Source: Rhodothermia bacterium
Lineage (GTDB): Bacteria > Bacteroidota > Rhodothermia > Rhodothermales > UBA2364
Length of the DNA stretch: 57,621 nt
Direction of reading: 5' to 3'
Assembly (NCBI GenBank): GCA_017303715.1
Contig: JAFLBZ010000029.1
Coordinates: 1-57,621, forward strand
The notes beneath the pieces were generated by a model that did no database searches, was not told the origin of the DNA, and saw nothing but the letters and a program-made list of their open reading frames with translations. Both the position numbers and the translations under genes were made by a program. Position 1 is the first letter of the stretch, and every line of letters starts with the position of its first letter. Shown in pieces: positions 1 through 57,621 of this stretch.

Positions 1-3000
1 TGCTGCCGGTGGCCGAGATGGTGAAGGTGAAAGTGTCGTCACTTGGATCACTGGAGGTACCATTGTCGTTACAGGTTGGGGTAACGGTGGGCGTATTGAT
101 GGCACAAACAGGAGCCGCAGCACAACTGCCCGGATCGCTCACGCTCGCGGTTTGGGTACAAGAAGATGTCGTAGCATCTGTCAGGGTCAAGGTATAAACC
201 GTTGTATTGCCTGCTGATCCGTTTTGTAAGCGGAAATTCGTCGCTGTGTTATACGTTCCCGATGTTGGCGTAAGTGTGCCGCTATTATTTACACTGGCAT
301 TGTATGTTGCCGCCGTATTGCTTCCCGATGCAGTAACCGAAAATGTGCGGTAATCATCGCTTGCATCGGCTGGTGTGCCATTGTTGTTACAAGCAGGCGT
401 AACGGTAAAGGCATTGATGGAACACGTTGAGGCGACGATAAAGCCAAAATCTACCGAGAGGTTGGAGCGGTTATCGGCAAACGCATCATTGTCATCATCG
501 GTAGCACTGCCTTTTCGGTCCACTTCGTTGGTGGGTTCTGCAAGCCCGGAGCCATCGCCGAGTGTAACCGGAGCGGATTTAACGCCCGTTCCGTTCACAA
601 TCGTCCCGTTGTCGTTGTTGTCGCCGTTTGAATCCGGATCCGCTTCTTCGCCTGCGGTAGAAGAGGTTTTGCCCGTCAGCGCAGATGGATTGATGGCTGA
701 AGACTGATCCGCTGGAATTTTCACCACATAATCGCCCGCATCAAGCGCGGTGAACAAGTACTTTCCATTGCTGTCGGTATTGGTGCTACTGACGAATGTT
801 TCAGTTCCGCCGGAAACGCTGTACAACTCGACCAACACACCTTCAATCCCCATTTCGCCCGCATCTGCCATACCATCTTGGTTGGTATCCATCCACACCA
901 AGTTCCCCAAACGATACCCCGGAATCATCGCTCCTGTCGGAATGGCAATCCCGACTTTGCGAGGCTCGGCGGTGTCGAGACGGGTGGTCGTTACACTTGG
1001 ATCCACGCCCGCATTGGTAGAGCGGTGCGCGATGGAGTTCCATGCCACTTTATCGAAAGGAGCGGTAACGGGAACTTGCATCGGCACGTTAAGGATAATT
1101 TCTTTTCCCGGCTCCCAGTGAGGCGCAGCGGTAAAGGGCACTTTAAGCCGGAAGCCTTTCACGGTCGTCCAATCGGTAACCGTAGTTGTCCAATCGTTGG
1201 TACAGCCTGTTTGCCACCCCGATTCGTTGGTGGAGTTGGACATTTCAGGGCGACAAGGATTGGTCGAGAAGGTATAAGCAATCTCGGCTCCAGGCAGGGC
1301 AAGCACCGACGTGGTATAAGCATCCGCAGCAGTTGGCGCACTCGTCATAAATGGCACCCAATCCGTTAAACGGGTTTGTGCGGTGAGGATTTCGGAAACG
1401 CCTGTATCGCCCACGAACGGAAACACGTCATACGCCACATAGTCTTTCAGGGCAAGGTTTCCGTAATTGATGAGCTTGATTTTGTAATCGAACGTGCCTC
1501 CGGGAACGGTTCTTGCAATACAAGGGAAACGGGTGTAGCTACCATCTAAGGTAGGGCAGAAGGCATCTGGAATAGCGGGCGTGCTGGCTGGATCGTCCAC
1601 ATTCGGCAACGAGGCATGACCGCGTATCCATTTCTCCGCACCCATTACCACAGCGGCGATGACGTTGAATGATGGTGTGTTATCCGTATGGCAAATTTGA
1701 TCGGTGGTGCTACCATCTCCATCAAAATCATTGGTATCCGTAAAATATCGTCCATAAGTACACTCTACAACAGGGTCAGTTGCTGTAACGTAGGTTCGAT
1801 TGATATAAGAGCCAATAGGTGTTCCAGGTTTAATTTTTGTTACAAAACGAAGGCGAACAACGTGATTGACCCTTGCAAGCGTACCAGCATTCGCCACGCC
1901 CGGTGCGCCGTTTATATCATACGAGCCAACAGGAGGCGTATTAGACCATGTCCAACGCAAAAGGGTTCGTCCTGTGCTGTTGTAATTATTCAGCACTTGC
2001 AGATTAGGAGAAGGTAAAGTGGCTGGGGTTGACGTATAACTTGACCAACGTACAAACTCTAATTCGGGTGGGAGAAAATCCATTGCAATAGGATTGGTTG
2101 CGGGTCCTGAAGCGCCATCGTTGGTAAAATTAATTTCCCATTCGATTTCGTCCCCTGGCTTAGTAGGCGTGCTGGTTGGATATTGATTTTTATAGGTCAA
2201 TATATTTGGCTTTGGTGCTTGAACCGTATGGGTAGCACACGCATTTTCAGTGGTGGCGTTTGTCCCTGAAATAGCAATGCAATTCTGGATAGTTGTGCCA
2301 GCAGGCGTACCCGCAGGAATATCTAAAAGAACAAAGTTTCCTTCTGTGTATCCTGCCAATGCCATCCCAAAATTGATGGGTAATTGATTGGGAGAAGCGG
2401 AGTTTCCATCATCAAAAAATATCCACCGAATATGGGTAACGCCTGTGGGGAAATCTGTTCCCACTACATAATCCTTGTAAAAAGGCTGGGCGGCACTTCC
2501 ATCTGGTGCGATATTGTCCTCAATCAGATTCCAACTGCCTTTATTATTGGTTGAATACTCTAATCTTGCCTTGGTGCCAGAGGTGGTATAATTGAAAAGT
2601 CCACGTCGGATTTGTTTCAGTCCATACCCCGCAGGAATGGCATCTTCCATGATGGGTTCCAAAATGGGCGTATTACTACCATTTACATTAAAATCAAAAT
2701 CATATTTGGCTTCTCCACCCGGAATAGCTGAACCAACCGAAGAAGCTACTTTATTGGGGTTTAAATCGGTAACAGCTGTTGCAAACCCATGCGTGGCATC
2801 GTCGCAGACATTTAATGCGCCACCGCCAGCCGAGTTGCCTGTAAAACAAACACTATTTGTTACATTAGACGAGGTGTTGAACGTTCCTGATGGATAATTT
2901 AGTGTGATATCTAAATAGTCTTGGTTATAATCGTTTGCCCGAAATGCCAATGGAAAACGTCCTGTTAAAGGACTGTTTGCACGTAGCCATGAGTCCAATA

Positions 3001-3745
3001 GATAGGTGGTTGGAAACGTCCATGTAATGGTATGTGCGCCAGTATCTACGGTACCGCCTGCGGCATCAACCACCGTAGCGCCAGCAGGATAAGTATCTAC
3101 AATCGTAATCGGTGCTGTGTCCACATTGCCATTGATTTGGCTGGCAAAAAGTTGAATCGAATATTTTACATTTGTACCAGTAGCAGGTGTGCCAGTCGGG
3201 ATTGATTTCTTTTTTTCCACCTCGTATTGTACCACAGGAGGGGTTGAACTCACATTGATCGTTACATCATCATTGATTGTGCCATTAGCTGGGGCTGTGG
3301 GGTCTGTAATCACCGAAACGCCTGGCACTACAATGCTTTGCCCTGCTGCACTCGGATCAATTTTATAGGTGATCAACACATCGCCAGAGTTTCCGTCGTT
3401 ATACGGGCTGCGTGTGATGGTTAAGGTGCGTGTTCCACTGTTATAACTGGCATTCGTACCGGGCGGTGTAGCAGCATAGATATACCCCAAATTGGTCGGG
3501 ACCACTGTTGTAATGGTCAAGTTACCACAGCCTGTGGTCAAACTCGAACACGAATAGCGATACCGTACTACGACCATAGCAGCAGGATCATAAGGGCCCG
3601 CATTGGGCAAATCCATACTGAATGTTTGCACGCCTGCAGGTTTAGGATCAAGACTGTTTTTCGCACAAAGACGGGAAGGTGTTAATACGAAGATGGAAAA
3701 CAACAATAAACAACATATCTGGAGAGATACTTTGGCTGACTTCAT
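1..3745 (-). CDS. Large secreted surface protein with DUF11-like and SdrD_B-like domains (partial, C-terminus outside window)
   Basis: Reading the minus strand from the ATG at 3745-3743 gives an open frame of at least 1248 codons with no stop before the window edge. It begins with a signal peptide (MKSAKVSLQICCLLLFSIFV...LCA). The first ~900 residues are Thr/Ser/Pro/Gly-rich beta-sandwich sequence typical of DUF11 repeats, for example WEINFTNDGASGPATNPIAM near residue 536. Residues ~945-1100 match an SdrD_B (Cna-B-like) domain, with LGNLVWMDTNQDGMADAGE and FGF near its end. From residue 1108 a tandem repeat starts (C-S/A-I-N-x-x-T-V-T-P-x-C-N-x-N-G-T), recurring with an exact period of 106 codons (C codons at 424 and 106). 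The protein is probably exported and cell-surface attached; large Bacteroidota proteins of this kind often end in a type IX secretion signal, but that end is not visible. It is transcribed away from the ECF sigma/kinase pair, which may control it (inference). Confidence 0.9.
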   Translation of the reverse strand, partial: MKSAKVSLQICCLLLFSIFVLTPSRLCAKNSLDPKPAGVQTFSMDLPNAGPYDPAAMVVVRYRYSCSSLTTGCGNLTITTVVPTNLGYIYAATPPGTNASYNSGTRTLTITRSPYNDGNSGDVLITYKIDPSAAGQSIVVPGVSVITDPTAPANGTINDDVTINVSSTPPVVQYEVEKKKSIPTGTPATGTNVKYSIQLFASQINGNVDTAPITIVDTYPAGATVVDAAGGTVDTGAHTITWTFPTTYLLDSWLRANSPLTGRFPLAFRANDYNQDYLDITLNYPSGTFNTSSNVTNSVCFTGNSAGGGALNVCDDATHGFATAVTDLNPNKVASSVGSAIPGGEAKYDFDFNVNGSNTPILEPIMEDAIPAGYGLKQIRRGLFNYTTSGTKARLEYSTNNKGSWNLIEDNIAPDGSAAQPFYKDYVVGTDFPTGVTHIRWIFFDDGNSASPNQLPINFGMALAGYTEGNFVLLDIPAGTPAGTTIQNCIAISGTNATTENACATHTVQAPKPNILTYKNQYPTSTPTKPGDEIEWEINFTNDGASGPATNPIAMDFLPPELEFVRWSSYTSTPATLPSPNLQVLNNYNSTGRTLLRWTWSNTPPVGSYDINGAPGVANAGTLARVNHVVRLRFVTKIKPGTPIGSYINRTYVTATDPVVECTYGRYFTDTNDFDGDGSTTDQICHTDNTPSFNVIAAVVMGAEKWIRGHASLPNVDDPASTPAIPDAFCPTLDGSYTRFPCIARTVPGGTFDYKIKLINYGNLALKDYVAYDVFPFVGDTGVSEILTAQTRLTDWVPFMTSAPTAADAYTTSVLALPGAEIAYTFSTNPCRPEMSNSTNESGWQTGCTNDWTTTVTDWTTVKGFRLKVPFTAAPHWEPGKEIILNVPMQVPVTAPFDKVAWNSIAHRSTNAGVDPSVTTTRLDTAEPRKVGIAIPTGAMIPGYRLGNLVWMDTNQDGMADAGEMGIEGVLVELYSVSGGTETFVSSTNTDSNGKYLFTALDAGDYVVKIPADQSSAINPSALTGKTSSTAGEEADPDSNGDNNDNGTIVNGTGVKSAPVTLGDGSGLAEPTNEVDRKGSATDDDNDAFADNRSNLSVDFGFIVASTCSINAFTVTPACNNNGTPADASDDYRTFSVTASGSNTAATYNASVNNSGTLTPTSGTYNTATNFRLQNGSAGNTTVYTLTLTDATTSSCTQTASVSDPGSCAAAPVCAINTPTVTPTCNDNGTSSDPSDDTFTFTISATGS

Positions 3746-3984
3746 AATCTGGGCTGGGTAGGTTGGACAAGAGAAATAATTCCATAGCCAAGCCCTCAAG
3801 CATTATGCCTTAAAAAACCACTTGTAAGAGTATAGTAAACAAGAAAAGAATATGACAAATAAATATTTGTGCTATTTAAGATGTTATTTTTTATGGATAT
3901 ATAAGTTGTATTTAAAAATATATTTATTAGGTGCGTCATCTTTATATTGGGATATACGATGCGTAAAACCAAAACATCAAAAAT

Positions 3985-4563
3985 ATGTCTCAAGTTGAAA
4001 TCACACAGCTATTACACCAAATTAATCAAGGGCACGATCACTTATGGCCCAGCCTGATGGAGCAAACCTATAGTGCTTTGTTAAATATTTCTCGGCGAGT
4101 CAGGGGGATAAAAGAAGACAAACGCCATCCTACCTTCGATACCTTCGCGGTACTTGGTGATGCCCTTGCCAGTTTGTATGACAGTAAACAGATTGTTTGG
4201 AAAGACCGCAAACATTTCTATTTGACGGTTGCGCAAGCCTGCCGCTATGTAATTACGGATTATGACCGCAGCAAGAACAGTCTTAAACGTGGCAAGGCAT
4301 TCAAACGGGTTTCGATTACGGAAGCAAAACAGGAAGCCATTTCTGATGCTGATACTATTTATGATCTGGCGACCTTGGATACTGCTTTGGATCTATTGGC
4401 GAAAGTGAATCAACGGGCTTGGGAAGGGGTTATGCTTCGTTTTTATATTGGATTAAAAGAAACTGAAATCGCAGAAATCCAACAAGTGAGTACCCGCACT
4501 GTTATTCGAGATTGGATTGCAGCTCGCGCTTTTATGTCCAGCATTCTTCAAGATCAAGTATAG
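3985..4563 (+). CDS. ECF-family RNA polymerase sigma factor (Sigma70_ECF type)
   Basis: A 192-residue protein with an ECF sigma layout. Region 2 is divergent (WPSLMEQTYSALLNISRRVR, then HPTFDTFAVLGDALASLYD). A region 4 helix-turn-helix lies at ~145-190: LLAKVNQRAWEGVMLRFYIG, then LKETEIAEIQQVSTRTVIRDW. The VSxRTVxRDW signature is typical of the Sigma70_ECF family (PF07638), whose genes often sit beside Ser/Thr kinases and lack a classical anti-sigma factor. The kinase gene begins only 9 nt after this stop, so the two are almost certainly co-transcribed. The 239-nt AT-rich region upstream is shared with the divergent surface-protein gene. That the kinase regulates this sigma factor is an inference from gene order. 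Confidence 0.9.
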   Translation: MSQVEITQLLHQINQGHDHLWPSLMEQTYSALLNISRRVRGIKEDKRHPTFDTFAVLGDALASLYDSKQIVWKDRKHFYLTVAQACRYVITDYDRSKNSLKRGKAFKRVSITEAKQEAISDADTIYDLATLDTALDLLAKVNQRAWEGVMLRFYIGLKETEIAEIQQVSTRTVIRDWIAARAFMSSILQDQV

Positions 4564-4572
4564 TCTCGTTTT

Positions 4573-7263
4573 ATGAACCATCCCCAACTTAATACCGTAA
4601 CGTGGGAACTTTTGTCCTCACACTTAGAAGCCCTACAAGCCCTTCCCCACGAAGAACAAACTGCCTATTTAGCCAAAATTAAGCAAGAAAGCCCTGACTT
4701 GCATGATTTAGTGAAAAAATTGGCCGCTGCCGATCTTGCATATGGGCATATTCTGGACGAAGCACAGCAATCTCTCGAAGGTGTACAGTTGATGGCGCAA
4801 GGGTCAAACTTGGAAGGGCAAACAATAGGGCGCTACCAGTTGGTGAAAAAAATTGGGGAAGGTGGTATGGGTGAGGTCTATTTAGGACAGAGAATAGATG
4901 ACTTTCAGCAAAAAGTGGCCATAAAAATCTTCCGTTATGCCTTTATCAACCCTCGGCTTTTACAGCGTTTCGAGAAAGAGCAACGCCTCTTGGCACGGTT
5001 GCAGCACCCCTCGATCGCAAACTTTATAGATGCCGGAATTGGTACGCAGGGGATTCCTTTTTTGGTGATGGAATATGTAAATGGAGAAGAGTTAAAAGCC
5101 TATGCCGAGAAGCACAATCCAAGTATAGAAACGCGCATCCAATGGGTGATCCAACTTTGCGAGGCACTTCAGTATTTGCACACCAATTTAGTGGTGCATC
5201 GAGATATTAAACCTAATAATATCTTGGTTTTAGCTAACGGGCAGATCAAGGTTTTAGATTTTGGCATTGCGAAAGTCTTAGAAGCCGTTGAAGACCAAGC
5301 CACCGAGACACAAACGCAGCCATTCCAATATGTCCTAACGCCGAATTATGCCAGTCCCGAACAGCTATGGGGCAATCCGGTTTCTGTTGTTTCGGATTTG
5401 TATAGTGTTGGAGTGGTATTGTATGAACTGCTTGTCGGAAAATCGCCTTACCAAGTCACCGGCAAAAACCTGATAGCGTTAGAAGCTGTTTTTAGTCAAG
5501 CACCTCAAACGCCCAGTGAAGCTCTCTCGAAAACAGAAAGGAAGGGGCTACCGACCATCCAAGATTTGGATACAATTATTCTTAAAACATTATCTTTTGA
5601 TCCAAAAGAGCGTTACCAAAGTGCTGCCTTATTGGCTGATGATTTACAGCGCTGGCTTAACCGAGAGCCTGTTACAGCAAAGCCGCAAACTTGGCAATAT
5701 AAGACCTCTCGGTTTATCGCACGCAACAAACGGTTGGTAATGATGGCCGTTTTGCTGATGGTAACATTAGTAGCGGGCCTCGTTCTGACGTTGTGGCAAT
5801 CCCATAAAGCCCAAGAAGCCTCCTCTAAAACAGACCGCGTATTGGCATTTTTAGAGCAGGTCTTGGTCGGGTATGATCCAACAAGCCCTAATCCTGTTGC
5901 GCAAGACAGCACATCGTCTCGGCAGTTGATTCAAAACAGTCTGCGCTACTTAAGGGTCTTACCGTCGGAAGATACCGAGGTTCGCATTCGGATTTTAAAC
6001 CTTCTTTCAGGGATTGCTTTTAGCCGTAGCGAAACCACTTTAGCCGATTCTTTAAACCAATTGGCACAAAAAACAAGCGCACAAGCGTTGCCAAGCCCTA
6101 CTGCGCAAGCAGACCTTTGGCTACAAACCGCCAAAATTAATTGGTTAAAACAAGAGTTTAAAGAAGGGCTTGTGGCAGTAGATCGGGGACTATCGCTAAC
6201 AGAATCGCAAAGCACGGATATTCAAAAACTGCGGCGAAATTTACTCAATATAAAGTTTCTGCTGAGCATGGAATTGGGGCGTGTAGAAGAGGGTAAAGCA
6301 AGTTTAGAAGCGGCCAATCGTATAACCACCTCTATTTTTGGTACACAGAGTTTGGAATATGCCCTACAGTCTGCACAGGTGGCGGCACTTGCTTCTTATC
6401 AAGATGACTTTATAACTGCAGTGACTGCTTTACAAAAAAGTATTGAAATATATAAGCGGCATCATCAAGAAGATCACTTTTTTGTCTCCTCTGCCTATAA
6501 TAATTTAAGCCTTGCGTTAAAAAAGGTTGGGCAAAAAGAAGCTGCCATTGTTGCTTTGGATAAAGCCACTCAAATATCTGAAAAACTATTTGGGTCAAAT
6601 CATAAAGAAGTGCTAATTTGTTACACGAATAAAGCCAGTACGTTATATGAGTTTGGGCGTTTAGAAGAAGCGGTGCTATTACTCAAGAAAGTGATGCCTT
6701 TAGCAGATCTTATTGGTGGAGAATTGCAACAAACTGTTTATTATAATCTGGCTTTCATGTTACATGATCAAGGTAAGATACAAGAAGCCAAACAATGGGC
6801 TTTGAAAACCTTGACACTTCGCGAGGCCATTTTCCCGCCTGATCATGTGGATATTTTACGAACGAAGTATGTGTTGGGAAGTCTTTTAGTAGAGTCTAAT
6901 CAATTGGAGGAAGCGGAACTGTATTTCCAACAAATCATTCAGGCAACAAAAGACAAGCAGCCTGTTAATACTCGGTATTTACGGGCTTTGGTTCAGCTTG
7001 CATGGATTCGTTTGGAGCAAAATCAACCCAAGGCTGCCGAAAAATATATTGCACAAGTAAAAAAGACCCAGCCAACAGAAGATACTGCCCCGAAGGTCGT
7101 TTTAGAACTACAAGCATTAGAAGGTGTACAATTGGCACAAAAAGGGCAAAGATCAGAAGGGAAGGCGATGTTTAAAGAAGCCCTGCGTAAACTAACGGCT
7201 ACTGAACCTAAAGACCTTGCATTAGAACGGATGTTGAAAAAGTGGCTGAACAAAATTCCATAA
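4573..7263 (+). CDS. Membrane serine/threonine protein kinase with C-terminal TPR repeats
   Basis: An 896-residue Hanks-type kinase. After an ~85-residue N-terminal region the kinase domain spans about residues 87-360. Visible motifs are the P-loop GEGGMGEV (95-102), VAIK with Lys118, HRDIKPNN (209-216), DFG (229-231) and the APE-equivalent SPEQ (261-264), so the kinase should be active. One membrane helix lies at ~388-408 (LVMMAVLLMVTLVAGLVLTL). The rest (~420-896) is predicted outside the cytoplasm and is rich in TPR-like helical repeats (FITAVTALQKSIEIYKR, AIVALDKATQISEKLFG, LEEAELYFQQIIQATKD). The gene follows the ECF sigma gene by 9 nt. A plausible model is that the TPR part senses an envelope signal and the kinase controls the sigma factor by phosphorylation. 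Such pairs are common in Rhodothermota, Planctomycetota and Acidobacteriota. Confidence 0.95.
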   Translation: MNHPQLNTVTWELLSSHLEALQALPHEEQTAYLAKIKQESPDLHDLVKKLAAADLAYGHILDEAQQSLEGVQLMAQGSNLEGQTIGRYQLVKKIGEGGMGEVYLGQRIDDFQQKVAIKIFRYAFINPRLLQRFEKEQRLLARLQHPSIANFIDAGIGTQGIPFLVMEYVNGEELKAYAEKHNPSIETRIQWVIQLCEALQYLHTNLVVHRDIKPNNILVLANGQIKVLDFGIAKVLEAVEDQATETQTQPFQYVLTPNYASPEQLWGNPVSVVSDLYSVGVVLYELLVGKSPYQVTGKNLIALEAVFSQAPQTPSEALSKTERKGLPTIQDLDTIILKTLSFDPKERYQSAALLADDLQRWLNREPVTAKPQTWQYKTSRFIARNKRLVMMAVLLMVTLVAGLVLTLWQSHKAQEASSKTDRVLAFLEQVLVGYDPTSPNPVAQDSTSSRQLIQNSLRYLRVLPSEDTEVRIRILNLLSGIAFSRSETTLADSLNQLAQKTSAQALPSPTAQADLWLQTAKINWLKQEFKEGLVAVDRGLSLTESQSTDIQKLRRNLLNIKFLLSMELGRVEEGKASLEAANRITTSIFGTQSLEYALQSAQVAALASYQDDFITAVTALQKSIEIYKRHHQEDHFFVSSAYNNLSLALKKVGQKEAAIVALDKATQISEKLFGSNHKEVLICYTNKASTLYEFGRLEEAVLLLKKVMPLADLIGGELQQTVYYNLAFMLHDQGKIQEAKQWALKTLTLREAIFPPDHVDILRTKYVLGSLLVESNQLEEAELYFQQIIQATKDKQPVNTRYLRALVQLAWIRLEQNQPKAAEKYIAQVKKTQPTEDTAPKVVLELQALEGVQLAQKGQRSEGKAMFKEALRKLTATEPKDLALERMLKKWLNKIP

Positions 7264-7441
7264 ACCATAAAGCCATAAAGCCGTAACCAGGGGTGTTTGG
7301 CGTAGCTTCTTGCTGACGGTGTTCACACGATGATTTCTCCTTTTGGGATTGTAATGGCCTGCAGAGAGGAGCCACGTCGTATCTTGGATAGACGTATTGG
7401 TTCACTTATGAGGGAATATACCTAATAACCCTAAGTGGGGC

Positions 7442-8536
7442 TTAACTTGTCAGCGGAATAGGTGGTGGCATTTGTGTGAACAAATTTGCCAATTCCGATA
7501 CTTTTTCGGCGGCTTCCCACCCTGTCATTCCTTGTCGCCAGACCAAGGAAGAAGGTTTTAGTTGCCCCGATACCACTTGTTGCTGCAACGTATTCAGGTC
7601 GTATGGACCAGCAGGTTGTCCATTTACGGCCACATGAAAACTGACATTCGGTACTGGAGGTGGTACTGAAGTGGTCGTGGGTTGTTGGAAAGCTTGCCCC
7701 ATTTGATTCGCCATTTGCCAACCGACGCCGGCCCCGAAGGCTCCGCCTGCCAATCCTCCGGGTTGATTTGCCATGTCGGGGATGCTGTTTGCGGTCTGGA
7801 ACTGCATATAGGCATTAAGGTTGCCCACCACGCCCATACTCGTTCGTTTGTCTAAGACCTCTTCCACTTCCGGTGGAAGCGAAATATTTTCAACCAACAT
7901 CTTGGTGAGTTTAAGGCCATATTGTTCGTATTCGGGAGCAAGGCGTTGCGTCAAAAATTCCCCCAGTTGGTCATAGTTTCCGGCCATGTCTAAGACGGGA
8001 ATTTTGACGGTTCCAATGAGGTTGGTAAAGCGCGACACCACGATATTACGAAGTTGGTTGGTAATTTCCTCCGTTCCGAAGTTTGCATCGGTTCCTACAA
8101 CTTCTGTCAGAAACTTCGCCGGATCGTTAATCCGCATGGCATAGGTTCCAAACGCCCGCAGTCTTACCGGCCCAAACTCTGGATCACGCACCATAACCGG
8201 ATTCTGGGTTCCCCATTTTAGTTCGGTAAATTGCCGTGTGGTCACAAAGTAAACCTCGGCCTTAAAAGGGCTTTCAAAGCCATATTTCCAGCCTTGCAAG
8301 GTAGAGAGGACTGGTAGGTTTTTGGTCTCCAAGGTAAAGGTTCCCGGTGCAAAAACGTCGGCCAATTTGCCTTCGTTTATAAATACAGCGGCTTGTCCTT
8401 CACGCACGATGAGTTTTGCCCCGTACTTAATTTCGTTGTTGTGACGGTCGAACCGAAACACCATTGTGTCTCGTGTATCATCCATCCACTCGATTATGTC
8501 TATAAATTCGCCAGAGATTCGACCCCAAAGTGACAT
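7442..8536 (-). CDS. SPFH (band 7)-domain protein with C-terminal GYF_2 domain
   Basis: A 364-residue protein without a signal peptide. Residues ~25-240 form an SPFH-type domain: KLIVREGQAAVFINEGK, the FAPGTFTLETKNLPVLSTL segment, LRAFGTYAMRINDPAKFL, then an amphipathic segment with PPEVEEVLDKRTSMGVVG. A Gly/Ala/Gln-rich linker (~255-300) leads to a GYF_2 domain (~300-355; VSFHVAVNGQPAGPYDLNTL, GQLKPSSLVWRQGMTGW). Close relatives are often annotated as 'virion core protein-like' or YdjI-like. SPFH proteins oligomerise at membranes, and GYF_2 domains are thought to mediate protein contacts. It is a single-gene unit divergent from the hydrolase at 8837. The exact role is unknown. Confidence 0.9.
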   Translation of the reverse strand: MSLWGRISGEFIDIIEWMDDTRDTMVFRFDRHNNEIKYGAKLIVREGQAAVFINEGKLADVFAPGTFTLETKNLPVLSTLQGWKYGFESPFKAEVYFVTTRQFTELKWGTQNPVMVRDPEFGPVRLRAFGTYAMRINDPAKFLTEVVGTDANFGTEEITNQLRNIVVSRFTNLIGTVKIPVLDMAGNYDQLGEFLTQRLAPEYEQYGLKLTKMLVENISLPPEVEEVLDKRTSMGVVGNLNAYMQFQTANSIPDMANQPGGLAGGAFGAGVGWQMANQMGQAFQQPTTTSVPPPVPNVSFHVAVNGQPAGPYDLNTLQQQVVSGQLKPSSLVWRQGMTGWEAAEKVSELANLFTQMPPPIPLTS

Positions 8537-8836
8537 GGCATACTCCTTTATATAGGTGGTTTGAGCAACGGTTTAACGAATATACTGCGTAACTACGTAC
8601 CTTCCAATACTTTCTTCCATGTGCCACGCCTAATCTTGCTCTTTCCCTACAAGCTACCCTTGAAATCCCTACAAGAAATTACAAGATAAGGGTATTTCCA
8701 ATGGTGCAAAGTCCCATTAGGTTTAGTTTGTCACGAATACCAAGCAAGATTTACGGATGGTATTCGTTTTTTATTAGGTCTTAAGGGCAATTTTCGGATT
8801 GGAAAACGCCCAAATTGATTAACGAATTGTGCTTTT
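8537..8836. other. 300-nt divergent intergenic region with structured leader
   Basis: No ORF here looks real. The region must hold the promoters of the SPFH gene (-) and the hydrolase gene (+). It contains an inverted repeat TACCCTT (8655-8661) / AAGGGTA (8688-8694) and then a strong plus-strand terminator-like hairpin (8733-8772), listed separately. Together these suggest a structured leader or a small RNA read toward the hydrolase. Confidence 0.5.
8733..8772 (+). terminator. Intrinsic terminator-like hairpin upstream of the hydrolase gene
   Basis: ACGAATACC (8733-8741) pairs perfectly with GGTATTCGT (8759-8767) around a 17-nt loop and is followed by a T-run to 8772. It sits 64 nt before the hydrolase start and is oriented with that gene, yet no plus-strand gene lies immediately upstream. 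It is therefore either an attenuator in the hydrolase leader or the end of a short non-coding RNA. Confidence 0.6.
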
Positions 8837-9664
8837 ATGCAACCTTATCGCTTTCCACTAAGACATAAAGGGTCTTATGAGTACTGGGATGAAGGACCAG
8901 AAGATGCAACCGCCCTTTTGTTTCTTCATGGCATGTTAGGAGACATCCGAAACTGGCAAGACAATGTATTGCCTTTCACGACAGTGGGTTATCGGGTTAT
9001 TGCCCCCATTCTCCCTTGCTACCAACTGCCTCTGCGCCAAACCCATATTACAGGTTTAGTAGCTTGGGTTCACGACTTTCTTGCCGCAATTGGTTTGCCA
9101 AAGAAATTAATCTTGGTGGGCAATTCGCTGGGCGGCCAAGTGGCTATGTTTTATAGCCGTAACTACCCAAACCACACTGCGGGAATGGTGCTTTCCGGCT
9201 CGGCTGGGATTCGGGAACTGGCCATGAAGAGCGAGTTCTTCCGCCGTAACGACGACGACTTCTTGCGTATGCACGCCGGATTTACGTTCCACGATGCAGA
9301 AAAACACGTTACGCCTGAATTGATGGCAGAGATGAAGGGGATTATCACGAACCGCGAACAGGCCCTTCGTCTAATTGCGATGGGGCGATCTTCCAAGAAC
9401 GATACCGTTTGCCCATTCTTGGCACGCCTCGATGTGCCCACGCTTTTGCTTTGGGGTGAACAAGACCGCCTTACGCAGCCTGATGTAGCCGAAGAACTTC
9501 ACCAGCATCTACCCAATTCTACGTTGCATTTTATTCCAGAATGTGGCCATGCGCCCATGATAGAACAGCCAGAGCGCTTTAATGAAGCCTTATTGATGTG
9601 GCTAAGGGAACAATTTCCGGTTGAATACACACAAAAGGCTGACGAGGAAGTCTTTGCGGTTTGA
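8837..9664 (+). CDS. Alpha/beta-fold hydrolase
   Basis: A 275-residue cytoplasmic protein. The alpha/beta-hydrolase features are in order: oxyanion-hole strand LLFLHGMLGD, nucleophile elbow GNSLGG (Ser in LVGNSLGGQVAMFYSRNYP), the acid in LLLWGEQDRLTQP, and the catalytic His in ECGHAPMIEQPERF. The length and the cap after SGSAGI resemble MhpC/YugF-type esterases and C-C hydrolases; the substrate cannot be read from the sequence. It is a monocistronic unit with a clear terminator 26 nt after the stop and a possible attenuator in its leader. Confidence 0.92.
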   Translation: MQPYRFPLRHKGSYEYWDEGPEDATALLFLHGMLGDIRNWQDNVLPFTTVGYRVIAPILPCYQLPLRQTHITGLVAWVHDFLAAIGLPKKLILVGNSLGGQVAMFYSRNYPNHTAGMVLSGSAGIRELAMKSEFFRRNDDDFLRMHAGFTFHDAEKHVTPELMAEMKGIITNREQALRLIAMGRSSKNDTVCPFLARLDVPTLLLWGEQDRLTQPDVAEELHQHLPNSTLHFIPECGHAPMIEQPERFNEALLMWLREQFPVEYTQKADEEVFAV

Positions 9665-9689
9665 CGTTCAACCAACCTTTTATAAAAAT

Positions 9690-9716
9690 GCCGGAACCAC
9701 TTGCTCCGGCTTTTTT
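9690..9716 (+). terminator. Intrinsic terminator between convergent genes
   Basis: GCCGGA (9690-9695) pairs with TCCGGC (9705-9710) and is followed by six T (9711-9716). On the minus strand the same hairpin is followed by ATTTTTAT, so it may also end the convergent thioredoxin-domain gene that stops at 9734. Confidence 0.8.
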
Positions 9717-9733
9717 GTTCATCGGTATTCAAT

Positions 9734-11572
9734 TTATCGTCCTGCCCATTTTTCTAACATTTCCAACACTTTCGGCTCGTCATAAGCCATACCCACCCCT
9801 GCTTCTATCTCGCCTGTATTTTGTGAGTGAAGCAATTTACCGTCCGCAGAAAGGAAAAATAGGTGCGGATAACCAGAAATGGCGGGGTATTTGGATAAAA
9901 ACATGACGTTTTCGTTCTCTTCGCTAAAATTAACCTTCATAATCAAGTAGCGATCTTGTAGGATTTGTGCCACTTTCTCGTTTTGTTTAAAGTAGCGTGT
10001 CAGGGCGTGGCACCAAGAACACCACTGCCCACCTACAAAAAGCATGACCTGTTTTTGTTCAGCACGGGCTTGTGCAAGCGTTTCTTCGAGGTCTTTGGTC
10101 GGATCGCGCTTTGGATCGTAGTCTGCTACGGTAAAGCGCGGTTCTGGTTTTTTGCCCCATATTCCTTCCAATTTAGACAAAACCGCTGCCCACCCCTCTG
10201 TCCCCGCATTTAATTTGGCGTAGCTCCGTGCCAGCCCATCCAACGCTTGTTGGTCTGTACGGTCTTTGGTTGCCCAATGCCAATAGACCTCGTAGGCTTC
10301 TTGGTTGCGAGCAAGCGCTTCTGCTGCTGTTGCAAAGAGTATTGCCACCTCTTTGTCGTCTTGCAGCGTTTTACGGGCGGTATTCAGGGCATCATAGGCG
10401 GCTTCATTTTTTTGTACGGCCAAAAAAATCCGTCCTGCCACTTTCAGGTTTCCTGCATTTAGGTCTGTACGTGCCAAAGCAAGTTTATCTCCTGCAAGAG
10501 AGGTGGGTTGCCATGTGCCGTCTTCTCCACGTTTCATGTAGGCACGGAAAAGCTCTTGTGGCTCCGCCGCGATGGCCTTGCGGATAAATTCTTCTGCTTC
10601 GGGAGCAAAACCACTTTCCATGAACGCTGTGGCCAAGGTACGGTTACTATAAGAAGCCATCCCGTCGTTATACGCAGCATATTTATTGGCCCAAAACACC
10701 ATTTTTTCGCGGTCTTTGCAGGCTTTGTATTGGTTAAACACATTGTAGAGGCGGTAGTCCTTAGGAACGACTTGCTCGCCCTGTTCTTGTAAAAAGGCAT
10801 TCAGCTTGTCGCACGAGGTGCCTTTTGTCTCCAACAGGGCCTGAAGGGTGAGCCGTATTGCCAATTCGCCAGTGGGATTTTCTTGGAGTGCTTTTGTTTT
10901 TAGCGCCTCAATTTCGTTTGGCTTGTTCAACTGGCGCCACATAAACGAAAGCCCAGCATAAACTTCCGTCTTAGAAGCCGCTTCTTGCCATGAACGTTCT
11001 GCGATGGTGCGGGCTTTGGCCATAATTTGAGTCTCTCCTTCGTTGGGAATTGCTTCCTTAAACAGCATGGTTTGGACGATGAGGTTATCTGGATATGCTG
11101 TAACCTCTGCTGTTAAATCTTTGTTTTTTAAGGTTCTGGCTGTATCAGTATCATAATTCCGCTCTGCATATGAAAATGCACGCATGTAATGGGCATTTCG
11201 CAAAGGTTTCCCCGTTTTGTCATGAACCAAGAAGTCCCACAAGTGGCCCTCGTTGTCATCGGCTTGGTCTCCATTCCGAAAACCAAAGACCACATACATC
11301 GTTCCTTCGGTGACGATATACGATGCCTGCCATTTGCCTTTCACCAAGGCCATCGGATACACCTCAAACGGTTTGCCGTACCGGAACTCCACCATCTCTA
11401 AGGCGCGTGCGTTTTTGAGACGTGCTTTTGGCGATGTGGGATTGTATGTGACCAGCACCTTCGTATTTGCGACGGGCTTCATCGGTTGGTACGAAACAGG
11501 CGAAAGGTTATTTTTTTGGGCAAATGTCACACTCCATACCGAAAGTATGACCAAAAGGAGAGATTTCATCAT
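9734..11572 (-). CDS. Secreted TPR protein with C-terminal thioredoxin-like domain
   Basis: A 612-residue protein with a signal peptide (MMKSLLLVILSVWSVTFAQ); a second Met immediately follows the first. The N-terminal ~120 residues look like a beta-domain (VLVTYNPTSPKARLKNARAL). The middle (~150-470) is helical and TPR-like (NEIEALKTKALQENPTGELA; PEAEEFIRKAIAAEPQELFR). The C-terminal ~110 residues are thioredoxin-fold with WCSWC (517-521, cysteines 518 and 521) and the cis-Pro segment ISGYPHLFFLSADGK. CSWC is an unusual CXXC variant; its position after GGQW suggests a periplasmic disulfide reductase or thiol-oxidoreductase like DUF255/TlpA-related proteins. It ends at a bidirectional terminator. 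Confidence 0.88.
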   Translation of the reverse strand: MMKSLLLVILSVWSVTFAQKNNLSPVSYQPMKPVANTKVLVTYNPTSPKARLKNARALEMVEFRYGKPFEVYPMALVKGKWQASYIVTEGTMYVVFGFRNGDQADDNEGHLWDFLVHDKTGKPLRNAHYMRAFSYAERNYDTDTARTLKNKDLTAEVTAYPDNLIVQTMLFKEAIPNEGETQIMAKARTIAERSWQEAASKTEVYAGLSFMWRQLNKPNEIEALKTKALQENPTGELAIRLTLQALLETKGTSCDKLNAFLQEQGEQVVPKDYRLYNVFNQYKACKDREKMVFWANKYAAYNDGMASYSNRTLATAFMESGFAPEAEEFIRKAIAAEPQELFRAYMKRGEDGTWQPTSLAGDKLALARTDLNAGNLKVAGRIFLAVQKNEAAYDALNTARKTLQDDKEVAILFATAAEALARNQEAYEVYWHWATKDRTDQQALDGLARSYAKLNAGTEGWAAVLSKLEGIWGKKPEPRFTVADYDPKRDPTKDLEETLAQARAEQKQVMLFVGGQWCSWCHALTRYFKQNEKVAQILQDRYLIMKVNFSEENENVMFLSKYPAISGYPHLFFLSADGKLLHSQNTGEIEAGVGMAYDEPKVLEMLEKWAGR

Positions 11573-11679
11573 TCAATAAAACTTGGTGAGCATCAGAAAA
11601 GCAAGATACAACTTTTTAGGGTATTTTAGGCGTGTCCTCTTTCTTGTGAAAAAAGGTTATAGAAATTGGCAAAATGATT

Positions 11680-11696
11680 GGTGCTGGATTAGCACC
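11680..11696. promoter_or_regulatory. Short inverted repeat upstream of the M16 peptidase pair
   Basis: GGTGCT (11680-11685) and AGCACC (11691-11696) form a perfect inverted repeat around 5 nt in the 184-nt region between the divergent thioredoxin-domain and M16 genes. It could be an operator or an RNA hairpin. No regulator is assigned. Confidence 0.3.
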
Positions 11697-11766
11697 CATA
11701 ATGGTGTAACTTGTGGTGAAAATGCTACGTCTTTTTCGCATTCCAATTCATATAATGTAAACCCTT

Positions 11767-13116
11767 ATGAAGCAATTATTGTCCTTTTTATTTCTGTCGC
11801 TCTTTGCTTTTACAGCCCTCCGCGCACAGGAGAAAGCCCTGAGCATTCCGCATACCGTACACACGTTAGACAATGGCCTCACCGTTATTCTGCACGAAGA
11901 CCACACCATACCCATGGTAACGGTAAATGTCTGGTATCATGTTGGCTCGTCTTATGAAAAACCGAAACGTACCGGTTTTGCCCACTTGTTTGAACACATT
12001 ATGTTTGAAGGCTCCGGCAATGTAAAAGAAGGGGATTTCGACAACCTTCTGGAGGCCGTTGGGGGCAACAACAACGGTTCTACCACACAAGACCGCACCA
12101 ATTACTATGAAACACTGCCTGCTAATTCCTTAGATTTGGCCTTGTTTTTAGAAAGCGATCGGATGGGGTATTTGTTGGATGCGATGTCTCCTGGAAAGGT
12201 GGACGGACAGCGGGATGTGGTTAAAAATGAGCGCCGACAAAGTTACGAGAATAGGCCGTATGGCATGGCCTTCCAAACGATTCTGGAACATTTTTACCCC
12301 AAAGAACATCCCTATAACTGGCCTGTAATTGGGTATATGGATGACTTAACCGCAGCATCCTACGAAGATGTGGTGGAGTTCTTTAAGAAATATTATGCGC
12401 CTAACAATGCAGTTTTGGTCATTTCGGGCGATATAGAATCTGCAAAGGCTTTAGAAAAGGTAAAACATTGGTTTAGCCAAATCCCACGCGGCGAGTCCGT
12501 TACCCGTCCCACAGCGCCCGTCTTTGAACTGCAAGAGGTCAAAAAGTTGGTCTTGGAAGACAATGTACAACTGCCACGGCTCTACATGGCCTATCAAACA
12601 CCTGCAAAATTTGCTCCGGGCGATGCCGAAATGGAGGTGGTTGCTGATGTTTTGGCCAATGGGAAAAACTCCCGCCTCTACAAACGCTTGGTCTATGAAC
12701 TGCAAATTGCCCAAAACGTAAGTGTGTATCAAGATGGAAGTGCCTTGGGTGGGATGTTTATGATTATGGCTACCGCGCGTCCGGGCATAAAGTTGGCACA
12801 ACTTCAGACGGTGATAGACGAGGAACTGCGTACCCTGATCCAAAACCCTCCTTCTAACCGCGAAGTCCAACGGGTGATCAACCAAAACGAAAGTACGATG
12901 CTCCGACAAATGGAGTCGCCGATGGCTAAAGCGGAAATGCTCCAATCTTATTATCGCTTTGCTGGAAATCCAGATTGGTTGAACGAGGATTTTAGCCGCT
13001 TCAAAGCCTTGCAACCATCCGATATTTCTGCTACGGCACGACAATATCTGAATCCACAAAGACGGGTTATCCTAAGCGTCATTCCGAAAGGGAAAACCGA
13101 CTTAGCCATACAATAA
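11767..13116 (+). CDS. M16 zinc metallopeptidase, catalytic subunit
   Basis: A 449-residue protein with a signal peptide (MKQLLSFLFLSLFAFTALRAQ), so it is periplasmic. The inverted zinc motif HLFEH is at 73-77, and the third ligand is Glu155 in VVKNERRQSYENRPYG, all as expected for M16 (pitrilysin/insulinase) enzymes. The second, non-catalytic M16 half follows in the same chain. The length fits the M16B type, which works as a pair of half-clamshell subunits. The next gene, 79 nt downstream, encodes an M16 protein lacking the zinc motif, so the two probably form a heterodimeric peptide-degrading chamber. Its physiological substrate is unknown. Confidence 0.95.
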   Translation: MKQLLSFLFLSLFAFTALRAQEKALSIPHTVHTLDNGLTVILHEDHTIPMVTVNVWYHVGSSYEKPKRTGFAHLFEHIMFEGSGNVKEGDFDNLLEAVGGNNNGSTTQDRTNYYETLPANSLDLALFLESDRMGYLLDAMSPGKVDGQRDVVKNERRQSYENRPYGMAFQTILEHFYPKEHPYNWPVIGYMDDLTAASYEDVVEFFKKYYAPNNAVLVISGDIESAKALEKVKHWFSQIPRGESVTRPTAPVFELQEVKKLVLEDNVQLPRLYMAYQTPAKFAPGDAEMEVVADVLANGKNSRLYKRLVYELQIAQNVSVYQDGSALGGMFMIMATARPGIKLAQLQTVIDEELRTLIQNPPSNREVQRVINQNESTMLRQMESPMAKAEMLQSYYRFAGNPDWLNEDFSRFKALQPSDISATARQYLNPQRRVILSVIPKGKTDLAIQ

Positions 13117-13195
13117 CCCTTCGGATTGGCTGGGTGTACCTCTTGATGGAACACCGGTTTTTCTAATTACATAAACCGAATAAAAATAAATTTAT

Positions 13196-14632
13196 ATGAA
13201 AGCTGTCGTTGCTTTTTTTATAGGGCTTTTATTTACCACAAACCTGCTGGTAGCCCAAAATGTTGACCGCTCCAAACCACCAGCGCCCGAAGCGCCACGC
13301 AACCTTGTGGTTCCCAAATTAGAAAGCTTTACCCTTAAAAATGGCGTAAAGGTTTTCTATCTCCAAAAAATGGGCGTGCCACATGTCTCGATTATGTTGC
13401 GGTCTAATGGCGGAACAGCCAATGACCCCGAAGACAAGGTTGGGCTTGCAACGGCAATGGCCACGTTGATGCGTGATGGGGCCGGAAGCCGGAATGCCTT
13501 GGAACTCTCTGACGAAATTGATTACTTGGGCATTATGTTGCAAAGCTATGCCAGTGCGGATGAGGTATCTGTTGGGCTATTTACGCCCGTTTCTCGCTTG
13601 GATGCCGCTTTAGACCTGATGCGCGATGTTGCCCTTAAACCTCGTTTTGAGGCTGCCGAGTGGGAACGTCGCCAACGTGAGAGTTTGGTGGCATTGGCAC
13701 AGGCGCACGACGAAGCCCGCATCATCGCTAATAGCGCCTTCAACCAGTTGATCTATGGTAAAAACCACCCCTTTGCCCGTCGCTCCACCGAGGCATCCCT
13801 TAAAAAAATCACCCTTGCAGATATTCAGGCGTTTTATCGCCAAACGGTAACGGCTGCTAATTCTACTTTTTTGGTGGTGGGGGAGGTCTCTAAGGCCACC
13901 ATCAAAGCCAAATTAGAAGCACGCTTCGGCCTCTGGAAAGGTGGTGTGCTGAAAAAAGTTGCGATCCCAGACCCACCCAAAACCACCGGGCGTACCATTT
14001 ATATGATTGATAAACCGGGAGCAGCACAAACGGAACTGCGGTTTGGAAGCGCGGGCGTAAAACGGAGTACACCGGATTATTTCGCCATTACCGTGATGAA
14101 TACCATTTTGGGCGGTTCGTTTAGCTCGCGCCTGAATCAAAACATCCGTGAAACACATGGGTTCGCCTATGGTGCTAATTCAGGTTTTTCCTTCCCAAGA
14201 TCCGTCGGCCACTTTATTGCATCCTCTGCGGTTCAGACAGATGTGACCGATAAGGCCGTGACCGAATTTGTAAAAGAACTGACCAATATTCGCTCGGTGA
14301 AAGACGACGAGGTAACCCGCGCCCGCAACTATGAGGCATTGGGCTATCCAGAGAACTTTGGAACCGTCAGTGCAATTGCTGCAAACGTCTCGGAAAAAAT
14401 TACCCACAACCTACCAGATGACTATTTTAGTGCGTATGTCCCGAATATCTTGGGCGTCACAAAGGCGCAAATAGAACGTGCCGCACAACAATATGTAAAC
14501 CCCGATAATATGGTGGTGGTTATGGTGGGTGATTTTTCTAAAATCCGTGCCGGTGTGGAAGCGCTGAACCTCGGAACCATCAAGGTCTTGACAAAGGAAG
14601 ACGTCTTAGGCGCTATTCCTGTACTGAAGTAA
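13196..14632 (+). CDS. M16 peptidase-like partner subunit without zinc motif
   Basis: A 478-residue protein with a signal peptide (MKAVVAFFIGLLFTTNLLVAQ). It aligns in layout with the preceding M16 protein, but the HLFEH position reads TAMAT (in VGLATAMATLMRDGAG), so both His and the Glu are gone and it cannot bind catalytic zinc. It keeps the substrate-carboxylate R/Y pair region in its C-terminal half (NQNIRETHGFAYGANSGFS). This is the known arrangement of two-gene M16B peptidases, in which one subunit supplies the metal site and the other the R/Y pair. An intrinsic terminator follows. Confidence 0.93.
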   Translation: MKAVVAFFIGLLFTTNLLVAQNVDRSKPPAPEAPRNLVVPKLESFTLKNGVKVFYLQKMGVPHVSIMLRSNGGTANDPEDKVGLATAMATLMRDGAGSRNALELSDEIDYLGIMLQSYASADEVSVGLFTPVSRLDAALDLMRDVALKPRFEAAEWERRQRESLVALAQAHDEARIIANSAFNQLIYGKNHPFARRSTEASLKKITLADIQAFYRQTVTAANSTFLVVGEVSKATIKAKLEARFGLWKGGVLKKVAIPDPPKTTGRTIYMIDKPGAAQTELRFGSAGVKRSTPDYFAITVMNTILGGSFSSRLNQNIRETHGFAYGANSGFSFPRSVGHFIASSAVQTDVTDKAVTEFVKELTNIRSVKDDEVTRARNYEALGYPENFGTVSAIAANVSEKITHNLPDDYFSAYVPNILGVTKAQIERAAQQYVNPDNMVVVMVGDFSKIRAGVEALNLGTIKVLTKEDVLGAIPVLK

Positions 14633-14653
14633 ACCCCGTTGAAGGTTCTTAAT

Positions 14654-14684
14654 AGCCCGATTGCCACGAGCAGTCGGGCTGTTT
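14654..14684 (+). terminator. Intrinsic terminator of the M16 operon
   Basis: AGCCCGA (14654-14660) pairs with TCGGGCT (14674-14680), followed by GTTTTG, 21 nt after the stop codon of the second M16 gene. Confidence 0.75.
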
Positions 14685-14871
14685 TGTGTCAGAAGACAAG
14701 GTGTGTGCTGGGTTAATCAGGCTGGAAAATTATTTGTAATAAAGGATAAAACCTCAACGGGGCGACGTATTGTTTTTGAAAACAGGTGACGTGAAAAATT
14801 GCTATTGGGAATTAGCGCAAGATAAGGAAAACAAAACTTTTGATAACAATAGCCTAAAGCTCTTAATATCC

Positions 14872-16122
14872 TTACTTGGTGTGTACCACGATCAGGTCTT
14901 CCCATCGGGTGGTAAAGCGTGGGGAACGCGCCAGTTGGTGCATGTGCCAATAGGCTTTCTTAGGGCCAGTAGCGGCGATGCGGAGGGTTCCGCTTCCGTA
15001 TTTCTGGTTTATGGCATCCAAAACGGACATTATGTGGTCTTCGGCATGATGAGAGCGTTGTTCAAACAAGTCGGATTGTCTTTCGGTATTTGGATGAATA
15101 CCAGATAACATAACACCTGCTTTTTTATAGGCAAAACCGTGCTTGAAAATCTTTTCCAAAGCAGCCCAAGCGGTTCGGATGAGGCTGGGCGTATAGGCGG
15201 TGGCTTCCGGTAAGGTGGTGCTAAAGCTATTGGTATAATGTGGGCCATTGCCATAATGTTTGGTGGAGATAAATACCAAAACCGACTGGCAGACCGCATT
15301 TTGTTTGCGCAGCTTCTCGGCAGCGCGGCTCATAAAGGTTGCAATAGCTTCTCGTAAGTCCCGTAACTCGGCGACTGGGATTTGAAAAGAGCGGGTGGAG
15401 GCAATGCCCTTTTTTGCGGGTATCGTCTCCTGAAGTGCCCAATAAGAGGTGCCTCTTAGCTCGTGGAGCAGGCGTAAGCCCACCACCGTTAGGTGCTTTC
15501 GGATCCATACGTCGTCTGTTTGTTTAAATTGATAGGCGGTTTCTATGCCATGTGCGCTCAAAAAGCGGGCATATCGTCTGCCAATGCCCCAGACCTCACC
15601 TATGGGGGTGTTTTGCAAAAAGTCATCCTCTGCCGGAATAGACATCATTTCTAAGCCATTCTCCGATCTTTTGGCATGATAATTGGCGATTTTGGCCAAA
15701 GCCTTGGTTCGGGCAATGCCCACTGAAACGGGAATGCCAAGGCATTGTAAAACCTGCCTCCGTACATCATAGCCAAGTTGCACCAAATCGGTTTCTTCTC
15801 TTAGTTGGAGAAAGGCTTCATCCACCGAATAGACCTCTAATTCTTGACCAAACCCCGCCAGAACTTGCATCACTCGGTTGGATAAATCGCCATAAAGTGC
15901 ATAATTAGAAGAAAAAACGGAGACACCTTTTTCCTGAAAAACGTTTCGCCACTGGAAAGACGGTACTCCATTGGGAATGCCAAGGGCTTTGGCTTCGTTG
16001 GAGCGGGCAACAATACAACCGTCTCCATTGGACAAAACCACGATCGGACGGTTACAAAGTGCAGGTTGAAAGACCCGTTCACACGAAGCGTAAAAATTGT
16101 TACAGTCCACCAATGCAAACAT
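14872..16122 (-). CDS. umuC: DNA polymerase V catalytic subunit UmuC (Y-family)
   Basis: A 416-residue Y-family translesion polymerase. MFALVDCNNFYASCERVF supplies the first metal-binding Asp (D6), SVDEAF the Asp-Glu pair, and GIARTKALAKIANYHAK the finger/palm helix. The C-terminus (HMHQLARSPRFTTRWEDL) is the UmuC signature. The length matches E. coli UmuC (~420). The frame is open further upstream, but this start is chosen because GGAGG lies just before ATG 16122 and because the domain begins with MFALVD. It follows the umuD-like gene by 10 nt as one operon. In E. coli UmuC works with a UmuD' dimer and RecA. Here the catalytic polymerase looks intact while the UmuD partner is altered. Confidence 0.95.
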   Translation of the reverse strand: MFALVDCNNFYASCERVFQPALCNRPIVVLSNGDGCIVARSNEAKALGIPNGVPSFQWRNVFQEKGVSVFSSNYALYGDLSNRVMQVLAGFGQELEVYSVDEAFLQLREETDLVQLGYDVRRQVLQCLGIPVSVGIARTKALAKIANYHAKRSENGLEMMSIPAEDDFLQNTPIGEVWGIGRRYARFLSAHGIETAYQFKQTDDVWIRKHLTVVGLRLLHELRGTSYWALQETIPAKKGIASTRSFQIPVAELRDLREAIATFMSRAAEKLRKQNAVCQSVLVFISTKHYGNGPHYTNSFSTTLPEATAYTPSLIRTAWAALEKIFKHGFAYKKAGVMLSGIHPNTERQSDLFEQRSHHAEDHIMSVLDAINQKYGSGTLRIAATGPKKAYWHMHQLARSPRFTTRWEDLIVVHTK

Positions 16123-16132
16123 GACGCCTCCG

Positions 16133-16519
16133 CTACATACACCGAAACGAGGTGATGGCATGGATGACCACGCCCCAAATAAGCACCTCCTCGTTGATCG
16201 GAATAGGGCGTAGGTTGCCCGGATTGGTGAGCATTGGATGCCCCGGACGGTGGGTGTCGTAGCACCGGACGATGAAATTGCCTTCCGCATACGCAATAAC
16301 ACAATCACCACTTCGGGGGCGGAGCGATCGGTCTATCACCAAAAGGTCTCCATGACGGATACCTGCCTCTTCCATTTCTATGCCTGCAACCCGTACAAAA
16401 AAGGTGGCCGCCGGATGTAGAATCAGCTTTTCATCCAAAGAAAGGGGCTTATCCGCATGGTCTGCCGCCGGGTTTGGGAAGCCCGTCCGGTCGGATGTGA
16501 TCTCGTGTATTTCTGACAT
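16133..16519 (-). CDS. umuD: UmuD-like S24/LexA-fold protein lacking the Ser-Lys dyad
   Basis: A 128-residue homolog of UmuD. It aligns without gaps to E. coli UmuD at an offset of 12 residues: GFPNPAADH equals the mature UmuD' start (Gly25), and HPAATFFV, GDLLVIDRSL and WGVVIHAI all match. The nucleophile position (Ser60) is Glu48 (AGIEMEEAG instead of xGDSMxxAG), and the general-base Lys97 is Arg85 (GNFIVRC). Only 12 residues precede the cleavage-site glycine, and a TGA codon directly precedes the start ATG, so no N-terminal arm is hidden. The protein is thus predicted to be unable to self-cleave and already close to the processed UmuD' form. The codons were read directly (ggc ata gaa atg; gtc cgg tgc). 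Operon with umuC. Confidence 0.92.
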   Translation of the reverse strand: MSEIHEITSDRTGFPNPAADHADKPLSLDEKLILHPAATFFVRVAGIEMEEAGIRHGDLLVIDRSLRPRSGDCVIAYAEGNFIVRCYDTHRPGHPMLTNPGNLRPIPINEEVLIWGVVIHAITSFRCM

Positions 16520-16576
16520 TCATGGTGGTGGTTGCGGTAGCGCCCTTAAAATACACCAATTATTTTAATAAAATAA

Positions 16577-16591
16577 ATATGTAACATATGT
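16577..16591. promoter_or_regulatory. Palindromic operator-like site upstream of umuDC
   Basis: ATATGT-A-ACATAT (16577-16589) is a perfect 6-bp inverted repeat around one base, and ACATATGT (16584-16591) is an overlapping 8-bp palindrome. It lies ~60 nt before the umuD start. A LexA-type or other damage-response repressor site is possible; no consensus for this lineage can be checked here. Confidence 0.4.
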
Positions 16592-16821
16592 AATTTTGTG
16601 TTGTGTATAACTTTTAGATAAAGCTGTTTTTGTGCTTGGTGTTGCGAAACTGTTTTTTGAGGTTCAGATTTCCTTGTGTACAACTCCGGCTCGGCAATGG
16701 TTTTGAATCGGTTCAAGGCGGTTTATGACAACCTTTGCCTATGATAACTGTTTGAAATTTTTTATTCCTCCCTGCCCGTTCCTTCTATCCTCTTACGTAC
16801 ATCTCCAACAAGGTTTTTCCA
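16592..16821. other. Intergenic stretch between umuDC and blaI-like promoter regions
   Basis: This AT-rich region holds no convincing ORF or RNA structure. It presumably contains the upstream part of the umuDC promoter on one side and of the repressor promoter on the other. Confidence 0.4.
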
Positions 16822-16892
16822 ACTATTATTTTAGTAGCTCTATTGACAACAGTGAAACAACTTCTTACTTTACTACCTACTAAAACAATAGT
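16822..16892 (+). promoter_or_regulatory. Promoter flanked by two BlaI/MecI-type operator dyads
   Basis: Two 16-nt sites in inverted orientation differ at one base: ACTATTATTTTAGTAG (16822-16837) and CTACTAAAACAATAGT (16877-16892). Each is itself a dyad ACTA-N6-TAGT. Between them are TTGACA (16843-16848) and, 17 nt later, TACTTT (16866-16871); the latter also fits the Bacteroidota TAnnTTT -7 element. One site lies just upstream of the -35 element and the other over the expected transcription start, as expected for an autoregulated BlaI/MecI-family repressor. Confidence 0.6.
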
Positions 16893-16902
16893 ACGATTAT
16901 TT

Positions 16903-17289
16903 ATGAGAAAGCCAATTGATCCTTTGGGTACAACCGAGATGGAAGTCCTTCAAAACGTATGGGAATTGGGAGAGGCAACGGTAAGCCAAGTGCATGAACG
17001 CATCCTTAATCAGCGAAAAACAGCCTATACGACCATCATGACCACGATGAAAAACTTGGTGCGAAAGGGATATTTATCGTATCGCGCCGAAGGCGTAACG
17101 TACATCTATGCCGCCACCAAAACGCCGGAAGAAGTACGCGGGGGGATGTTGGATAATTTGTTGGACAAAGTTTTTAAGGGTTCTTCGGTCGCCTTGGTTC
17201 AAACCTTGGTGGAGCAAGACCGCCTCTCGGAAGCCGAAAGAGCCGAAATTCGCGCCTTAATTGCACAATTAGACGACCGGACAGCGTAA
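16903..17289 (+). CDS. blaI: BlaI/MecI/CopY-family transcriptional repressor
   Basis: A 128-residue winged-helix repressor starting MRKPIDPLGTTEMEVLQNVW. The recognition part is ATVSQVHERILNQRKTAYTT, then MTTMKNLVRKGYLSYRAEG. The C-terminal helices (GGMLDNLLDKVFKGSSVALV) form the dimer and carry the region cut in BlaI/MecI. The frame extends upstream to a TTG at 16843, but that would overlap the -35 element, so ATG 16903 is chosen. The M56 peptidase gene follows 31 nt later, giving the standard blaI-blaR1-like order. In the family, membrane peptidase activation leads to repressor cleavage and derepression. No beta-lactamase gene is next to it, so the regulon is open. Confidence 0.9.
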   Translation: MRKPIDPLGTTEMEVLQNVWELGEATVSQVHERILNQRKTAYTTIMTTMKNLVRKGYLSYRAEGVTYIYAATKTPEEVRGGMLDNLLDKVFKGSSVALVQTLVEQDRLSEAERAEIRALIAQLDDRTA

Positions 17290-17320
17290 TCCGCGCCATT
17301 TTCAACCCAAGAGTAGAACG

Positions 17321-19009
17321 ATGGAAAACTGGTTAGAAGCCCTACAATGGCTGGGGGCAAGGGTGTTTTTTGCCTTTTGGTTACCCCTCATCGCTTGGAG
17401 TTTGGTTGCTTGGCTCCTTGATCACCTCCTTAACCGTATAGAAGCACCGCACAAAACGCTGTCTTTACGGTTAGCGGTTTTTTGGGCATTGCCCCTTGGG
17501 ATGGTTTGGGCGTCCTGGGGTTGGTTGCCGCAGTGGGAAGTGCCGTTGGTTAGGCCAGCGGTGGCCTTAGAAGTGCAGGAAGTGGTGTTTTTGGTTCAGA
17601 ATCCGGCTGCGGCTAAGCCATTGTTTACAGTAGGGTTATGGTATGTTTTTCCATTGGTTTTGCTTGTTGGTATTGTGATACGGGGTATTTGGAAGGCATT
17701 TTTGTTTTGGACTTCCGTTCAAGATGTGCGGGCATTGCGGACATGTCTTTTTCCCGTTCAGCAAAACAGTGCAAATGCCGAAGTCCTGCAAATTGCACGG
17801 TGTATGGACATTCAGCGCCCGATTGCGCTGTGTACTGCCGAGCGTACCTTTTCCCCATTTACGTTTGGTATTTTCCGTCCTGTTTTGGCACTGCCGCCAG
17901 AATTGCTTTTGCCGAGCGAAGGCCGAACCTTGGCCATCCGTCACGAATTGGTGCATATCCGCAGATTTGATGTGCTCTGGCGACTGTCCGAAGAGGGTCT
18001 TTTGTGGATTATGGGCTGGCATCCCTTCGTCCATCGTTATCACCACGAAATTCTGTTTGCCCGCGAAGCGACTTGCGATGCGGAGGTTCTGTCTGGTTCG
18101 CATGTGTCGAGGCAACATTATGCCCAATTGTTATACCATTTGCTTGCAAGCGAATCTATGCGAACGAATCCATTGCTTTCCACAATGGCCTCGGCGCAAT
18201 TCCAACAACTCAAAAGAAGGATTCAAACCATGAAAAAACAATTAGATAAGCCACCTTATAAAATGCGCTGGTGGGGCCTCTGTCTTCTGATCTTTGCGGT
18301 GGGTCTAACGGCGGTGTCCGGTCTCTTGAATCGCCCAAAAGCCTTTGCGAAGCCGATCAAAAACGAACGCATTTTGCCTACGACGTCGCAATCAATTACA
18401 CCAAAACAAGTTCTGGCTCCGAGAACCATGCGTGAGGATACCCTCAAAACCATACTTGTAAACGGAAAAAAGAAGGTGATCCAAACGGTTATCGTGCGCG
18501 AAAATTTCACGAAGCCCATTCGGGTGAAGTTTAAAGATGGGACGTTTTTGGACATGACATCCGATGAAGCACTTGGAAAAGGTATTGTATTACCACCTCC
18601 GCCACCACCACCTCCGCCTCCGCCAATGCGAGACAAGAACGGTTCGAAGGCTACCAATGGCGTCAATGGGCCAGACAACAAGCCTGATGCAAAAGGGATT
18701 TGGACTTTTGTGGAGAAGTTTCCTGAATTTCCGGGCGGTCTTGATAGCATGAATGAGTACCTCACAGCCAACGTGACGTACCCAGAATCTGCACGGAAAG
18801 AAGGTATTGAAGGGCCTGTTTTTGTCCAATTTGTGGTTGGTGAGGATGGTCAGATTTTGGATGCCATGGTGGTGCAGGGTATCGGTGGGGGATGTGATGA
18901 AGAAGCCTTGCGCGTGGTAAATGCAATGCCTCGTTGGCGTCCGGGTTCACATCAAGGCATGCCCGTAAAAGTTCGCTATACGGTTCAGATGCGGTTTAGA
19001 CTAAAATAA
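17321..19009 (+). CDS. M56 (BlaR1-like) membrane metallopeptidase with TonB C-terminal domain
   Basis: A 562-residue protein. Four membrane segments are visible: ~12-34, ~47-66, ~102-122 and ~313-333. The M56 zinc site HELVH is at 208-212, with the second part FAREATCDAEVL downstream. After the last membrane helix comes a periplasmic region with a run of prolines (DNA ~18595-18626) and a TonB_C domain (PEFPGG...VTYPESARKEGIEGPVFVQF...MPRWRPG). There is no penicillin-binding sensor domain. Such M56-TonB fusions are common in Bacteroidota and are probably envelope sensors that cleave the co-encoded BlaI-type repressor. An intrinsic terminator with a 10-bp stem follows. Confidence 0.93.
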   Translation: MENWLEALQWLGARVFFAFWLPLIAWSLVAWLLDHLLNRIEAPHKTLSLRLAVFWALPLGMVWASWGWLPQWEVPLVRPAVALEVQEVVFLVQNPAAAKPLFTVGLWYVFPLVLLVGIVIRGIWKAFLFWTSVQDVRALRTCLFPVQQNSANAEVLQIARCMDIQRPIALCTAERTFSPFTFGIFRPVLALPPELLLPSEGRTLAIRHELVHIRRFDVLWRLSEEGLLWIMGWHPFVHRYHHEILFAREATCDAEVLSGSHVSRQHYAQLLYHLLASESMRTNPLLSTMASAQFQQLKRRIQTMKKQLDKPPYKMRWWGLCLLIFAVGLTAVSGLLNRPKAFAKPIKNERILPTTSQSITPKQVLAPRTMREDTLKTILVNGKKKVIQTVIVRENFTKPIRVKFKDGTFLDMTSDEALGKGIVLPPPPPPPPPPPMRDKNGSKATNGVNGPDNKPDAKGIWTFVEKFPEFPGGLDSMNEYLTANVTYPESARKEGIEGPVFVQFVVGEDGQILDAMVVQGIGGGCDEEALRVVNAMPRWRPGSHQGMPVKVRYTVQMRFRLK

Positions 19010-19028
19010 AGCAGCGCAAAAAGCATAC

Positions 19029-19064
19029 AAAAGCGCAGGTGGGCGACGGCCTGTCTGCGCTTTT
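19029..19064 (+). terminator. Intrinsic terminator of the blaI-M56 operon
   Basis: AAAAGCGCAG (19029-19038) pairs perfectly with CTGCGCTTTT (19055-19064), a 10-bp stem whose 3' arm includes the T-run, 20 nt after the M56 stop codon. Confidence 0.8.
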
Positions 19065-19153
19065 CTGGTAAGGAACATCCGAGTACCGTCGTCGTGGAAG
19101 AATTGCCCCATTTATTTATCGGGTGTTTTCCCTTCCATTTAATCTATATACCA

Positions 19154-19765
19154 ATGAGCACAAGGTCTCTACTTTTGGTTGGTGCATGGTTTGTTTCCGC
19201 TTTTTCCGTCCATGCACAATCGTTCTCCGCCGATGCAAAAATCCCTAATAATGTGGTCAATTTTGCATTTCTACCTGGGCGCTGGGAAGTGGTTTCCTAT
19301 TCCGAACAAGGGGTGTATGTGGATAAAAAACAAGACCCTATACCGCAAGCTGTCAAAGTGTATCAACAAGTAAAAGCAGAACGTGCCAAACGCTACTATG
19401 GCTTTGATGCCGAAACCGACGAGTTGAGCCGCAGAGCAAGTCGAGCCTTCAAACGCTGGGAGGTGGAAGATAGTACCCAAGAGGTAAAGCGGGTGATCAA
19501 AGCCATCCAAACTCCTTTTGTCGCCGTTTTTTTTCAGGATGGGACACTCTCGTTATACAATAAAGACGAAAACGGACAAATCACAAATGTACGGGATCAT
19601 CAGTATTCCCTAACTTTAAATAGCCTACGCATGGAGCCGGGGCCGATGTATCGCCCAAAGTGGTTTGTTCAAATCCTTAGTCTTAGCGAAGACCAGATGC
19701 GCTTGTTTTTGCCAGAGGAAGCCACCATTGTGGATTTGGTAAAAACACCCTTTATCCTACCGTAA
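19154..19765 (+). CDS. Secreted protein of unknown function
   Basis: A 203-residue protein with a signal peptide (MSTRSLLLVGAWFVSAFSVHAQ), so ATG 19154 is chosen over the upstream in-frame extension to 19094. The mature part has no motif I recognise. It contains a Lys/Arg-rich central stretch (KVYQQVKAERAKRYYGFDAE) and a C-terminal half that reads like alternating beta strands (AVFFQDGTLSLYNKDENGQI; VQILSLSEDQMRLFLPEE). The opening LPGRWEVVSYSEQG is reminiscent of lipocalin-like 'threshold' domains, but that is weak. It stands alone between a terminator and a convergent phosphoesterase gene. Confidence 0.75.
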   Translation: MSTRSLLLVGAWFVSAFSVHAQSFSADAKIPNNVVNFAFLPGRWEVVSYSEQGVYVDKKQDPIPQAVKVYQQVKAERAKRYYGFDAETDELSRRASRAFKRWEVEDSTQEVKRVIKAIQTPFVAVFFQDGTLSLYNKDENGQITNVRDHQYSLTLNSLRMEPGPMYRPKWFVQILSLSEDQMRLFLPEEATIVDLVKTPFILP

Positions 19766-19846
19766 GTTTAAGTTAGTACCATTTCGCTAATGCACAACAT
19801 CAGCCAATGAGAGACGGTTTTTACGGTGACAAGCTCTTTCTATAAG

Positions 19847-21334
19847 TTATTGTGTTCTAAAAGCTTGTGAATACGTTTTACCGAAAGGGTCGGTGGCTTC
19901 GACGGTCACGTTTACAGATGGTGCTGGAGTGGGCGCATAGAACAAGTGGTGAGTGCGGTTGGGTTCTGCCCATGTTCGTCGGGTTGGTTTTTGGTTCCCC
20001 AGCATTTGTTCTACTGCAAGCGGGTCGTAACCAAGACGCCGCGACATGTGGCCTTTTCGGATACCATCTTCATACCAAACCACCTGCCAATCGGGATTCC
20101 AGTCCCAGACATTGGCCACAAACTCGTCGGGGGCATTAGGTTCACTCCCTGCTTTGTAGAGACGTATCTGATGATCATCCGGTTTTCCGGTGGCTTTATA
20201 TCGCCAAGAAAGTGATTCGCCATTTGCTTCAAAGACCGCATAGCCATTCGGAGCGCCATCCGAGCAAATATCACCACTCCACCATGCACCACAGACGGTG
20301 GCCAAGATATGTTCATGTACGCCGCCTTCATAAACATGCTCGTGTTCGTGTGTATGCCCAGAAATAAGGTGGGCTTGATAAGGCTTTAACAACCGATAAA
20401 TGGCCTCGCGATTGGTCACGCAATTGGCAATATTGGGGCGGGATTCCCCGTCGCGGGCATATTGTGTTGAAAGTCCCGGAATATGCCAAAACAAAACAAC
20501 CGGACGTCCTTTTTCCACCAAAGCGAGGTCTTGTTCAAGCCACGCCAGTTGCTCTTGATGAATGTAGCCCAAGTAACCACTTTTAACCCACATAACGTCC
20601 TCCAGCACCACATAATGCACCGCACCGCGATTAAACGAATAATAGGTAGGCCCAAAATGACGGGTAAAGGTGCGGGTAGAAGATTCATCGGTAAAACCAT
20701 CAAAATCTAAATCGTGGTTGCCCATCACTTGAAAGAAGGGAATACCCATTTGCTGGACTCCCGCCTCATAGTCTGGATAAAGGGTCAGGTCGTCAAACAT
20801 AATATCACCCACGGCAACACCAAACGCAGCAGAACTTGCTCTAAGGGTTTGTTGCATATCTGGAACCGTCTCGTTTAAAAATCGGGCTGTTTCATATTTA
20901 TTCTGGGTTTGTACATCCCCCAAGGCCAAAAAACGGTGACGATCTTGGTTGGTTTCGTCTGGTTGTAGCGTAAAAACAACGTCCATCTCGCCTTTTGCAT
21001 TGGGTTGGATGGGCCGATAAAACCGTGCTGTCCCAGTGGTGTTCTGAGGGATTTTATAGCTGGCAGGTGTAGAGATATAGACAAATGATCGGTTCGAGGT
21101 GCTGACCAAGGTAAACACGCCTTTGGCATCGGTTGTGACCACCGAGACACCATCGGTGACGGCAACCCACGGAACACCTTTGCCACCGCTCTGTACCACA
21201 CCCCGAATCCTGACCGGAGATACGGGCTTGGTCTGCAAAGGAAGAGGGCGATAAGGATCCGCAAGAATCCATTCGGGGATGGCCAATGCTGGAATGGCCC
21301 AAGCACTTTGTTTTAGAAATCGTCTGCGGTTCAT
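19847..21334 (-). CDS. Calcineurin-like metallophosphoesterase with Tat-type signal
   Basis: A 495-residue protein. MNRRRFLKQSAWAIPALAIP is a twin-arginine-type signal, which sets the start at 21334 rather than the in-frame Met at 21397. Residues ~38-130 form a small beta domain (RIRGVVQSGGKGVPWVAVTD), the MetallophosN part. The metallophosphoesterase core follows: LALGDVQTQ, GVAVGDIMFDD, QVMGNHDLDFDGF, VLFWHIPG and HLISGHTHEHEH, i.e. the full D/GD/GNHD/H/GHTH metal-ligand set. A C-terminal beta domain (MetallophosC) ends the protein. It is probably an exported phosphoesterase; the substrate is unknown. No obvious operon partner. Confidence 0.93.
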   Translation of the reverse strand: MNRRRFLKQSAWAIPALAIPEWILADPYRPLPLQTKPVSPVRIRGVVQSGGKGVPWVAVTDGVSVVTTDAKGVFTLVSTSNRSFVYISTPASYKIPQNTTGTARFYRPIQPNAKGEMDVVFTLQPDETNQDRHRFLALGDVQTQNKYETARFLNETVPDMQQTLRASSAAFGVAVGDIMFDDLTLYPDYEAGVQQMGIPFFQVMGNHDLDFDGFTDESSTRTFTRHFGPTYYSFNRGAVHYVVLEDVMWVKSGYLGYIHQEQLAWLEQDLALVEKGRPVVLFWHIPGLSTQYARDGESRPNIANCVTNREAIYRLLKPYQAHLISGHTHEHEHVYEGGVHEHILATVCGAWWSGDICSDGAPNGYAVFEANGESLSWRYKATGKPDDHQIRLYKAGSEPNAPDEFVANVWDWNPDWQVVWYEDGIRKGHMSRRLGYDPLAVEQMLGNQKPTRRTWAEPNRTHHLFYAPTPAPSVNVTVEATDPFGKTYSQAFRTQ

Positions 21335-21576
21335 TTCTGTTGGGTTTGGGTTAAAGGAGCATTTCCCCAACGTACACTTTTTTTCGTAGGATTTCAAGGG
21401 TTGGTACTCGATCTAAATCAAGGATAGGATGGTGTTTTGGTTTTAGGGAAGAAATACTACAGGAATTACGGGTTATAAGTTGTTGTTAATACATAAATTC
21501 GCTTTTGCGAAATATATGAGGTCTCATCTTGATTTTTCCTATTTCCATTGCAGTAACACGTTTGGCTTAAGGCATC
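21335..21576. other. Intergenic region
   Basis: This 242-nt stretch lies downstream of the Rieske operon and upstream of the phosphoesterase gene (both minus). No convincing ORF or terminator was found. Confidence 0.4.
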
Positions 21577-22554
21577 CTACCAAAATACCTCAAAATGAAA
21601 TGGCGCGGTTTTGATTTTAGTGGGATCGTGCATCCATGCGTATAGCTCTTGCCCCACTACATCGGTTTCATCAGAAACAAAGGTAGGCTTTGGGAAATGG
21701 CGAAGGTTCCGTGTTTGCACTTCAAGAATGTTTTGGTCTTGCTGAATGACTTTGCCAAAGAAATGGGCGGCCAAGCGCGAAACAAAAGGCGTCAGGTGGC
21801 CTAAGTCCAAAAAAATGCGTGCAAAGAAACGGGTATGGGCTTTTTCGGGTTTGAGCAAACCTTCAAACCGTGCCAAACAATGCCCTGCTGTGTCGTAATA
21901 AGCCAAGGTGGTCAAGTGTGGATGGTGGTAGCTGGCAACGGGTCGTAAGGTGCGAAATCTTTTTGGCAAAAACTGGGTAAGCAAGCCTTTAGGGGGTTCT
22001 GGTTGATAATACACCTCAAAACCATCTTCTTTCGGCTGGAGTTTTGCCGAAATGGCTTGGCGCTTGGGCGTTTGGCGGCGAATATAACCTTGGTGCACAA
22101 AATGGGTATGGCTGCCCTCCAAAAAGTTTTCGGCGACATTCACCATCTTGGCTTGTATAAGCCCCGTTTTAAAAAGTGTTGGCTTTTCTGTATGTAGGCT
22201 TGGCAAAACGGCTTGGACATCGGGCAGAAACCAAACCAGATCATGCGTTTCTCGTAAGGAAATGGGCTTCAAAGCACAAGGCATGGAGGCATTTTTAACA
22301 GGAACCAAGGTGTTCTGCCCGTTTGCCAAATTAAACCGCCAGCCATGATAGGGACATTCGATGGTTTGCGCATCTACCAGTTTACCCAATGACAGTGGTA
22401 CACCCCGATGCGGGCAAAAATCTTCGTAAGCCACCACCCGCCCTTGGCTTCGCGTCAGGATCAGAGGCGTATCTTGGAGCCAAACGGTGGAAAGTTTGCC
22501 CGCTTGGACATCATGTGCGAAGGCCAAGGGTACACAAAAAGCATTAGAGTTCAT
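21577..22554 (-). CDS. Rieske non-heme iron oxygenase (aromatic-ring-hydroxylase alpha-subunit type)
   Basis: A 325-residue protein. The Rieske [2Fe-2S] site is C47-x-H49 (FCPHRG) and C67-x2-H70 (CPYHGW). The mononuclear iron motif ENFLEGSHTHFVH in the centre supplies the two His and the bridging acidic residue. The length is typical of short, single-component-like oxygenases (VanA/PAO/CAO group) that take electrons from a separate reductase; no reductase gene is adjacent. It is the last gene of a three-gene operon and overlaps the preceding acyltransferase-like gene by 11 nt, implying coupled translation. The substrate is probably the small molecule made by its two neighbours (inference). 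Confidence 0.93.
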   Translation of the reverse strand: MNSNAFCVPLAFAHDVQAGKLSTVWLQDTPLILTRSQGRVVAYEDFCPHRGVPLSLGKLVDAQTIECPYHGWRFNLANGQNTLVPVKNASMPCALKPISLRETHDLVWFLPDVQAVLPSLHTEKPTLFKTGLIQAKMVNVAENFLEGSHTHFVHQGYIRRQTPKRQAISAKLQPKEDGFEVYYQPEPPKGLLTQFLPKRFRTLRPVASYHHPHLTTLAYYDTAGHCLARFEGLLKPEKAHTRFFARIFLDLGHLTPFVSRLAAHFFGKVIQQDQNILEVQTRNLRHFPKPTFVSDETDVVGQELYAWMHDPTKIKTAPFHFEVFW

Positions 22555-23659
22555 ATTTTTTCATCAAGGGAATGCCGATTTTATTAGAGAGTTGCAAGAG
22601 CAGTCCATACACCATCCGTCGAAAAAAAGGTAAGTGGGAAAAATACACAGCAGAGTACTCAATCGCCGGCTTTCCGCCACGTAAGCGCTTGAAGTGTGCC
22701 GCACCCGAACTTAGGTTCAAGGTTTTGCCTGTTTTAAACATGTAGTCAAACACAGATTGGATAGCATGTATGTATAGCCCCTGTTTTTGCGGTGCATCGG
22801 TATCGTAGCCCACTAACGGCGAGGTAATGGTCTGTTCAATCACAAACAAGCCGGAAAACGCTTTTAGCCGCCCCTCTTTGTCTGCAAACCCTTGGAAAAT
22901 TACACTTTGGCTCTGGTGGCAGGTTTGGAAAAAGGGCAAAGTGAACTGGGGATTATGCTGCGAATACTTTTCAAGGTAAAGTTTTTGGTAAAGCACAAGG
23001 GCTTCTTGGAGGTAAGAACCCATTGCATTATGGTCAAGGTAATGCAGATTTTGTTTGCGCATCAAACGTAAATCCTGTTTATTGTTGTTGTGTTTGCGCC
23101 ACATGTCCCACGTCAGGTCGTACAAATACACTTGTCGGCTGCCCACCAAAGCATAGCCATTCCGCCGGAAAGATTCGAGCAAATACCCGTGTTGTGGTTC
23201 ATTCAAGGAGCGAAAAATCAAGGCATGTTGCGGAAACGCATCACGTAAAAATACCGTTACGTCTTTGAGTTCTGTCCCAGACCAAGCCGGATAAGGATTT
23301 GTGGAGAGCAAAAAATTATTGACATGTACGTTTTGGTTGATTTGTCCCGCTTTTAAAATCAAACTCGCCCCTTTCAGTAAACCCAATAAACCCCATTTTA
23401 ATAGCGGATTTTGGATGTTTCGCTTGATTTCGTCTTGCGCATAAAGCACATAAGCCGTAAAAGGCGAGCAAGTAAACGTGCTTTCCCACTCGGTATAATT
23501 GATGGTGACGGGCAAAAAAAGGTCTTCTTTTACCTGCAACATCCGAAAATCGGTATCCGCATTTTGAATCCAATAGGCCGCTGGTGCGCCCAAGAACATG
23601 GCCGCATAGTCCTTTACCACGCCTTCGGGCAAGTCCGCCAATAAAACCCATTTTGGCAT
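22544..23659 (-). CDS. GNAT/FemAB-like acyltransferase-fold protein
   Basis: A 371-residue protein with no signal peptide. I see no catalytic motif with certainty. The C-terminal half resembles the GNAT-like fold of FemAB/Acetyltransf_6 proteins: VIFQGFADKEGRLKAFSGLF, then GYDTDAPQKQGLYIHAIQSV and FDYMFKTGKTLNLSSGAAHF-KRLRG, a pattern seen near the end of such proteins. It lies between an ATP-grasp ligase gene (10 nt upstream) and a Rieske oxygenase gene (11-nt overlap). Aminoacyl or acyl transfer to the ATP-grasp product is plausible but unproven. Confidence 0.7.
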   Translation of the reverse strand: MPKWVLLADLPEGVVKDYAAMFLGAPAAYWIQNADTDFRMLQVKEDLFLPVTINYTEWESTFTCSPFTAYVLYAQDEIKRNIQNPLLKWGLLGLLKGASLILKAGQINQNVHVNNFLLSTNPYPAWSGTELKDVTVFLRDAFPQHALIFRSLNEPQHGYLLESFRRNGYALVGSRQVYLYDLTWDMWRKHNNNKQDLRLMRKQNLHYLDHNAMGSYLQEALVLYQKLYLEKYSQHNPQFTLPFFQTCHQSQSVIFQGFADKEGRLKAFSGLFVIEQTITSPLVGYDTDAPQKQGLYIHAIQSVFDYMFKTGKTLNLSSGAAHFKRLRGGKPAIEYSAVYFSHLPFFRRMVYGLLLQLSNKIGIPLMKKYEL

Positions 23660-23669
23660 ATCCTATATC

Positions 23670-24776
23670 CTATACGGTTAATGCTTCGCCATTGTATTCT
23701 ATATCGCCTGTTGTGGCCGCTAACCACGTTCGGTTTTGGACAAATTTAAGGTATGAAATCTCCAAAAGGCTCAAGGCTTGAAGGAAAAAAGGTGCTTGGT
23801 CTTTAGGGTGAAAAATGACGTCTTGGGCACGACGAACAGGACGGGTAAAGAAGCGAATTGGGTGCAAAAGCGCCATCGCATACTTGATGGCATAAGATTG
23901 CTTCATGCTTGGAAAGGGTATCTTCTCCGTTAGAAATGCAGTTGCTAAGTCTTTATTTAATAAGTGTGCGCCACTGGTTCCGCGTGGGTTGCACTCAATA
24001 AAATAAGGCCGATCATCGGCATCCAAGATCACGTCAAAACAAAGTTGTCCGGTGTAGTGACACTGCTGGCCAAATGCCTGAACCTGTGCAAAACTGGCCG
24101 GATGGTGGATGGGTTCAAAATAGATTCCAGAGCCTCTTCCCGCCCGATACAAGGGGTGATAAGCTGCATATGCCTTAAGTTGCCCTTGATCCCAAAGGCT
24201 ATAAATACAGATTTCCTTGCCTTGTATCCGTTTTTGGGCAATCCAATCTGGCCGTTCTGCCTCGGTAAAGGCATCAGGGGAAAGCGTGCGCCCTAATACG
24301 GTAGCAGTGGCAAAACGCGAATAAATGGGTTTAAAAACATAGTCTTCACTGTGTGCCCAGTCTCGAAACTCCGAAAGGCGTTGTGTTTCTGGCATAGGCA
24401 AGTGGGTAGAAAAATCGGTATAAAACTGCCACTTATTGTGTAACTGCCGTAGTAAGTTGAAATCAGCCGTCCAGACCTTGCAAGGAAAGGCTGGTTTGCA
24501 AAAGCCTACATAAAAAGCTTCCTCGCAGGTCGGGATGAAGTGACCGATGTTTTCGTCAATGATGAGTTGTGTCAAGGCTTGCTTAAAAGCGGATAGCGCA
24601 TAACGAGGCGAAGGCAAAACCACATATCGCGCCACCGCATTCGACCAACGTGCAATGGTTAAGTGGCACGAATCCGCCATCACCACCCGATGTCCCTGCC
24701 CATGAAAACTACGGGCCAACTCTAAGGCAATCGGGGCGCGTGCGCCTGTGATGAGGATGGTTTGGGCTGCGGACAT
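23670..24776 (-). CDS. ATP-grasp domain ligase
   Basis: A 368-residue protein; start at 24776 because MSAAQTILITGARAPIALEL opens the N-terminal Rossmann-like preATP-grasp domain. The ATP-grasp part is visible as DYVFKPIYSRFATATVLG (ATP-binding Lys), WIAQKRIQGKEICIYSLWDQ, and CFDVILDADDRPYFIECNPRGTSGAH with the metal-binding Glu and Asn. The family joins a carboxylate to an amine or thiol through an acyl-phosphate. It is the first gene of the ATP-grasp/acyltransferase-like/Rieske operon. The substrate is not evident; such solo ligases usually belong to small peptide-like natural-product or cofactor pathways. Confidence 0.88.
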   Translation of the reverse strand: MSAAQTILITGARAPIALELARSFHGQGHRVVMADSCHLTIARWSNAVARYVVLPSPRYALSAFKQALTQLIIDENIGHFIPTCEEAFYVGFCKPAFPCKVWTADFNLLRQLHNKWQFYTDFSTHLPMPETQRLSEFRDWAHSEDYVFKPIYSRFATATVLGRTLSPDAFTEAERPDWIAQKRIQGKEICIYSLWDQGQLKAYAAYHPLYRAGRGSGIYFEPIHHPASFAQVQAFGQQCHYTGQLCFDVILDADDRPYFIECNPRGTSGAHLLNKDLATAFLTEKIPFPSMKQSYAIKYAMALLHPIRFFTRPVRRAQDVIFHPKDQAPFFLQALSLLEISYLKFVQNRTWLAATTGDIEYNGEALTV

Positions 24777-24858
24777 AGACTGTGGTTGGGCTTGTATGGC
24801 AAGTATCACGAGTAAAGTTGCTCTCGGTTCCGCCAAATGGCCACACTATTGTACCACG

Positions 24859-24888
24859 TCTTCTAATATAAGGAACCACCTCAATGGG
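24859..24888 (-). pseudogene. Possible remnant of the C-terminal tail of a type ISP-like methyltransferase gene
   Basis: The 30 nt at 24859-24888 match 26586-26614, the 3' end of the methyltransferase gene, apart from one inserted base and a few changes (TCTTCTAATA, AAGGAACCA and TCAATGGG are shared in order). Read on the minus strand it gives LPIEVVP, then with one frame change LILEDVVQ and a stop, compared with LPPIDMVPLLEDVV in the intact gene. It may be the leftover end of a deleted second copy. Confidence 0.3.
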
Positions 24889-24938
24889 TAATAAGCCAAT
24901 AAGCCCCCACACCACAAAGATGTAGGGGCATGGATTGC

Positions 24939-25607
24939 CTATTTATTCCGCTTAAACCGAAGGCCAATGGCGATATTTCCGTATCCCACAGCATTATACC
25001 AGTTTGTATATAATATTTCGCCGCTGGTGGCATAATACTTACCAAAATGCACCTGAAAAAAATATATCCATTTGGGGCGTTTGTTTAACGAAGCTCCAGC
25101 CCCTATATGCCAGCCCGGTAGTAGTACATCTGGGAGTTTATCAATCCTTACATTGTCTGGGTTTTTCGGATCTCGCCATTCGCTGGCGGTTACACTATGG
25201 TAAGACAGCCCTACCCCTCCAAAACCAAAGACCGCTACCCCATTCATGTCTTCTTTGGTTTGATGGGCATAACTCACCAAGAGGTTACCAACGTATTGAG
25301 TTGATGGGGAATACACCCATTGCTGATTAGCCTCACCTATAACATTTCCATTCAGATCAATTATAGGTGTACTATATCCAAATCTTCCACCTACATCGTA
25401 AAACGCACTGTACCGTGCCGTTGCCCTCAATTCGCCGTATCGGTGAACCGGAATCCCCACTCCCAAACCAATCGCTTCGCGACTTATATTTTGAGCGTCA
25501 TAGCTTTCATAGGAATAAGGCAATCCTAAATCTATGGAGAAATTGGTTTGTGCAAAGAGTGTAGGGGGCAATGGAAGAAGGGCTAAGCAAAAGAATAAAA
25601 GTTTCAT
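24939..25607 (-). CDS. Outer-membrane-type secreted protein of unknown function
   Basis: A 222-residue protein with a clear signal peptide (MKLLFFCLALLPLPPTLFAQ). The mature part is rich in Tyr, Gly and alternating hydrophobic residues (YGELRATARYSAFYDVGGRF; NLLVSYAHQTKEDMNGVAVF) and ends with a strand pattern, GYGNIAIGLRFKRNK, compatible with an 8-10-stranded beta-barrel. No specific family is recognised. The gene is upstream of the ATP-grasp operon on the same strand, 162 nt away, so co-transcription is uncertain. Confidence 0.75.
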   Translation of the reverse strand: MKLLFFCLALLPLPPTLFAQTNFSIDLGLPYSYESYDAQNISREAIGLGVGIPVHRYGELRATARYSAFYDVGGRFGYSTPIIDLNGNVIGEANQQWVYSPSTQYVGNLLVSYAHQTKEDMNGVAVFGFGGVGLSYHSVTASEWRDPKNPDNVRIDKLPDVLLPGWHIGAGASLNKRPKWIYFFQVHFGKYYATSGEILYTNWYNAVGYGNIAIGLRFKRNK

Positions 25608-26081
25608 GGCGTTTTTTTTTATGAAGGGCTATTGCATCTTTCCCTGTCGGTGTTCTAAGAATTAAAATGTTTTGAAAAAAATATTTAGCACGCTAAAAAA
25701 TGATACTATAAAGCACCTTTAAAGGTACATTATATAAGGTATAAAAATCAATATGTGATCTTAAAAATTACCACTACCAAGTATGTTCAGTTGAGGTATA
25801 GGTGTTAAATAAGGCTGTTTACATACTTGATCAACCTCCTATGTATGTAAAAATAAAAGGTTTGCACAAATAAGCAATCTATTTCACAAGGCGGTCAATT
25901 CAAAATTTAAAAAGCTCCAAACCTCTCAACGTTTTGAAAGTAGCTACGCTCTTCTGTTTGGTATTTAGCGTGTGATTTATGGCTTTTAAACCATTGTTAT
26001 TGAATGACTTGAATGATTAACGAAATAGTGGCATCGTCGGTTAGCGCGGAGGCATCCAGCAAGAACTACGCATAATGCGAT

Positions 26082-26144
26082 ATTAACGCCGTCCTTCAGG
26101 GCGGAGAAGCGAGCGCACAAACCCGAAAAGGCTTTAGCCCTGAA
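26082..26144 (+). repeat. 63-nt dispersed repeat, copy 1
   Basis: Begins ATTAACGCCGTCC and ends GGCTTTAGCCCTGAA. The second copy is at 26402-26464 in the same orientation and differs only by three C-to-T changes inside the hairpin CCGTCC-TTCA-GGGCGG. The element looks like a REP/BIME-type intergenic palindromic unit. Confidence 0.8.
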
Positions 26145-26198
26145 CGATGGTAAATGGTGAATGCTGTTCGTTCGGAGCGGCTTTCGATGAAGATGCCA

Positions 26199-26321
26199 CC
26201 CCAATGGGGCTGGGCTGTGACTTTGAAATGGATTTCTACGAATATCTCACCCCGATGGGGTTCGTCAGGGCTAAAGCCGGAAGGCGTGGCTACAGACAAC
26301 CCCACGCTGAAGCATGGGGTT
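26199..26321. repeat. Cluster of short palindromes between the two 63-nt repeats
   Basis: Perfect inverted repeats CCCCA-A-TGGGG (26199-26209), ACCCC-GAT-GGGGT (26249-26261) and AACCCCA...TGGGGTT (26298-26304 / 26315-26321). Also TCAGGGCTAAAGCC (26265-26278), the exact reverse complement of GGCTTTAGCCCTGA found inside both 63-nt repeats. Such units are typical of REP clusters in this phylum. Confidence 0.7.
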
Positions 26322-26401
26322 AGTGCCAATCCAGAAAACATGTGGCACGCTGCTTATCTGAATAGAGACGTAAAGCAAGCAAAAACAAGGCTAAATAGAA
26401 C

Positions 26402-26464
26402 ATTAACGCCGTCTTTTAGGGTGGAGAAGCGAGCGCACAAACCCGAAAAGGCTTTAGCCCTGAA
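26402..26464 (+). repeat. 63-nt dispersed repeat, copy 2
   Basis: Same sequence as 26082-26144 apart from three C-to-T substitutions (GTCTTTTAGGGTGG in place of GTCCTTCAGGGCGG), 320 nt downstream in direct orientation. It lies ~100 nt past the 3' end of the minus-strand methyltransferase gene. Confidence 0.8.
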
Positions 26465-26566
26465 TGCTCACCCCGCGTGTATGCTGCTCATTGGAAACAG
26501 ATTTCGATTATAATGCCAAGGTCATGTAAAAAGCATTATCGCTTATTTTTTCTGTAGAACGGTTTA

Positions 26567-29389
26567 TTACACCCCTCCCACGACATCTTCTAATAAAGGA
26601 ACCATGTCAATGGGCGGTAATTTGTCGGTAAGGCGAATCGTTTCCAAGGCCATATTTATGATCTGCCCCAACGTCCGGAGGAAATTTTCGAAGTGGGATT
26701 GTTGGTCTTTAAGCGGTAGGTTGCGGTAGCCATCGGCAGAAATCCGCTCATTGAACGCCTCGATTGCCCAATAAATAGCGGATTGACGCCCGATTTTGAA
26801 TTGATAAGCGGCTTCGGGAATGGATTCTATGCGGAGGTTTTTGTTAACCGCCAAGGTTTTTCCGGAACGAATGCGCCGGACGGACTCTATTGGCTCGAAG
26901 GAGCCATTGAGGTGGAGGCGGTGTGGTTGGATGTTCTTATAAAACTGATGTAATCCGGCAAGTGTTTTCCCCAAATCCACCATGCCCCAAAAATCGGTCA
27001 GGAATGGAATCCTGGGCACATCCCATTGTAAATTCACCGCATAATGGCTTCTATATTCGGGATGAAAAAGGACGGCATACGCATAATGGAAGATGGCCCA
27101 TTTGTGGATGTCTGGGTCATGATAATATTCTTGGAAATAAAAAAGGGCTTCGTCGGTAATGTTTTCGATCTTGCCTCCTTCTTCGTCATAGATCAAAAAG
27201 GGCAATAGGAATTGGCCTTCTCCCCATGTACCGATCAGTTTACGGGTTTGCCAAGCGGTAAAAGGCTCATCTAATCCACTGCTGATCACCAAGGCGCGGT
27301 TGTCTGTCTCGGAGGCCACATCTGGAAAAGCGCGTAGAACATCATAGGCGTTTTGTTCCCCGATCCAGCAATATGCCTCGGCAAAAGGTTTCGGGAAATA
27401 GCGCCGCACGCCGTCATAATCCGAATTTGGCAAGAGGTGGTTGTGGACGGAAGTCCGAACTTGGTTGGAATCGGGTCCAGTGATTAAGGCACGCCGTTTG
27501 GCCGAAAGTGCCATGGTTCGTTGACGGAAGATGCTCACTTCTGTCCAGTTTTCGGAGATCAGCGGGACAAAGGTCTCATATTCTGGTCGGATGCCTTTAG
27601 AAGGCCAAACTTCTGGTGTGTGTGGTCGGATTTCCTCCCAATCTACGGAACGGAACGAGGATAATGCCTCAAGATAGCGAAGGGTAGCCCCTTGATCCCA
27701 ATGTTCTGGAGAGCCTTTGTAGTAGAGATAGGCGGATGTATCAGCGGGCTTGGTACGATCCATCACAAAAAATGCCATGCACATTTCTTCATTACCTTCC
27801 CAACCCATATCCCCAATTTCAAACACGTAAATCGCGGTGAACTCCTCCATTAACCGACGCCGCAGGGCCGCATAACGGCTCCGGTGGAAAAACGCAACGG
27901 GCATATAAAAGGCCATTACTCCTTGATCGTCCAATCGGTCGCTTGACCAACGCAAGGCCCGAACCCAGCCTTTAGCGTCCTCTTCTTGAAGGGCATAGGC
28001 TTGCTCAATTCGTCCCAATAAACCCTTGAGAGCGGCATGGCCTCGGATGTTTTCCTCTGGCTTGGGGTCACTTGGTGGGCTACCCAAAATAACGTGTATC
28101 GGACGCGAGCGTTGGAGTTGCGTGCGCTCAATATTTTCTGGATTAAACAAGGCCATCTGCCGACTCGTCCCCAAACCGAAGGTATCTACGAGGCACATGC
28201 CGGGGAAGGCAACGGCTTTTTGAGCAAGTGCTTGGTACTCTTGTTCAATATTTAGTGCGGCCAGATAATAGGGTAATAACCGCCTTTCATTGCCGTGTAG
28301 GTCTTCTGAAAACTTATATGCCAAAACGTCGGGCGAGAGATGGCGAATCAGTTGCACCATGTAGTTGCCAGCACGCATAAACGGGTTGAGTACCTGAACA
28401 CCGGGTGTGCTAAGCGAGTGTCCGAAATAGGCTTGCAACAACTCGTCGGTACATCTGACCATAAATGCCTGCAAGGTGTCTGGCGTTTCGGCCGGTTGTG
28501 GCACTTCATCGGTTCGTCCAGACAAGAAGTTCCGATACACACTTTCCAAAAAACCATGTCCCCATTTGCGCGGCAACGCCCGATAGGTTCCGGCAACGGC
28601 TTTATAGAAAGCGTCTAATGTTGTATTCCATTTTTCCCTTTGTAGGGCAAACGAAGGAATGAGTTGCAAAACTTCTTCCATTTCAAGCGCAACGGCATTG
28701 CGTTCGGCAAAGCGGTCGGTTTCAAAAAGGAGGTTAAAGAGTGGTGCGGATAAGAGGTGTTGCACGAGCAACTCATCTACATCTTTATAAGCAAATCCGG
28801 CATATAGGACTTCTTTGCAAATGTGTATCAACTGCTTATAGCGCAATACAAAAGCGTTGCTTTGGCTACGCTGTACCCGCATGATGGTGGCAAAATGTCG
28901 GGTGGCTTTTCGGATTTGTGGGGCAAAGGCCGTGACCAAATCGTCCCAACTTTCGGCCAATGGTGGGATTAATCCGAAAAATGCAACCACAATACTATGC
29001 AAGCCAGTGGTTTCACGTAGGTCTTCTTCTGCTATGATGTGGTTGTTTTGCACCAGAGTGGCCCGTTCTGGGCTGTGGAAGAGGGCATTCTGAACGTCAC
29101 CCTTGCGCATCACTTCGGCAACAGTATGGTGCATGTGGGACTCATTTTCGCAAACATACACCATCCCGATGGGCAAGCGGAAGGGGTTCAGCACCGCAAG
29201 GTGTTGGCGCGTATCTTCCATTCCTACCAACCAACTGTATCCCAATTCTCTACAACAACGCTCTAAAATCTGGCGAAATGCCGTTCTAAGCCCAGACAAA
29301 CGCTCCTCATCGGAAGACGTCTGCTTCTGGAGGCAAGCCAAATAATGACGTATGGGCTGGTGCGTCGGTTTTAGGGAAACTTCTGGCAT
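26567..29389 (-). CDS. Solitary type ISP-like DNA methyltransferase/specificity protein with degenerate catalytic motifs
   Basis: A 940-residue protein. Its layout follows the methyltransferase-plus-specificity half of type ISP restriction enzymes: helical N-terminus (1-300), methyltransferase-like region (~300-560), and a type ISP C-terminal specificity domain with HYAYAVLFHPEYRSHYAVNL, WDVPRIPF and LGKTLAGLHQFY. There is no Mrr-like nuclease or helicase part. The expected TP..VV.FMVR motif survives only as TPDTLQAFMVRCTDELLQAY. The SAM-binding DPxxGxGxFL is NPFMRAGNYM (335-344), and the catalytic NPPY is SPPS (437-440, in HVILGSPPSD). LHGNERRLLPYYLAALNIE (365-383) matches the family motif after the SAM site. 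Catalysis is therefore doubtful. It may bind DNA without methylating it, or be a decaying gene with an intact frame. It stands alone, next to REP-like repeats. Confidence 0.75.
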   Translation of the reverse strand: MPEVSLKPTHQPIRHYLACLQKQTSSDEERLSGLRTAFRQILERCCRELGYSWLVGMEDTRQHLAVLNPFRLPIGMVYVCENESHMHHTVAEVMRKGDVQNALFHSPERATLVQNNHIIAEEDLRETTGLHSIVVAFFGLIPPLAESWDDLVTAFAPQIRKATRHFATIMRVQRSQSNAFVLRYKQLIHICKEVLYAGFAYKDVDELLVQHLLSAPLFNLLFETDRFAERNAVALEMEEVLQLIPSFALQREKWNTTLDAFYKAVAGTYRALPRKWGHGFLESVYRNFLSGRTDEVPQPAETPDTLQAFMVRCTDELLQAYFGHSLSTPGVQVLNPFMRAGNYMVQLIRHLSPDVLAYKFSEDLHGNERRLLPYYLAALNIEQEYQALAQKAVAFPGMCLVDTFGLGTSRQMALFNPENIERTQLQRSRPIHVILGSPPSDPKPEENIRGHAALKGLLGRIEQAYALQEEDAKGWVRALRWSSDRLDDQGVMAFYMPVAFFHRSRYAALRRRLMEEFTAIYVFEIGDMGWEGNEEMCMAFFVMDRTKPADTSAYLYYKGSPEHWDQGATLRYLEALSSFRSVDWEEIRPHTPEVWPSKGIRPEYETFVPLISENWTEVSIFRQRTMALSAKRRALITGPDSNQVRTSVHNHLLPNSDYDGVRRYFPKPFAEAYCWIGEQNAYDVLRAFPDVASETDNRALVISSGLDEPFTAWQTRKLIGTWGEGQFLLPFLIYDEEGGKIENITDEALFYFQEYYHDPDIHKWAIFHYAYAVLFHPEYRSHYAVNLQWDVPRIPFLTDFWGMVDLGKTLAGLHQFYKNIQPHRLHLNGSFEPIESVRRIRSGKTLAVNKNLRIESIPEAAYQFKIGRQSAIYWAIEAFNERISADGYRNLPLKDQQSHFENFLRTLGQIINMALETIRLTDKLPPIDMVPLLEDVVGGV

Positions 29390-29482
29390 CAGAGGTTGGG
29401 GAAATCATCGGTTTAAGGGAAAGCAAGCTAAGTTTTTTTTACCCGTTTTATTGATGAATTTCGACGACCTTGCGTTGTATCC

Positions 29483-30088
29483 TTAGCCTAAATCCGGTGG
29501 GTTTTCTGGCTTTAAACCTTTCAATAACAGCGGGATCAATGCCTCTAATTCCGTCCAATTTTCTTCGTCTTGGAGATGGAAATTCATAAAGTAGCGATGG
29601 TGTTTGCTCATGAGTGATAAATAAATTATCCCAGCAATCATAAGGGTAACGGCGTTGTTAAGCGTAGCTTTATCTACTATATCGGTTGGCGCGTGTTCAA
29701 AAGAAGAAATTAGGCGGCTATTGGCATACTTGAAGAGTGGGCGGGTAGCATCGGTATGGGCTTGATTCACCTGCGAGCGGAGGATTTCTTGGGTTCCGGG
29801 CTTGGCCCTAAGTTCTTTGGCATAAGCCGCTATTTTGTCTGCAACTTGTTCTAAGGAGAGAAGCCCATTCGGATGGTCTAAATACCGGAAAAAGTCGCCC
29901 TCTTCGGCATAACGCAAGAACAGTCCCTTTAAGCCATCAAAGTAGCGATAGACTAAATTTTTGTCAACACCAGCTTGTTTGGCCAAGGCATTAATACCCA
30001 ACTTTGCGAATCCTTCAGTTTCTAACATCTCGGTAAATGCTCGGTAAATGCGTTCTTCGGTTTCGTTTCTGTTCCTCATATGGGCCAT
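29483..30088 (-). CDS. TetR/AcrR-family transcriptional regulator
   Basis: A 201-residue protein. The N-terminal HTH is typical TetR: ERIYRAFTEMLETEGFAKLG, then INALAKQAGVDKNLVYRYFD, GLKGLFLRYAEEGDF. The C-terminal ligand domain is variable and not assignable. The start could be Met1 (30088) or Met4 (30079). It is divergent from the acyl-CoA dehydrogenase/ETF operon across 220 nt that contain a perfect inverted repeat, so it probably represses that operon in response to an acyl-CoA or fatty acid, as FadR/PsrA-like TetR proteins do (inference from position). Confidence 0.9.
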   Translation of the reverse strand: MAHMRNRNETEERIYRAFTEMLETEGFAKLGINALAKQAGVDKNLVYRYFDGLKGLFLRYAEEGDFFRYLDHPNGLLSLEQVADKIAAYAKELRAKPGTQEILRSQVNQAHTDATRPLFKYANSRLISSFEHAPTDIVDKATLNNAVTLMIAGIIYLSLMSKHHRYFMNFHLQDEENWTELEALIPLLLKGLKPENPPDLG

Positions 30089-30092
30089 GGTC

Positions 30093-30123
30093 TTTGTGGG
30101 TGATTAGATAATTTGTGGGTGAT
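30093..30123. repeat. Pair of 12-nt direct repeats upstream of the tetR start
   Basis: TTTGTGGGTGAT occurs at 30093-30104 and 30112-30123, 19 nt apart start to start (about two helical turns), immediately before the tetR start codon on the minus strand. A cooperative binding site for the regulator is one reading. Confidence 0.35.
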
Positions 30124-30196
30124 CAACTAAGGTATTTACAAAATCGTGGGGCTACGGCATCAAAACCCAAAATGGCTTTCATTAAATTTCTTCTAA

Positions 30197-30209
30197 TTAA
30201 CACTGTTAA
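30197..30209. promoter_or_regulatory. Candidate TetR-family operator
   Basis: TTAAC-ACT-GTTAA is a perfect inverted repeat midway between the divergent tetR and acyl-CoA dehydrogenase genes, the usual place for a TetR operator. Confidence 0.4.
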
Positions 30210-30308
30210 GTTGGCTTTAGTGGGAGCGCTTTTTATATTGTCACCACCCAGCGACACTGCATAAGGTAAAACCATTCCCGCACATTTGCAACCATTCCCA
30301 AAAATCCT

Positions 30309-31469
30309 ATGAAATCCCCTTACTTCACCGAAGAACACGAGATGTTCAGAAGCACGATCCAAGATTTTTTGACCAAAGAAGCCATCCCACACTTCAAGAA
30401 ATGGGAGGAAGCCGGCCAAATAGACCGCGAGATTTTCCAGAAAATGGGCGAAATGGGCTTTTTCGGCCTTGATGCGCCCGAAGAATACGGCGGCTTAGGC
30501 ACGGATTTTATGTACACGGCCATCTTCTTGCACGAATTGGGACGGGCAGGCAATACGGGTTTTGCGACAGCCGTAACCACCCATGCGTATTTGGCGATGA
30601 ACTACCTGATCAAGGGTGCAGCGCCCCATCTGAAAGAAAAATATCTTGCACCAAGTGTTCGAGGAGAATTGTTGGGTGCACTTGCGATGACCGAGCCTTT
30701 TGCAGGGTCAGACCTAAAAGCCTTACGTTCTACGGCTGTTTTGGAAGGCGACCACTATATCGTGAACGGCTCGAAAACATTCATCACCAATGGCCATTAT
30801 TGTGACTATTTTGTGACGGCAGTGAAAATGGAAAAAGGCATTTCTATGTTGGTCATAGACCGCAATACGCCGGGTGTGACAACCTCTAAGCTGCAAAAAA
30901 TCGGGATGTTGTCTTCCGATACCGCCGAGATTGCGTTCGACAACGTTCGGGTTCCGGTAGAAAACCTCTTGGGCGAAGAAGGTAAAGGCTTTTATTATAT
31001 GATGGAAAGTCTCCAAACGGAGCGCCTAACGCTCTCCCATTGCAATATGGGGCTTATGGAGCGTGCGATAGACCTTACCTTGCAGTATATGAACGAGCGC
31101 CAAGCCTTCGGACAGTCCATTAACAAATTTCAGGCATTGCGCCACCGCATGGCCGATATAGCCTCGGAGGTGGAGGCATACAAGCAGTTTATCAACCATA
31201 CTTCTTGGCTTTTTGGTCATGGGGAACAAGTGGTAAAAGAGTGTTCTATGCTTAAATTACGCACGTCGGAGTTGTTGAAAAAGGTGGTGGATGAGTGTCT
31301 TCAGATGTTTGGTGGCTACGGTTTTATGGAAGAATATGAAATCGCAAGGATGTACAGAGATGTTCGGGTGATTCCTATCTATGCCGGAACGTCCGAAATC
31401 ATGCGCGAGATTATTGCTAAGATCATCATAGATGGTCATCAGTATAAGTCAGCATATAAAGGGGCTTGA
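30309..31469 (+). CDS. Acyl-CoA dehydrogenase
   Basis: A 386-residue FAD enzyme that oxidises acyl-CoA to trans-2-enoyl-CoA and passes electrons to ETF. Family signatures: GALAMTEPFAGSDLKALRS (FAD site), the middle beta domain DNVRVPVENLLGEEGKGF, and C-terminal QMFGGYGFMEEYEIARMYRD then PIYAGTSEIMREI. The usual Glu of IYEG is Ala here, while Glu238 in LQTERLTLS occupies the catalytic position used by isovaleryl- and long-chain acyl-CoA dehydrogenases. This argues for the LCAD/IVD type and against loss of activity. It is the first gene of an operon with a thioesterase, EtfBA and a membrane iron-sulfur oxidoreductase, divergent from tetR. Confidence 0.95.
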   Translation: MKSPYFTEEHEMFRSTIQDFLTKEAIPHFKKWEEAGQIDREIFQKMGEMGFFGLDAPEEYGGLGTDFMYTAIFLHELGRAGNTGFATAVTTHAYLAMNYLIKGAAPHLKEKYLAPSVRGELLGALAMTEPFAGSDLKALRSTAVLEGDHYIVNGSKTFITNGHYCDYFVTAVKMEKGISMLVIDRNTPGVTTSKLQKIGMLSSDTAEIAFDNVRVPVENLLGEEGKGFYYMMESLQTERLTLSHCNMGLMERAIDLTLQYMNERQAFGQSINKFQALRHRMADIASEVEAYKQFINHTSWLFGHGEQVVKECSMLKLRTSELLKKVVDECLQMFGGYGFMEEYEIARMYRDVRVIPIYAGTSEIMREIIAKIIIDGHQYKSAYKGA

Positions 31470-31504
31470 TTAATCTAAAACCATTAAATATAAGCGTTTA
31501 TTAC

Positions 31505-31981
31505 ATGTCGGTAGCAGAAGCATTAAACCGAGATTATCCGGTTGTTTATGAGCAAAAGGTTTTATGGCAACATGTTGATGCGGCGAGGCATGTAAACAAT
31601 GTGACGTATGTACAGTGGTTCGAGGATGCGCGGGTATATTATTTTGAGAAATTAGGACTTGCGGCTCTTCCGGGCGAGTCGGACGATCCCGTAGGGATTA
31701 TTCTGGCTTGGCAGGCATGTAAATACACCGCGCCACTCTTCTATTTGGACACGGCGCTCATCGGTATTCGGATTACCAAGATCGAAACAGACCGTTTTTG
31801 GATGGAATGTAAGATGGTGAGCCGCGAAAGGAGCCAAGTGGTGGCCATTGCCGAGAGCAAAATTGTGGCTTATGATTATGCCAAACACCGTAAATCCAAC
31901 CTCCAACTTGACTGGGTGCGCCGTATTCAGGAACTCGAAGGGCCAGAAAAGGACTTGATTGCCGCGCCTGAAACTGTTTAA
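31505..31981 (+). CDS. Acyl-CoA thioesterase, hot-dog fold (4HBT)
   Basis: A 158-residue protein starting MSVAEALNRDYPVVYEQKVL; this Met is preferred over the in-frame start at 31466. The 4HBT signature is VDAARHVNNVTYVQWFEDAR, with the catalytic Asp position and the HVNN motif typical of YbgC/FadM-like thioesterases. It probably hydrolyses acyl-CoA intermediates to free CoA and sits in the beta-oxidation operon 35 nt after the dehydrogenase. Chain-length preference cannot be told. Confidence 0.9.
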   Translation: MSVAEALNRDYPVVYEQKVLWQHVDAARHVNNVTYVQWFEDARVYYFEKLGLAALPGESDDPVGIILAWQACKYTAPLFYLDTALIGIRITKIETDRFWMECKMVSRERSQVVAIAESKIVAYDYAKHRKSNLQLDWVRRIQELEGPEKDLIAAPETV

Positions 31982-32021
31982 CAAACCGATAATTTCTTAA
32001 GACATAAGACGATAAAATGGC

Positions 32022-32762
32022 ATGAAACGACTTGTTTGCATCAGTAAAACCCCCGATACCACAGCCCAGATCAGTTTCTCGGCTGATGGCAAAACGTTTA
32101 ACAGCGCAGGGGTACAATATATCCTAAATCCTTACGACGAATGGTATGCCTTGGTTCGTGCGGTTGAACTCAAAGAAAAACAGGGCGGAACCGTAACCGT
32201 CTTGAATGTGGGATTGGCCGAGAACGATCAGATTATCCGAAAAGCCCTTGCGATTGGCGGCGATGATGCCATTCGGGTGAATGTAGATCCCCAAAGTGCT
32301 CTTTTTACCGCAAAGCAAATTGCGGAAGTGGCCCAAAGTGGTGACTATGAGGTGGTTTTTTGTGGTAAAGAAACCATTGATTATAATGCCTCGGAAGTGG
32401 GCGCGATGGTTGCGGAGTTTTTAGATGTGCCCTTTATTTCATATGCCACCCATTTGGACATGGACGGCCAAACGGCCACTATTACCCGCGACATCGAGGG
32501 TGGAAGCGAGGTCGTAGAAGTGACGGCTCCCTTCGTGGTAAGCGCCGCTAAGGGCATGGCCGAGCAACGTATCCCGAATATGCGCGGCATTATGATGGCC
32601 AAAAACAAGCCCTTGAAGGTGGTCTCGCCAGTTCCATTCGAGGATCCTGTTCAGGTGGTTCAGTTCAGTTTGCCGCCCGCTAAACAAGGCGTGAAAATGG
32701 TTTCACCGGAAGATATGGACGAGTTGGTTCGGTTGCTCCACGAAGAAGCCAAAGTCATTTAA
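32022..32762 (+). CDS. etfB: Electron transfer flavoprotein subunit beta
   Basis: A 246-residue EtfB: MKRLVCISKTPDTTAQISF, the AMP/adenylate-binding fold (GDDAIRVNV, VVFCGKETIDYNASEVGAMV) and the C-terminal recognition loop RIPNMRGIMMAKNKPLKVV. With EtfA it forms the soluble heterodimer that carries two-electron equivalents from acyl-CoA dehydrogenase to the membrane oxidoreductase. etfA follows 28 nt later. Confidence 0.97.
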   Translation: MKRLVCISKTPDTTAQISFSADGKTFNSAGVQYILNPYDEWYALVRAVELKEKQGGTVTVLNVGLAENDQIIRKALAIGGDDAIRVNVDPQSALFTAKQIAEVAQSGDYEVVFCGKETIDYNASEVGAMVAEFLDVPFISYATHLDMDGQTATITRDIEGGSEVVEVTAPFVVSAAKGMAEQRIPNMRGIMMAKNKPLKVVSPVPFEDPVQVVQFSLPPAKQGVKMVSPEDMDELVRLLHEEAKVI

Positions 32763-32790
32763 CCCCAAACGCAATAAATTTTCTACGATC

Positions 32791-33750
32791 ATGGTGCTTG
32801 TATATGCAGAAAGCCCAAATGGGCAGTTTAAAAAAGCGGCTTTTGAGGCCGTGGCTTATGGTCATCTCACGGCTCAAGCCATGGGAACCACTTGTGTTGC
32901 GTTGGTATTGGGCAAGGCAGACGATGCCGGACAGTTGGGGCGGTATGGCGCTACCCGTGTTTATCATGTACAACACGACCACCTTACGAACTTCGATAGC
33001 CAAGTGTATGCCTCGGTTATTGCCTCAGCGGGGCAGAAATTGGGGGTACAAGTGGTGGTGGTAAGCCATTCTTCTACCGGAAAATCGTTGCTCGGTCGCT
33101 TGGCCGTTAAACTCAATGCCGGATCGGTAGCGGGTGTAAAATCGGTTCCAACTACCGAAGGTGGATTTTTGGTTCAGAAAGGGGTTTTTTCGGGTAAAGC
33201 AACCGCAACTTACGCGATTTCTTCCGCCGCCAAGGTCTTGTCGGTGATGGGCAATAGTCTTCCTGCAACGGTTGTGGGAGATGTGGTCTCGGTGGAGGTA
33301 TTGGACGTCGTGGTTCCCGCACCGAGGGTTCAGGTAAAGGAAGTCAAGACGGTATCCAGTGGAAAAGCGCCATTGCCAGAGGCCGAACTGGTGGTCTCGG
33401 CGGGGCGGGGGCTTAAAGGGCCGGAAAACTGGGGCATTGTAGAGGACTTGGCAGATGCTTTAGGGGCAACCACGGCTTGCTCGCGTCCGGTGGCCGATAT
33501 TGGCTGGCGTCCGCACCACGAGCACGTTGGCCAAACGGGTGTGGCCATCCGTCCGAACCTCTATATTGCGGCGGGCATTTCGGGTGCGATTCAGCACTTG
33601 GCGGGGGTAAATTCCAGTAAGGTGATTGTGGTCATCAACAAAGACCCGGAGGCGCCGTTCTTCAAAGCAGCAGATTATGGCGTAGTGGGCGATGCCTTCG
33701 AGGTGCTTCCGCGTCTTACCGATGCCGTTAAACGTTTTAAAAACAGCTAA
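32791..33750 (+). CDS. etfA: Electron transfer flavoprotein subunit alpha
   Basis: A 319-residue EtfA. The C-terminal FAD domain is clear: ELVVSAGRGLKGPENWGIV, ACSRPVADIGWRPHHEHVGQ, PNLYIAAGISGAIQHLAG, and the INKDPEAPFFKAADYGVVGD tail. The N-terminal half matches the ETF alpha/beta domain. The stop codon lies 12 nt before the ATG of the membrane oxidoreductase gene, so translation is likely coupled. Confidence 0.97.
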   Translation: MVLVYAESPNGQFKKAAFEAVAYGHLTAQAMGTTCVALVLGKADDAGQLGRYGATRVYHVQHDHLTNFDSQVYASVIASAGQKLGVQVVVVSHSSTGKSLLGRLAVKLNAGSVAGVKSVPTTEGGFLVQKGVFSGKATATYAISSAAKVLSVMGNSLPATVVGDVVSVEVLDVVVPAPRVQVKEVKTVSSGKAPLPEAELVVSAGRGLKGPENWGIVEDLADALGATTACSRPVADIGWRPHHEHVGQTGVAIRPNLYIAAGISGAIQHLAGVNSSKVIVVINKDPEAPFFKAADYGVVGDAFEVLPRLTDAVKRFKNS

Positions 33751-33762
33751 TTGCCGATCATA

Positions 33763-35118
33763 ATGTTGCAATCCCTGCTTTTTCTGTTGGTGGTGGCGGT
33801 GGCCGGATTTTTCGCCTTCCGCTCCTTTCGCCGCATTTACCGAAACATCCATTTCGGTAAACCGGAGGCCATTAACGAAGATGCCGCACAGCGCCGGAAA
33901 AATGTGCTGTTGGTGGCTTTTGGACAAAAGAAAATGTTTAAGCAGTGGTTGCCGGCTGTCCTACACCTCTTTATTTATGTGGCCTTTGTCATCACACAAA
34001 TTGAATTGCTGGAGATTTTTATTGATGGTCTGACAGGGAATCACCGGATTTTTGCACCGTACTTGGGTGGATTTTATACCTTCGTCATTGGCTTTATAGA
34101 GGTGCTATCGGTGCTCGCATTTGTGGCAACGGTTACATTTTTGGCACGCCGTAATTTACTCAAGATCCCTCGATTCACCAAGCCGGAATTGGAAGGTTGG
34201 CCCCGATTGGATGCAAATCTGATCTTGTTTGGGGAAATTATCCTGATTACGGGAATTTTTTGTATGAATGGGGCTGATGTGGTCTTGCAGAAAATCCGCC
34301 CAGAGCATTACCCTGATACTGGATTTTTGGCCATTAGCGGCTGGTTGGGGCCTCTGCTCTTTGGTGGTCTCTCGGAGGGGGCTTTGGTGGGGGTAGAGCG
34401 CTTTGGTTGGTGGTTACATCTCCTTACCGTGTTGGCTTTTTTGAACTATTTGCCATACTCCAAGCACTTGCACATTATGCTGGCTTTCCCCAATGTCTAT
34501 TTTTCATGCCTCAAACCTCGTGGTGAGATGGACAATATGCCGGTGATTATGAATGAAGTAAAAGGCATGATGGGGCTTGTGCAGGAAACCGAAAACACAT
34601 CGGAAGGCGGTGATGTGCCTGAATTTGGCGCAAAAGACGTGTTTGACCTGAGTTGGAAAACCGTTTTGGATGCCTATACCTGTACCGAATGTGGCCGCTG
34701 TACCGAGGCATGTCCGGCGAATATCACCGGAAAGAAGTTGTCTCCACGTAAAATCATGATGGATATCCGCGACCGCGCCGAAGAAATCGGAAGGAACATT
34801 GATACCAACAACACCAAACTGATCTCGCCCGAAAAAGGGGGAGAGGTGTTAACGGCAGAAAATTATGCCGATGGGAAAAGCCTGTTCGACTACATTAGCC
34901 GTGAGGAAATCCATGCCTGCACCACTTGCAATGCCTGTGTAGAAGCCTGTCCGGTGCTGATTAATCCCGTTGTTCCGATTTTGGAACTCCGGCGATACGA
35001 AATTCTAACCGAGGCTACAGGCCCACAAGAGTGGGTTCCGATGTTTACCAGTGTCGAAAACAGTGGAGCCGTTTGGCAAATGCCCGTTTCCCGCGATGCT
35101 TGGACGCAAGAAGCTTAA
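33763..35118 (+). CDS. Membrane 4Fe-4S oxidoreductase, NarI/HdrC-like half of an ETF:quinone oxidoreductase
   Basis: A 451-residue protein; start at ATG 33763 (a TTG at 33751 is also in frame, directly after the etfA stop). Residues ~1-270 hold about five or six membrane helices (LFLLVVAVAGFFAFRSFRR; VLHLFIYVAFVITQIELLEI; WWLHLLTVLAFLNYLPYSKH) with His residues placed like NarI-type haem b ligands. Two ferredoxin-like clusters follow: CTECGRCTEACP and CTTCNACVEACP. This is the domain order of the N-terminal part of the ETF:menaquinone oxidoreductases (EMO/EtfD type) known from bacteria lacking classical ETF-QO. The CCG domain that normally completes it is encoded by the next gene, so the enzyme is split. 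Confidence 0.92.
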   Translation: MLQSLLFLLVVAVAGFFAFRSFRRIYRNIHFGKPEAINEDAAQRRKNVLLVAFGQKKMFKQWLPAVLHLFIYVAFVITQIELLEIFIDGLTGNHRIFAPYLGGFYTFVIGFIEVLSVLAFVATVTFLARRNLLKIPRFTKPELEGWPRLDANLILFGEIILITGIFCMNGADVVLQKIRPEHYPDTGFLAISGWLGPLLFGGLSEGALVGVERFGWWLHLLTVLAFLNYLPYSKHLHIMLAFPNVYFSCLKPRGEMDNMPVIMNEVKGMMGLVQETENTSEGGDVPEFGAKDVFDLSWKTVLDAYTCTECGRCTEACPANITGKKLSPRKIMMDIRDRAEEIGRNIDTNNTKLISPEKGGEVLTAENYADGKSLFDYISREEIHACTTCNACVEACPVLINPVVPILELRRYEILTEATGPQEWVPMFTSVENSGAVWQMPVSRDAWTQEA

Positions 35119-35146
35119 TTCATCCTCCGGCCTAAAAAATACAACC

Positions 35147-35923
35147 ATGCAAATCCCTGTTTTAGCTGAACTTGTCGCAGAAGGAAAAACGCCTGAAATT
35201 CTGTTCTGGGTGGGTTGTGCCGGTAGTTTTGATAACCGTGCCCAAAAAGTAACCCGCGCCTTTTGCAAAATTCTGCACGAGGCGGGCATTTCATATGCCA
35301 TTCTGGGCAATGAAGAGCAATGTACGGGGGATGCTGCCCGTCGTGCCGGAAATGAGTTTGTCTTCCAAATGGCAGCCTTGCAAAATATTCAGGTATTGGA
35401 CGGCTATGGCATAACGAAAATTGTGACAGCTTGCCCACATTGTTTTAATACCCTTAAAAACGATTATCCTGCGCTTGGCGGACATTACGAGGTCTTGCAC
35501 CATACTCAGTTGATCCACCAACTGTTTTTGCAAGGCCGTCTAAAACTCAAAGAAGGCGGCTCATTCAAGGGGAAACGAATCACTTACCACGATTCTTGTT
35601 ATTTAGGCCGGATTAATGGTGTTTACGAGATTCCACGTGCCATTTTAGCGGCTTTAGATGCGGACTTGGTGGAGCTTAAACGCTCGAAAAGTAATGGGCT
35701 GTGTTGTGGAGCTGGTGGTGCACAAATGTTTAAGGAAGACGAGCCGGGGGAAAAGCATATCAACGTGGCACGAACAGAAGAAGTCCTGACGACGAATCCG
35801 GCGGCAGTGGTTGCGAATTGCCCGTTTTGTCTTACGATGTTACAAGACGGATTAAAGGCAAAGGAAAAACAAGACGAGGTGGCGGTCAGGGATATTGCAG
35901 AGTTGGTGGCAGAGCGGCTTTAA
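35147..35923 (+). CDS. CCG-domain (HdrB/GlpC-like) iron-sulfur subunit
   Basis: A 258-residue protein starting MQIPVLAELVAEGKTPEILF; an earlier in-frame Met at 35051 would overlap the previous gene and adds nothing conserved. Two CCG units are seen: VGCAGSFDN...EQCTGDAARRAGNEF...ACPHC, and YHDSCYLGR...GLCCGAGGAQMF...CPFC. Such domains bind a non-cubane or 4Fe-4S cluster at the quinone- or disulfide-reducing site. Placed 28 nt after the membrane 4Fe-4S protein, it should be its catalytic partner in feeding ETF electrons into the quinone pool. Its last 38 nt overlap the convergent LytTR gene. Confidence 0.92.
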   Translation: MQIPVLAELVAEGKTPEILFWVGCAGSFDNRAQKVTRAFCKILHEAGISYAILGNEEQCTGDAARRAGNEFVFQMAALQNIQVLDGYGITKIVTACPHCFNTLKNDYPALGGHYEVLHHTQLIHQLFLQGRLKLKEGGSFKGKRITYHDSCYLGRINGVYEIPRAILAALDADLVELKRSKSNGLCCGAGGAQMFKEDEPGEKHINVARTEEVLTTNPAAVVANCPFCLTMLQDGLKAKEKQDEVAVRDIAELVAERL

Positions 35924-36818
35924 GGTTTTTGTAGGAATCTACGTTTTCATTACGGTGGTTCATGGCTTTTTTAAAGGCTTGTGCATAGTTTCGGCTAAGG
36001 CGTAACACAACATTATTCCGCAGAACAAGGTCATAATCTCCATTAAGACGGGACTTAAGGGCTACAACTTCCCGTAAACTCACCATCGTCGATTTATGAA
36101 TCCGTACCACTTCCTTCGGGTTCAGTTGTTGTTCTAAACCTCTAAGTGAGCCTTGGTATAAATGTTTTTTCTGTCGTGTGTGAAGACAGATGTAAGGTGT
36201 TTGGGAGGTCAAATAAACAATATCGGCAAGAGGAATGGGTTGCCGAATCCCATTTTCTAGAACAACTACGTGTTCCAAATACATTTTTTCCTGCTCCGGT
36301 GGGCTTGGTTGTACTACTACTTCTTGAATGGTTGCGTTTTCTGTCGGAAGGGGCTTGTTTGCTTCTTCTTTGTGCATTTGCCAGTGGCTCCACCCCCAAG
36401 CCGTGCCATATACCAAGACCAAGATCACGGGGAACTCGGCAAGTGCATACTGAAGGGTTTGGCCATATGCAAATGTATGGGCATACCACAACCATGAGAG
36501 TGCCCATACCAAGGCGGGGAACCATAAAAGGTGTAAGATTGTGGGCAAAACTACCCATAAGAAAAGTCCAATCGGGAGGGGGAAGTTTCTTATGGAAGCA
36601 AACTGTTGCTGTATAATCAATATGGGGACAAAGAGCCACCAAATCAGGCTAAAAAGGAATGACTCGGCAAAGTAAAAGCGATACTGCTGAAATTGGGCTT
36701 CTACATAGTCTTGAAATACCGTCAAAACAATGGGTAAGAGTGCCAAAAGGCCCAACAAAAGGGTCTTAGATTTGACGGAGTAGGCTTCAAAATGGAATAC
36801 TCCTCGGAATCGCCTCAT
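35886..36818 (-). CDS. Membrane LytTR-domain transcriptional regulator
   Basis: A 310-residue protein. About four or five N-terminal membrane helices (~17-150: TLLLGLLALLPIVLTVF; SLIWWLFVPILIIQQQF; LFLWVVLPTILHLLWFPALV) are followed by a linker and a C-terminal LytTR DNA-binding domain (~190-290): IVYLTSQTPYICLHTRQKKH, LRGLEQQLNPKEVVRIHKST, LKSRLNGDYDLVLRN, LRLSRNYAQAFKKAM. There is no receiver domain, so this is a one-component membrane sensor-regulator. It is the last gene of a four-gene operon with three small paralogous membrane proteins and overlaps the convergent CCG gene by 38 nt. Confidence 0.9.
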   Translation of the reverse strand: MRRFRGVFHFEAYSVKSKTLLLGLLALLPIVLTVFQDYVEAQFQQYRFYFAESFLFSLIWWLFVPILIIQQQFASIRNFPLPIGLFLWVVLPTILHLLWFPALVWALSWLWYAHTFAYGQTLQYALAEFPVILVLVYGTAWGWSHWQMHKEEANKPLPTENATIQEVVVQPSPPEQEKMYLEHVVVLENGIRQPIPLADIVYLTSQTPYICLHTRQKKHLYQGSLRGLEQQLNPKEVVRIHKSTMVSLREVVALKSRLNGDYDLVLRNNVVLRLSRNYAQAFKKAMNHRNENVDSYKNLKAALPPTLQYP

Positions 36819-36830
36819 CTTTACGCCCGT

Positions 36831-37148
36831 TTACAAGGTTTTTGTACCCGTCCGACCAAGTGATTTTTCCTCTGGTAATTCGCTTGAAGGTTGTAACATA
36901 CCCGATTTAAACCTTTGATTCTCCGCTTCTAATGCCTCCAAACGCAACTGGAGCGGCTTCGTAGCCTCTGCAACGGACGCTTGAATCATCCCTTTCAGCT
37001 CGGAGGAAGACATGGAATGATCATCTTTTTGCTGCCACATTTTGGCTTCTAAGTCCCATTTGTGTTTTCGGGCTTTTGCTATAATTGAGGCTACGGCAAC
37101 GGCTCCACCCATCATAATGGCAACAACAGGAATTAAGTTTGGATCCAT
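36831..37148 (-). CDS. Small single-helix membrane protein, paralog 3 of 3
   Basis: A 105-residue protein. One N-terminal membrane helix (IPVVAIMMGGAVAVASIIA) is followed by a basic stretch (KARKHKWDLEAK), then MSSSELKGMIQASVAEATKP leading into a coiled-coil-like segment (LRLEALEAENQRF), ending SLGRTGTKTL. The helix-basic-SSSELKxxI-coiled-coil-(S)xGxT plan is shared with the two upstream genes. The architecture recalls PspB-type membrane stress proteins, but no family is certain. It lies 4 nt after the preceding gene's stop and 12 nt before the LytTR gene. Confidence 0.75.
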   Translation of the reverse strand: MDPNLIPVVAIMMGGAVAVASIIAKARKHKWDLEAKMWQQKDDHSMSSSELKGMIQASVAEATKPLQLRLEALEAENQRFKSGMLQPSSELPEEKSLGRTGTKTL

Positions 37149-37152
37149 ATGT

Positions 37153-37530
37153 TTATGTTTGTTTTAAAGGATTTTGGTTTTTTCCGATGGAGCGCCCAAC
37201 CTCTTCTTGGGGTATTGGTTGGTGCATAAACTGGCGTTGTGCAGCTTCCAACTGAACCCTGCGCTCGGATAAAGGGACATCTCCCTTCTCGATCGCTTCC
37301 GCAATGAGTCGGTTAAACTCGGAGGCAGACAAATCGGCACTGGATTGATTGGCATTTTGCCCTCTTTCGATCTCGATTCTGAACCGCTTAAACCGCAAAA
37401 CCATGCCAACAATAAAGATCGGGATGGCTACGATAAAGATATAAAAGAAAAAGATATAGGGGGCATCATAACCGCCAGCCTTCGGTTTAGGAGTGTATTT
37501 TGGTTTTTCCCACCGATTTATCGGAATCAC
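37153..37530 (-). CDS. Small single-helix membrane protein, paralog 2 of 3
   Basis: A 125-residue protein. A Pro/Lys-rich head (INRWEKPKYTPKPKAGG) precedes one membrane helix (YIFFFYIFIVAIPIFIVGMV), a basic juxtamembrane run (LRFKRFRIEIERG), LSASEFNRLIAEAIEKGDVP, and the tail GRSIGKNQNPLKQT. It is the most divergent of the three paralogs. Its first 44 nt overlap the end of the upstream paralog gene (37487-37530), a clear sign of translational coupling. Confidence 0.75.
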   Translation of the reverse strand: MIPINRWEKPKYTPKPKAGGYDAPYIFFFYIFIVAIPIFIVGMVLRFKRFRIEIERGQNANQSSADLSASEFNRLIAEAIEKGDVPLSERRVQLEAAQRQFMHQPIPQEEVGRSIGKNQNPLKQT

Positions 37531-37825
37531 CTCCTATCACCGTCGAAGCAAGTGGTGTAGCGGCCTTCAGGATTCTGAGTTCACTTTCCAAATCTGCTAC
37601 TTTATTTTGCAACGGGAGTGTGGCCTCTGCCACGGTCTGTTGTATCAGGTCTTTTAATTCTGAAGACGAGAGGGAGTTGTCTGGCTCGTTGGTCTTTGTG
37701 GCCATGCGTTCGCGGTGTTCTAAGTCCAACTTATACCGTTTATGCCTGAGTGACATGGTAATAATAGTGATGGGAAGGACAACCGCTGTCCCAATAACGA
37801 TAAATACTTCTGCGAGATGTTCCAT
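37487..37825 (-). CDS. Small single-helix membrane protein, paralog 1 of 3
   Basis: A 112-residue protein, first gene of the LytTR operon. An N-terminal helix (EVFIVIGTAVVLPITIITM) is followed by SLRHKRYKLDLEHRERMATK, resembling the basic post-membrane motif of PspB-like and DUF6249-like proteins. Then LSSSELKDLIQQTVAEATLP, a coiled-coil (KVADLESELRILKAA) and SVGKTKIHS. The function is unknown; the adjacent membrane LytTR regulator suggests a shared envelope-sensing role. Confidence 0.78.
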   Translation of the reverse strand: MEHLAEVFIVIGTAVVLPITIITMSLRHKRYKLDLEHRERMATKTNEPDNSLSSSELKDLIQQTVAEATLPLQNKVADLESELRILKAATPLASTVIGGDSDKSVGKTKIHS

Positions 37826-37941
37826 GGGTGTTCGGGTTTTAATCCATGCGCTACGGTGGGTTCATGGCTCTGGTTTCAGAAGAGGATAAAACAAAATGGG
37901 CTCTCGTACAAGTTTTTTACTGAACAGGTTGGTTTATAGCC

Positions 37942-37977
37942 AAAAATCAAGAGCCACACTCCAAGGAGAAGTGTGGC
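37942..37977 (-). terminator. Intrinsic terminator of the PepSY-like gene
   Basis: GCCACACT (37953-37960) and AGTGTGGC (37970-37977) form a perfect 8-bp stem. Read on the minus strand it is followed by CTCTTGATTTTT, 24 nt past the stop of the gene at 38001-38525. Confidence 0.75.
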
Positions 37978-38000
37978 CATGCGATGTATGTTCGTTCTTT

Positions 38001-38525
38001 TTACACTTCAGAGGTGTCTTCGGAAGTATCCTCCTTTTTTTTAGACGTATCTTCGTCTTCGTTCTCCATCTCTTTTTCGTCCTCTTCTTCCTCCTCCTCC
38101 TCTTCTTTTACCTTTTTGTATTTCTTTTCAGGGTCTTTGCCATAATCTAGGATATAGCCGTCCTCGCGTACCAAAATTTCGCGCTCGCCTTTGCCTGTAA
38201 TGAGGTCAATTTCGTATTGAACATCGCCATTAGAGTACAACACCCGCTCTACGGAATGGATAATCGCGCCGGGGAACTCGGCCTCAATGTGGTTACGGAT
38301 GCCTTCGGGGAGGGCCTCGGTGCGCATGTAAATTTCGGAGAGCAAGTGGTGGCCTGTAACAGTAATTTCCACCTCGTAAGAAAAGCCGTCTTGCTCGAAA
38401 GAGGCTTCATAAATCTTGTGGGGAACCTCCCAAGACCAAGAAACGCGGCTAACGTCCACTTTCGGGAAGACTTTTTTGAAGGCCCGCAAAATCTCGGCGG
38501 GTACAACTAATGAAGAATGTGCCAT
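38001..38525 (-). CDS. PepSY-like (DUF2874) protein with acidic low-complexity tail
   Basis: A 174-residue protein. Residues ~8-130 contain two PepSY-like/BLIP-like units: PAEILRAFKKVFPKVDVSRV-SWSWEV...YEASFEQDGFSYEVEITVTG, and RNHIEAEFPGAIIHSVERVL...VQYEIDLITGKGEREILVRE. From ~135 to the end the chain is almost only Glu, Lys, Asp, Ser and Thr (YKKVKEEEEEEEEDEKEMEN). Relatives in Bacteroidota are normally periplasmic, but this one has no signal peptide (MAHSSLVVPAEILRAF), so it is predicted cytoplasmic. It may bind cations or basic proteins through the tail (speculative). Single-gene unit with its own terminator. Confidence 0.82.
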   Translation of the reverse strand: MAHSSLVVPAEILRAFKKVFPKVDVSRVSWSWEVPHKIYEASFEQDGFSYEVEITVTGHHLLSEIYMRTEALPEGIRNHIEAEFPGAIIHSVERVLYSNGDVQYEIDLITGKGEREILVREDGYILDYGKDPEKKYKKVKEEEEEEEEDEKEMENEDEDTSKKKEDTSEDTSEV

Positions 38526-38625
38526 ATTTTTTAACGTTGATGGGTGTTGTTCATGAAAGTAAGTTCATGTTAAGGTAAGAACTTATAAATACATGTGCAA
38601 GATGTGTGTGAATTTCAAAATGAGT

Positions 38626-39825
38626 TTAATTCATTTCTAACCCTAAAGCACGCACGGTTTCAGGATCAACCACCCGTTTCCCATTTTCGCGGACGGCCAC
38701 ACCGAACCCCTCGGAGTAGTCCCACATCGTCCAAGGAATTTGGTAGCGTTCCAAGAGGGTTCGCACATCTCGAATCCAATTCAGCCGGTCTTGTGGCGGG
38801 GCGGCAAGGCGATAGACCCCAAATTCGGCACAAATAACCGGAACCCGAAAGCGCTGTCCCCAAAGAAAAGGTTTGGCTAAACGTGCTTGCAGGCGGTTTT
38901 TGTCCCATTTTTCGGCGGCATAAGCACGGGCTAATGGCTGCGCAACGGCTGGTAATTGGGGCAAAATCTGGTTTATGCGTACTTTGTCATACGGATAAGG
39001 CAGGTCGCGGAGGAATGGCCAAGCTGCAACGGCCCACGTTGCGCCCTGATGGGTAAATGTTCCGGGTTCATAAAAATGGAAGGCATACACCACATTGTCA
39101 TCACCGACGGGCTGTAATAACTCCAATTGGTCTAAGCTCGAAAACATGTCGCCAACGGCTACCAAAGTATGGCTGGGTGTGCCCTGTCTCATTGCGGTAA
39201 GAAGCTGTTTTTGAAAGGCTTGCCAGTCGCGGGAATCATTCATCACGGGTTCATTAAGTGGTTCAAGGAAAAGCAATTCTGGATTCGCATCGGCCAATTT
39301 TGTGGCCAAAGCCTGCCAAAACCGGATAAATGCTTTCCGAAAATTGGTCTCGGTTTCTAAACGATTTTTAAATGCCGTATCGCCGTGCATTTCCAACGTA
39401 ATGGCCAATTCTTTCCCCATCATCCTTTCCAAAGCCCGCCGGACTTCCAGAAAATTGGCCTCATAAAGCACTTCAGGGTTGTTTTCGTTAAAGAGCAACG
39501 CTGGATCCACTGGAAAACGCACATGCCGAAACCCCAACTTGGCGATGGTGGTAAAGTCGGAGTCCACCATAAAAGTGCGCATTCGTTCAGGTGTAATGGT
39601 GGTTTGGGCAAACCAATGGCTTAGGTTCACCCCGCGATTCATTCGTGCCAATCGTTCCGGCGGAACTTTTGAGAGGGGAGACAACGCCACGTCGGTTAAG
39701 GTATTGTCGCAGGCCGAGAGTCCAAACAGCCATACCCCGTACACAACCCGCTGCAAAGTGCGGCATGTCCGGTAAAAGAACATCGTTAGCGACGGAAGTG
39801 AAGTAAACCCTTTTTCCCTCTTCAT
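38626..39825 (-). CDS. Glycoside hydrolase family 5 lipoprotein (cellulase-like)
   Basis: A 399-residue protein. The signal region ends in a lipobox (LFGLSAC, Cys39), so it is a lipoprotein. GH5 signatures: LGFRHVRFPVDPALL, acid/base Glu192 in FLEPLNEP, HFYEP, and nucleophile Glu334 in VICAEFG, plus MWDYSEGFGV near the end. Met15 (39783) is an alternative start that gives a more usual signal length. The first start lies 8 nt after the stop of the permease gene, so it is the last gene of the polyamine-type ABC operon. The polysaccharide substrate is unknown. A glycosidase in a polyamine-type operon is unexpected. Confidence 0.9.
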   Translation of the reverse strand: MKREKGFTSLPSLTMFFYRTCRTLQRVVYGVWLFGLSACDNTLTDVALSPLSKVPPERLARMNRGVNLSHWFAQTTITPERMRTFMVDSDFTTIAKLGFRHVRFPVDPALLFNENNPEVLYEANFLEVRRALERMMGKELAITLEMHGDTAFKNRLETETNFRKAFIRFWQALATKLADANPELLFLEPLNEPVMNDSRDWQAFQKQLLTAMRQGTPSHTLVAVGDMFSSLDQLELLQPVGDDNVVYAFHFYEPGTFTHQGATWAVAAWPFLRDLPYPYDKVRINQILPQLPAVAQPLARAYAAEKWDKNRLQARLAKPFLWGQRFRVPVICAEFGVYRLAAPPQDRLNWIRDVRTLLERYQIPWTMWDYSEGFGVAVRENGKRVVDPETVRALGLEMN

Positions 39826-39833
39826 ATTGGTCG

Positions 39834-40628
39834 TTAAGGGCTACTTTGTTCTTCTACTTTTCGGTTTTGTAACAAAGCCCAAAAGATGGGCAAAGCCGTC
39901 ACCAAAACTACAAAAAAGGCCACCACATTGGTTACGGGGCGGTCGCGGGGCTTGGTGAGTTGGCTAAATATCCAAATGGGCAACGTGGCTTGTTGTCCGG
40001 CAGTAAACGTAGTTACGATCACTTCGTCGAAGGAGAGGGCAAAGGCCAACATACCACCCGCCACCAAAGCGGAGGAAATATTTGGGAAAACAACATAGCG
40101 GAATGTTTGCCAACCGTCCGCGCCCAAATCCATCGAGGCTTCTATTAGCGACGGATTAGAACGGCGGAACCGTGCCAAAACATTGTTATACACCACCACC
40201 ACACAAAACGTGGCGTGGCCAATCACGATTGTCCAGAAATTAAATGGCATTCCGGCCTCGCCCATTGCAGCCCGCAAAGCAATGCCCGTCACAATACCGG
40301 GCAGGGCAATGGGTAAAACCAACAAGAAAGAGATGGCCTCCCGACCAAAGAAGCGGCTACGATACACTGCCGCCGCTGCCAGCGTTCCTAAAACCAAAGC
40401 CACAACCGTAGAAATGGTCGCCACCCGGACGGAGAGGCTCAATGCAACCCACATATCGGCACGGCTCCAAGCAATCCCAAACCACTTAAGCGTTAGACCC
40501 GGTGGCGGAAAGGTGAAGGTGGACGAATCGGTGGTGAAGGCATACAACATCACCACAAAAAACGGAATGTGGAGGAAGGCCACGACTCCCCACATGGCAA
40601 TCGCAAGTCCTATATTTTTGTTTTTCAT
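39834..40628 (-). CDS. potC: ABC transporter permease, PotC/YdcV type
   Basis: A 264-residue inner-membrane protein with six predicted helices. The EAA loop typical of spermidine/putrescine permeases is present as [20 protein letters not shown]. Family features include [16 protein letters not shown]. It pairs with the PotB-like permease encoded 83 nt upstream and is the second channel subunit of the importer. Confidence 0.93.
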
Positions 40629-40711
40629 GCGTTTATGCCATTTTGTTTGCTAGAGAAGGTGAAAATATCCTTGGACGCATATGGAGCCATAATCTGAACA
40701 AGAACTTTTGT

Positions 40712-41617
40712 TTAGAGTGCCTCAAATGCGCCTGCCTTCCGCGCACCCATCAAATAAAAGACCATAATCACCATCGGCAGAACGGTAAAGGCGGCTGCAA
40801 GTGGCAAATTGCCAGCAGTTCCTTGATAACTATAAACAGCCATGCCAATAAAGGGGGTGGAGTCTCCGATGATGGACGGGATGATGTAATCTCCCAACGT
40901 AAGCGAGAAGGTAAAAATGCTCCCCGCCACTACGCCCGGTAAAGCCAATGGGAGGATGATCCGCCGGAACGTCTGAAAAGGGCGTGCGCCTAAATCGCCC
41001 GAAGCATCCAACAAAGAATGCGGAATGCGCTCCAGCGATGACTGGATGGGGAGGATCATGTATGGCAACCAAATGTAGGTAAACACCAAAAATAAACCGA
41101 AATTGGAAACCGAGAGCGATGACCCACCCACAACGGGCAAGGACAGCAAGCCTTCTAAAACGCCAGAAAGTCCGAATTGTGCAAAAAACCACGAGACCAC
41201 CCCTTCCTTGGCCAGCATTAACTTCCACGCATACACACGAATGATGTATGAAGACCACAATGGGAGCATAACCGCAAAATAGAGCAGAACCTTAAGCCGT
41301 TTACTCGCATACCTTACACTATAATACGCAAATGGAAAGGCAATCACGACGGAACCCAAGGTCACAGTAAGCGCCATAATCGCTGTTTTGAACACAATGC
41401 TCATGTGTGCCGCCGAGAACAGGTCAAGGTATGTAGTCAAGGAAAACTCGCGCACCACTTGTCCGGTAAAGCCATCCAAATAATAGAACGACTGGAACAG
41501 CAAGGCCGCAAGCGATCCGAGATAAATGACCAGCATCCAGCCTAAAGGTGGGCCGAGCAAGAGCGCCAATAAAGCCGCAGGATGGTTATATAAATAGGTC
41601 GAGAATCGGCGAATCAT
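40712..41617 (-). CDS. potB: ABC transporter permease, PotB/YdcU type
   Basis: A 301-residue inner-membrane permease with about six helices. The EAA-type loop is DASGDLGARPFQTFRRIILP, followed by LGDYIIPSIIGDSTPFIGMAV, a stretch characteristic of PotB/PotH/YdcU proteins. The start is 4 nt after the stop of the ATPase gene, showing tight coupling. An 83-nt gap precedes the second permease. Confidence 0.93.
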   Translation of the reverse strand: MIRRFSTYLYNHPAALLALLLGPPLGWMLVIYLGSLAALLFQSFYYLDGFTGQVVREFSLTTYLDLFSAAHMSIVFKTAIMALTVTLGSVVIAFPFAYYSVRYASKRLKVLLYFAVMLPLWSSYIIRVYAWKLMLAKEGVVSWFFAQFGLSGVLEGLLSLPVVGGSSLSVSNFGLFLVFTYIWLPYMILPIQSSLERIPHSLLDASGDLGARPFQTFRRIILPLALPGVVAGSIFTFSLTLGDYIIPSIIGDSTPFIGMAVYSYQGTAGNLPLAAAFTVLPMVIMVFYLMGARKAGAFEAL

Positions 41618-41621
41618 GGGC

Positions 41622-42635
41622 TTAGTTCACTAATTTGTTCATGGCATCCTTCGTCCAAACCACCCGTACCGTATCTCCTTTTTGTTCGTCTTGGGCTTCT
41701 CGGTTTTGGTCTATCACCTGAAGCATCTGCCCTTCCAAGGTGCGGATGGTGAAGCGGGTGAAAATACCCAAATACACTACATCTTCTACCACGCCCAATA
41801 GTTGATAATGCCCCGCCGGTGTGTTAAAGTTTTCGTGCAAAAGGTGCATTTTTTCGGGACGAACCGAGAAGGTGGCCGACTCTCCCGTTAAGCGGTGTGC
41901 CACTTCGCCGGAAATGAGGTTGGAAGTTCCTACAAAATTGGCTACAAATGCGGTTTGGGGGCGCTCATAGAGGTCTTGTGGAGAGCCAATTTGTTCGATT
42001 TTGCCATGGTTAAAGACCGCAATTTGGTCACTTAGCGCCATTGCTTCTTCTTGGTCGTGGGTCACAAAAACAAACGTAATGCCCACTTCTTGTTGAATAG
42101 CCTTCAGTTCTACCTGCATCTGTTGCCGCAATTTCAGGTCTAATGCCCCCAAAGGCTCGTCCAATAACAAAATTTTGGGGCGATTGATCAATGCCCTTGC
42201 CAAAGCAATACGCTGCCGTTGACCACCCGAAAGTTGGTTGGGTTTGCGACCTCCAACATCGGGCAGGTGCACCAAGTCTAACATCTCCTGCACCCGTTTT
42301 TGGCGTTCGGGCTTCGGGACTTTTCGGATCATCAGCCCATATTCCACATTTTGCGCTACGGTCATATGTGGAAAAAGGGCATAATCCTGAAAAACGGTAT
42401 TTACGTCTCGTTCGTAGGGTGGTTTGTTTGTTACGTCTTCTCCAAAAACCCGAATAATACCAGACGTTGGTAAGTCGAAACCGGCAATCATCCGAAGGCA
42501 TGTTGTTTTGCCCGAACCCGATGGCCCCAGCATGGTAAAAAAGGCTCCGTCAGCAACCGAGAAAGTGGCTTTGTCCACGGCTTTTATCGTACCAAAATGT
42601 CTCGAAACGTGTTCAAAGAAAATGGCTGGATACAT
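41622..42635 (-). CDS. potA: ABC transporter ATP-binding protein, PotA/YdcT type
   Basis: A 337-residue ATPase starting MYPAIFFEHVSRHFGTIKAV; the in-frame extension to 42701 overlaps nothing conserved. Walker A GPSGSGKTT, Q-loop VFQDYALFPHM, signature LSGGQRQRIALARAL, Walker B ILLLDEPLGALD and H-loop VFVTHDQEEAM are all intact. A C-terminal TOBE domain (FSVRPEKMHLL) is present. It energises uptake through the two downstream permeases; the closest E. coli parallel is the YdcSTUV/Pot system for polyamines. Confidence 0.95.
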   Translation of the reverse strand: MYPAIFFEHVSRHFGTIKAVDKATFSVADGAFFTMLGPSGSGKTTCLRMIAGFDLPTSGIIRVFGEDVTNKPPYERDVNTVFQDYALFPHMTVAQNVEYGLMIRKVPKPERQKRVQEMLDLVHLPDVGGRKPNQLSGGQRQRIALARALINRPKILLLDEPLGALDLKLRQQMQVELKAIQQEVGITFVFVTHDQEEAMALSDQIAVFNHGKIEQIGSPQDLYERPQTAFVANFVGTSNLISGEVAHRLTGESATFSVRPEKMHLLHENFNTPAGHYQLLGVVEDVVYLGIFTRFTIRTLEGQMLQVIDQNREAQDEQKGDTVRVVWTKDAMNKLVN

Positions 42636-42687
42636 GAAATGGGCGTTTAAAAAAGGCGAGTTACCGTCCATAACCCGCCTTTTAAGA

Positions 42688-44130
42688 TTAACTATTGGCA
42701 ATCATGACGTGCTTTGTGACCTGATAGTCGGATACGGCCTCTGCAGAGAGGTCTTTTCCAAATCCAGATTGTTTGAAACCACCATGTGGCGTCTCGGAGG
42801 TAAGCGGGATGTGGTCGTTCACCCAAACCGTCCCATATTCTAAATCGCGGACGACCCGCATTGCCCGTGCAACATCTTTGGTAAAGATAGAGGCCGCCAA
42901 GCCGAAGTTCACATCATTGGCCAAGCGAACCGCCTCTTCTTCGCTTTTGAAGGTGTTTATCGTGAGAACGGGGCCAAAGATTTCGGATTGGATGATCTCG
43001 GACTTTTGGTCTGCATCCACAATTACCGTAGGTTCAAAGAAGTAGCCCTCTCCCAAGTCTTTTGGTACGCCCCCCCCAGTGAGTACCCGCGCTCCAGTGG
43101 CCTTTGCCCGTTCTACAAAGCCTTGTACCCGCTCGCGCTGTACGGAGGAGATCAGTGGCCCCATTTGGGTGTCGTCATTAAAGGGCATTCCGATAACGAC
43201 ATCCCGCATCGCCTCGACAACGGCCTCTTGTACGTCTTTCATACGATCCTCGGCCACATAAATACGGGTGGCCGCCGTGCAATCTTGTCCGGTATTAAAC
43301 GTTGCACCGATGGTGGCTTTTCCGGCAAAGGCTTCCACATCTGCATCGTCAAAAACAAGCAATGGCGCTTTTCCGCCCAGTTCCAGATGTACCCGTTTTA
43401 GGGTATCGGCAGCGGTTTTCATTACTTTTTTTCCTGTTCCCGTAGAACCTGTCAGGCTCACCATCCGCACGTCTGGATGTTCCACCAAGGCTTGCCCGAC
43501 CTCATTCCCGCCAGTGACAATGTTCACCACACCTTCTGGAATACCTGCCTCGGCAATTAATTCGGCAAGTAGCAAGGTAGAAATGGGGGTTCCGGGAGCC
43601 GGTTTCAGGATCGTTGTACATCCAGCAGCGAGAGCTGGCCCCAATTTCCAAACGGCCATCATTAGCGGGTAATTCCAGGGCGCAATCTGCCCAACCACAC
43701 CAACAGGTTCACGACGAAACATGGAGGTGAAGCCATCGGTAAATTCGCCTGCATGGGAGCCGTGTACATCGCGAGCGGCGGCGGCAAAGAAACGTAAGTT
43801 GTCTATGGCAAAGGGTAAATCTGCTCCTAAACTCACAAAGCTATAAGGTTTACCCGTGTTTTCGCTCTCGGCTTTTGCCAAACGTTCGGCATTTTGCTCG
43901 ATCAAATCGGCCAATTTCCAGAGGGCATAAGAACGGTCGCGAGGCGGTTTTTTGGACCAGCGCCCATCTTCAAAAGCGGCTTTTGCTGCTTGCACTGCAC
44001 GATCTACATCCTGAACACCAGCATTGACCACTTGGGCAATTTCTGCACCCGTTGCAGGGTCGGTTATGGACATCATACTTCCATCTACTGCATCGGCCCA
44101 AGCGCCGTTAATCCACAGTTTATATTGCAT
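42688..44130 (-). CDS. patD: Gamma-aminobutyraldehyde-type aldehyde dehydrogenase
   Basis: A 480-residue NAD(P)-dependent aldehyde dehydrogenase. Catalytic Glu250 is in HLELGGKAPL and Cys284 in FNTGQDCTAATR; NAD-site elements GQIAPWNYPL and SLTGSTGTGKKV are present. NTGQDCTAATR and the C-terminal SETPHGGFKQSGFGKD pattern are those of E. coli PatD/YdcW, which oxidises 4-aminobutanal from putrescine to GABA. The gene sits between the binding-protein gene and the ATPase gene of a polyamine-type importer, as ydcW accompanies ydcSTUV in E. coli. Assigning polyamine aldehydes as substrate combines family and context; betaine aldehyde is the main alternative. Confidence 0.9.
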   Translation of the reverse strand: MQYKLWINGAWADAVDGSMMSITDPATGAEIAQVVNAGVQDVDRAVQAAKAAFEDGRWSKKPPRDRSYALWKLADLIEQNAERLAKAESENTGKPYSFVSLGADLPFAIDNLRFFAAAARDVHGSHAGEFTDGFTSMFRREPVGVVGQIAPWNYPLMMAVWKLGPALAAGCTTILKPAPGTPISTLLLAELIAEAGIPEGVVNIVTGGNEVGQALVEHPDVRMVSLTGSTGTGKKVMKTAADTLKRVHLELGGKAPLLVFDDADVEAFAGKATIGATFNTGQDCTAATRIYVAEDRMKDVQEAVVEAMRDVVIGMPFNDDTQMGPLISSVQRERVQGFVERAKATGARVLTGGGVPKDLGEGYFFEPTVIVDADQKSEIIQSEIFGPVLTINTFKSEEEAVRLANDVNFGLAASIFTKDVARAMRVVRDLEYGTVWVNDHIPLTSETPHGGFKQSGFGKDLSAEAVSDYQVTKHVMIANS

Positions 44131-44208
44131 GTCTTTAAACGAATTAAAGGGTTGGTTATTGAGAATTGATTATTTTCTCAAGTTTTTGATTTTTAAATGT
44201 TTGTTCAG

Positions 44209-44260
44209 AAAAAACGTCAGCAAGAACCGGATAAACACTGCATCGTCTATCCGGCTTGCT
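44209..44260 (-). terminator. Intercistronic hairpin between binding-protein and dehydrogenase genes
   Basis: AGCAAG-AA-CCGGATA (44219-44233) pairs with TATCCGG-CTTGCT (44248-44260), a 13-bp stem with a small bulge. On the minus strand it is followed after GACG by six T (44214-44209). It lies 15 nt past the stop of the binding-protein gene and before the rest of the operon, so it probably ends most transcripts there and lets the binding protein be made in excess. Confidence 0.65.
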
Positions 44261-44275
44261 CATGTGGTGATGTGA

Positions 44276-45493
44276 CTAAGATTTACTGGCCATAACCGCT
44301 AAATATTGCTTCGTCCATTCGCTGTAGGGGACACACTTACCATTGGGGCAATCAGGCGTTTTCCAGAAGTGGATTTTATCGAAGTTTTCTATCCCATTGG
44401 TCTTGCAACCTTCCGCACCTAAGAGTGGGTTGTTGTTACATGCCTCTGGCACGGACGGAACGGAACCAAACCATGCTGCAAGATCGCCTTGTAATTTTTT
44501 GTTCAGCGAATGATTGAGCCACATATAAGCACAATTAGGATTGGGCGCTTTGGTGTGCATCATGCTGGTGTCGGCCCAACCTGTTGCACCTTCTACCGGA
44601 ATGACACTTGCTACGGGTGCTTTGCCGGCGGCCAAACCATTCACCTGGAAAGGCCACGACCCGGTTGCAACCACCCCTTCCGTCTTGAAGTCATCCATTT
44701 GCACCATTGCATCGTGCCAATATTTATTGACCAATGCGCGTTGGCCCTTTAGTAAATTGATGGCTGCATCAAATTGTGCCTGCGTCAATTCATAAGGGTC
44801 TTTAATGCCCAATTCTGGCTGATGATGTTTGAGGTAAATTGCGGCATCAGCTATATAAATAGGGCCATCAAATGCTTGAACACGGCCTTTGTTGGATTTT
44901 CCGTCCGGTAGGTTCATTTCCTTAAAGACGACATCCCAACTGTTAGGTGCAGTTTTAAAGACATTGGTGTTGTACATCAAGACATTGGAACCCCATTGAT
45001 ACGGAACGCCATAATGCACGCCCTCTACCGTGTGCCAAGCCGCATTTTGCAAGCGGCTATCTATCGCACCCCAATCTTTGATCAGGCTAAGGTTAATCGG
45101 CTGAACCATCCCACCCCGAATGAGGCGCATGGAGGCATCACCGGAGGCTGTTACAATGTCAAAACCACCTTGGTTCATCAATGTCACCATTTCATCCGAG
45201 GTAGCAGCGGTCTTTACTTCCACCTTGCAGCCCGTTTCTTTCTCGAAAGAAGTCACCCAATCGTAGTTTTTATCGGTTTCGCCACGTTCGATGTATCCGG
45301 CCCAAGCAATGATGGAGACTTTTCCTTCACCCTTGCCAATGCTTTCCATTGCTTTTGCCCCATTTGTACTGGTAGGCGCATCTGTTTTTTCGCTACCACC
45401 TCCACCACAAGCTGAAAGCATCATCCCTAAGAATAAGCCAAGTGGAATAGCCGAAAATGGAAAAATATTTCGCATAGTTAAATATTTGTGCAT
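44276..45493 (-). CDS. potD: Polyamine-type extracellular solute-binding lipoprotein, PotD/YdcS family
   Basis: A 405-residue lipoprotein: signal with lipobox MMLSACGG. The start at 45493 is fixed by an AGGAGG Shine-Dalgarno a few bases upstream; the frame is open further but carries no conserved sequence. The mature part is a PotD-type periplasmic binding fold: VSIIAWAGYIERGETDKNYD, FEKETGCKVEVKTAATSDEM, YGVPYQWGSNVLMYNTNVF, and the C-terminal MWLNHSLNKKLQGDLAAWFG. It delivers the substrate (spermidine/putrescine by family) to the co-encoded transporter. A LacI/CcpA-like operator lies ~60 nt upstream of the start. Confidence 0.93.
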   Translation of the reverse strand: MHKYLTMRNIFPFSAIPLGLFLGMMLSACGGGGSEKTDAPTSTNGAKAMESIGKGEGKVSIIAWAGYIERGETDKNYDWVTSFEKETGCKVEVKTAATSDEMVTLMNQGGFDIVTASGDASMRLIRGGMVQPINLSLIKDWGAIDSRLQNAAWHTVEGVHYGVPYQWGSNVLMYNTNVFKTAPNSWDVVFKEMNLPDGKSNKGRVQAFDGPIYIADAAIYLKHHQPELGIKDPYELTQAQFDAAINLLKGQRALVNKYWHDAMVQMDDFKTEGVVATGSWPFQVNGLAAGKAPVASVIPVEGATGWADTSMMHTKAPNPNCAYMWLNHSLNKKLQGDLAAWFGSVPSVPEACNNNPLLGAEGCKTNGIENFDKIHFWKTPDCPNGKCVPYSEWTKQYLAVMASKS

Positions 45494-45552
45494 GATATTG
45501 CCTCCTGAAGAGTAAGATGAGTGATGCTGAAAAGGATGCCGTAGCCAATTCG

Positions 45553-45566
45553 TGTAAACGCTTTCA
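45553..45566 (-). promoter_or_regulatory. LacI/CcpA-family operator-like site upstream of the polyamine operon
   Basis: TGTAAACGCTTTCA; its minus-strand form TGAAAGCGTTTACA fits every position of the classical cre/LacI-family consensus TGWAANCGNTNWCA. It sits 60 nt before the binding-protein start codon, where a repressor could block transcription. No LacI-family gene is in the window. Confidence 0.55.
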
Positions 45567-45922
45567 AGATAAGTTATTCTTGCCTTGTGAAACAATAGCG
45601 AAGACGTAACGGAGGTACATCTTTTTAACCAGATCGGGAGAATCAGTGTCAAATTGGTAATAATGATGGGTACTTTTTGCAATTACAGCAAATTGTATAA
45701 GATAAAAAGCACAAAGCAGGATACGAACTACCCCAAACCGAGGTTGTAGGAGCAGCCAGTTAAGGAGGGTATTGCTAAACGTCATTCCTGAAAACAGCAA
45801 AAGGGCCGGAGTTTCCTCGTAGCCCTTAAGCAAACAACATAATGATGGGAAGTGCAATATTTATTATACCTTAAATTTACGATGTACGAAAACTAAAAAA
45901 CAATCGTAAAAATACAATAAAA

Positions 45923-45950
45923 AAGGCCCGATTCAGTAAAATCGGGCCTT
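45923..45950 (-). terminator. Intrinsic terminator of the 45969-46586 gene
   Basis: AAGGCCCGAT (45923-45932) pairs perfectly with ATCGGGCCTT (45941-45950). On the minus strand it is followed by TTTTATTG, 18 nt after the stop codon. Confidence 0.85.
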
Positions 45951-45968
45951 AGAACACATTTTTTTTAC

Positions 45969-46586
45969 TTATGCGGCCAATGCAAAGTTGTTTTCAAGCA
46001 GGTATTGCGGCGAAACTGGTACGCGCTGTAGCGATACATGCTGGACGAATGCCTCTAAATCACCTTTGGAAAGACCCAAAACGACTGGATGATGCGCCGT
46101 CACCAAAAGTACATATTCACCTTCACTCGCGTTAATGATCGGCATGGTCGCCTGATAACGGCGGTAATGGCGGTGGTACAAATCGGCAGAGATGACCTTA
46201 ACTTGCTGAATCTCGTCGTATCCAATGGCAAAACGAAGGTCACCATTTTGAACATTGACGGAAGTGTTGGTACAGGTGACCGTAGCAGCCGGTTTGAAAC
46301 CAATCACACAGCCCAAAAGGAAGGTGACAATTAACGAAAGTTGTATTAACCAATAGGTAATGGCTACATCGCCTTGAGGATTTGCCAAAACATCTTCCCG
46401 AATAAATGCCCAAGCAAACTGGTTTGCCAACATAAGCGCAATAACGAGGGTAGCAGCTGCAAGGATAAAAAGATTTTCGGCGCGGTAAGCGTCGTTCGTT
46501 TGTTTCCGGATAAATTTGCCAAGAGGTGAATAGGCCATATTAAAACGGCTGGCGATCCGGAAGATCAACAGTTGGTAAGTTCCCAC
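45969..46586 (-). CDS. Membrane protein of unknown function with two helices
   Basis: A 205-residue protein; Met17 (46538; MAYSPLGKFIRKQTNDAYRA) is a likely alternative start. Two membrane helices are visible (NLFILAAATLVIALMLANQF; YWLIQLSLIVTFLLGCVIGF). The C-terminal half (VTCTNTSVNVQNGDLRFAIG, EIQQVKVISADLYHRHYRRY, EYVLLVTAHHPVVLGLSKGD) reads like a PH-like bacterial domain (bPH), but this is a weak structural guess. Single gene with its own terminator. Confidence 0.75.
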   Translation of the reverse strand: MGTYQLLIFRIASRFNMAYSPLGKFIRKQTNDAYRAENLFILAAATLVIALMLANQFAWAFIREDVLANPQGDVAITYWLIQLSLIVTFLLGCVIGFKPAATVTCTNTSVNVQNGDLRFAIGYDEIQQVKVISADLYHRHYRRYQATMPIINASEGEYVLLVTAHHPVVLGLSKGDLEAFVQHVSLQRVPVSPQYLLENNFALAA

Positions 46587-46886
46587 TTTTTTAGTTTGTT
46601 TGGTTACAAGGGTAGTGAACTATCTGGCTGGTTTGGTAATCCGCAAATTACATAAAAAGAAAAATCAAATACAATATTGACGCATTGCGTTATGTAAAGG
46701 AAGTGTGGATTTATGGGATAGATTTGGGCCAAAAGCGCTTGCAATCATTTTTATTCATCCAATCATCAAATTGATTAAAATAATATCTCAAGTTGAGACC
46801 CGAAATAAACCCTTTCTGGCGCTTCCCACTCTAAAGTAAGTCTGGGGAAACATCTCCTGAAATTATCTGAGCAACCACCACCATCC
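46587..46886. other. 300-nt divergent intergenic region
   Basis: AT-rich sequence between divergent genes. It must carry both promoters; no repeat, palindrome or RNA gene stood out. Confidence 0.4.
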
Positions 46887-47819
46887 ATGCTTGATTTTGA
46901 TTTTGAATCTTCGGATTCCCCATTGGCGCCTGTTACGACGGATGCGCTTCTTTTGACGTATAGCGAGAACCCAGATTCTATCACCGATGCCGAGTTGTTA
47001 GAGCGAATTGCGGTTTGGTATTTGGAGCACGAAAATCCCTACGAGGCACTTGTTGCAATAAAACAACTTCTTCACCACTACCCCACGTCCACCTCCGGAT
47101 GGTTCCTAAAGGGTTTGTCCTTAAATGCGCTCCAAAGATTAGAAGAGGCTCGCGACGCCTTCCGGCAGCACCTCATTTATAATCCCTTAGACGCGGACAC
47201 GATGGTGCAAATTGGCCAGACTTACGAACAAACGGGGTTCCCTTCTGAAGCATTGGTCACGTATGAGGCCGCACTTGCCGCCGATGCTTTCCATGTTGAG
47301 GCACGGTTCAGATTAGGATGGCTTTTGGAGAAGATGAACCGCTACGAGGAGGCCATTCGTCACCTAAAAACCTGTGTACAATACCAACCGGAGCACGAAG
47401 AGGCTTGGCATGAACTTGGTTTTTGTTACGAAATGATGGAAAAAGAGGCCTGTGCGCTCTATTGTTACGAGCAGCAGCTAAACATTAATCCATACGCACA
47501 CCTCACTTGGTACAACAGAGGGATTGTTCTTTCGCGGATGGGGCGGTTTGAAGAAGCGCTTAAATCGTATGATTTTGCAACGGTTATCCAAGAAACCTTC
47601 TCGGCGGCGTGGTATAATAGGGGCAATGTTCTGGCCAGACTTTCGCGTTTTCAGGAGGCGATTGACTGCTATAAACGGGCACTACAAACCGATCCCAAAG
47701 ACGCCGCCGCCTTATACAACATGGCCTTAGCCTACCGACAAATGGGCGATTTGGACGCCTTTTCGGTTTATTGGCAAATGGCAGCCCGAATTAACCCAAA
47801 CCTTTTGCGTAAACGCTAA
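46887..47819 (+). CDS. Tetratricopeptide-repeat protein
   Basis: A 310-residue cytoplasmic protein made of about eight TPR units from residue ~45 onward, e.g. NPYEALVAIKQLLHHYPTST, FPSEALVTYEAALAADAFHV, ARFRLGWLLEKMNRYEEAIR, LTWYNRGIVLSRMGRFEEAL, AWYNRGNVLARLSRFQEAID and ALYNMALAYRQMGDLDAF. The N-terminal ~40 residues are acidic (MLDFDFESSDSPLAPVTTDA). Likely a protein-interaction scaffold. aroE follows 97 nt downstream; partners are not evident. Confidence 0.9.
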   Translation: MLDFDFESSDSPLAPVTTDALLLTYSENPDSITDAELLERIAVWYLEHENPYEALVAIKQLLHHYPTSTSGWFLKGLSLNALQRLEEARDAFRQHLIYNPLDADTMVQIGQTYEQTGFPSEALVTYEAALAADAFHVEARFRLGWLLEKMNRYEEAIRHLKTCVQYQPEHEEAWHELGFCYEMMEKEACALYCYEQQLNINPYAHLTWYNRGIVLSRMGRFEEALKSYDFATVIQETFSAAWYNRGNVLARLSRFQEAIDCYKRALQTDPKDAAALYNMALAYRQMGDLDAFSVYWQMAARINPNLLRKR

Positions 47820-47916
47820 GGTTCTCCTCCAAAATTTGGTGTAGATTTGCCCGAATGCACATTGGTTGTATTCGGGCACTTATTTTTAGTCTATATCTCC
47901 AGCAACGCACTTGAAC

Positions 47917-48792
47917 ATGGAACTTGATTCACACACCCAAATGGTGGCCGTTCTTGGATGGCCCATTCAGCATTCCCTTTCGCCGCGTATCCACAATGCG
48001 GCCTTCCAGGCACAGGGCTTGAATATGGCCTACTGTGCTGCTCCCGTTCCTCCAGAAGCCATTAATGCGGCCATTGGCGGGCTTGCAGCGCTTGGATTTG
48101 CTGGGGCGAATGTTACGCTACCGCACAAAGAAACCGCGTTCCAACTCATGCATGAATGCTCGGAAGCCGCGAAAGCCGTCCGTGCAGTCAATACCATTGT
48201 GTGCAAAACCAATGCGGCGGGTAAACGGATCCTCTATGGCGACAATACGGATGTGTCGGGTTTTATAACGCCCTTAAGGCCGCATATACAAACCTTAGCA
48301 GGTAAAAGCGCCGTTATTTTTGGTGCGGGCGGTGCAATTCGGGCCGTACTTTTTGGACTATTAACCCACCTCCAGCTAAAAAAGATCACTCTTGTTGTGC
48401 GGTCTATCGAGAAAGCAAGCGCTTTATTGATAGACATGCAGCCTTACGACCCCCGCAAAATAACTTCCGTACTCGAATGGCAAAATGCGGGCGGCGTCAT
48501 CCGTGAAGCCCATCTTTTGGTCAATGGTACCCCAAAAGGCATGTCCCCAAACGTGCATGAAACCATCTGGCCTGCCATTGAGGATTTTGGCGCACACCAT
48601 TTAGCCTACGACCTCATTTATAATCCGGTGGAAACCCGATTCCTTAGCGATGTGGAGAAAGCCGGTGGTATGGCTATCGGAGGCTTGGAGATGTTCATCG
48701 GACAAGCAGCCGCAGCCTACCGACAGTGGGCGCAAAAGGAAATGCCGCTTTCGTTGGTGCGCGAAGTGCTTTACAATCATTTTTGCACCTAA
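47917..48792 (+). CDS. aroE: Shikimate dehydrogenase
   Basis: A 291-residue enzyme reducing 3-dehydroshikimate to shikimate with NADPH in chorismate synthesis. Shikimate site: HSLSPRIHN, NVTLPHK with catalytic Lys71, and NTDVSGF with Asp112. NADP site: VIFGAGGAIRAVLFGL. The C-terminal GGMAIGGLEMFIGQAAAAYR is typical. A TTG at 47911 is also in frame, but ATG 47917 is preferred. It converges on clpP across a hairpin terminator. Confidence 0.96.
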   Translation: MELDSHTQMVAVLGWPIQHSLSPRIHNAAFQAQGLNMAYCAAPVPPEAINAAIGGLAALGFAGANVTLPHKETAFQLMHECSEAAKAVRAVNTIVCKTNAAGKRILYGDNTDVSGFITPLRPHIQTLAGKSAVIFGAGGAIRAVLFGLLTHLQLKKITLVVRSIEKASALLIDMQPYDPRKITSVLEWQNAGGVIREAHLLVNGTPKGMSPNVHETIWPAIEDFGAHHLAYDLIYNPVETRFLSDVEKAGGMAIGGLEMFIGQAAAAYRQWAQKEMPLSLVREVLYNHFCT

Positions 48793-48837
48793 AACTCTTG
48801 ATGGTTTGAGGTTCGCTACAAAAAGACCAACACAAAA

Positions 48838-48865
48838 AAAGCCATTCCCAGAACGGTATGGCTTT
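48838..48865 (-). terminator. Intrinsic terminator between aroE and clpP
   Basis: AAAGCCAT (48838-48845) pairs with ATGGCTTT (48858-48865). On the minus strand it is followed by a run of T, 19 nt past the clpP stop. It may also slow plus-strand transcripts from aroE. Confidence 0.75.
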
Positions 48866-48884
48866 ATAGGATAACAATCTGTGC

Positions 48885-49436
48885 TTAGCATTTATCGGTA
48901 ACAGCATCCACGATCCCATATGCTACCGACTCTTCGGCGTCCATCCAGTAGTCGCGGTCAAAGTCTTGCATTACCTTTTCAAAATCTTGTCCACAGTTTT
49001 CGGCCAAGATTTTAGCGCCCAATTTTTTGGTTTTTATGATCTCGCGTGCTTGGATCGCAATATCGGAAGTTGCCCCTTGTGCGCCGCCACTCGGTTGGTG
49101 GATCATAACACGGCCATTGGGCAAGATAAACCGTCGGCCTTTGGCGCCGGCAGAAAGTAGAATTGACCCCATCGAGGCGGCCAATCCCATACAGACGGTG
49201 GCCACAGGGGACGTCAGCCCGCGCATGGTGTCGTAGATGGCCATTCCAGAAGTTACATACCCTCCGGGACTATTGATGTAGAACGTGATTTCCTTCCCCG
49301 GCTCCATCAGGTCTAAATAGAGCAGACGTTCTATCACATACTCCGCCGACTCATCGTCCACGCCGCCCCAAAGAAAAACTTTCCGTTGTGTTAACAGTTT
49401 ACGGCCTATTTCATCTGCTAAAGATACTTGTTCCAT
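48885..49436 (-). CDS. clpP: ATP-dependent Clp protease proteolytic subunit
   Basis: A 183-residue ClpP starting MEQVSLADEIGRKLLTQRKV (the upstream in-frame extension to 49502 is not conserved). The serine-protease triad is complete: Ser88 in CMGLAASMGS, His113 in MIHQPSGGAQ, Asp162 in FDRDYWMDAEE, each 9 residues lower than in E. coli ClpP. INSPGGYVTSGMAIYDTM is the handle/oxyanion region. No clpX is adjacent and trigger-factor context is missing, so it could be the sole ClpP or a second copy. It is divergent from trehalase. Confidence 0.95.
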   Translation of the reverse strand: MEQVSLADEIGRKLLTQRKVFLWGGVDDESAEYVIERLLYLDLMEPGKEITFYINSPGGYVTSGMAIYDTMRGLTSPVATVCMGLAASMGSILLSAGAKGRRFILPNGRVMIHQPSGGAQGATSDIAIQAREIIKTKKLGAKILAENCGQDFEKVMQDFDRDYWMDAEESVAYGIVDAVTDKC

Positions 49437-49629
49437 TCCTTTATACGTTTTGGTGATTTGGAAACACACAAACGCCCGTCCCGCTGTTCCGTTTCCTATC
49501 AACCCAAAAAGATTTGTTGATCTTGATGGAATTTCCGAATTGTCGCTAAGAAGAGACCGAATTGCCTCCGATGGCGGCTCTAAAAATTCCTATATTTCTT
49601 TTTTTAGTTCATCGCAATTTAGCATCAAG

Positions 49630-51222
49630 ATGCGTTCAACTTTTGTCCTCTTGTATATGCTGTGTATGGTTATTGCGGGCTGTGGCCCAGACAACACCCG
49701 TGAGTACAATTTCAAACCGATCAAAATCAACCAAAGTCCAGACCTTTGGTTGGGTCAACTTTTCGAGGATGTACAGAAGGCTCGGATTTTTTCGGATGGG
49801 AAAACCTTTGTGGATTGTACGCCTAAGTCTGACCCCAAAGAAATCTTGGCGGCCTACCTCACCGAGAAAGACAAGGCTGGGTTTGACCTCCGTAGTTTTG
49901 TTGCGACCCATTTTGAACTGCCCGAATCTCGTGAGCAGCACTATGTGAGCGATACCACCCGTACCATTCAAGAACACCTAACCGAACTTTGGCCGATTCT
50001 AACCCGTCTTCCGGACGAAGCCATCCCGTATTCTTCCCTCATCCCGCTACCACGCCCATATATCGTTCCCGGCGGACGGTTCGGGGAAGTATATTATTGG
50101 GATAGCTATTTTACGATGCTTGGCCTTAAGGCGGATGAACAGTGGGATATGATCCAAAACATGACCGATAACTTCGCCTTTTTAATCCAAACCGTTGGTC
50201 ATATTCCAAATGGGAACCGTACCTATTATACTACAAGGAGCCAGCCACCTTTTTTCGCACTTATAGTGGGGATTTTGGCGGAAGGGAAAGGTTTGGAAGT
50301 CTATGAACAGTATTTGCCGGAATTGGAAAAAGAGTACCATTTTTGGATGGCAGGTTCCGAGCGCCTCTCCGAGACCAAACGCGCCTACCGACGGGTCGTG
50401 CGTGTGCCAGACGGAACCATCCTCAATCGGTATTGGGACGATAGCGTAAGCCCACGTCCTGAATCTTTTCTGGAGGATGTGACTTTGGCCAATCGCATCC
50501 CAAGCCGTATTCCGTCGCAAGTATATCGTGACATCCGAGCGGCGGCAGAGTCTGGTTGGGACTTTTCTTCGCGTTGGTTCCGAGACCCCAAACAAATGGA
50601 GACCATCCATACCACAGAGATCGTTCCGGTGGATCTAAATGCGCTCTTGTATCAATTAGAACAAACCTTGAGCCGTGCATACACCCGTAACGGCAACGCA
50701 GATAAGGCCGCTTTTTACCGTAACAAGGCAGAAAATCGCAAAAATGCCCTCTTAAAACTGACCTGGAACGCTGCGGAAGGCTATTTTTATGACTACGACT
50801 TTATTGCAGGAAAACAAACCAATCACCTCACCCTTGCAGCCACATTTCCGTTGTTTTTGAAAATGGCCTCGAACGAACAAGCGGCTGGTGTTGCCAAAAA
50901 AATTGAACAACATTTGCTTTATGAGGGAGGACTAAGCACCACCGACGTCCGATCTGGACAACAATGGGACGCACCAAATGGCTGGGCGCCACACCAATGG
51001 ACAGCTTATGTGGGCTTTAGAAACTATGGCCTTAAAAAATTAGCAAAAGAGGTTAAAAATCGCTGGATTTCCCTAAACAATAGGGTTTATCGCAGTGCGG
51101 GCAAGATGGTGGAGAAATACAATGTGATGGATCAAGACCAAGTGGCCGGTGGCGGTGAATATCCGCTTCAGGATGGCTTCGGATGGTCTAATGGGGTTTT
51201 AAGGGCATTTCTTGCAGAGTGA
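49630..51222 (+). CDS. treA: Periplasmic trehalase (GH37), lipoprotein
   Basis: A 530-residue enzyme hydrolysing trehalose to two glucose. The start at 49630 gives a lipoprotein signal (MRSTFVLLYMLCMVIAGCGP). Both trehalase signatures are present: PGGRFGEVYYWDSYF and QWDAPNGWAPHQW; SRWFRD and GGGEYPLQDGFGWSNGV also fit GH37. It is divergent from clpP. A 24-nt tandem duplication covers the last codons and the stop. The frame is open upstream to 49450, but no conserved sequence lies there. Confidence 0.95.
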   Translation: MRSTFVLLYMLCMVIAGCGPDNTREYNFKPIKINQSPDLWLGQLFEDVQKARIFSDGKTFVDCTPKSDPKEILAAYLTEKDKAGFDLRSFVATHFELPESREQHYVSDTTRTIQEHLTELWPILTRLPDEAIPYSSLIPLPRPYIVPGGRFGEVYYWDSYFTMLGLKADEQWDMIQNMTDNFAFLIQTVGHIPNGNRTYYTTRSQPPFFALIVGILAEGKGLEVYEQYLPELEKEYHFWMAGSERLSETKRAYRRVVRVPDGTILNRYWDDSVSPRPESFLEDVTLANRIPSRIPSQVYRDIRAAAESGWDFSSRWFRDPKQMETIHTTEIVPVDLNALLYQLEQTLSRAYTRNGNADKAAFYRNKAENRKNALLKLTWNAAEGYFYDYDFIAGKQTNHLTLAATFPLFLKMASNEQAAGVAKKIEQHLLYEGGLSTTDVRSGQQWDAPNGWAPHQWTAYVGFRNYGLKKLAKEVKNRWISLNNRVYRSAGKMVEKYNVMDQDQVAGGGEYPLQDGFGWSNGVLRAFLAE

Positions 51223-51262
51223 GAGAATCGTGTGTTAGCAGAGAAAGAGAATCGTGTGTTAG
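51215..51262 (+). repeat. 24-nt tandem duplication across the treA stop codon
   Basis: Unit 1 at 51215-51238 (CAGAGTGAGAGAATCG...) and unit 2 at 51239-51262 (CAGAGAAAGAGAATCG...) differ at two bases. Unit 1 contains the treA TGA; the same position in unit 2 reads AAA. Confidence 0.85.
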
Positions 51263-51376
51263 GGGTTCGTATAAGCTGTGGTTGAACAAGTTTTGAAGCG
51301 GCTACCAGATGTTCAGGCTTCATGTTGTCTCCTTGGGCGACCCTGTAGTAGAAAACTGCCATTCAGCTTTACAAAA

Positions 51377-51409
51377 AAAGCCGCCTCGGAGGCGATCCGA
51401 AGCGGCTTT
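51377..51409 (-). terminator. Intrinsic terminator of the TonB-dependent receptor gene
   Basis: AAAGCCGC (51377-51384) pairs with GCGGCTTT (51402-51409). On the minus strand the stem is followed by seven T. It lies 22 nt past the receptor stop codon and also closes the treA side. Confidence 0.85.
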
Positions 51410-51431
51410 GGTCATTTACAAGATAAGCACA

Positions 51432-54400
51432 TTAGAAGATAAACCGAAGCCCTAGTTGTGCCTGCCAACGAGAGAGCAAGCTAAAGTCATCGGCAAAGGT
51501 ATTCTTCAGGTTGGTATCAAAACTATAGGTGGGATTGCCATTTGTATCTACGGTCACACCAATCGGTTGTGTGTTTACAGGAATTTGGCGCACGCCCCAA
51601 TTTGAATTGATCAGGTTACCAATATTCAATACATCAAAACTGATCTGTACCGTTTTTACTTGGCCGCCAATACGTACCATAAAGTCTTGGAGCAAGCGTA
51701 AATCCACTTGGCTGTACCAAGGCGAAGTGGTGGCAAATTTATCGGCAACTTTCCCGCGATTTTTCGAGAGATACGCATCCTGTGCCAAGTAAGCTTTGAG
51801 TGCGGTACGTTGTTCGGCTTGTTGTGCGGTTGTTCCTGAAAACTTCATTTGGTCCACCTGCGCATCCGTAGGAATGAAGATCAGGTCATTTAAGCCTGAA
51901 GTATCGCCGTTCAAATCGCCAGAGTAGGTATAGCTATACCGTCCGCCTTCTGCGGCTTGCAAGAAAAGAGATACAGTGGTGGCCATACGTCCTCCGCTAT
52001 AGGAGAATTTTTTGAAAGCAGCCCCTACAAAGCGGTGTTTGTTGCCATACAACGAAGGCGCAAGAACTGCTTCGTTTACGTTGCCATAAGCCGGATTGCG
52101 ATCAAAAGCATCCGAGGAGATTTCTGCATCAATCGAGGCGGCATCCATCGCCAAACCGTAGTTGTACCCCAACGAGGTGTAAAGACCACTGGCCCAGTTG
52201 CGTTGGAGTTGGAAGGAGGCATTGAAGGTATAACCAATGTCTGTATTGGTAAAGACATACGCATTGTTTGCATAAGGCGTTACCTTGTCTGCGGCAGTAT
52301 AAATAGGCCGAGTATCCACCCCTTTTAAGTTTCCAGAAGGCTTATTGAGACCATAGTTCCGAACCATCATGGCATGAAGGTCACGGGTATAGATCAAGTC
52401 CGTAGAGAACGTCCATCCTTCGCCAAATTGTTGGTCGTATCCCAAATTAGTCCGCCATACCTGTGGGTACTTAAAGTCGGGCGAGGTGACGGTATAGAAC
52501 CAGAAATTAGGGTTGGCGATTTGGTTGCCCACCCATACAAAGGGGAAACGTCCGGTAAAGAGGCCGCTTCCACCGCGAACTTGTTGGGTACGATCCCCTT
52601 TTACATCCCAGTTAAAGCCTAATCGTGGCGAAAAGAGCGGTTTCTGATCTGGTAATTTGGTAGAATCGAACTTGATTTTAGCACCAGTTTCGGTAAAGTA
52701 TTCCACGCTTGGGTCGTAGCAACAGTTACGGGCGATGTTTTCTTGTGCTTTTGTAGCACTATCGAAGTACAGCGGCATGTCCACCCGTACTCCAAAGGTG
52801 ACGTTCAGGGTTGGGCTTACGGCCAATTCGTCTTGCGCATAAAGAGCAAATTGTCCCATATTGGTTTCGGCGAGTGCCCAACCATCTTTGTCTCCCCATG
52901 TTTTGCTGTTTTTGGTGGCAAAAGTACTTTTCGCCGCATTTACAGCCGCATCCAACCCGCCTGTATTAACGAGGTTAATAAACTCCTCAACACTGTTGTA
53001 ACCCGGTGTAAACGTGCCGCCGTAGGCATCTAAGTTGAAGGAATTGTCAAACTCGAATTTCTCTAACGAGGCCCCTACGGTCAAGGTGTGTTTGTCTAAG
53101 TAGAGGTTTAGGTTGTTCGTAAGTTGATAAACGTTTTGGTCTAATCGGTTATTGATAGAGAACGGCTCGTGCCCGGCCACAATGTAGCGAATCCCGTCTT
53201 TGTTGATATTGACCACAGGAAACGGCGTGGAGAAGGGATCCCGTGTATCTCGGAAAGTCGAGTAGCCGACTTGGAGCTTGTTGCTGGCTTTGTTGCCAAA
53301 AAGGGTGCGAAGCTCCACAATCGCGGTATTGAGGTTGTTGTTAATCCGATAGCCTGAGTTCTCGAATTGCAGTGTGGTGTAGTCTGGGCCACGACGACCA
53401 ATGGCCGAGGGGTGCGCTGGTTTGTCTTTGGAAGCACGAAGGAACTGATAGGTTGCGGCCAATTTGCTGCGTTCGCTCACGTTCCAGTCAAGTTTTAGAA
53501 TCCCTTTTTGGTTGGGGGTTTGGTGCGAGAAATTCTCGTAACCACCCGTCTCATAGTTGAAACGTTGCTTCAGAGCGTTAGAGACCGCCTGAAGGTCGGA
53601 GGCCAAAACACGCGAAATGTTCTCTCCTGTCCGTCCAGAAGCTGCCGCAAGGTAGTTTGACCCAAGGTCTGAACGGCGCTCAAACTCGGCATTTGCAAAG
53701 AAAAACATTTTATTTGGTACGATTGGGCCACCCAAAGCAAACCCACCTTGGAACTGAGACTGGTCGCCTTTAAACACTTCGGTACCGCCTACATTGTTGC
53801 CTGTGAGCGACTCGTTCCGGTAAAAACTGAAAACGGTTCCCGTAAATGCGTTGGTTCCAGATTTTGTAACGGCATTTACTGCAGCTCCTGTAAATCCGGC
53901 TTGTGTAACGTCATAAGGTGCGAGTGAGACCTGAATTTGGTCTATGGCGTCTAAGGAAACCGGTTGCGCATCGGTTTGGCCACCCGGTGTAGCAGCATCC
54001 AAACCGAATGGGTTGTTGAATATCGCTCCATCAAGAGAGAAATTGTTGAATTGGTCGTTCCGTCCTCCAAACGAGTTGCCATCCGAGGCAGGCGTAAGGC
54101 GGGTATAATCCGAAGCCGAGCGTGAAATGGTGGGTAATGCTTGGATTTGGGCTTGGCTCACATAGGTGGCTGCGCCCGTCCGTTCTTTGTTGATGGTTGA
54201 ATTTGTGCTTGCCGTCACTTCTACGGTGGTGGTTTGTGCGGATTCCTCCAATTGTACGGATAGGCTCAACTTCTGTGCCAATGAGAGGGTGATGCCATCT
54301 GTACGACTGGTTTTATAACCGATGAAACTCACTTCTACAACGTAGGGGCCACCTACGCGAAGGTTTGGAAGGTTGAAGCGTCCATCTTCGCGTGTAACGA

Positions 54401-54584
54401 CGCCATATACCGTTCCAGAAGGCCGGTGCAGGGCCTTGACCGTAGCGCCCGGTAGGGGTTGGCCTTGGTTGTCTGTTACTTGGCCAGCCAATGCTGCGGT
54501 GGTCACTTGGGCCAGTATTGCGGTATGGGATAAGCCCAAAAGCAAAAAAGCCAACCCAAGCATCCGTCTGAGGGTGTTAAACAT
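51432..54584 (-). CDS. TonB-dependent outer-membrane receptor, Oar-like with carboxypeptidase-regulatory domain
   Basis: A 1050-residue protein. Signal peptide MFNTLRRMLGLAFLLLGLSHTAILAQ; CarbopepD_reg-like domain (~30-115; AGQVTDNQGQPLPGATVKAL, FIGYKTSRTDGITL); plug domain (~120-250; NFSLDGAIFNNPFGLD, IDQIQVSLAPYDVTQAGFTG, VNAVTKSGTNAFTGTVF); then a large 22-strand-type barrel ending in WQAQLGLRFIF with the terminal aromatic residue. The layout is that of Oar/OmpA-related receptors of Bacteroidota and myxobacteria. No SusD gene follows, so it is probably not a classical SusC pair. A LacI-like palindrome lies 145 nt upstream of the start. The substrate is unknown. Confidence 0.95.
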   Translation of the reverse strand: MFNTLRRMLGLAFLLLGLSHTAILAQVTTAALAGQVTDNQGQPLPGATVKALHRPSGTVYGVVTREDGRFNLPNLRVGGPYVVEVSFIGYKTSRTDGITLSLAQKLSLSVQLEESAQTTTVEVTASTNSTINKERTGAATYVSQAQIQALPTISRSASDYTRLTPASDGNSFGGRNDQFNNFSLDGAIFNNPFGLDAATPGGQTDAQPVSLDAIDQIQVSLAPYDVTQAGFTGAAVNAVTKSGTNAFTGTVFSFYRNESLTGNNVGGTEVFKGDQSQFQGGFALGGPIVPNKMFFFANAEFERRSDLGSNYLAAASGRTGENISRVLASDLQAVSNALKQRFNYETGGYENFSHQTPNQKGILKLDWNVSERSKLAATYQFLRASKDKPAHPSAIGRRGPDYTTLQFENSGYRINNNLNTAIVELRTLFGNKASNKLQVGYSTFRDTRDPFSTPFPVVNINKDGIRYIVAGHEPFSINNRLDQNVYQLTNNLNLYLDKHTLTVGASLEKFEFDNSFNLDAYGGTFTPGYNSVEEFINLVNTGGLDAAVNAAKSTFATKNSKTWGDKDGWALAETNMGQFALYAQDELAVSPTLNVTFGVRVDMPLYFDSATKAQENIARNCCYDPSVEYFTETGAKIKFDSTKLPDQKPLFSPRLGFNWDVKGDRTQQVRGGSGLFTGRFPFVWVGNQIANPNFWFYTVTSPDFKYPQVWRTNLGYDQQFGEGWTFSTDLIYTRDLHAMMVRNYGLNKPSGNLKGVDTRPIYTAADKVTPYANNAYVFTNTDIGYTFNASFQLQRNWASGLYTSLGYNYGLAMDAASIDAEISSDAFDRNPAYGNVNEAVLAPSLYGNKHRFVGAAFKKFSYSGGRMATTVSLFLQAAEGGRYSYTYSGDLNGDTSGLNDLIFIPTDAQVDQMKFSGTTAQQAEQRTALKAYLAQDAYLSKNRGKVADKFATTSPWYSQVDLRLLQDFMVRIGGQVKTVQISFDVLNIGNLINSNWGVRQIPVNTQPIGVTVDTNGNPTYSFDTNLKNTFADDFSLLSRWQAQLGLRFIF

Positions 54585-55105
54585 GGGGGAAATGGTTTGG
54601 TGTTTGATGAATACTGACGTAAAACGCCAATTTTGTGGTTTGAGTATCCAAAATATAAATTTTGTGTTGCCAAAAGGTTATTCAGATGTTACCACCTCTT
54701 CAAAAGCCTGCGAAGTCTTAATGAATTAGAAAAGCGCTTTCATGACATTTTTTTCAATCGTTTAAGGATTTGGGTGAAAATATTTTAGTCTTTCTGCTGT
54801 GTCCTAATGGATGGTTAATGTGGCTACATGCCGTGTATTGTTTTAACGATAAAAGTTTGTTACCTTTTTGAAGTTTTAGCTTCTTTATCATACCCAATAA
54901 ACTTCTGGTTTCTTAAAGATATTTTTATCTAAAGATGTTATGGGTAAGGCCACAAACTGGTCTCTATGGAATCTTGCTGAGTCTTTTATGAACAAACACT
55001 TGCATATTTTTTTCCACTACAATAGAGATCATTTTTTAAACCATTGGGATTTCTCCATATAGAAGTGTCCCGATCCTTCTTTGAACCCCTTTAATCTTTA
55101 CAACG
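54585..55105. other. 521-nt divergent intergenic region
   Basis: AT-rich, with no credible ORF or tRNA. It holds the operator-like palindrome at 54729-54742 and the promoters of the receptor (-) and glycosyltransferase (+) genes. Confidence 0.5.
54729..54742. promoter_or_regulatory. LacI-family operator-like palindrome upstream of the TonB-dependent receptor
   Basis: GAAAAGCGCTTTCA contains the perfect 10-bp palindrome AAAGCGCTTT (54731-54740) and matches 12 of 14 positions of the cre/LacI consensus, similar to the site at 45553-45566. It is 145 nt upstream of the receptor start. Confidence 0.45.
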
Positions 55106-56257
55106 TTGAAAATTGCCCTTTTTACTGGCAATTATAACCATATTGCGGATGGAGTCTCACTCACGCTTAACCGCTTGGTACGCTATTTAGAAAGCTGTGG
55201 CCATCAGGTATTGATCTTTGGCCCACACAGTGACCGCCCTGCCATCAAGCATGTTGGGGTGTATGTTTCAGTGCCTTCTATTCCTATGCCGGTTGGCAAC
55301 CGCCAAGAGTACCGTGTTCCGGTCAGGATAGGGCCGAGTGCTGCTCGTCAACTCAAGGCATTTAAGCCCGATATTGTCCACCTTGCAACACCTGATATGT
55401 TGGGTAAAGCGGCCATCCGATATGCCAAACAAGCCCAAATTCCGGTGGTGGCTTCGTATCATACCAACTTTTGCTCCTATTTGTCCTTCTATGGTTTGGG
55501 CTGGTTAGAACCCGTTATCTGGCAGCACCTCAGGCGTTTTTACAAATCTTGTTTGCAAGTTTATGTGCCTTCGCAGTCTATGGCAGATGTATTGTATAAA
55601 AATGGCATACGATCCGAACTGTTGATCTGGGAGCATGGCGTGGAGGCTGATCGGTTTAACCCGGCCAAACGCTCGTTGGAATGGCGGCGGCGTCTGGGTT
55701 TTGCCGATGACGATCGGGTCGTCGCCTTTGTAAGCCGTCTGGTTACGGAAAAGGGATTAGATGTCTTCCGACAGGTGATCCAGCGCTTAACGGCAGATGG
55801 GGTCTCTCACAAAGCGTTGCTTGTTGGTGCAGGTCCAATGGAAGCCGAGTTGCGCCAAGCATTACCTAATGCCATTTTTACGGGGCATCTTAAGGGAAAT
55901 GCACTTGCGCAAGCTTTTGCCTCGGCGGATGTTTTTCTTTTCCCTAGCGATACCGAGACCTTTGGCTTGGTAACCTTAGAAGCGATGGCTTCGGGGCTTC
56001 CTGCAATCTGTGCAGATGCAACGGGCAGTAAAGAATTGGTACAACCCGGCATCACCGGCTTTTTAGCGCCATCTAAAGACGTGGATGCCTTCTATCAAGC
56101 CACCCGCACCATTCTTGAAGACCAAGCATTACGCAAACGTATGTCTGAGGAAGCTGTCTTACGTGCTCGGATGTATGATTGGGACAGCATCATGCAGAAA
56201 ATTGAACGGTATTACGAAAACATGATTGCCAGTTTTTCGGCTATATCTGGTCATTAA
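55106..56257 (+). CDS. GT4-family glycosyltransferase (GT-B fold), lipid-glycosylation type
   Basis: A 383-residue protein. The start is TTG 55106: KIALFTGNYNHIADGVSLTL is the conserved N-terminus of this group, and no ATG precedes it in frame. N-terminal acceptor domain: DIVHLATPDMLGKAAIRYAK and VASYHTNF. Donor domain: VAFVSRLVTEKGLDVFRQVI, LLVGAGPMEAELRQ and the EX7E motif in SDTETFGLVTLEAMASG. Relatives include PimB-like mannosyltransferases and SqdX/DgdA-type glycolipid synthases, so glycosylation of a membrane lipid is likely. It precedes the PAP2-like gene by 39 nt in an apparent operon. Confidence 0.92.
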   Translation: MKIALFTGNYNHIADGVSLTLNRLVRYLESCGHQVLIFGPHSDRPAIKHVGVYVSVPSIPMPVGNRQEYRVPVRIGPSAARQLKAFKPDIVHLATPDMLGKAAIRYAKQAQIPVVASYHTNFCSYLSFYGLGWLEPVIWQHLRRFYKSCLQVYVPSQSMADVLYKNGIRSELLIWEHGVEADRFNPAKRSLEWRRRLGFADDDRVVAFVSRLVTEKGLDVFRQVIQRLTADGVSHKALLVGAGPMEAELRQALPNAIFTGHLKGNALAQAFASADVFLFPSDTETFGLVTLEAMASGLPAICADATGSKELVQPGITGFLAPSKDVDAFYQATRTILEDQALRKRMSEEAVLRARMYDWDSIMQKIERYYENMIASFSAISGH

Positions 56258-56296
56258 GGGCTTAATATTAAGCATAAGGGGTGCATTATAATAGAC

Positions 56297-56959
56297 ATGA
56301 CAAAGGGTACTTTTCCACGCTGGTCTGAGGCATTGCGAGATTCACGATTCATAGTTGGGATGGCTTTGGGTATTCTATGTGCTATTACGGCCATTGCTTT
56401 CGTTCTTCCTCCTTTTTTAGACACCATAGAGGCGCGTACCGGCATACGGATTTTCGATCCGGTGTTGGCCATGATCGGCCCAGTCAATATTTCGGAATGG
56501 ATTTTTGCGGCCACCTATTCGGTAAGTCTTTTAGGTGTTTACCGGAATATTCGCTCCCCACACCATCTCCTTTGGATTGTGCTTGCTTATGCGGGCATCA
56601 ACCTTTTCCGTATGGTCACAATGACGGCGGTTCCGCTCGAGCCTCCGGAAACCATTATTGCCTTACGTGATCCTTTCTTGGAAGGTGGTGTATATGCTGG
56701 CGCTCCGAAAATAAAAGACCTCTTTTTTTCTGGTCATACCGCAACGGTAGGGATGTTCATTTTTATAGAGCGTGATCTTCGTTGGCGTGTGGCTTTTATT
56801 CTTGGGACAATATTCGTTGCCTTTTTATTGTTGTGGCAACATGTACATTATACCATAGATGTTTTGGCGGCTCCCTTTTTCTCGTTCTGTTGCGTTTGGA
56901 TGATCCGTCTGGCATTATCTCGCCTTTTTCCAGAATCTGCGGTGTTTGCAAAGGCGTAA
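56297..56959 (+). CDS. PAP2-related, sphingomyelin-synthase-like membrane protein
   Basis: A 220-residue protein with about six membrane helices. It carries the conserved motifs of the PAP2_C/sphingomyelin-synthase group in order: a D2-like NLFRMVTMTAVPLEPP, a D3-like KDLFFSGHTATVG and a D4-like HYTIDVLAAPFF. The His of SGHT, the His of HYTID and the following Asp would be the catalytic triad. Such enzymes move or remove phospho-head-groups on (sphingo)lipids. Beside the GT4 gene it suggests head-group remodelling of a membrane lipid. A plain phosphatidate phosphatase is the alternative. Confidence 0.85.
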   Translation: MTKGTFPRWSEALRDSRFIVGMALGILCAITAIAFVLPPFLDTIEARTGIRIFDPVLAMIGPVNISEWIFAATYSVSLLGVYRNIRSPHHLLWIVLAYAGINLFRMVTMTAVPLEPPETIIALRDPFLEGGVYAGAPKIKDLFFSGHTATVGMFIFIERDLRWRVAFILGTIFVAFLLLWQHVHYTIDVLAAPFFSFCCVWMIRLALSRLFPESAVFAKA

Positions 56960-57117
56960 CAAGGGTGAACTCACATATGTTTTGGTCAATCATTACATGC
57001 GTTTCGGGTTAATTACCCGATCGTCATGATAGGTATTAGACTTGTTGCATTGGGATAAGTACAATGTTTACATTAGTTTAAACGTGTATTCCTCTCAATA
57101 TTAATCTATATAAAACG
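56960..57117. other. Intergenic sequence before the IS remnant
   Basis: A small hairpin CGGGT-TAATT-ACCCG (57005-57019) lies 46 nt after the PAP2-like stop, without a T-run. AGACTTGTTGCAT (57038-57050) could be the outer end of the inserted element, but its partner end is outside the window. Confidence 0.3.
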
Positions 57118-57621
57118 ATGAAAGATTTTTCGATATATTCAAATGTCAAAACAGATTGTGACTTCTTAGCGTCAACAGGTGTAAATAAGACAGATTTTCT
57201 AATGCTTCTTTGTGAATTTGAGCAAATAGAATCTCAAATCAGGACTTCATTTCCGTCTTGAACGAAGGCTCAATATGACAAGAATTTACCTACTTTTTAG
57301 GTTTTAGATAGCCCTGGAATACGTTTATTTTTTGTTTTATTTTACCTCAAAAACGATCCAACATGGGATTTAATGGGCTTTTTTTTTTGATTACTAAGGC
57401 AAGTATTAGCGCTTGAAGGGGTGCTTCCGGCACGAGATGCAGAAGGGTTAGCCTTAAAGATGGAAGAAGTCCTTCTAATTGATGTCACAGAGCATCCTAT
57501 AGAACGACCTAAAGTATTGGAAAAACAGAAAATACATTATTCTGGTAAAAAAAAACTCACACCATAAAGACCTTGATGATTGCAAACGTCCATAAAGCGA
57601 TTTTGTACTTGAGTCGTTGGT
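57118..57621 (+). pseudogene. Degenerate IS5-type transposase (HTH_Tnp_4/DDE_Tnp_4), frameshifted and cut by the window edge
   Basis: Pieces of one transposase are readable in different frames. From ATG 57118, 47 codons to a TGA at 57261 include DFLASTGVNKTDFLMLLCEF, the N-terminal HTH part. Then RLFFVLFYLKNDPTWDLMG appears, then LEGVLPARDAEGL and VLLIDVTEHPIERPKV with EKQKIHYSGKKK. After a run of nine A the frame must shift by one to continue THTIKTLMIANVHKAILYLS. The helix between LMG and the LEGVLP part is missing. The DGTERPI consensus is DVTEHPI here. The element is inactive. Confidence 0.8.

Follow-up and report, generated by a model that had tools for sequence, protein, structure and literature searches.

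The umuDC operon and its genome

The stretch of DNA analysed here (the window, 57,621 nucleotides in full) carried a pol V operon, that is, the genes of DNA polymerase V, on its minus strand. The first gene, umuD (positions 16133..16519, minus strand, ATG start), encoded a 128-aa UmuD without the catalytic dyad, and the second, umuC (14872..16122, minus strand), encoded the catalytic subunit of pol V with the IMS, IMS_HHH, IMS_C, and DUF4113 domains. The umuC gene lay directly downstream, starting 10 bases after umuD and thus translationally close to it, and the GGAGG (16127..16131, minus strand) between the umuD stop codon and the umuC ATG is its likely ribosome-binding site. A LexA-box-like element, TTACATATGTTACATAT (16577..16593, minus strand), preceded the umuD ATG by about 58-74 bases and is a putative LexA site.

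The window UmuD matched Peptidase_S24 with 53.8 bits (Pfam cut-off 23.3) and the UmuD model NF007621 with 109.3 bits (cut-off 110). Its UmuC was 42% identical to E. coli UmuC from end to end and scored 391.7 bits against NF002955 (cut-off 431). In line with the metal-binding residues named in the original prediction, this UmuC kept its catalytic residues: the YSVDEAF catalytic motif, the FYASCE steric-gate region, and the QSDLF clamp motif were all present, together with the RecA-NT-like region and the UmuD'-binding C-terminal tail, whose roles have been described for UmuC (PMC6511836). Thus, the partner of umuD was an umuC with an intact polymerase and C-terminal tail, as expected of a pol V operon.

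The window genome was a draft assembly of 4.35 Mb in 62 contigs, listed as 100% complete. It encoded RecA, and its UmuC was the only Y-family polymerase above the Pfam cut-off, with no DinB over that cut-off anywhere in the genome. On the other hand, two sister species of the same genus had DinB and lacked both umuD and umuC; the blocks flanking umuDC in the window sat on separate contigs there. The window genome had five S24 proteins, namely UmuD, two tandem LexA proteins with intact dyads, a phage-type repressor, and a LexA-like protein without the dyad, so that the second, normal umuD that the original prediction had suggested looking for was not found among them. The tandem lexA genes (L054:1894-3227, contig G000:C28) occurred in the same arrangement in two species of the genus. 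The LexA-like protein (L056:1591-2229, same contig, near 55.9 kb) had a LexA DNA-binding domain, had seemingly lost its S24 dyad (DDGM, IVRQ), and was preceded by several ACATAT elements; its sequence suggests that it is possibly a LexA-like repressor that resists cleavage.

Loss of the self-cleavage machinery

By the usual teaching, the mutagenic pol V stays off until RecA stimulates the cleavage of UmuD to UmuD'. The original prediction had held that the window protein aligned without gaps to E. coli UmuD, that both dyad residues were replaced, and that the protein could not cut itself. The BLAST alignment (38% identity over 118 columns) was indeed ungapped through the dyad at an offset of 12, but it had three gap positions further on. 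The replacements were borne out by this alignment as well as by the codons: Ser60 (E. coli numbering) corresponded to Glu48 (GAA) and Lys97 to Arg85 (CGG), leaving the protein without the Ser-Lys dyad expected of a UmuD. Since each of these codons was at least two base changes away from a Ser or Lys codon, respectively, a single sequencing error could explain neither of them.

Two further changes were absent from the original prediction: the scissile Gly was preceded by Thr12, where E. coli has Cys24 and most relatives have Ala, and the arm-docking Pro16 was replaced with Ile. The predicted 12 residues before a GFPxPAAD-type motif and the TGA directly before the ATG could both be read in the sequence. 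The arm ended in Thr-Gly, placed 12 residues before GFPNPAAD, and was half as long as in E. coli, so that the cleavable arm of ~24 residues ending in Cys/Ala-Gly was absent. The codons around the start were CCA TGA ATG TCA, and therefore a longer arm could not be read in frame. Judging from the sequence, all parts for E. coli-type self-cutting were gone from the window UmuD, and self-cleavage is impossible by known chemistry. Unlike in E. coli, the UmuD to UmuD' step would thus be closed to this protein. Its AlphaFold model (mean pLDDT 84) had the E. coli UmuD' structures 1ay9 and 1umu as best PDB matches, and the TM of 0.82 against 1ay9 (by target length) was that of a UmuD' core fold.

We also compared 86 dyad-intact with 44 dyad-less UmuDs in one alignment, where the dyad-less counts are not independent because many of the rows were close relatives. 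A near-complete switch was observed at positions 16, 24, 60, 95, and 97, with a weak shift at 44 and 64, and the window UmuD carried all five main changes. Namely, Pro16 was found in 81 of the 86 dyad-intact proteins vs none of the 44 dyad-less ones, and position 24 was Ala or Cys in the former vs Thr in the dyad-less UmuDs with an arm (44/44). In addition, 22 core positions were conserved in both sets. The switching positions nearly all belonged to the cleavage machinery, and at the level of sequence this is the loss of one function, not decay. Thr24 was also considered as a proof of lost cleavage and was rejected. Seven dyad-intact viral UmuDs had Thr at the cleavage-site residue as well, so Thr24 alone is no block to cleavage.

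Dyad-less UmuD proteins in related bacteria

The survey of the same class covered 245 genomes, and the phylum was searched with a hand-made f16-like sequence that was no natural protein and was used only to find loci. Dyad-less UmuD was also present in family f16 (same class), family f8 (same order), and family f26 (elsewhere in the phylum), while the remaining UmuDs sampled in the phylum were canonical. Intermediate matches in f22, f27, f33, f45, and f46 were rejected as dyad-less UmuDs, since most of them were LexA-like S24 proteins whose dyads were intact and whose N-terminal parts were long.

The dyad-less state was fixed across f16, where Ser60 was replaced with Ala, Gly, Asp, Glu, or Asn and Lys97 with Arg or Cys; a few copies had Ser, and none of these had Lys. 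The f16 proteins had the Thr-Gly pair at the cleavage site and arms of mostly 22-29 residues, and umuC was usually adjacent. The neighbouring family f17 had canonical UmuD. Eight of the 10 UmuDs sampled in f26 carried the Ala/Arg/Thr-Gly combination, one had Lys alone replaced, and one was canonical. The arms in f16 and f26 (22-29 residues) contained the conserved motifs ETGFPSPA and NATGFGAAADD. In f8, the start of UmuD coincided with the UmuD' position or was close to it, Lys was replaced with Arg or lost, and in most copies Ser had become Ala, Asp, or Glu. The f8 umuD genes at L052, L038, L053, L120, and L121 encoded little or no arm and lay head to head with umuC, not in one operon. Two f8 genomes, G031 and G033, had two divergent umuD/umuC pairs each.

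The original prediction had called for a check of conservation; the dyad-less state recurred in several families, and the replacing residues varied. The claim of an already shortened arm was correct for the window but not as a general rule, since most dyad-less relatives had arms of 22-29 residues. As far as these sequences can tell, the variant is more than a single-genome curiosity, dyad-less UmuD being conserved in several families.

Because f16 and f26 have full arms, there is room for the main rival explanation, in which uncut UmuD is not constitutively active and the Thr-Gly arm gates UmuC, being moved by RecA or another partner. The retention of conserved motifs in these arms agrees with it, and the invariance of Thr24 in dyad-less UmuDs with an arm implies a new constraint. 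Moreover, in a published model of pol V the UmuC cleft accommodates the UmuD' N-terminal arm close to the active site (PMC12926913). However, no partner is known, and the dyad-less variant does not depend on a long arm, as the window arm has only 12 residues and f8 has none; we therefore consider a conformational switch of this kind rather unlikely.

It is also conceivable that LexA or a housekeeping protease removes the arm, so that UmuD' is made after all. An active partner can cut E. coli UmuD S60A in trans (PMC5342242), and a LexA with an intact dyad was encoded in the window genome. On the other hand, this genome provided no active UmuD partner, the cleavage-site residue and the docking Pro were lost along with the dyad, and the armless f8 proteins have nothing to remove, which makes such processing very improbable.

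Selection and partnership with UmuC

A pattern scan of the named genomes found no close relatives of the window UmuD and UmuC, and the selection analysis covered the umuD genes of f16 and f8. In the main f16 genera (g50, g51, g52, g54, and g56/59), the median dN/dS of umuD was 0.04-0.11; the constraint was weaker in g60/66 (median 0.26) and in f8 (0.32). The dyad-less umuD genes are under purifying selection.

These values bear on the possibility that umuDC is heading for loss and that the dyad merely drifted. Both genes were missing from two other species of the genus, and they were broken or lost together in G125, G132, and G133, as a decaying operon would be. In the window, however, the open reading frames were intact, the core residues were kept, and UmuC matched the full-length UmuC model. 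Elsewhere, dyad-less UmuDs had dN/dS near 0.1, and the same specific replacements recurred, unlike in random decay. A gene on its way out is thus a very unlikely explanation.

Taking G114-G205 as the 92 genomes of f16, we counted 38 with both UmuD and UmuC, 2 with UmuD alone, 1 with UmuC alone, and 51 with neither. In g51, umuD and umuC were unlinked yet both kept, umuC being found elsewhere in every checked genome with an intact umuD. At the g51 loci L079, L083, L096, and L099, the dyad-less umuD was followed by a TetR-like gene and an ABC1/AarF-like gene (both named by eye), and umuC stood alone elsewhere. In G163 and G172 (L110, L111, and L191), the dyad-less UmuD also lacked the GFPSPA motif, and no umuC was detected; this UmuD is possibly an orphan with another use or a case of early decay.

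The original prediction had also proposed a UmuD with a new role; such a UmuD might manage another polymerase or a regulator without pol V. The separation of umuD from umuC in g51 and the two genomes without a detected umuC are what such a role would look like. However, the window umuD shared its operon with an intact umuC, the g51 genomes had kept umuC at another place, and the co-occurrence of UmuD and UmuC was near complete. Since dyad-less UmuD and UmuC were kept and lost together, a new role is not needed, and we regard it as extremely unlikely.

LexA-box-like elements

A further suggestion was that such a pol V may be held back by transcription or by RecA. In the window, the ACATAT direct repeat was found only at the element upstream of umuD. 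The pattern WTACATATGT had seven sites in the 4.35-Mb genome vs none for a reversed control; one other site was upstream of lexA, and an element similar to that of umuD preceded recA. Another WTACATATGT site was located ~40 bases upstream of a 370-aa open reading frame (L195:1484-2596, contig G000:C3) with a weak IMS match, which might be ImuB-like.

In f16, 30 of 40 dyad-less umuD promoters had an ACATAT direct repeat, against a background of ~2% that was itself inflated by those promoters. The f16 repeat fitted the Balneolaeota LexA motif TTACACATATTTTWTACATA, and because of this fit f16 is probably Balneolaceae. According to PMC7739468, this motif was validated by EMSA and its regulon includes polymerases IV and V. 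Similar to the window, the regulon described there has an ACATAT-type direct repeat upstream of pol V genes, with a spacing of 11 bases vs 9 in the window. The searched text of that paper did not mention UmuD or a missing dyad. The suggestion of control by transcription or RecA thus fits both the upstream element and the LexA binding published for Balneolaeota pol V promoters. With such elements at dyad-less umuD promoters, transcriptional SOS control would remain where proteolytic control is gone, the LexA sites of the window being putative.

Number of origins

Gene trees placed the window beside UmuCs of the same order and f16 beside the canonical f17. This topology required several losses, with a minimum of four changes. 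However, AU tests did not reject a clade of the window and f16, of f16 and f26, or of all dyad-less rows (p 0.335-0.69), and some constrained trees scored better. Independent origins were therefore dropped as a settled claim, and no number of origins is given. The trees and the AU tests are compatible with a single origin followed by transfer as well as with several origins.

Comparison with known systems

The window operon resembled E. coli UmuD/UmuD' and pol V (UmuD'2C-RecA-ATP) in the fold and core of UmuD, the umuD-umuC order, the UmuC tail, the clamp motif, and LexA-type control, for which the site found here is a candidate. In contrast to E. coli UmuD, it had no Ser-Lys dyad, no Ala/Cys-Gly pair, and no Pro16, and its arm was half as long.

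Cleavage is likewise unnecessary for phage P1 HumD, which is a UmuD' from its start and by its annotation functionally complements E. coli UmuD'. However, HumD begins at M-GFPSPAAD and is armless, has retained both Ser and Lys of the dyad, and lacked an umuC in the surrounding stretch that was read, whereas the window UmuD had a 12-residue arm, neither dyad residue, and its own umuC. Accordingly, the window protein scored 71.6 bits against the HumD model NF051876, below its cut-off of 120. HumD is a partial precedent for UmuD' made without cleavage. On a viral contig, a HumD-like phage protein (L265:1501-1854) had neither dyad residue (GTTYL, IMRY), in contrast to the other viral UmuDs that were read.

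The window UmuD also resembled E. coli UmuD18 and UmuD S60A/K97A, which are uncleavable; UmuD18 is short-armed as well and a partial UmuD' mimic (PMC5342242). According to the same paper, shortening the arm of E. coli UmuD to 7 residues makes the protein uncleavable and a partial mimic of UmuD', and the short arm of the window protein would fit such a mimic. These variants, however, are engineered, and the full-armed S60A/K97A proteins are nearly inactive in mutagenesis in E. coli, whereas the dyad-less state of the window is natural and conserved. In E. coli, UmuD K97A, which is full-length but uncleavable, holds UmuC at the membrane and prevents mutagenesis (PMC4552617), and therefore the dyad-less relatives with full arms would need a different behaviour of UmuC or of the arm. 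The literature searched, which consisted mostly of papers outside subscription, contained no account of dyad-less UmuD in cellular lineages.

A probable pol V without a proteolytic switch

We consider it probable that the window encodes a pol V operon without the proteolytic switch, in which UmuD acts as UmuD' from birth and control is exerted by LexA at transcription and by RecA-ATP. In this model, UmuD would fold like UmuD', would not cut itself in the cell, and would be competent from the moment of its synthesis. Like UmuD', it would bind UmuC as a dimer, with the conserved UmuC tail as the contact. LexA, which kept its dyad, would repress the umuDC operon, and the UmuD2C complex would be activated by RecA-ATP. 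A broader reading, which we put forward only tentatively, is that the Thr-Gly, dyad-less UmuDs form a distinct Bacteroidota subfamily whose pol V is switched by conformation, with the uncut arm gating UmuC and moved by RecA-ATP, and that cleavage was lost once and spread or was lost several times with the same replacements.

The loss is shared by many related bacteria, and their sequences indicate that the self-cutting of UmuD cannot be the universal control of pol V. The databases name such proteins 'autoproteolytic subunit' even where autoproteolysis is excluded by the sequence, which is a warning for their annotation. In whole lineages, umuDC is kept under purifying selection while the cleavage machinery in particular has been given up. 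These lineages provide a natural test of the purpose of the cleavage step, of the sufficiency of control by LexA and RecA-ATP, and of the role of an N-terminal arm that is never removed.
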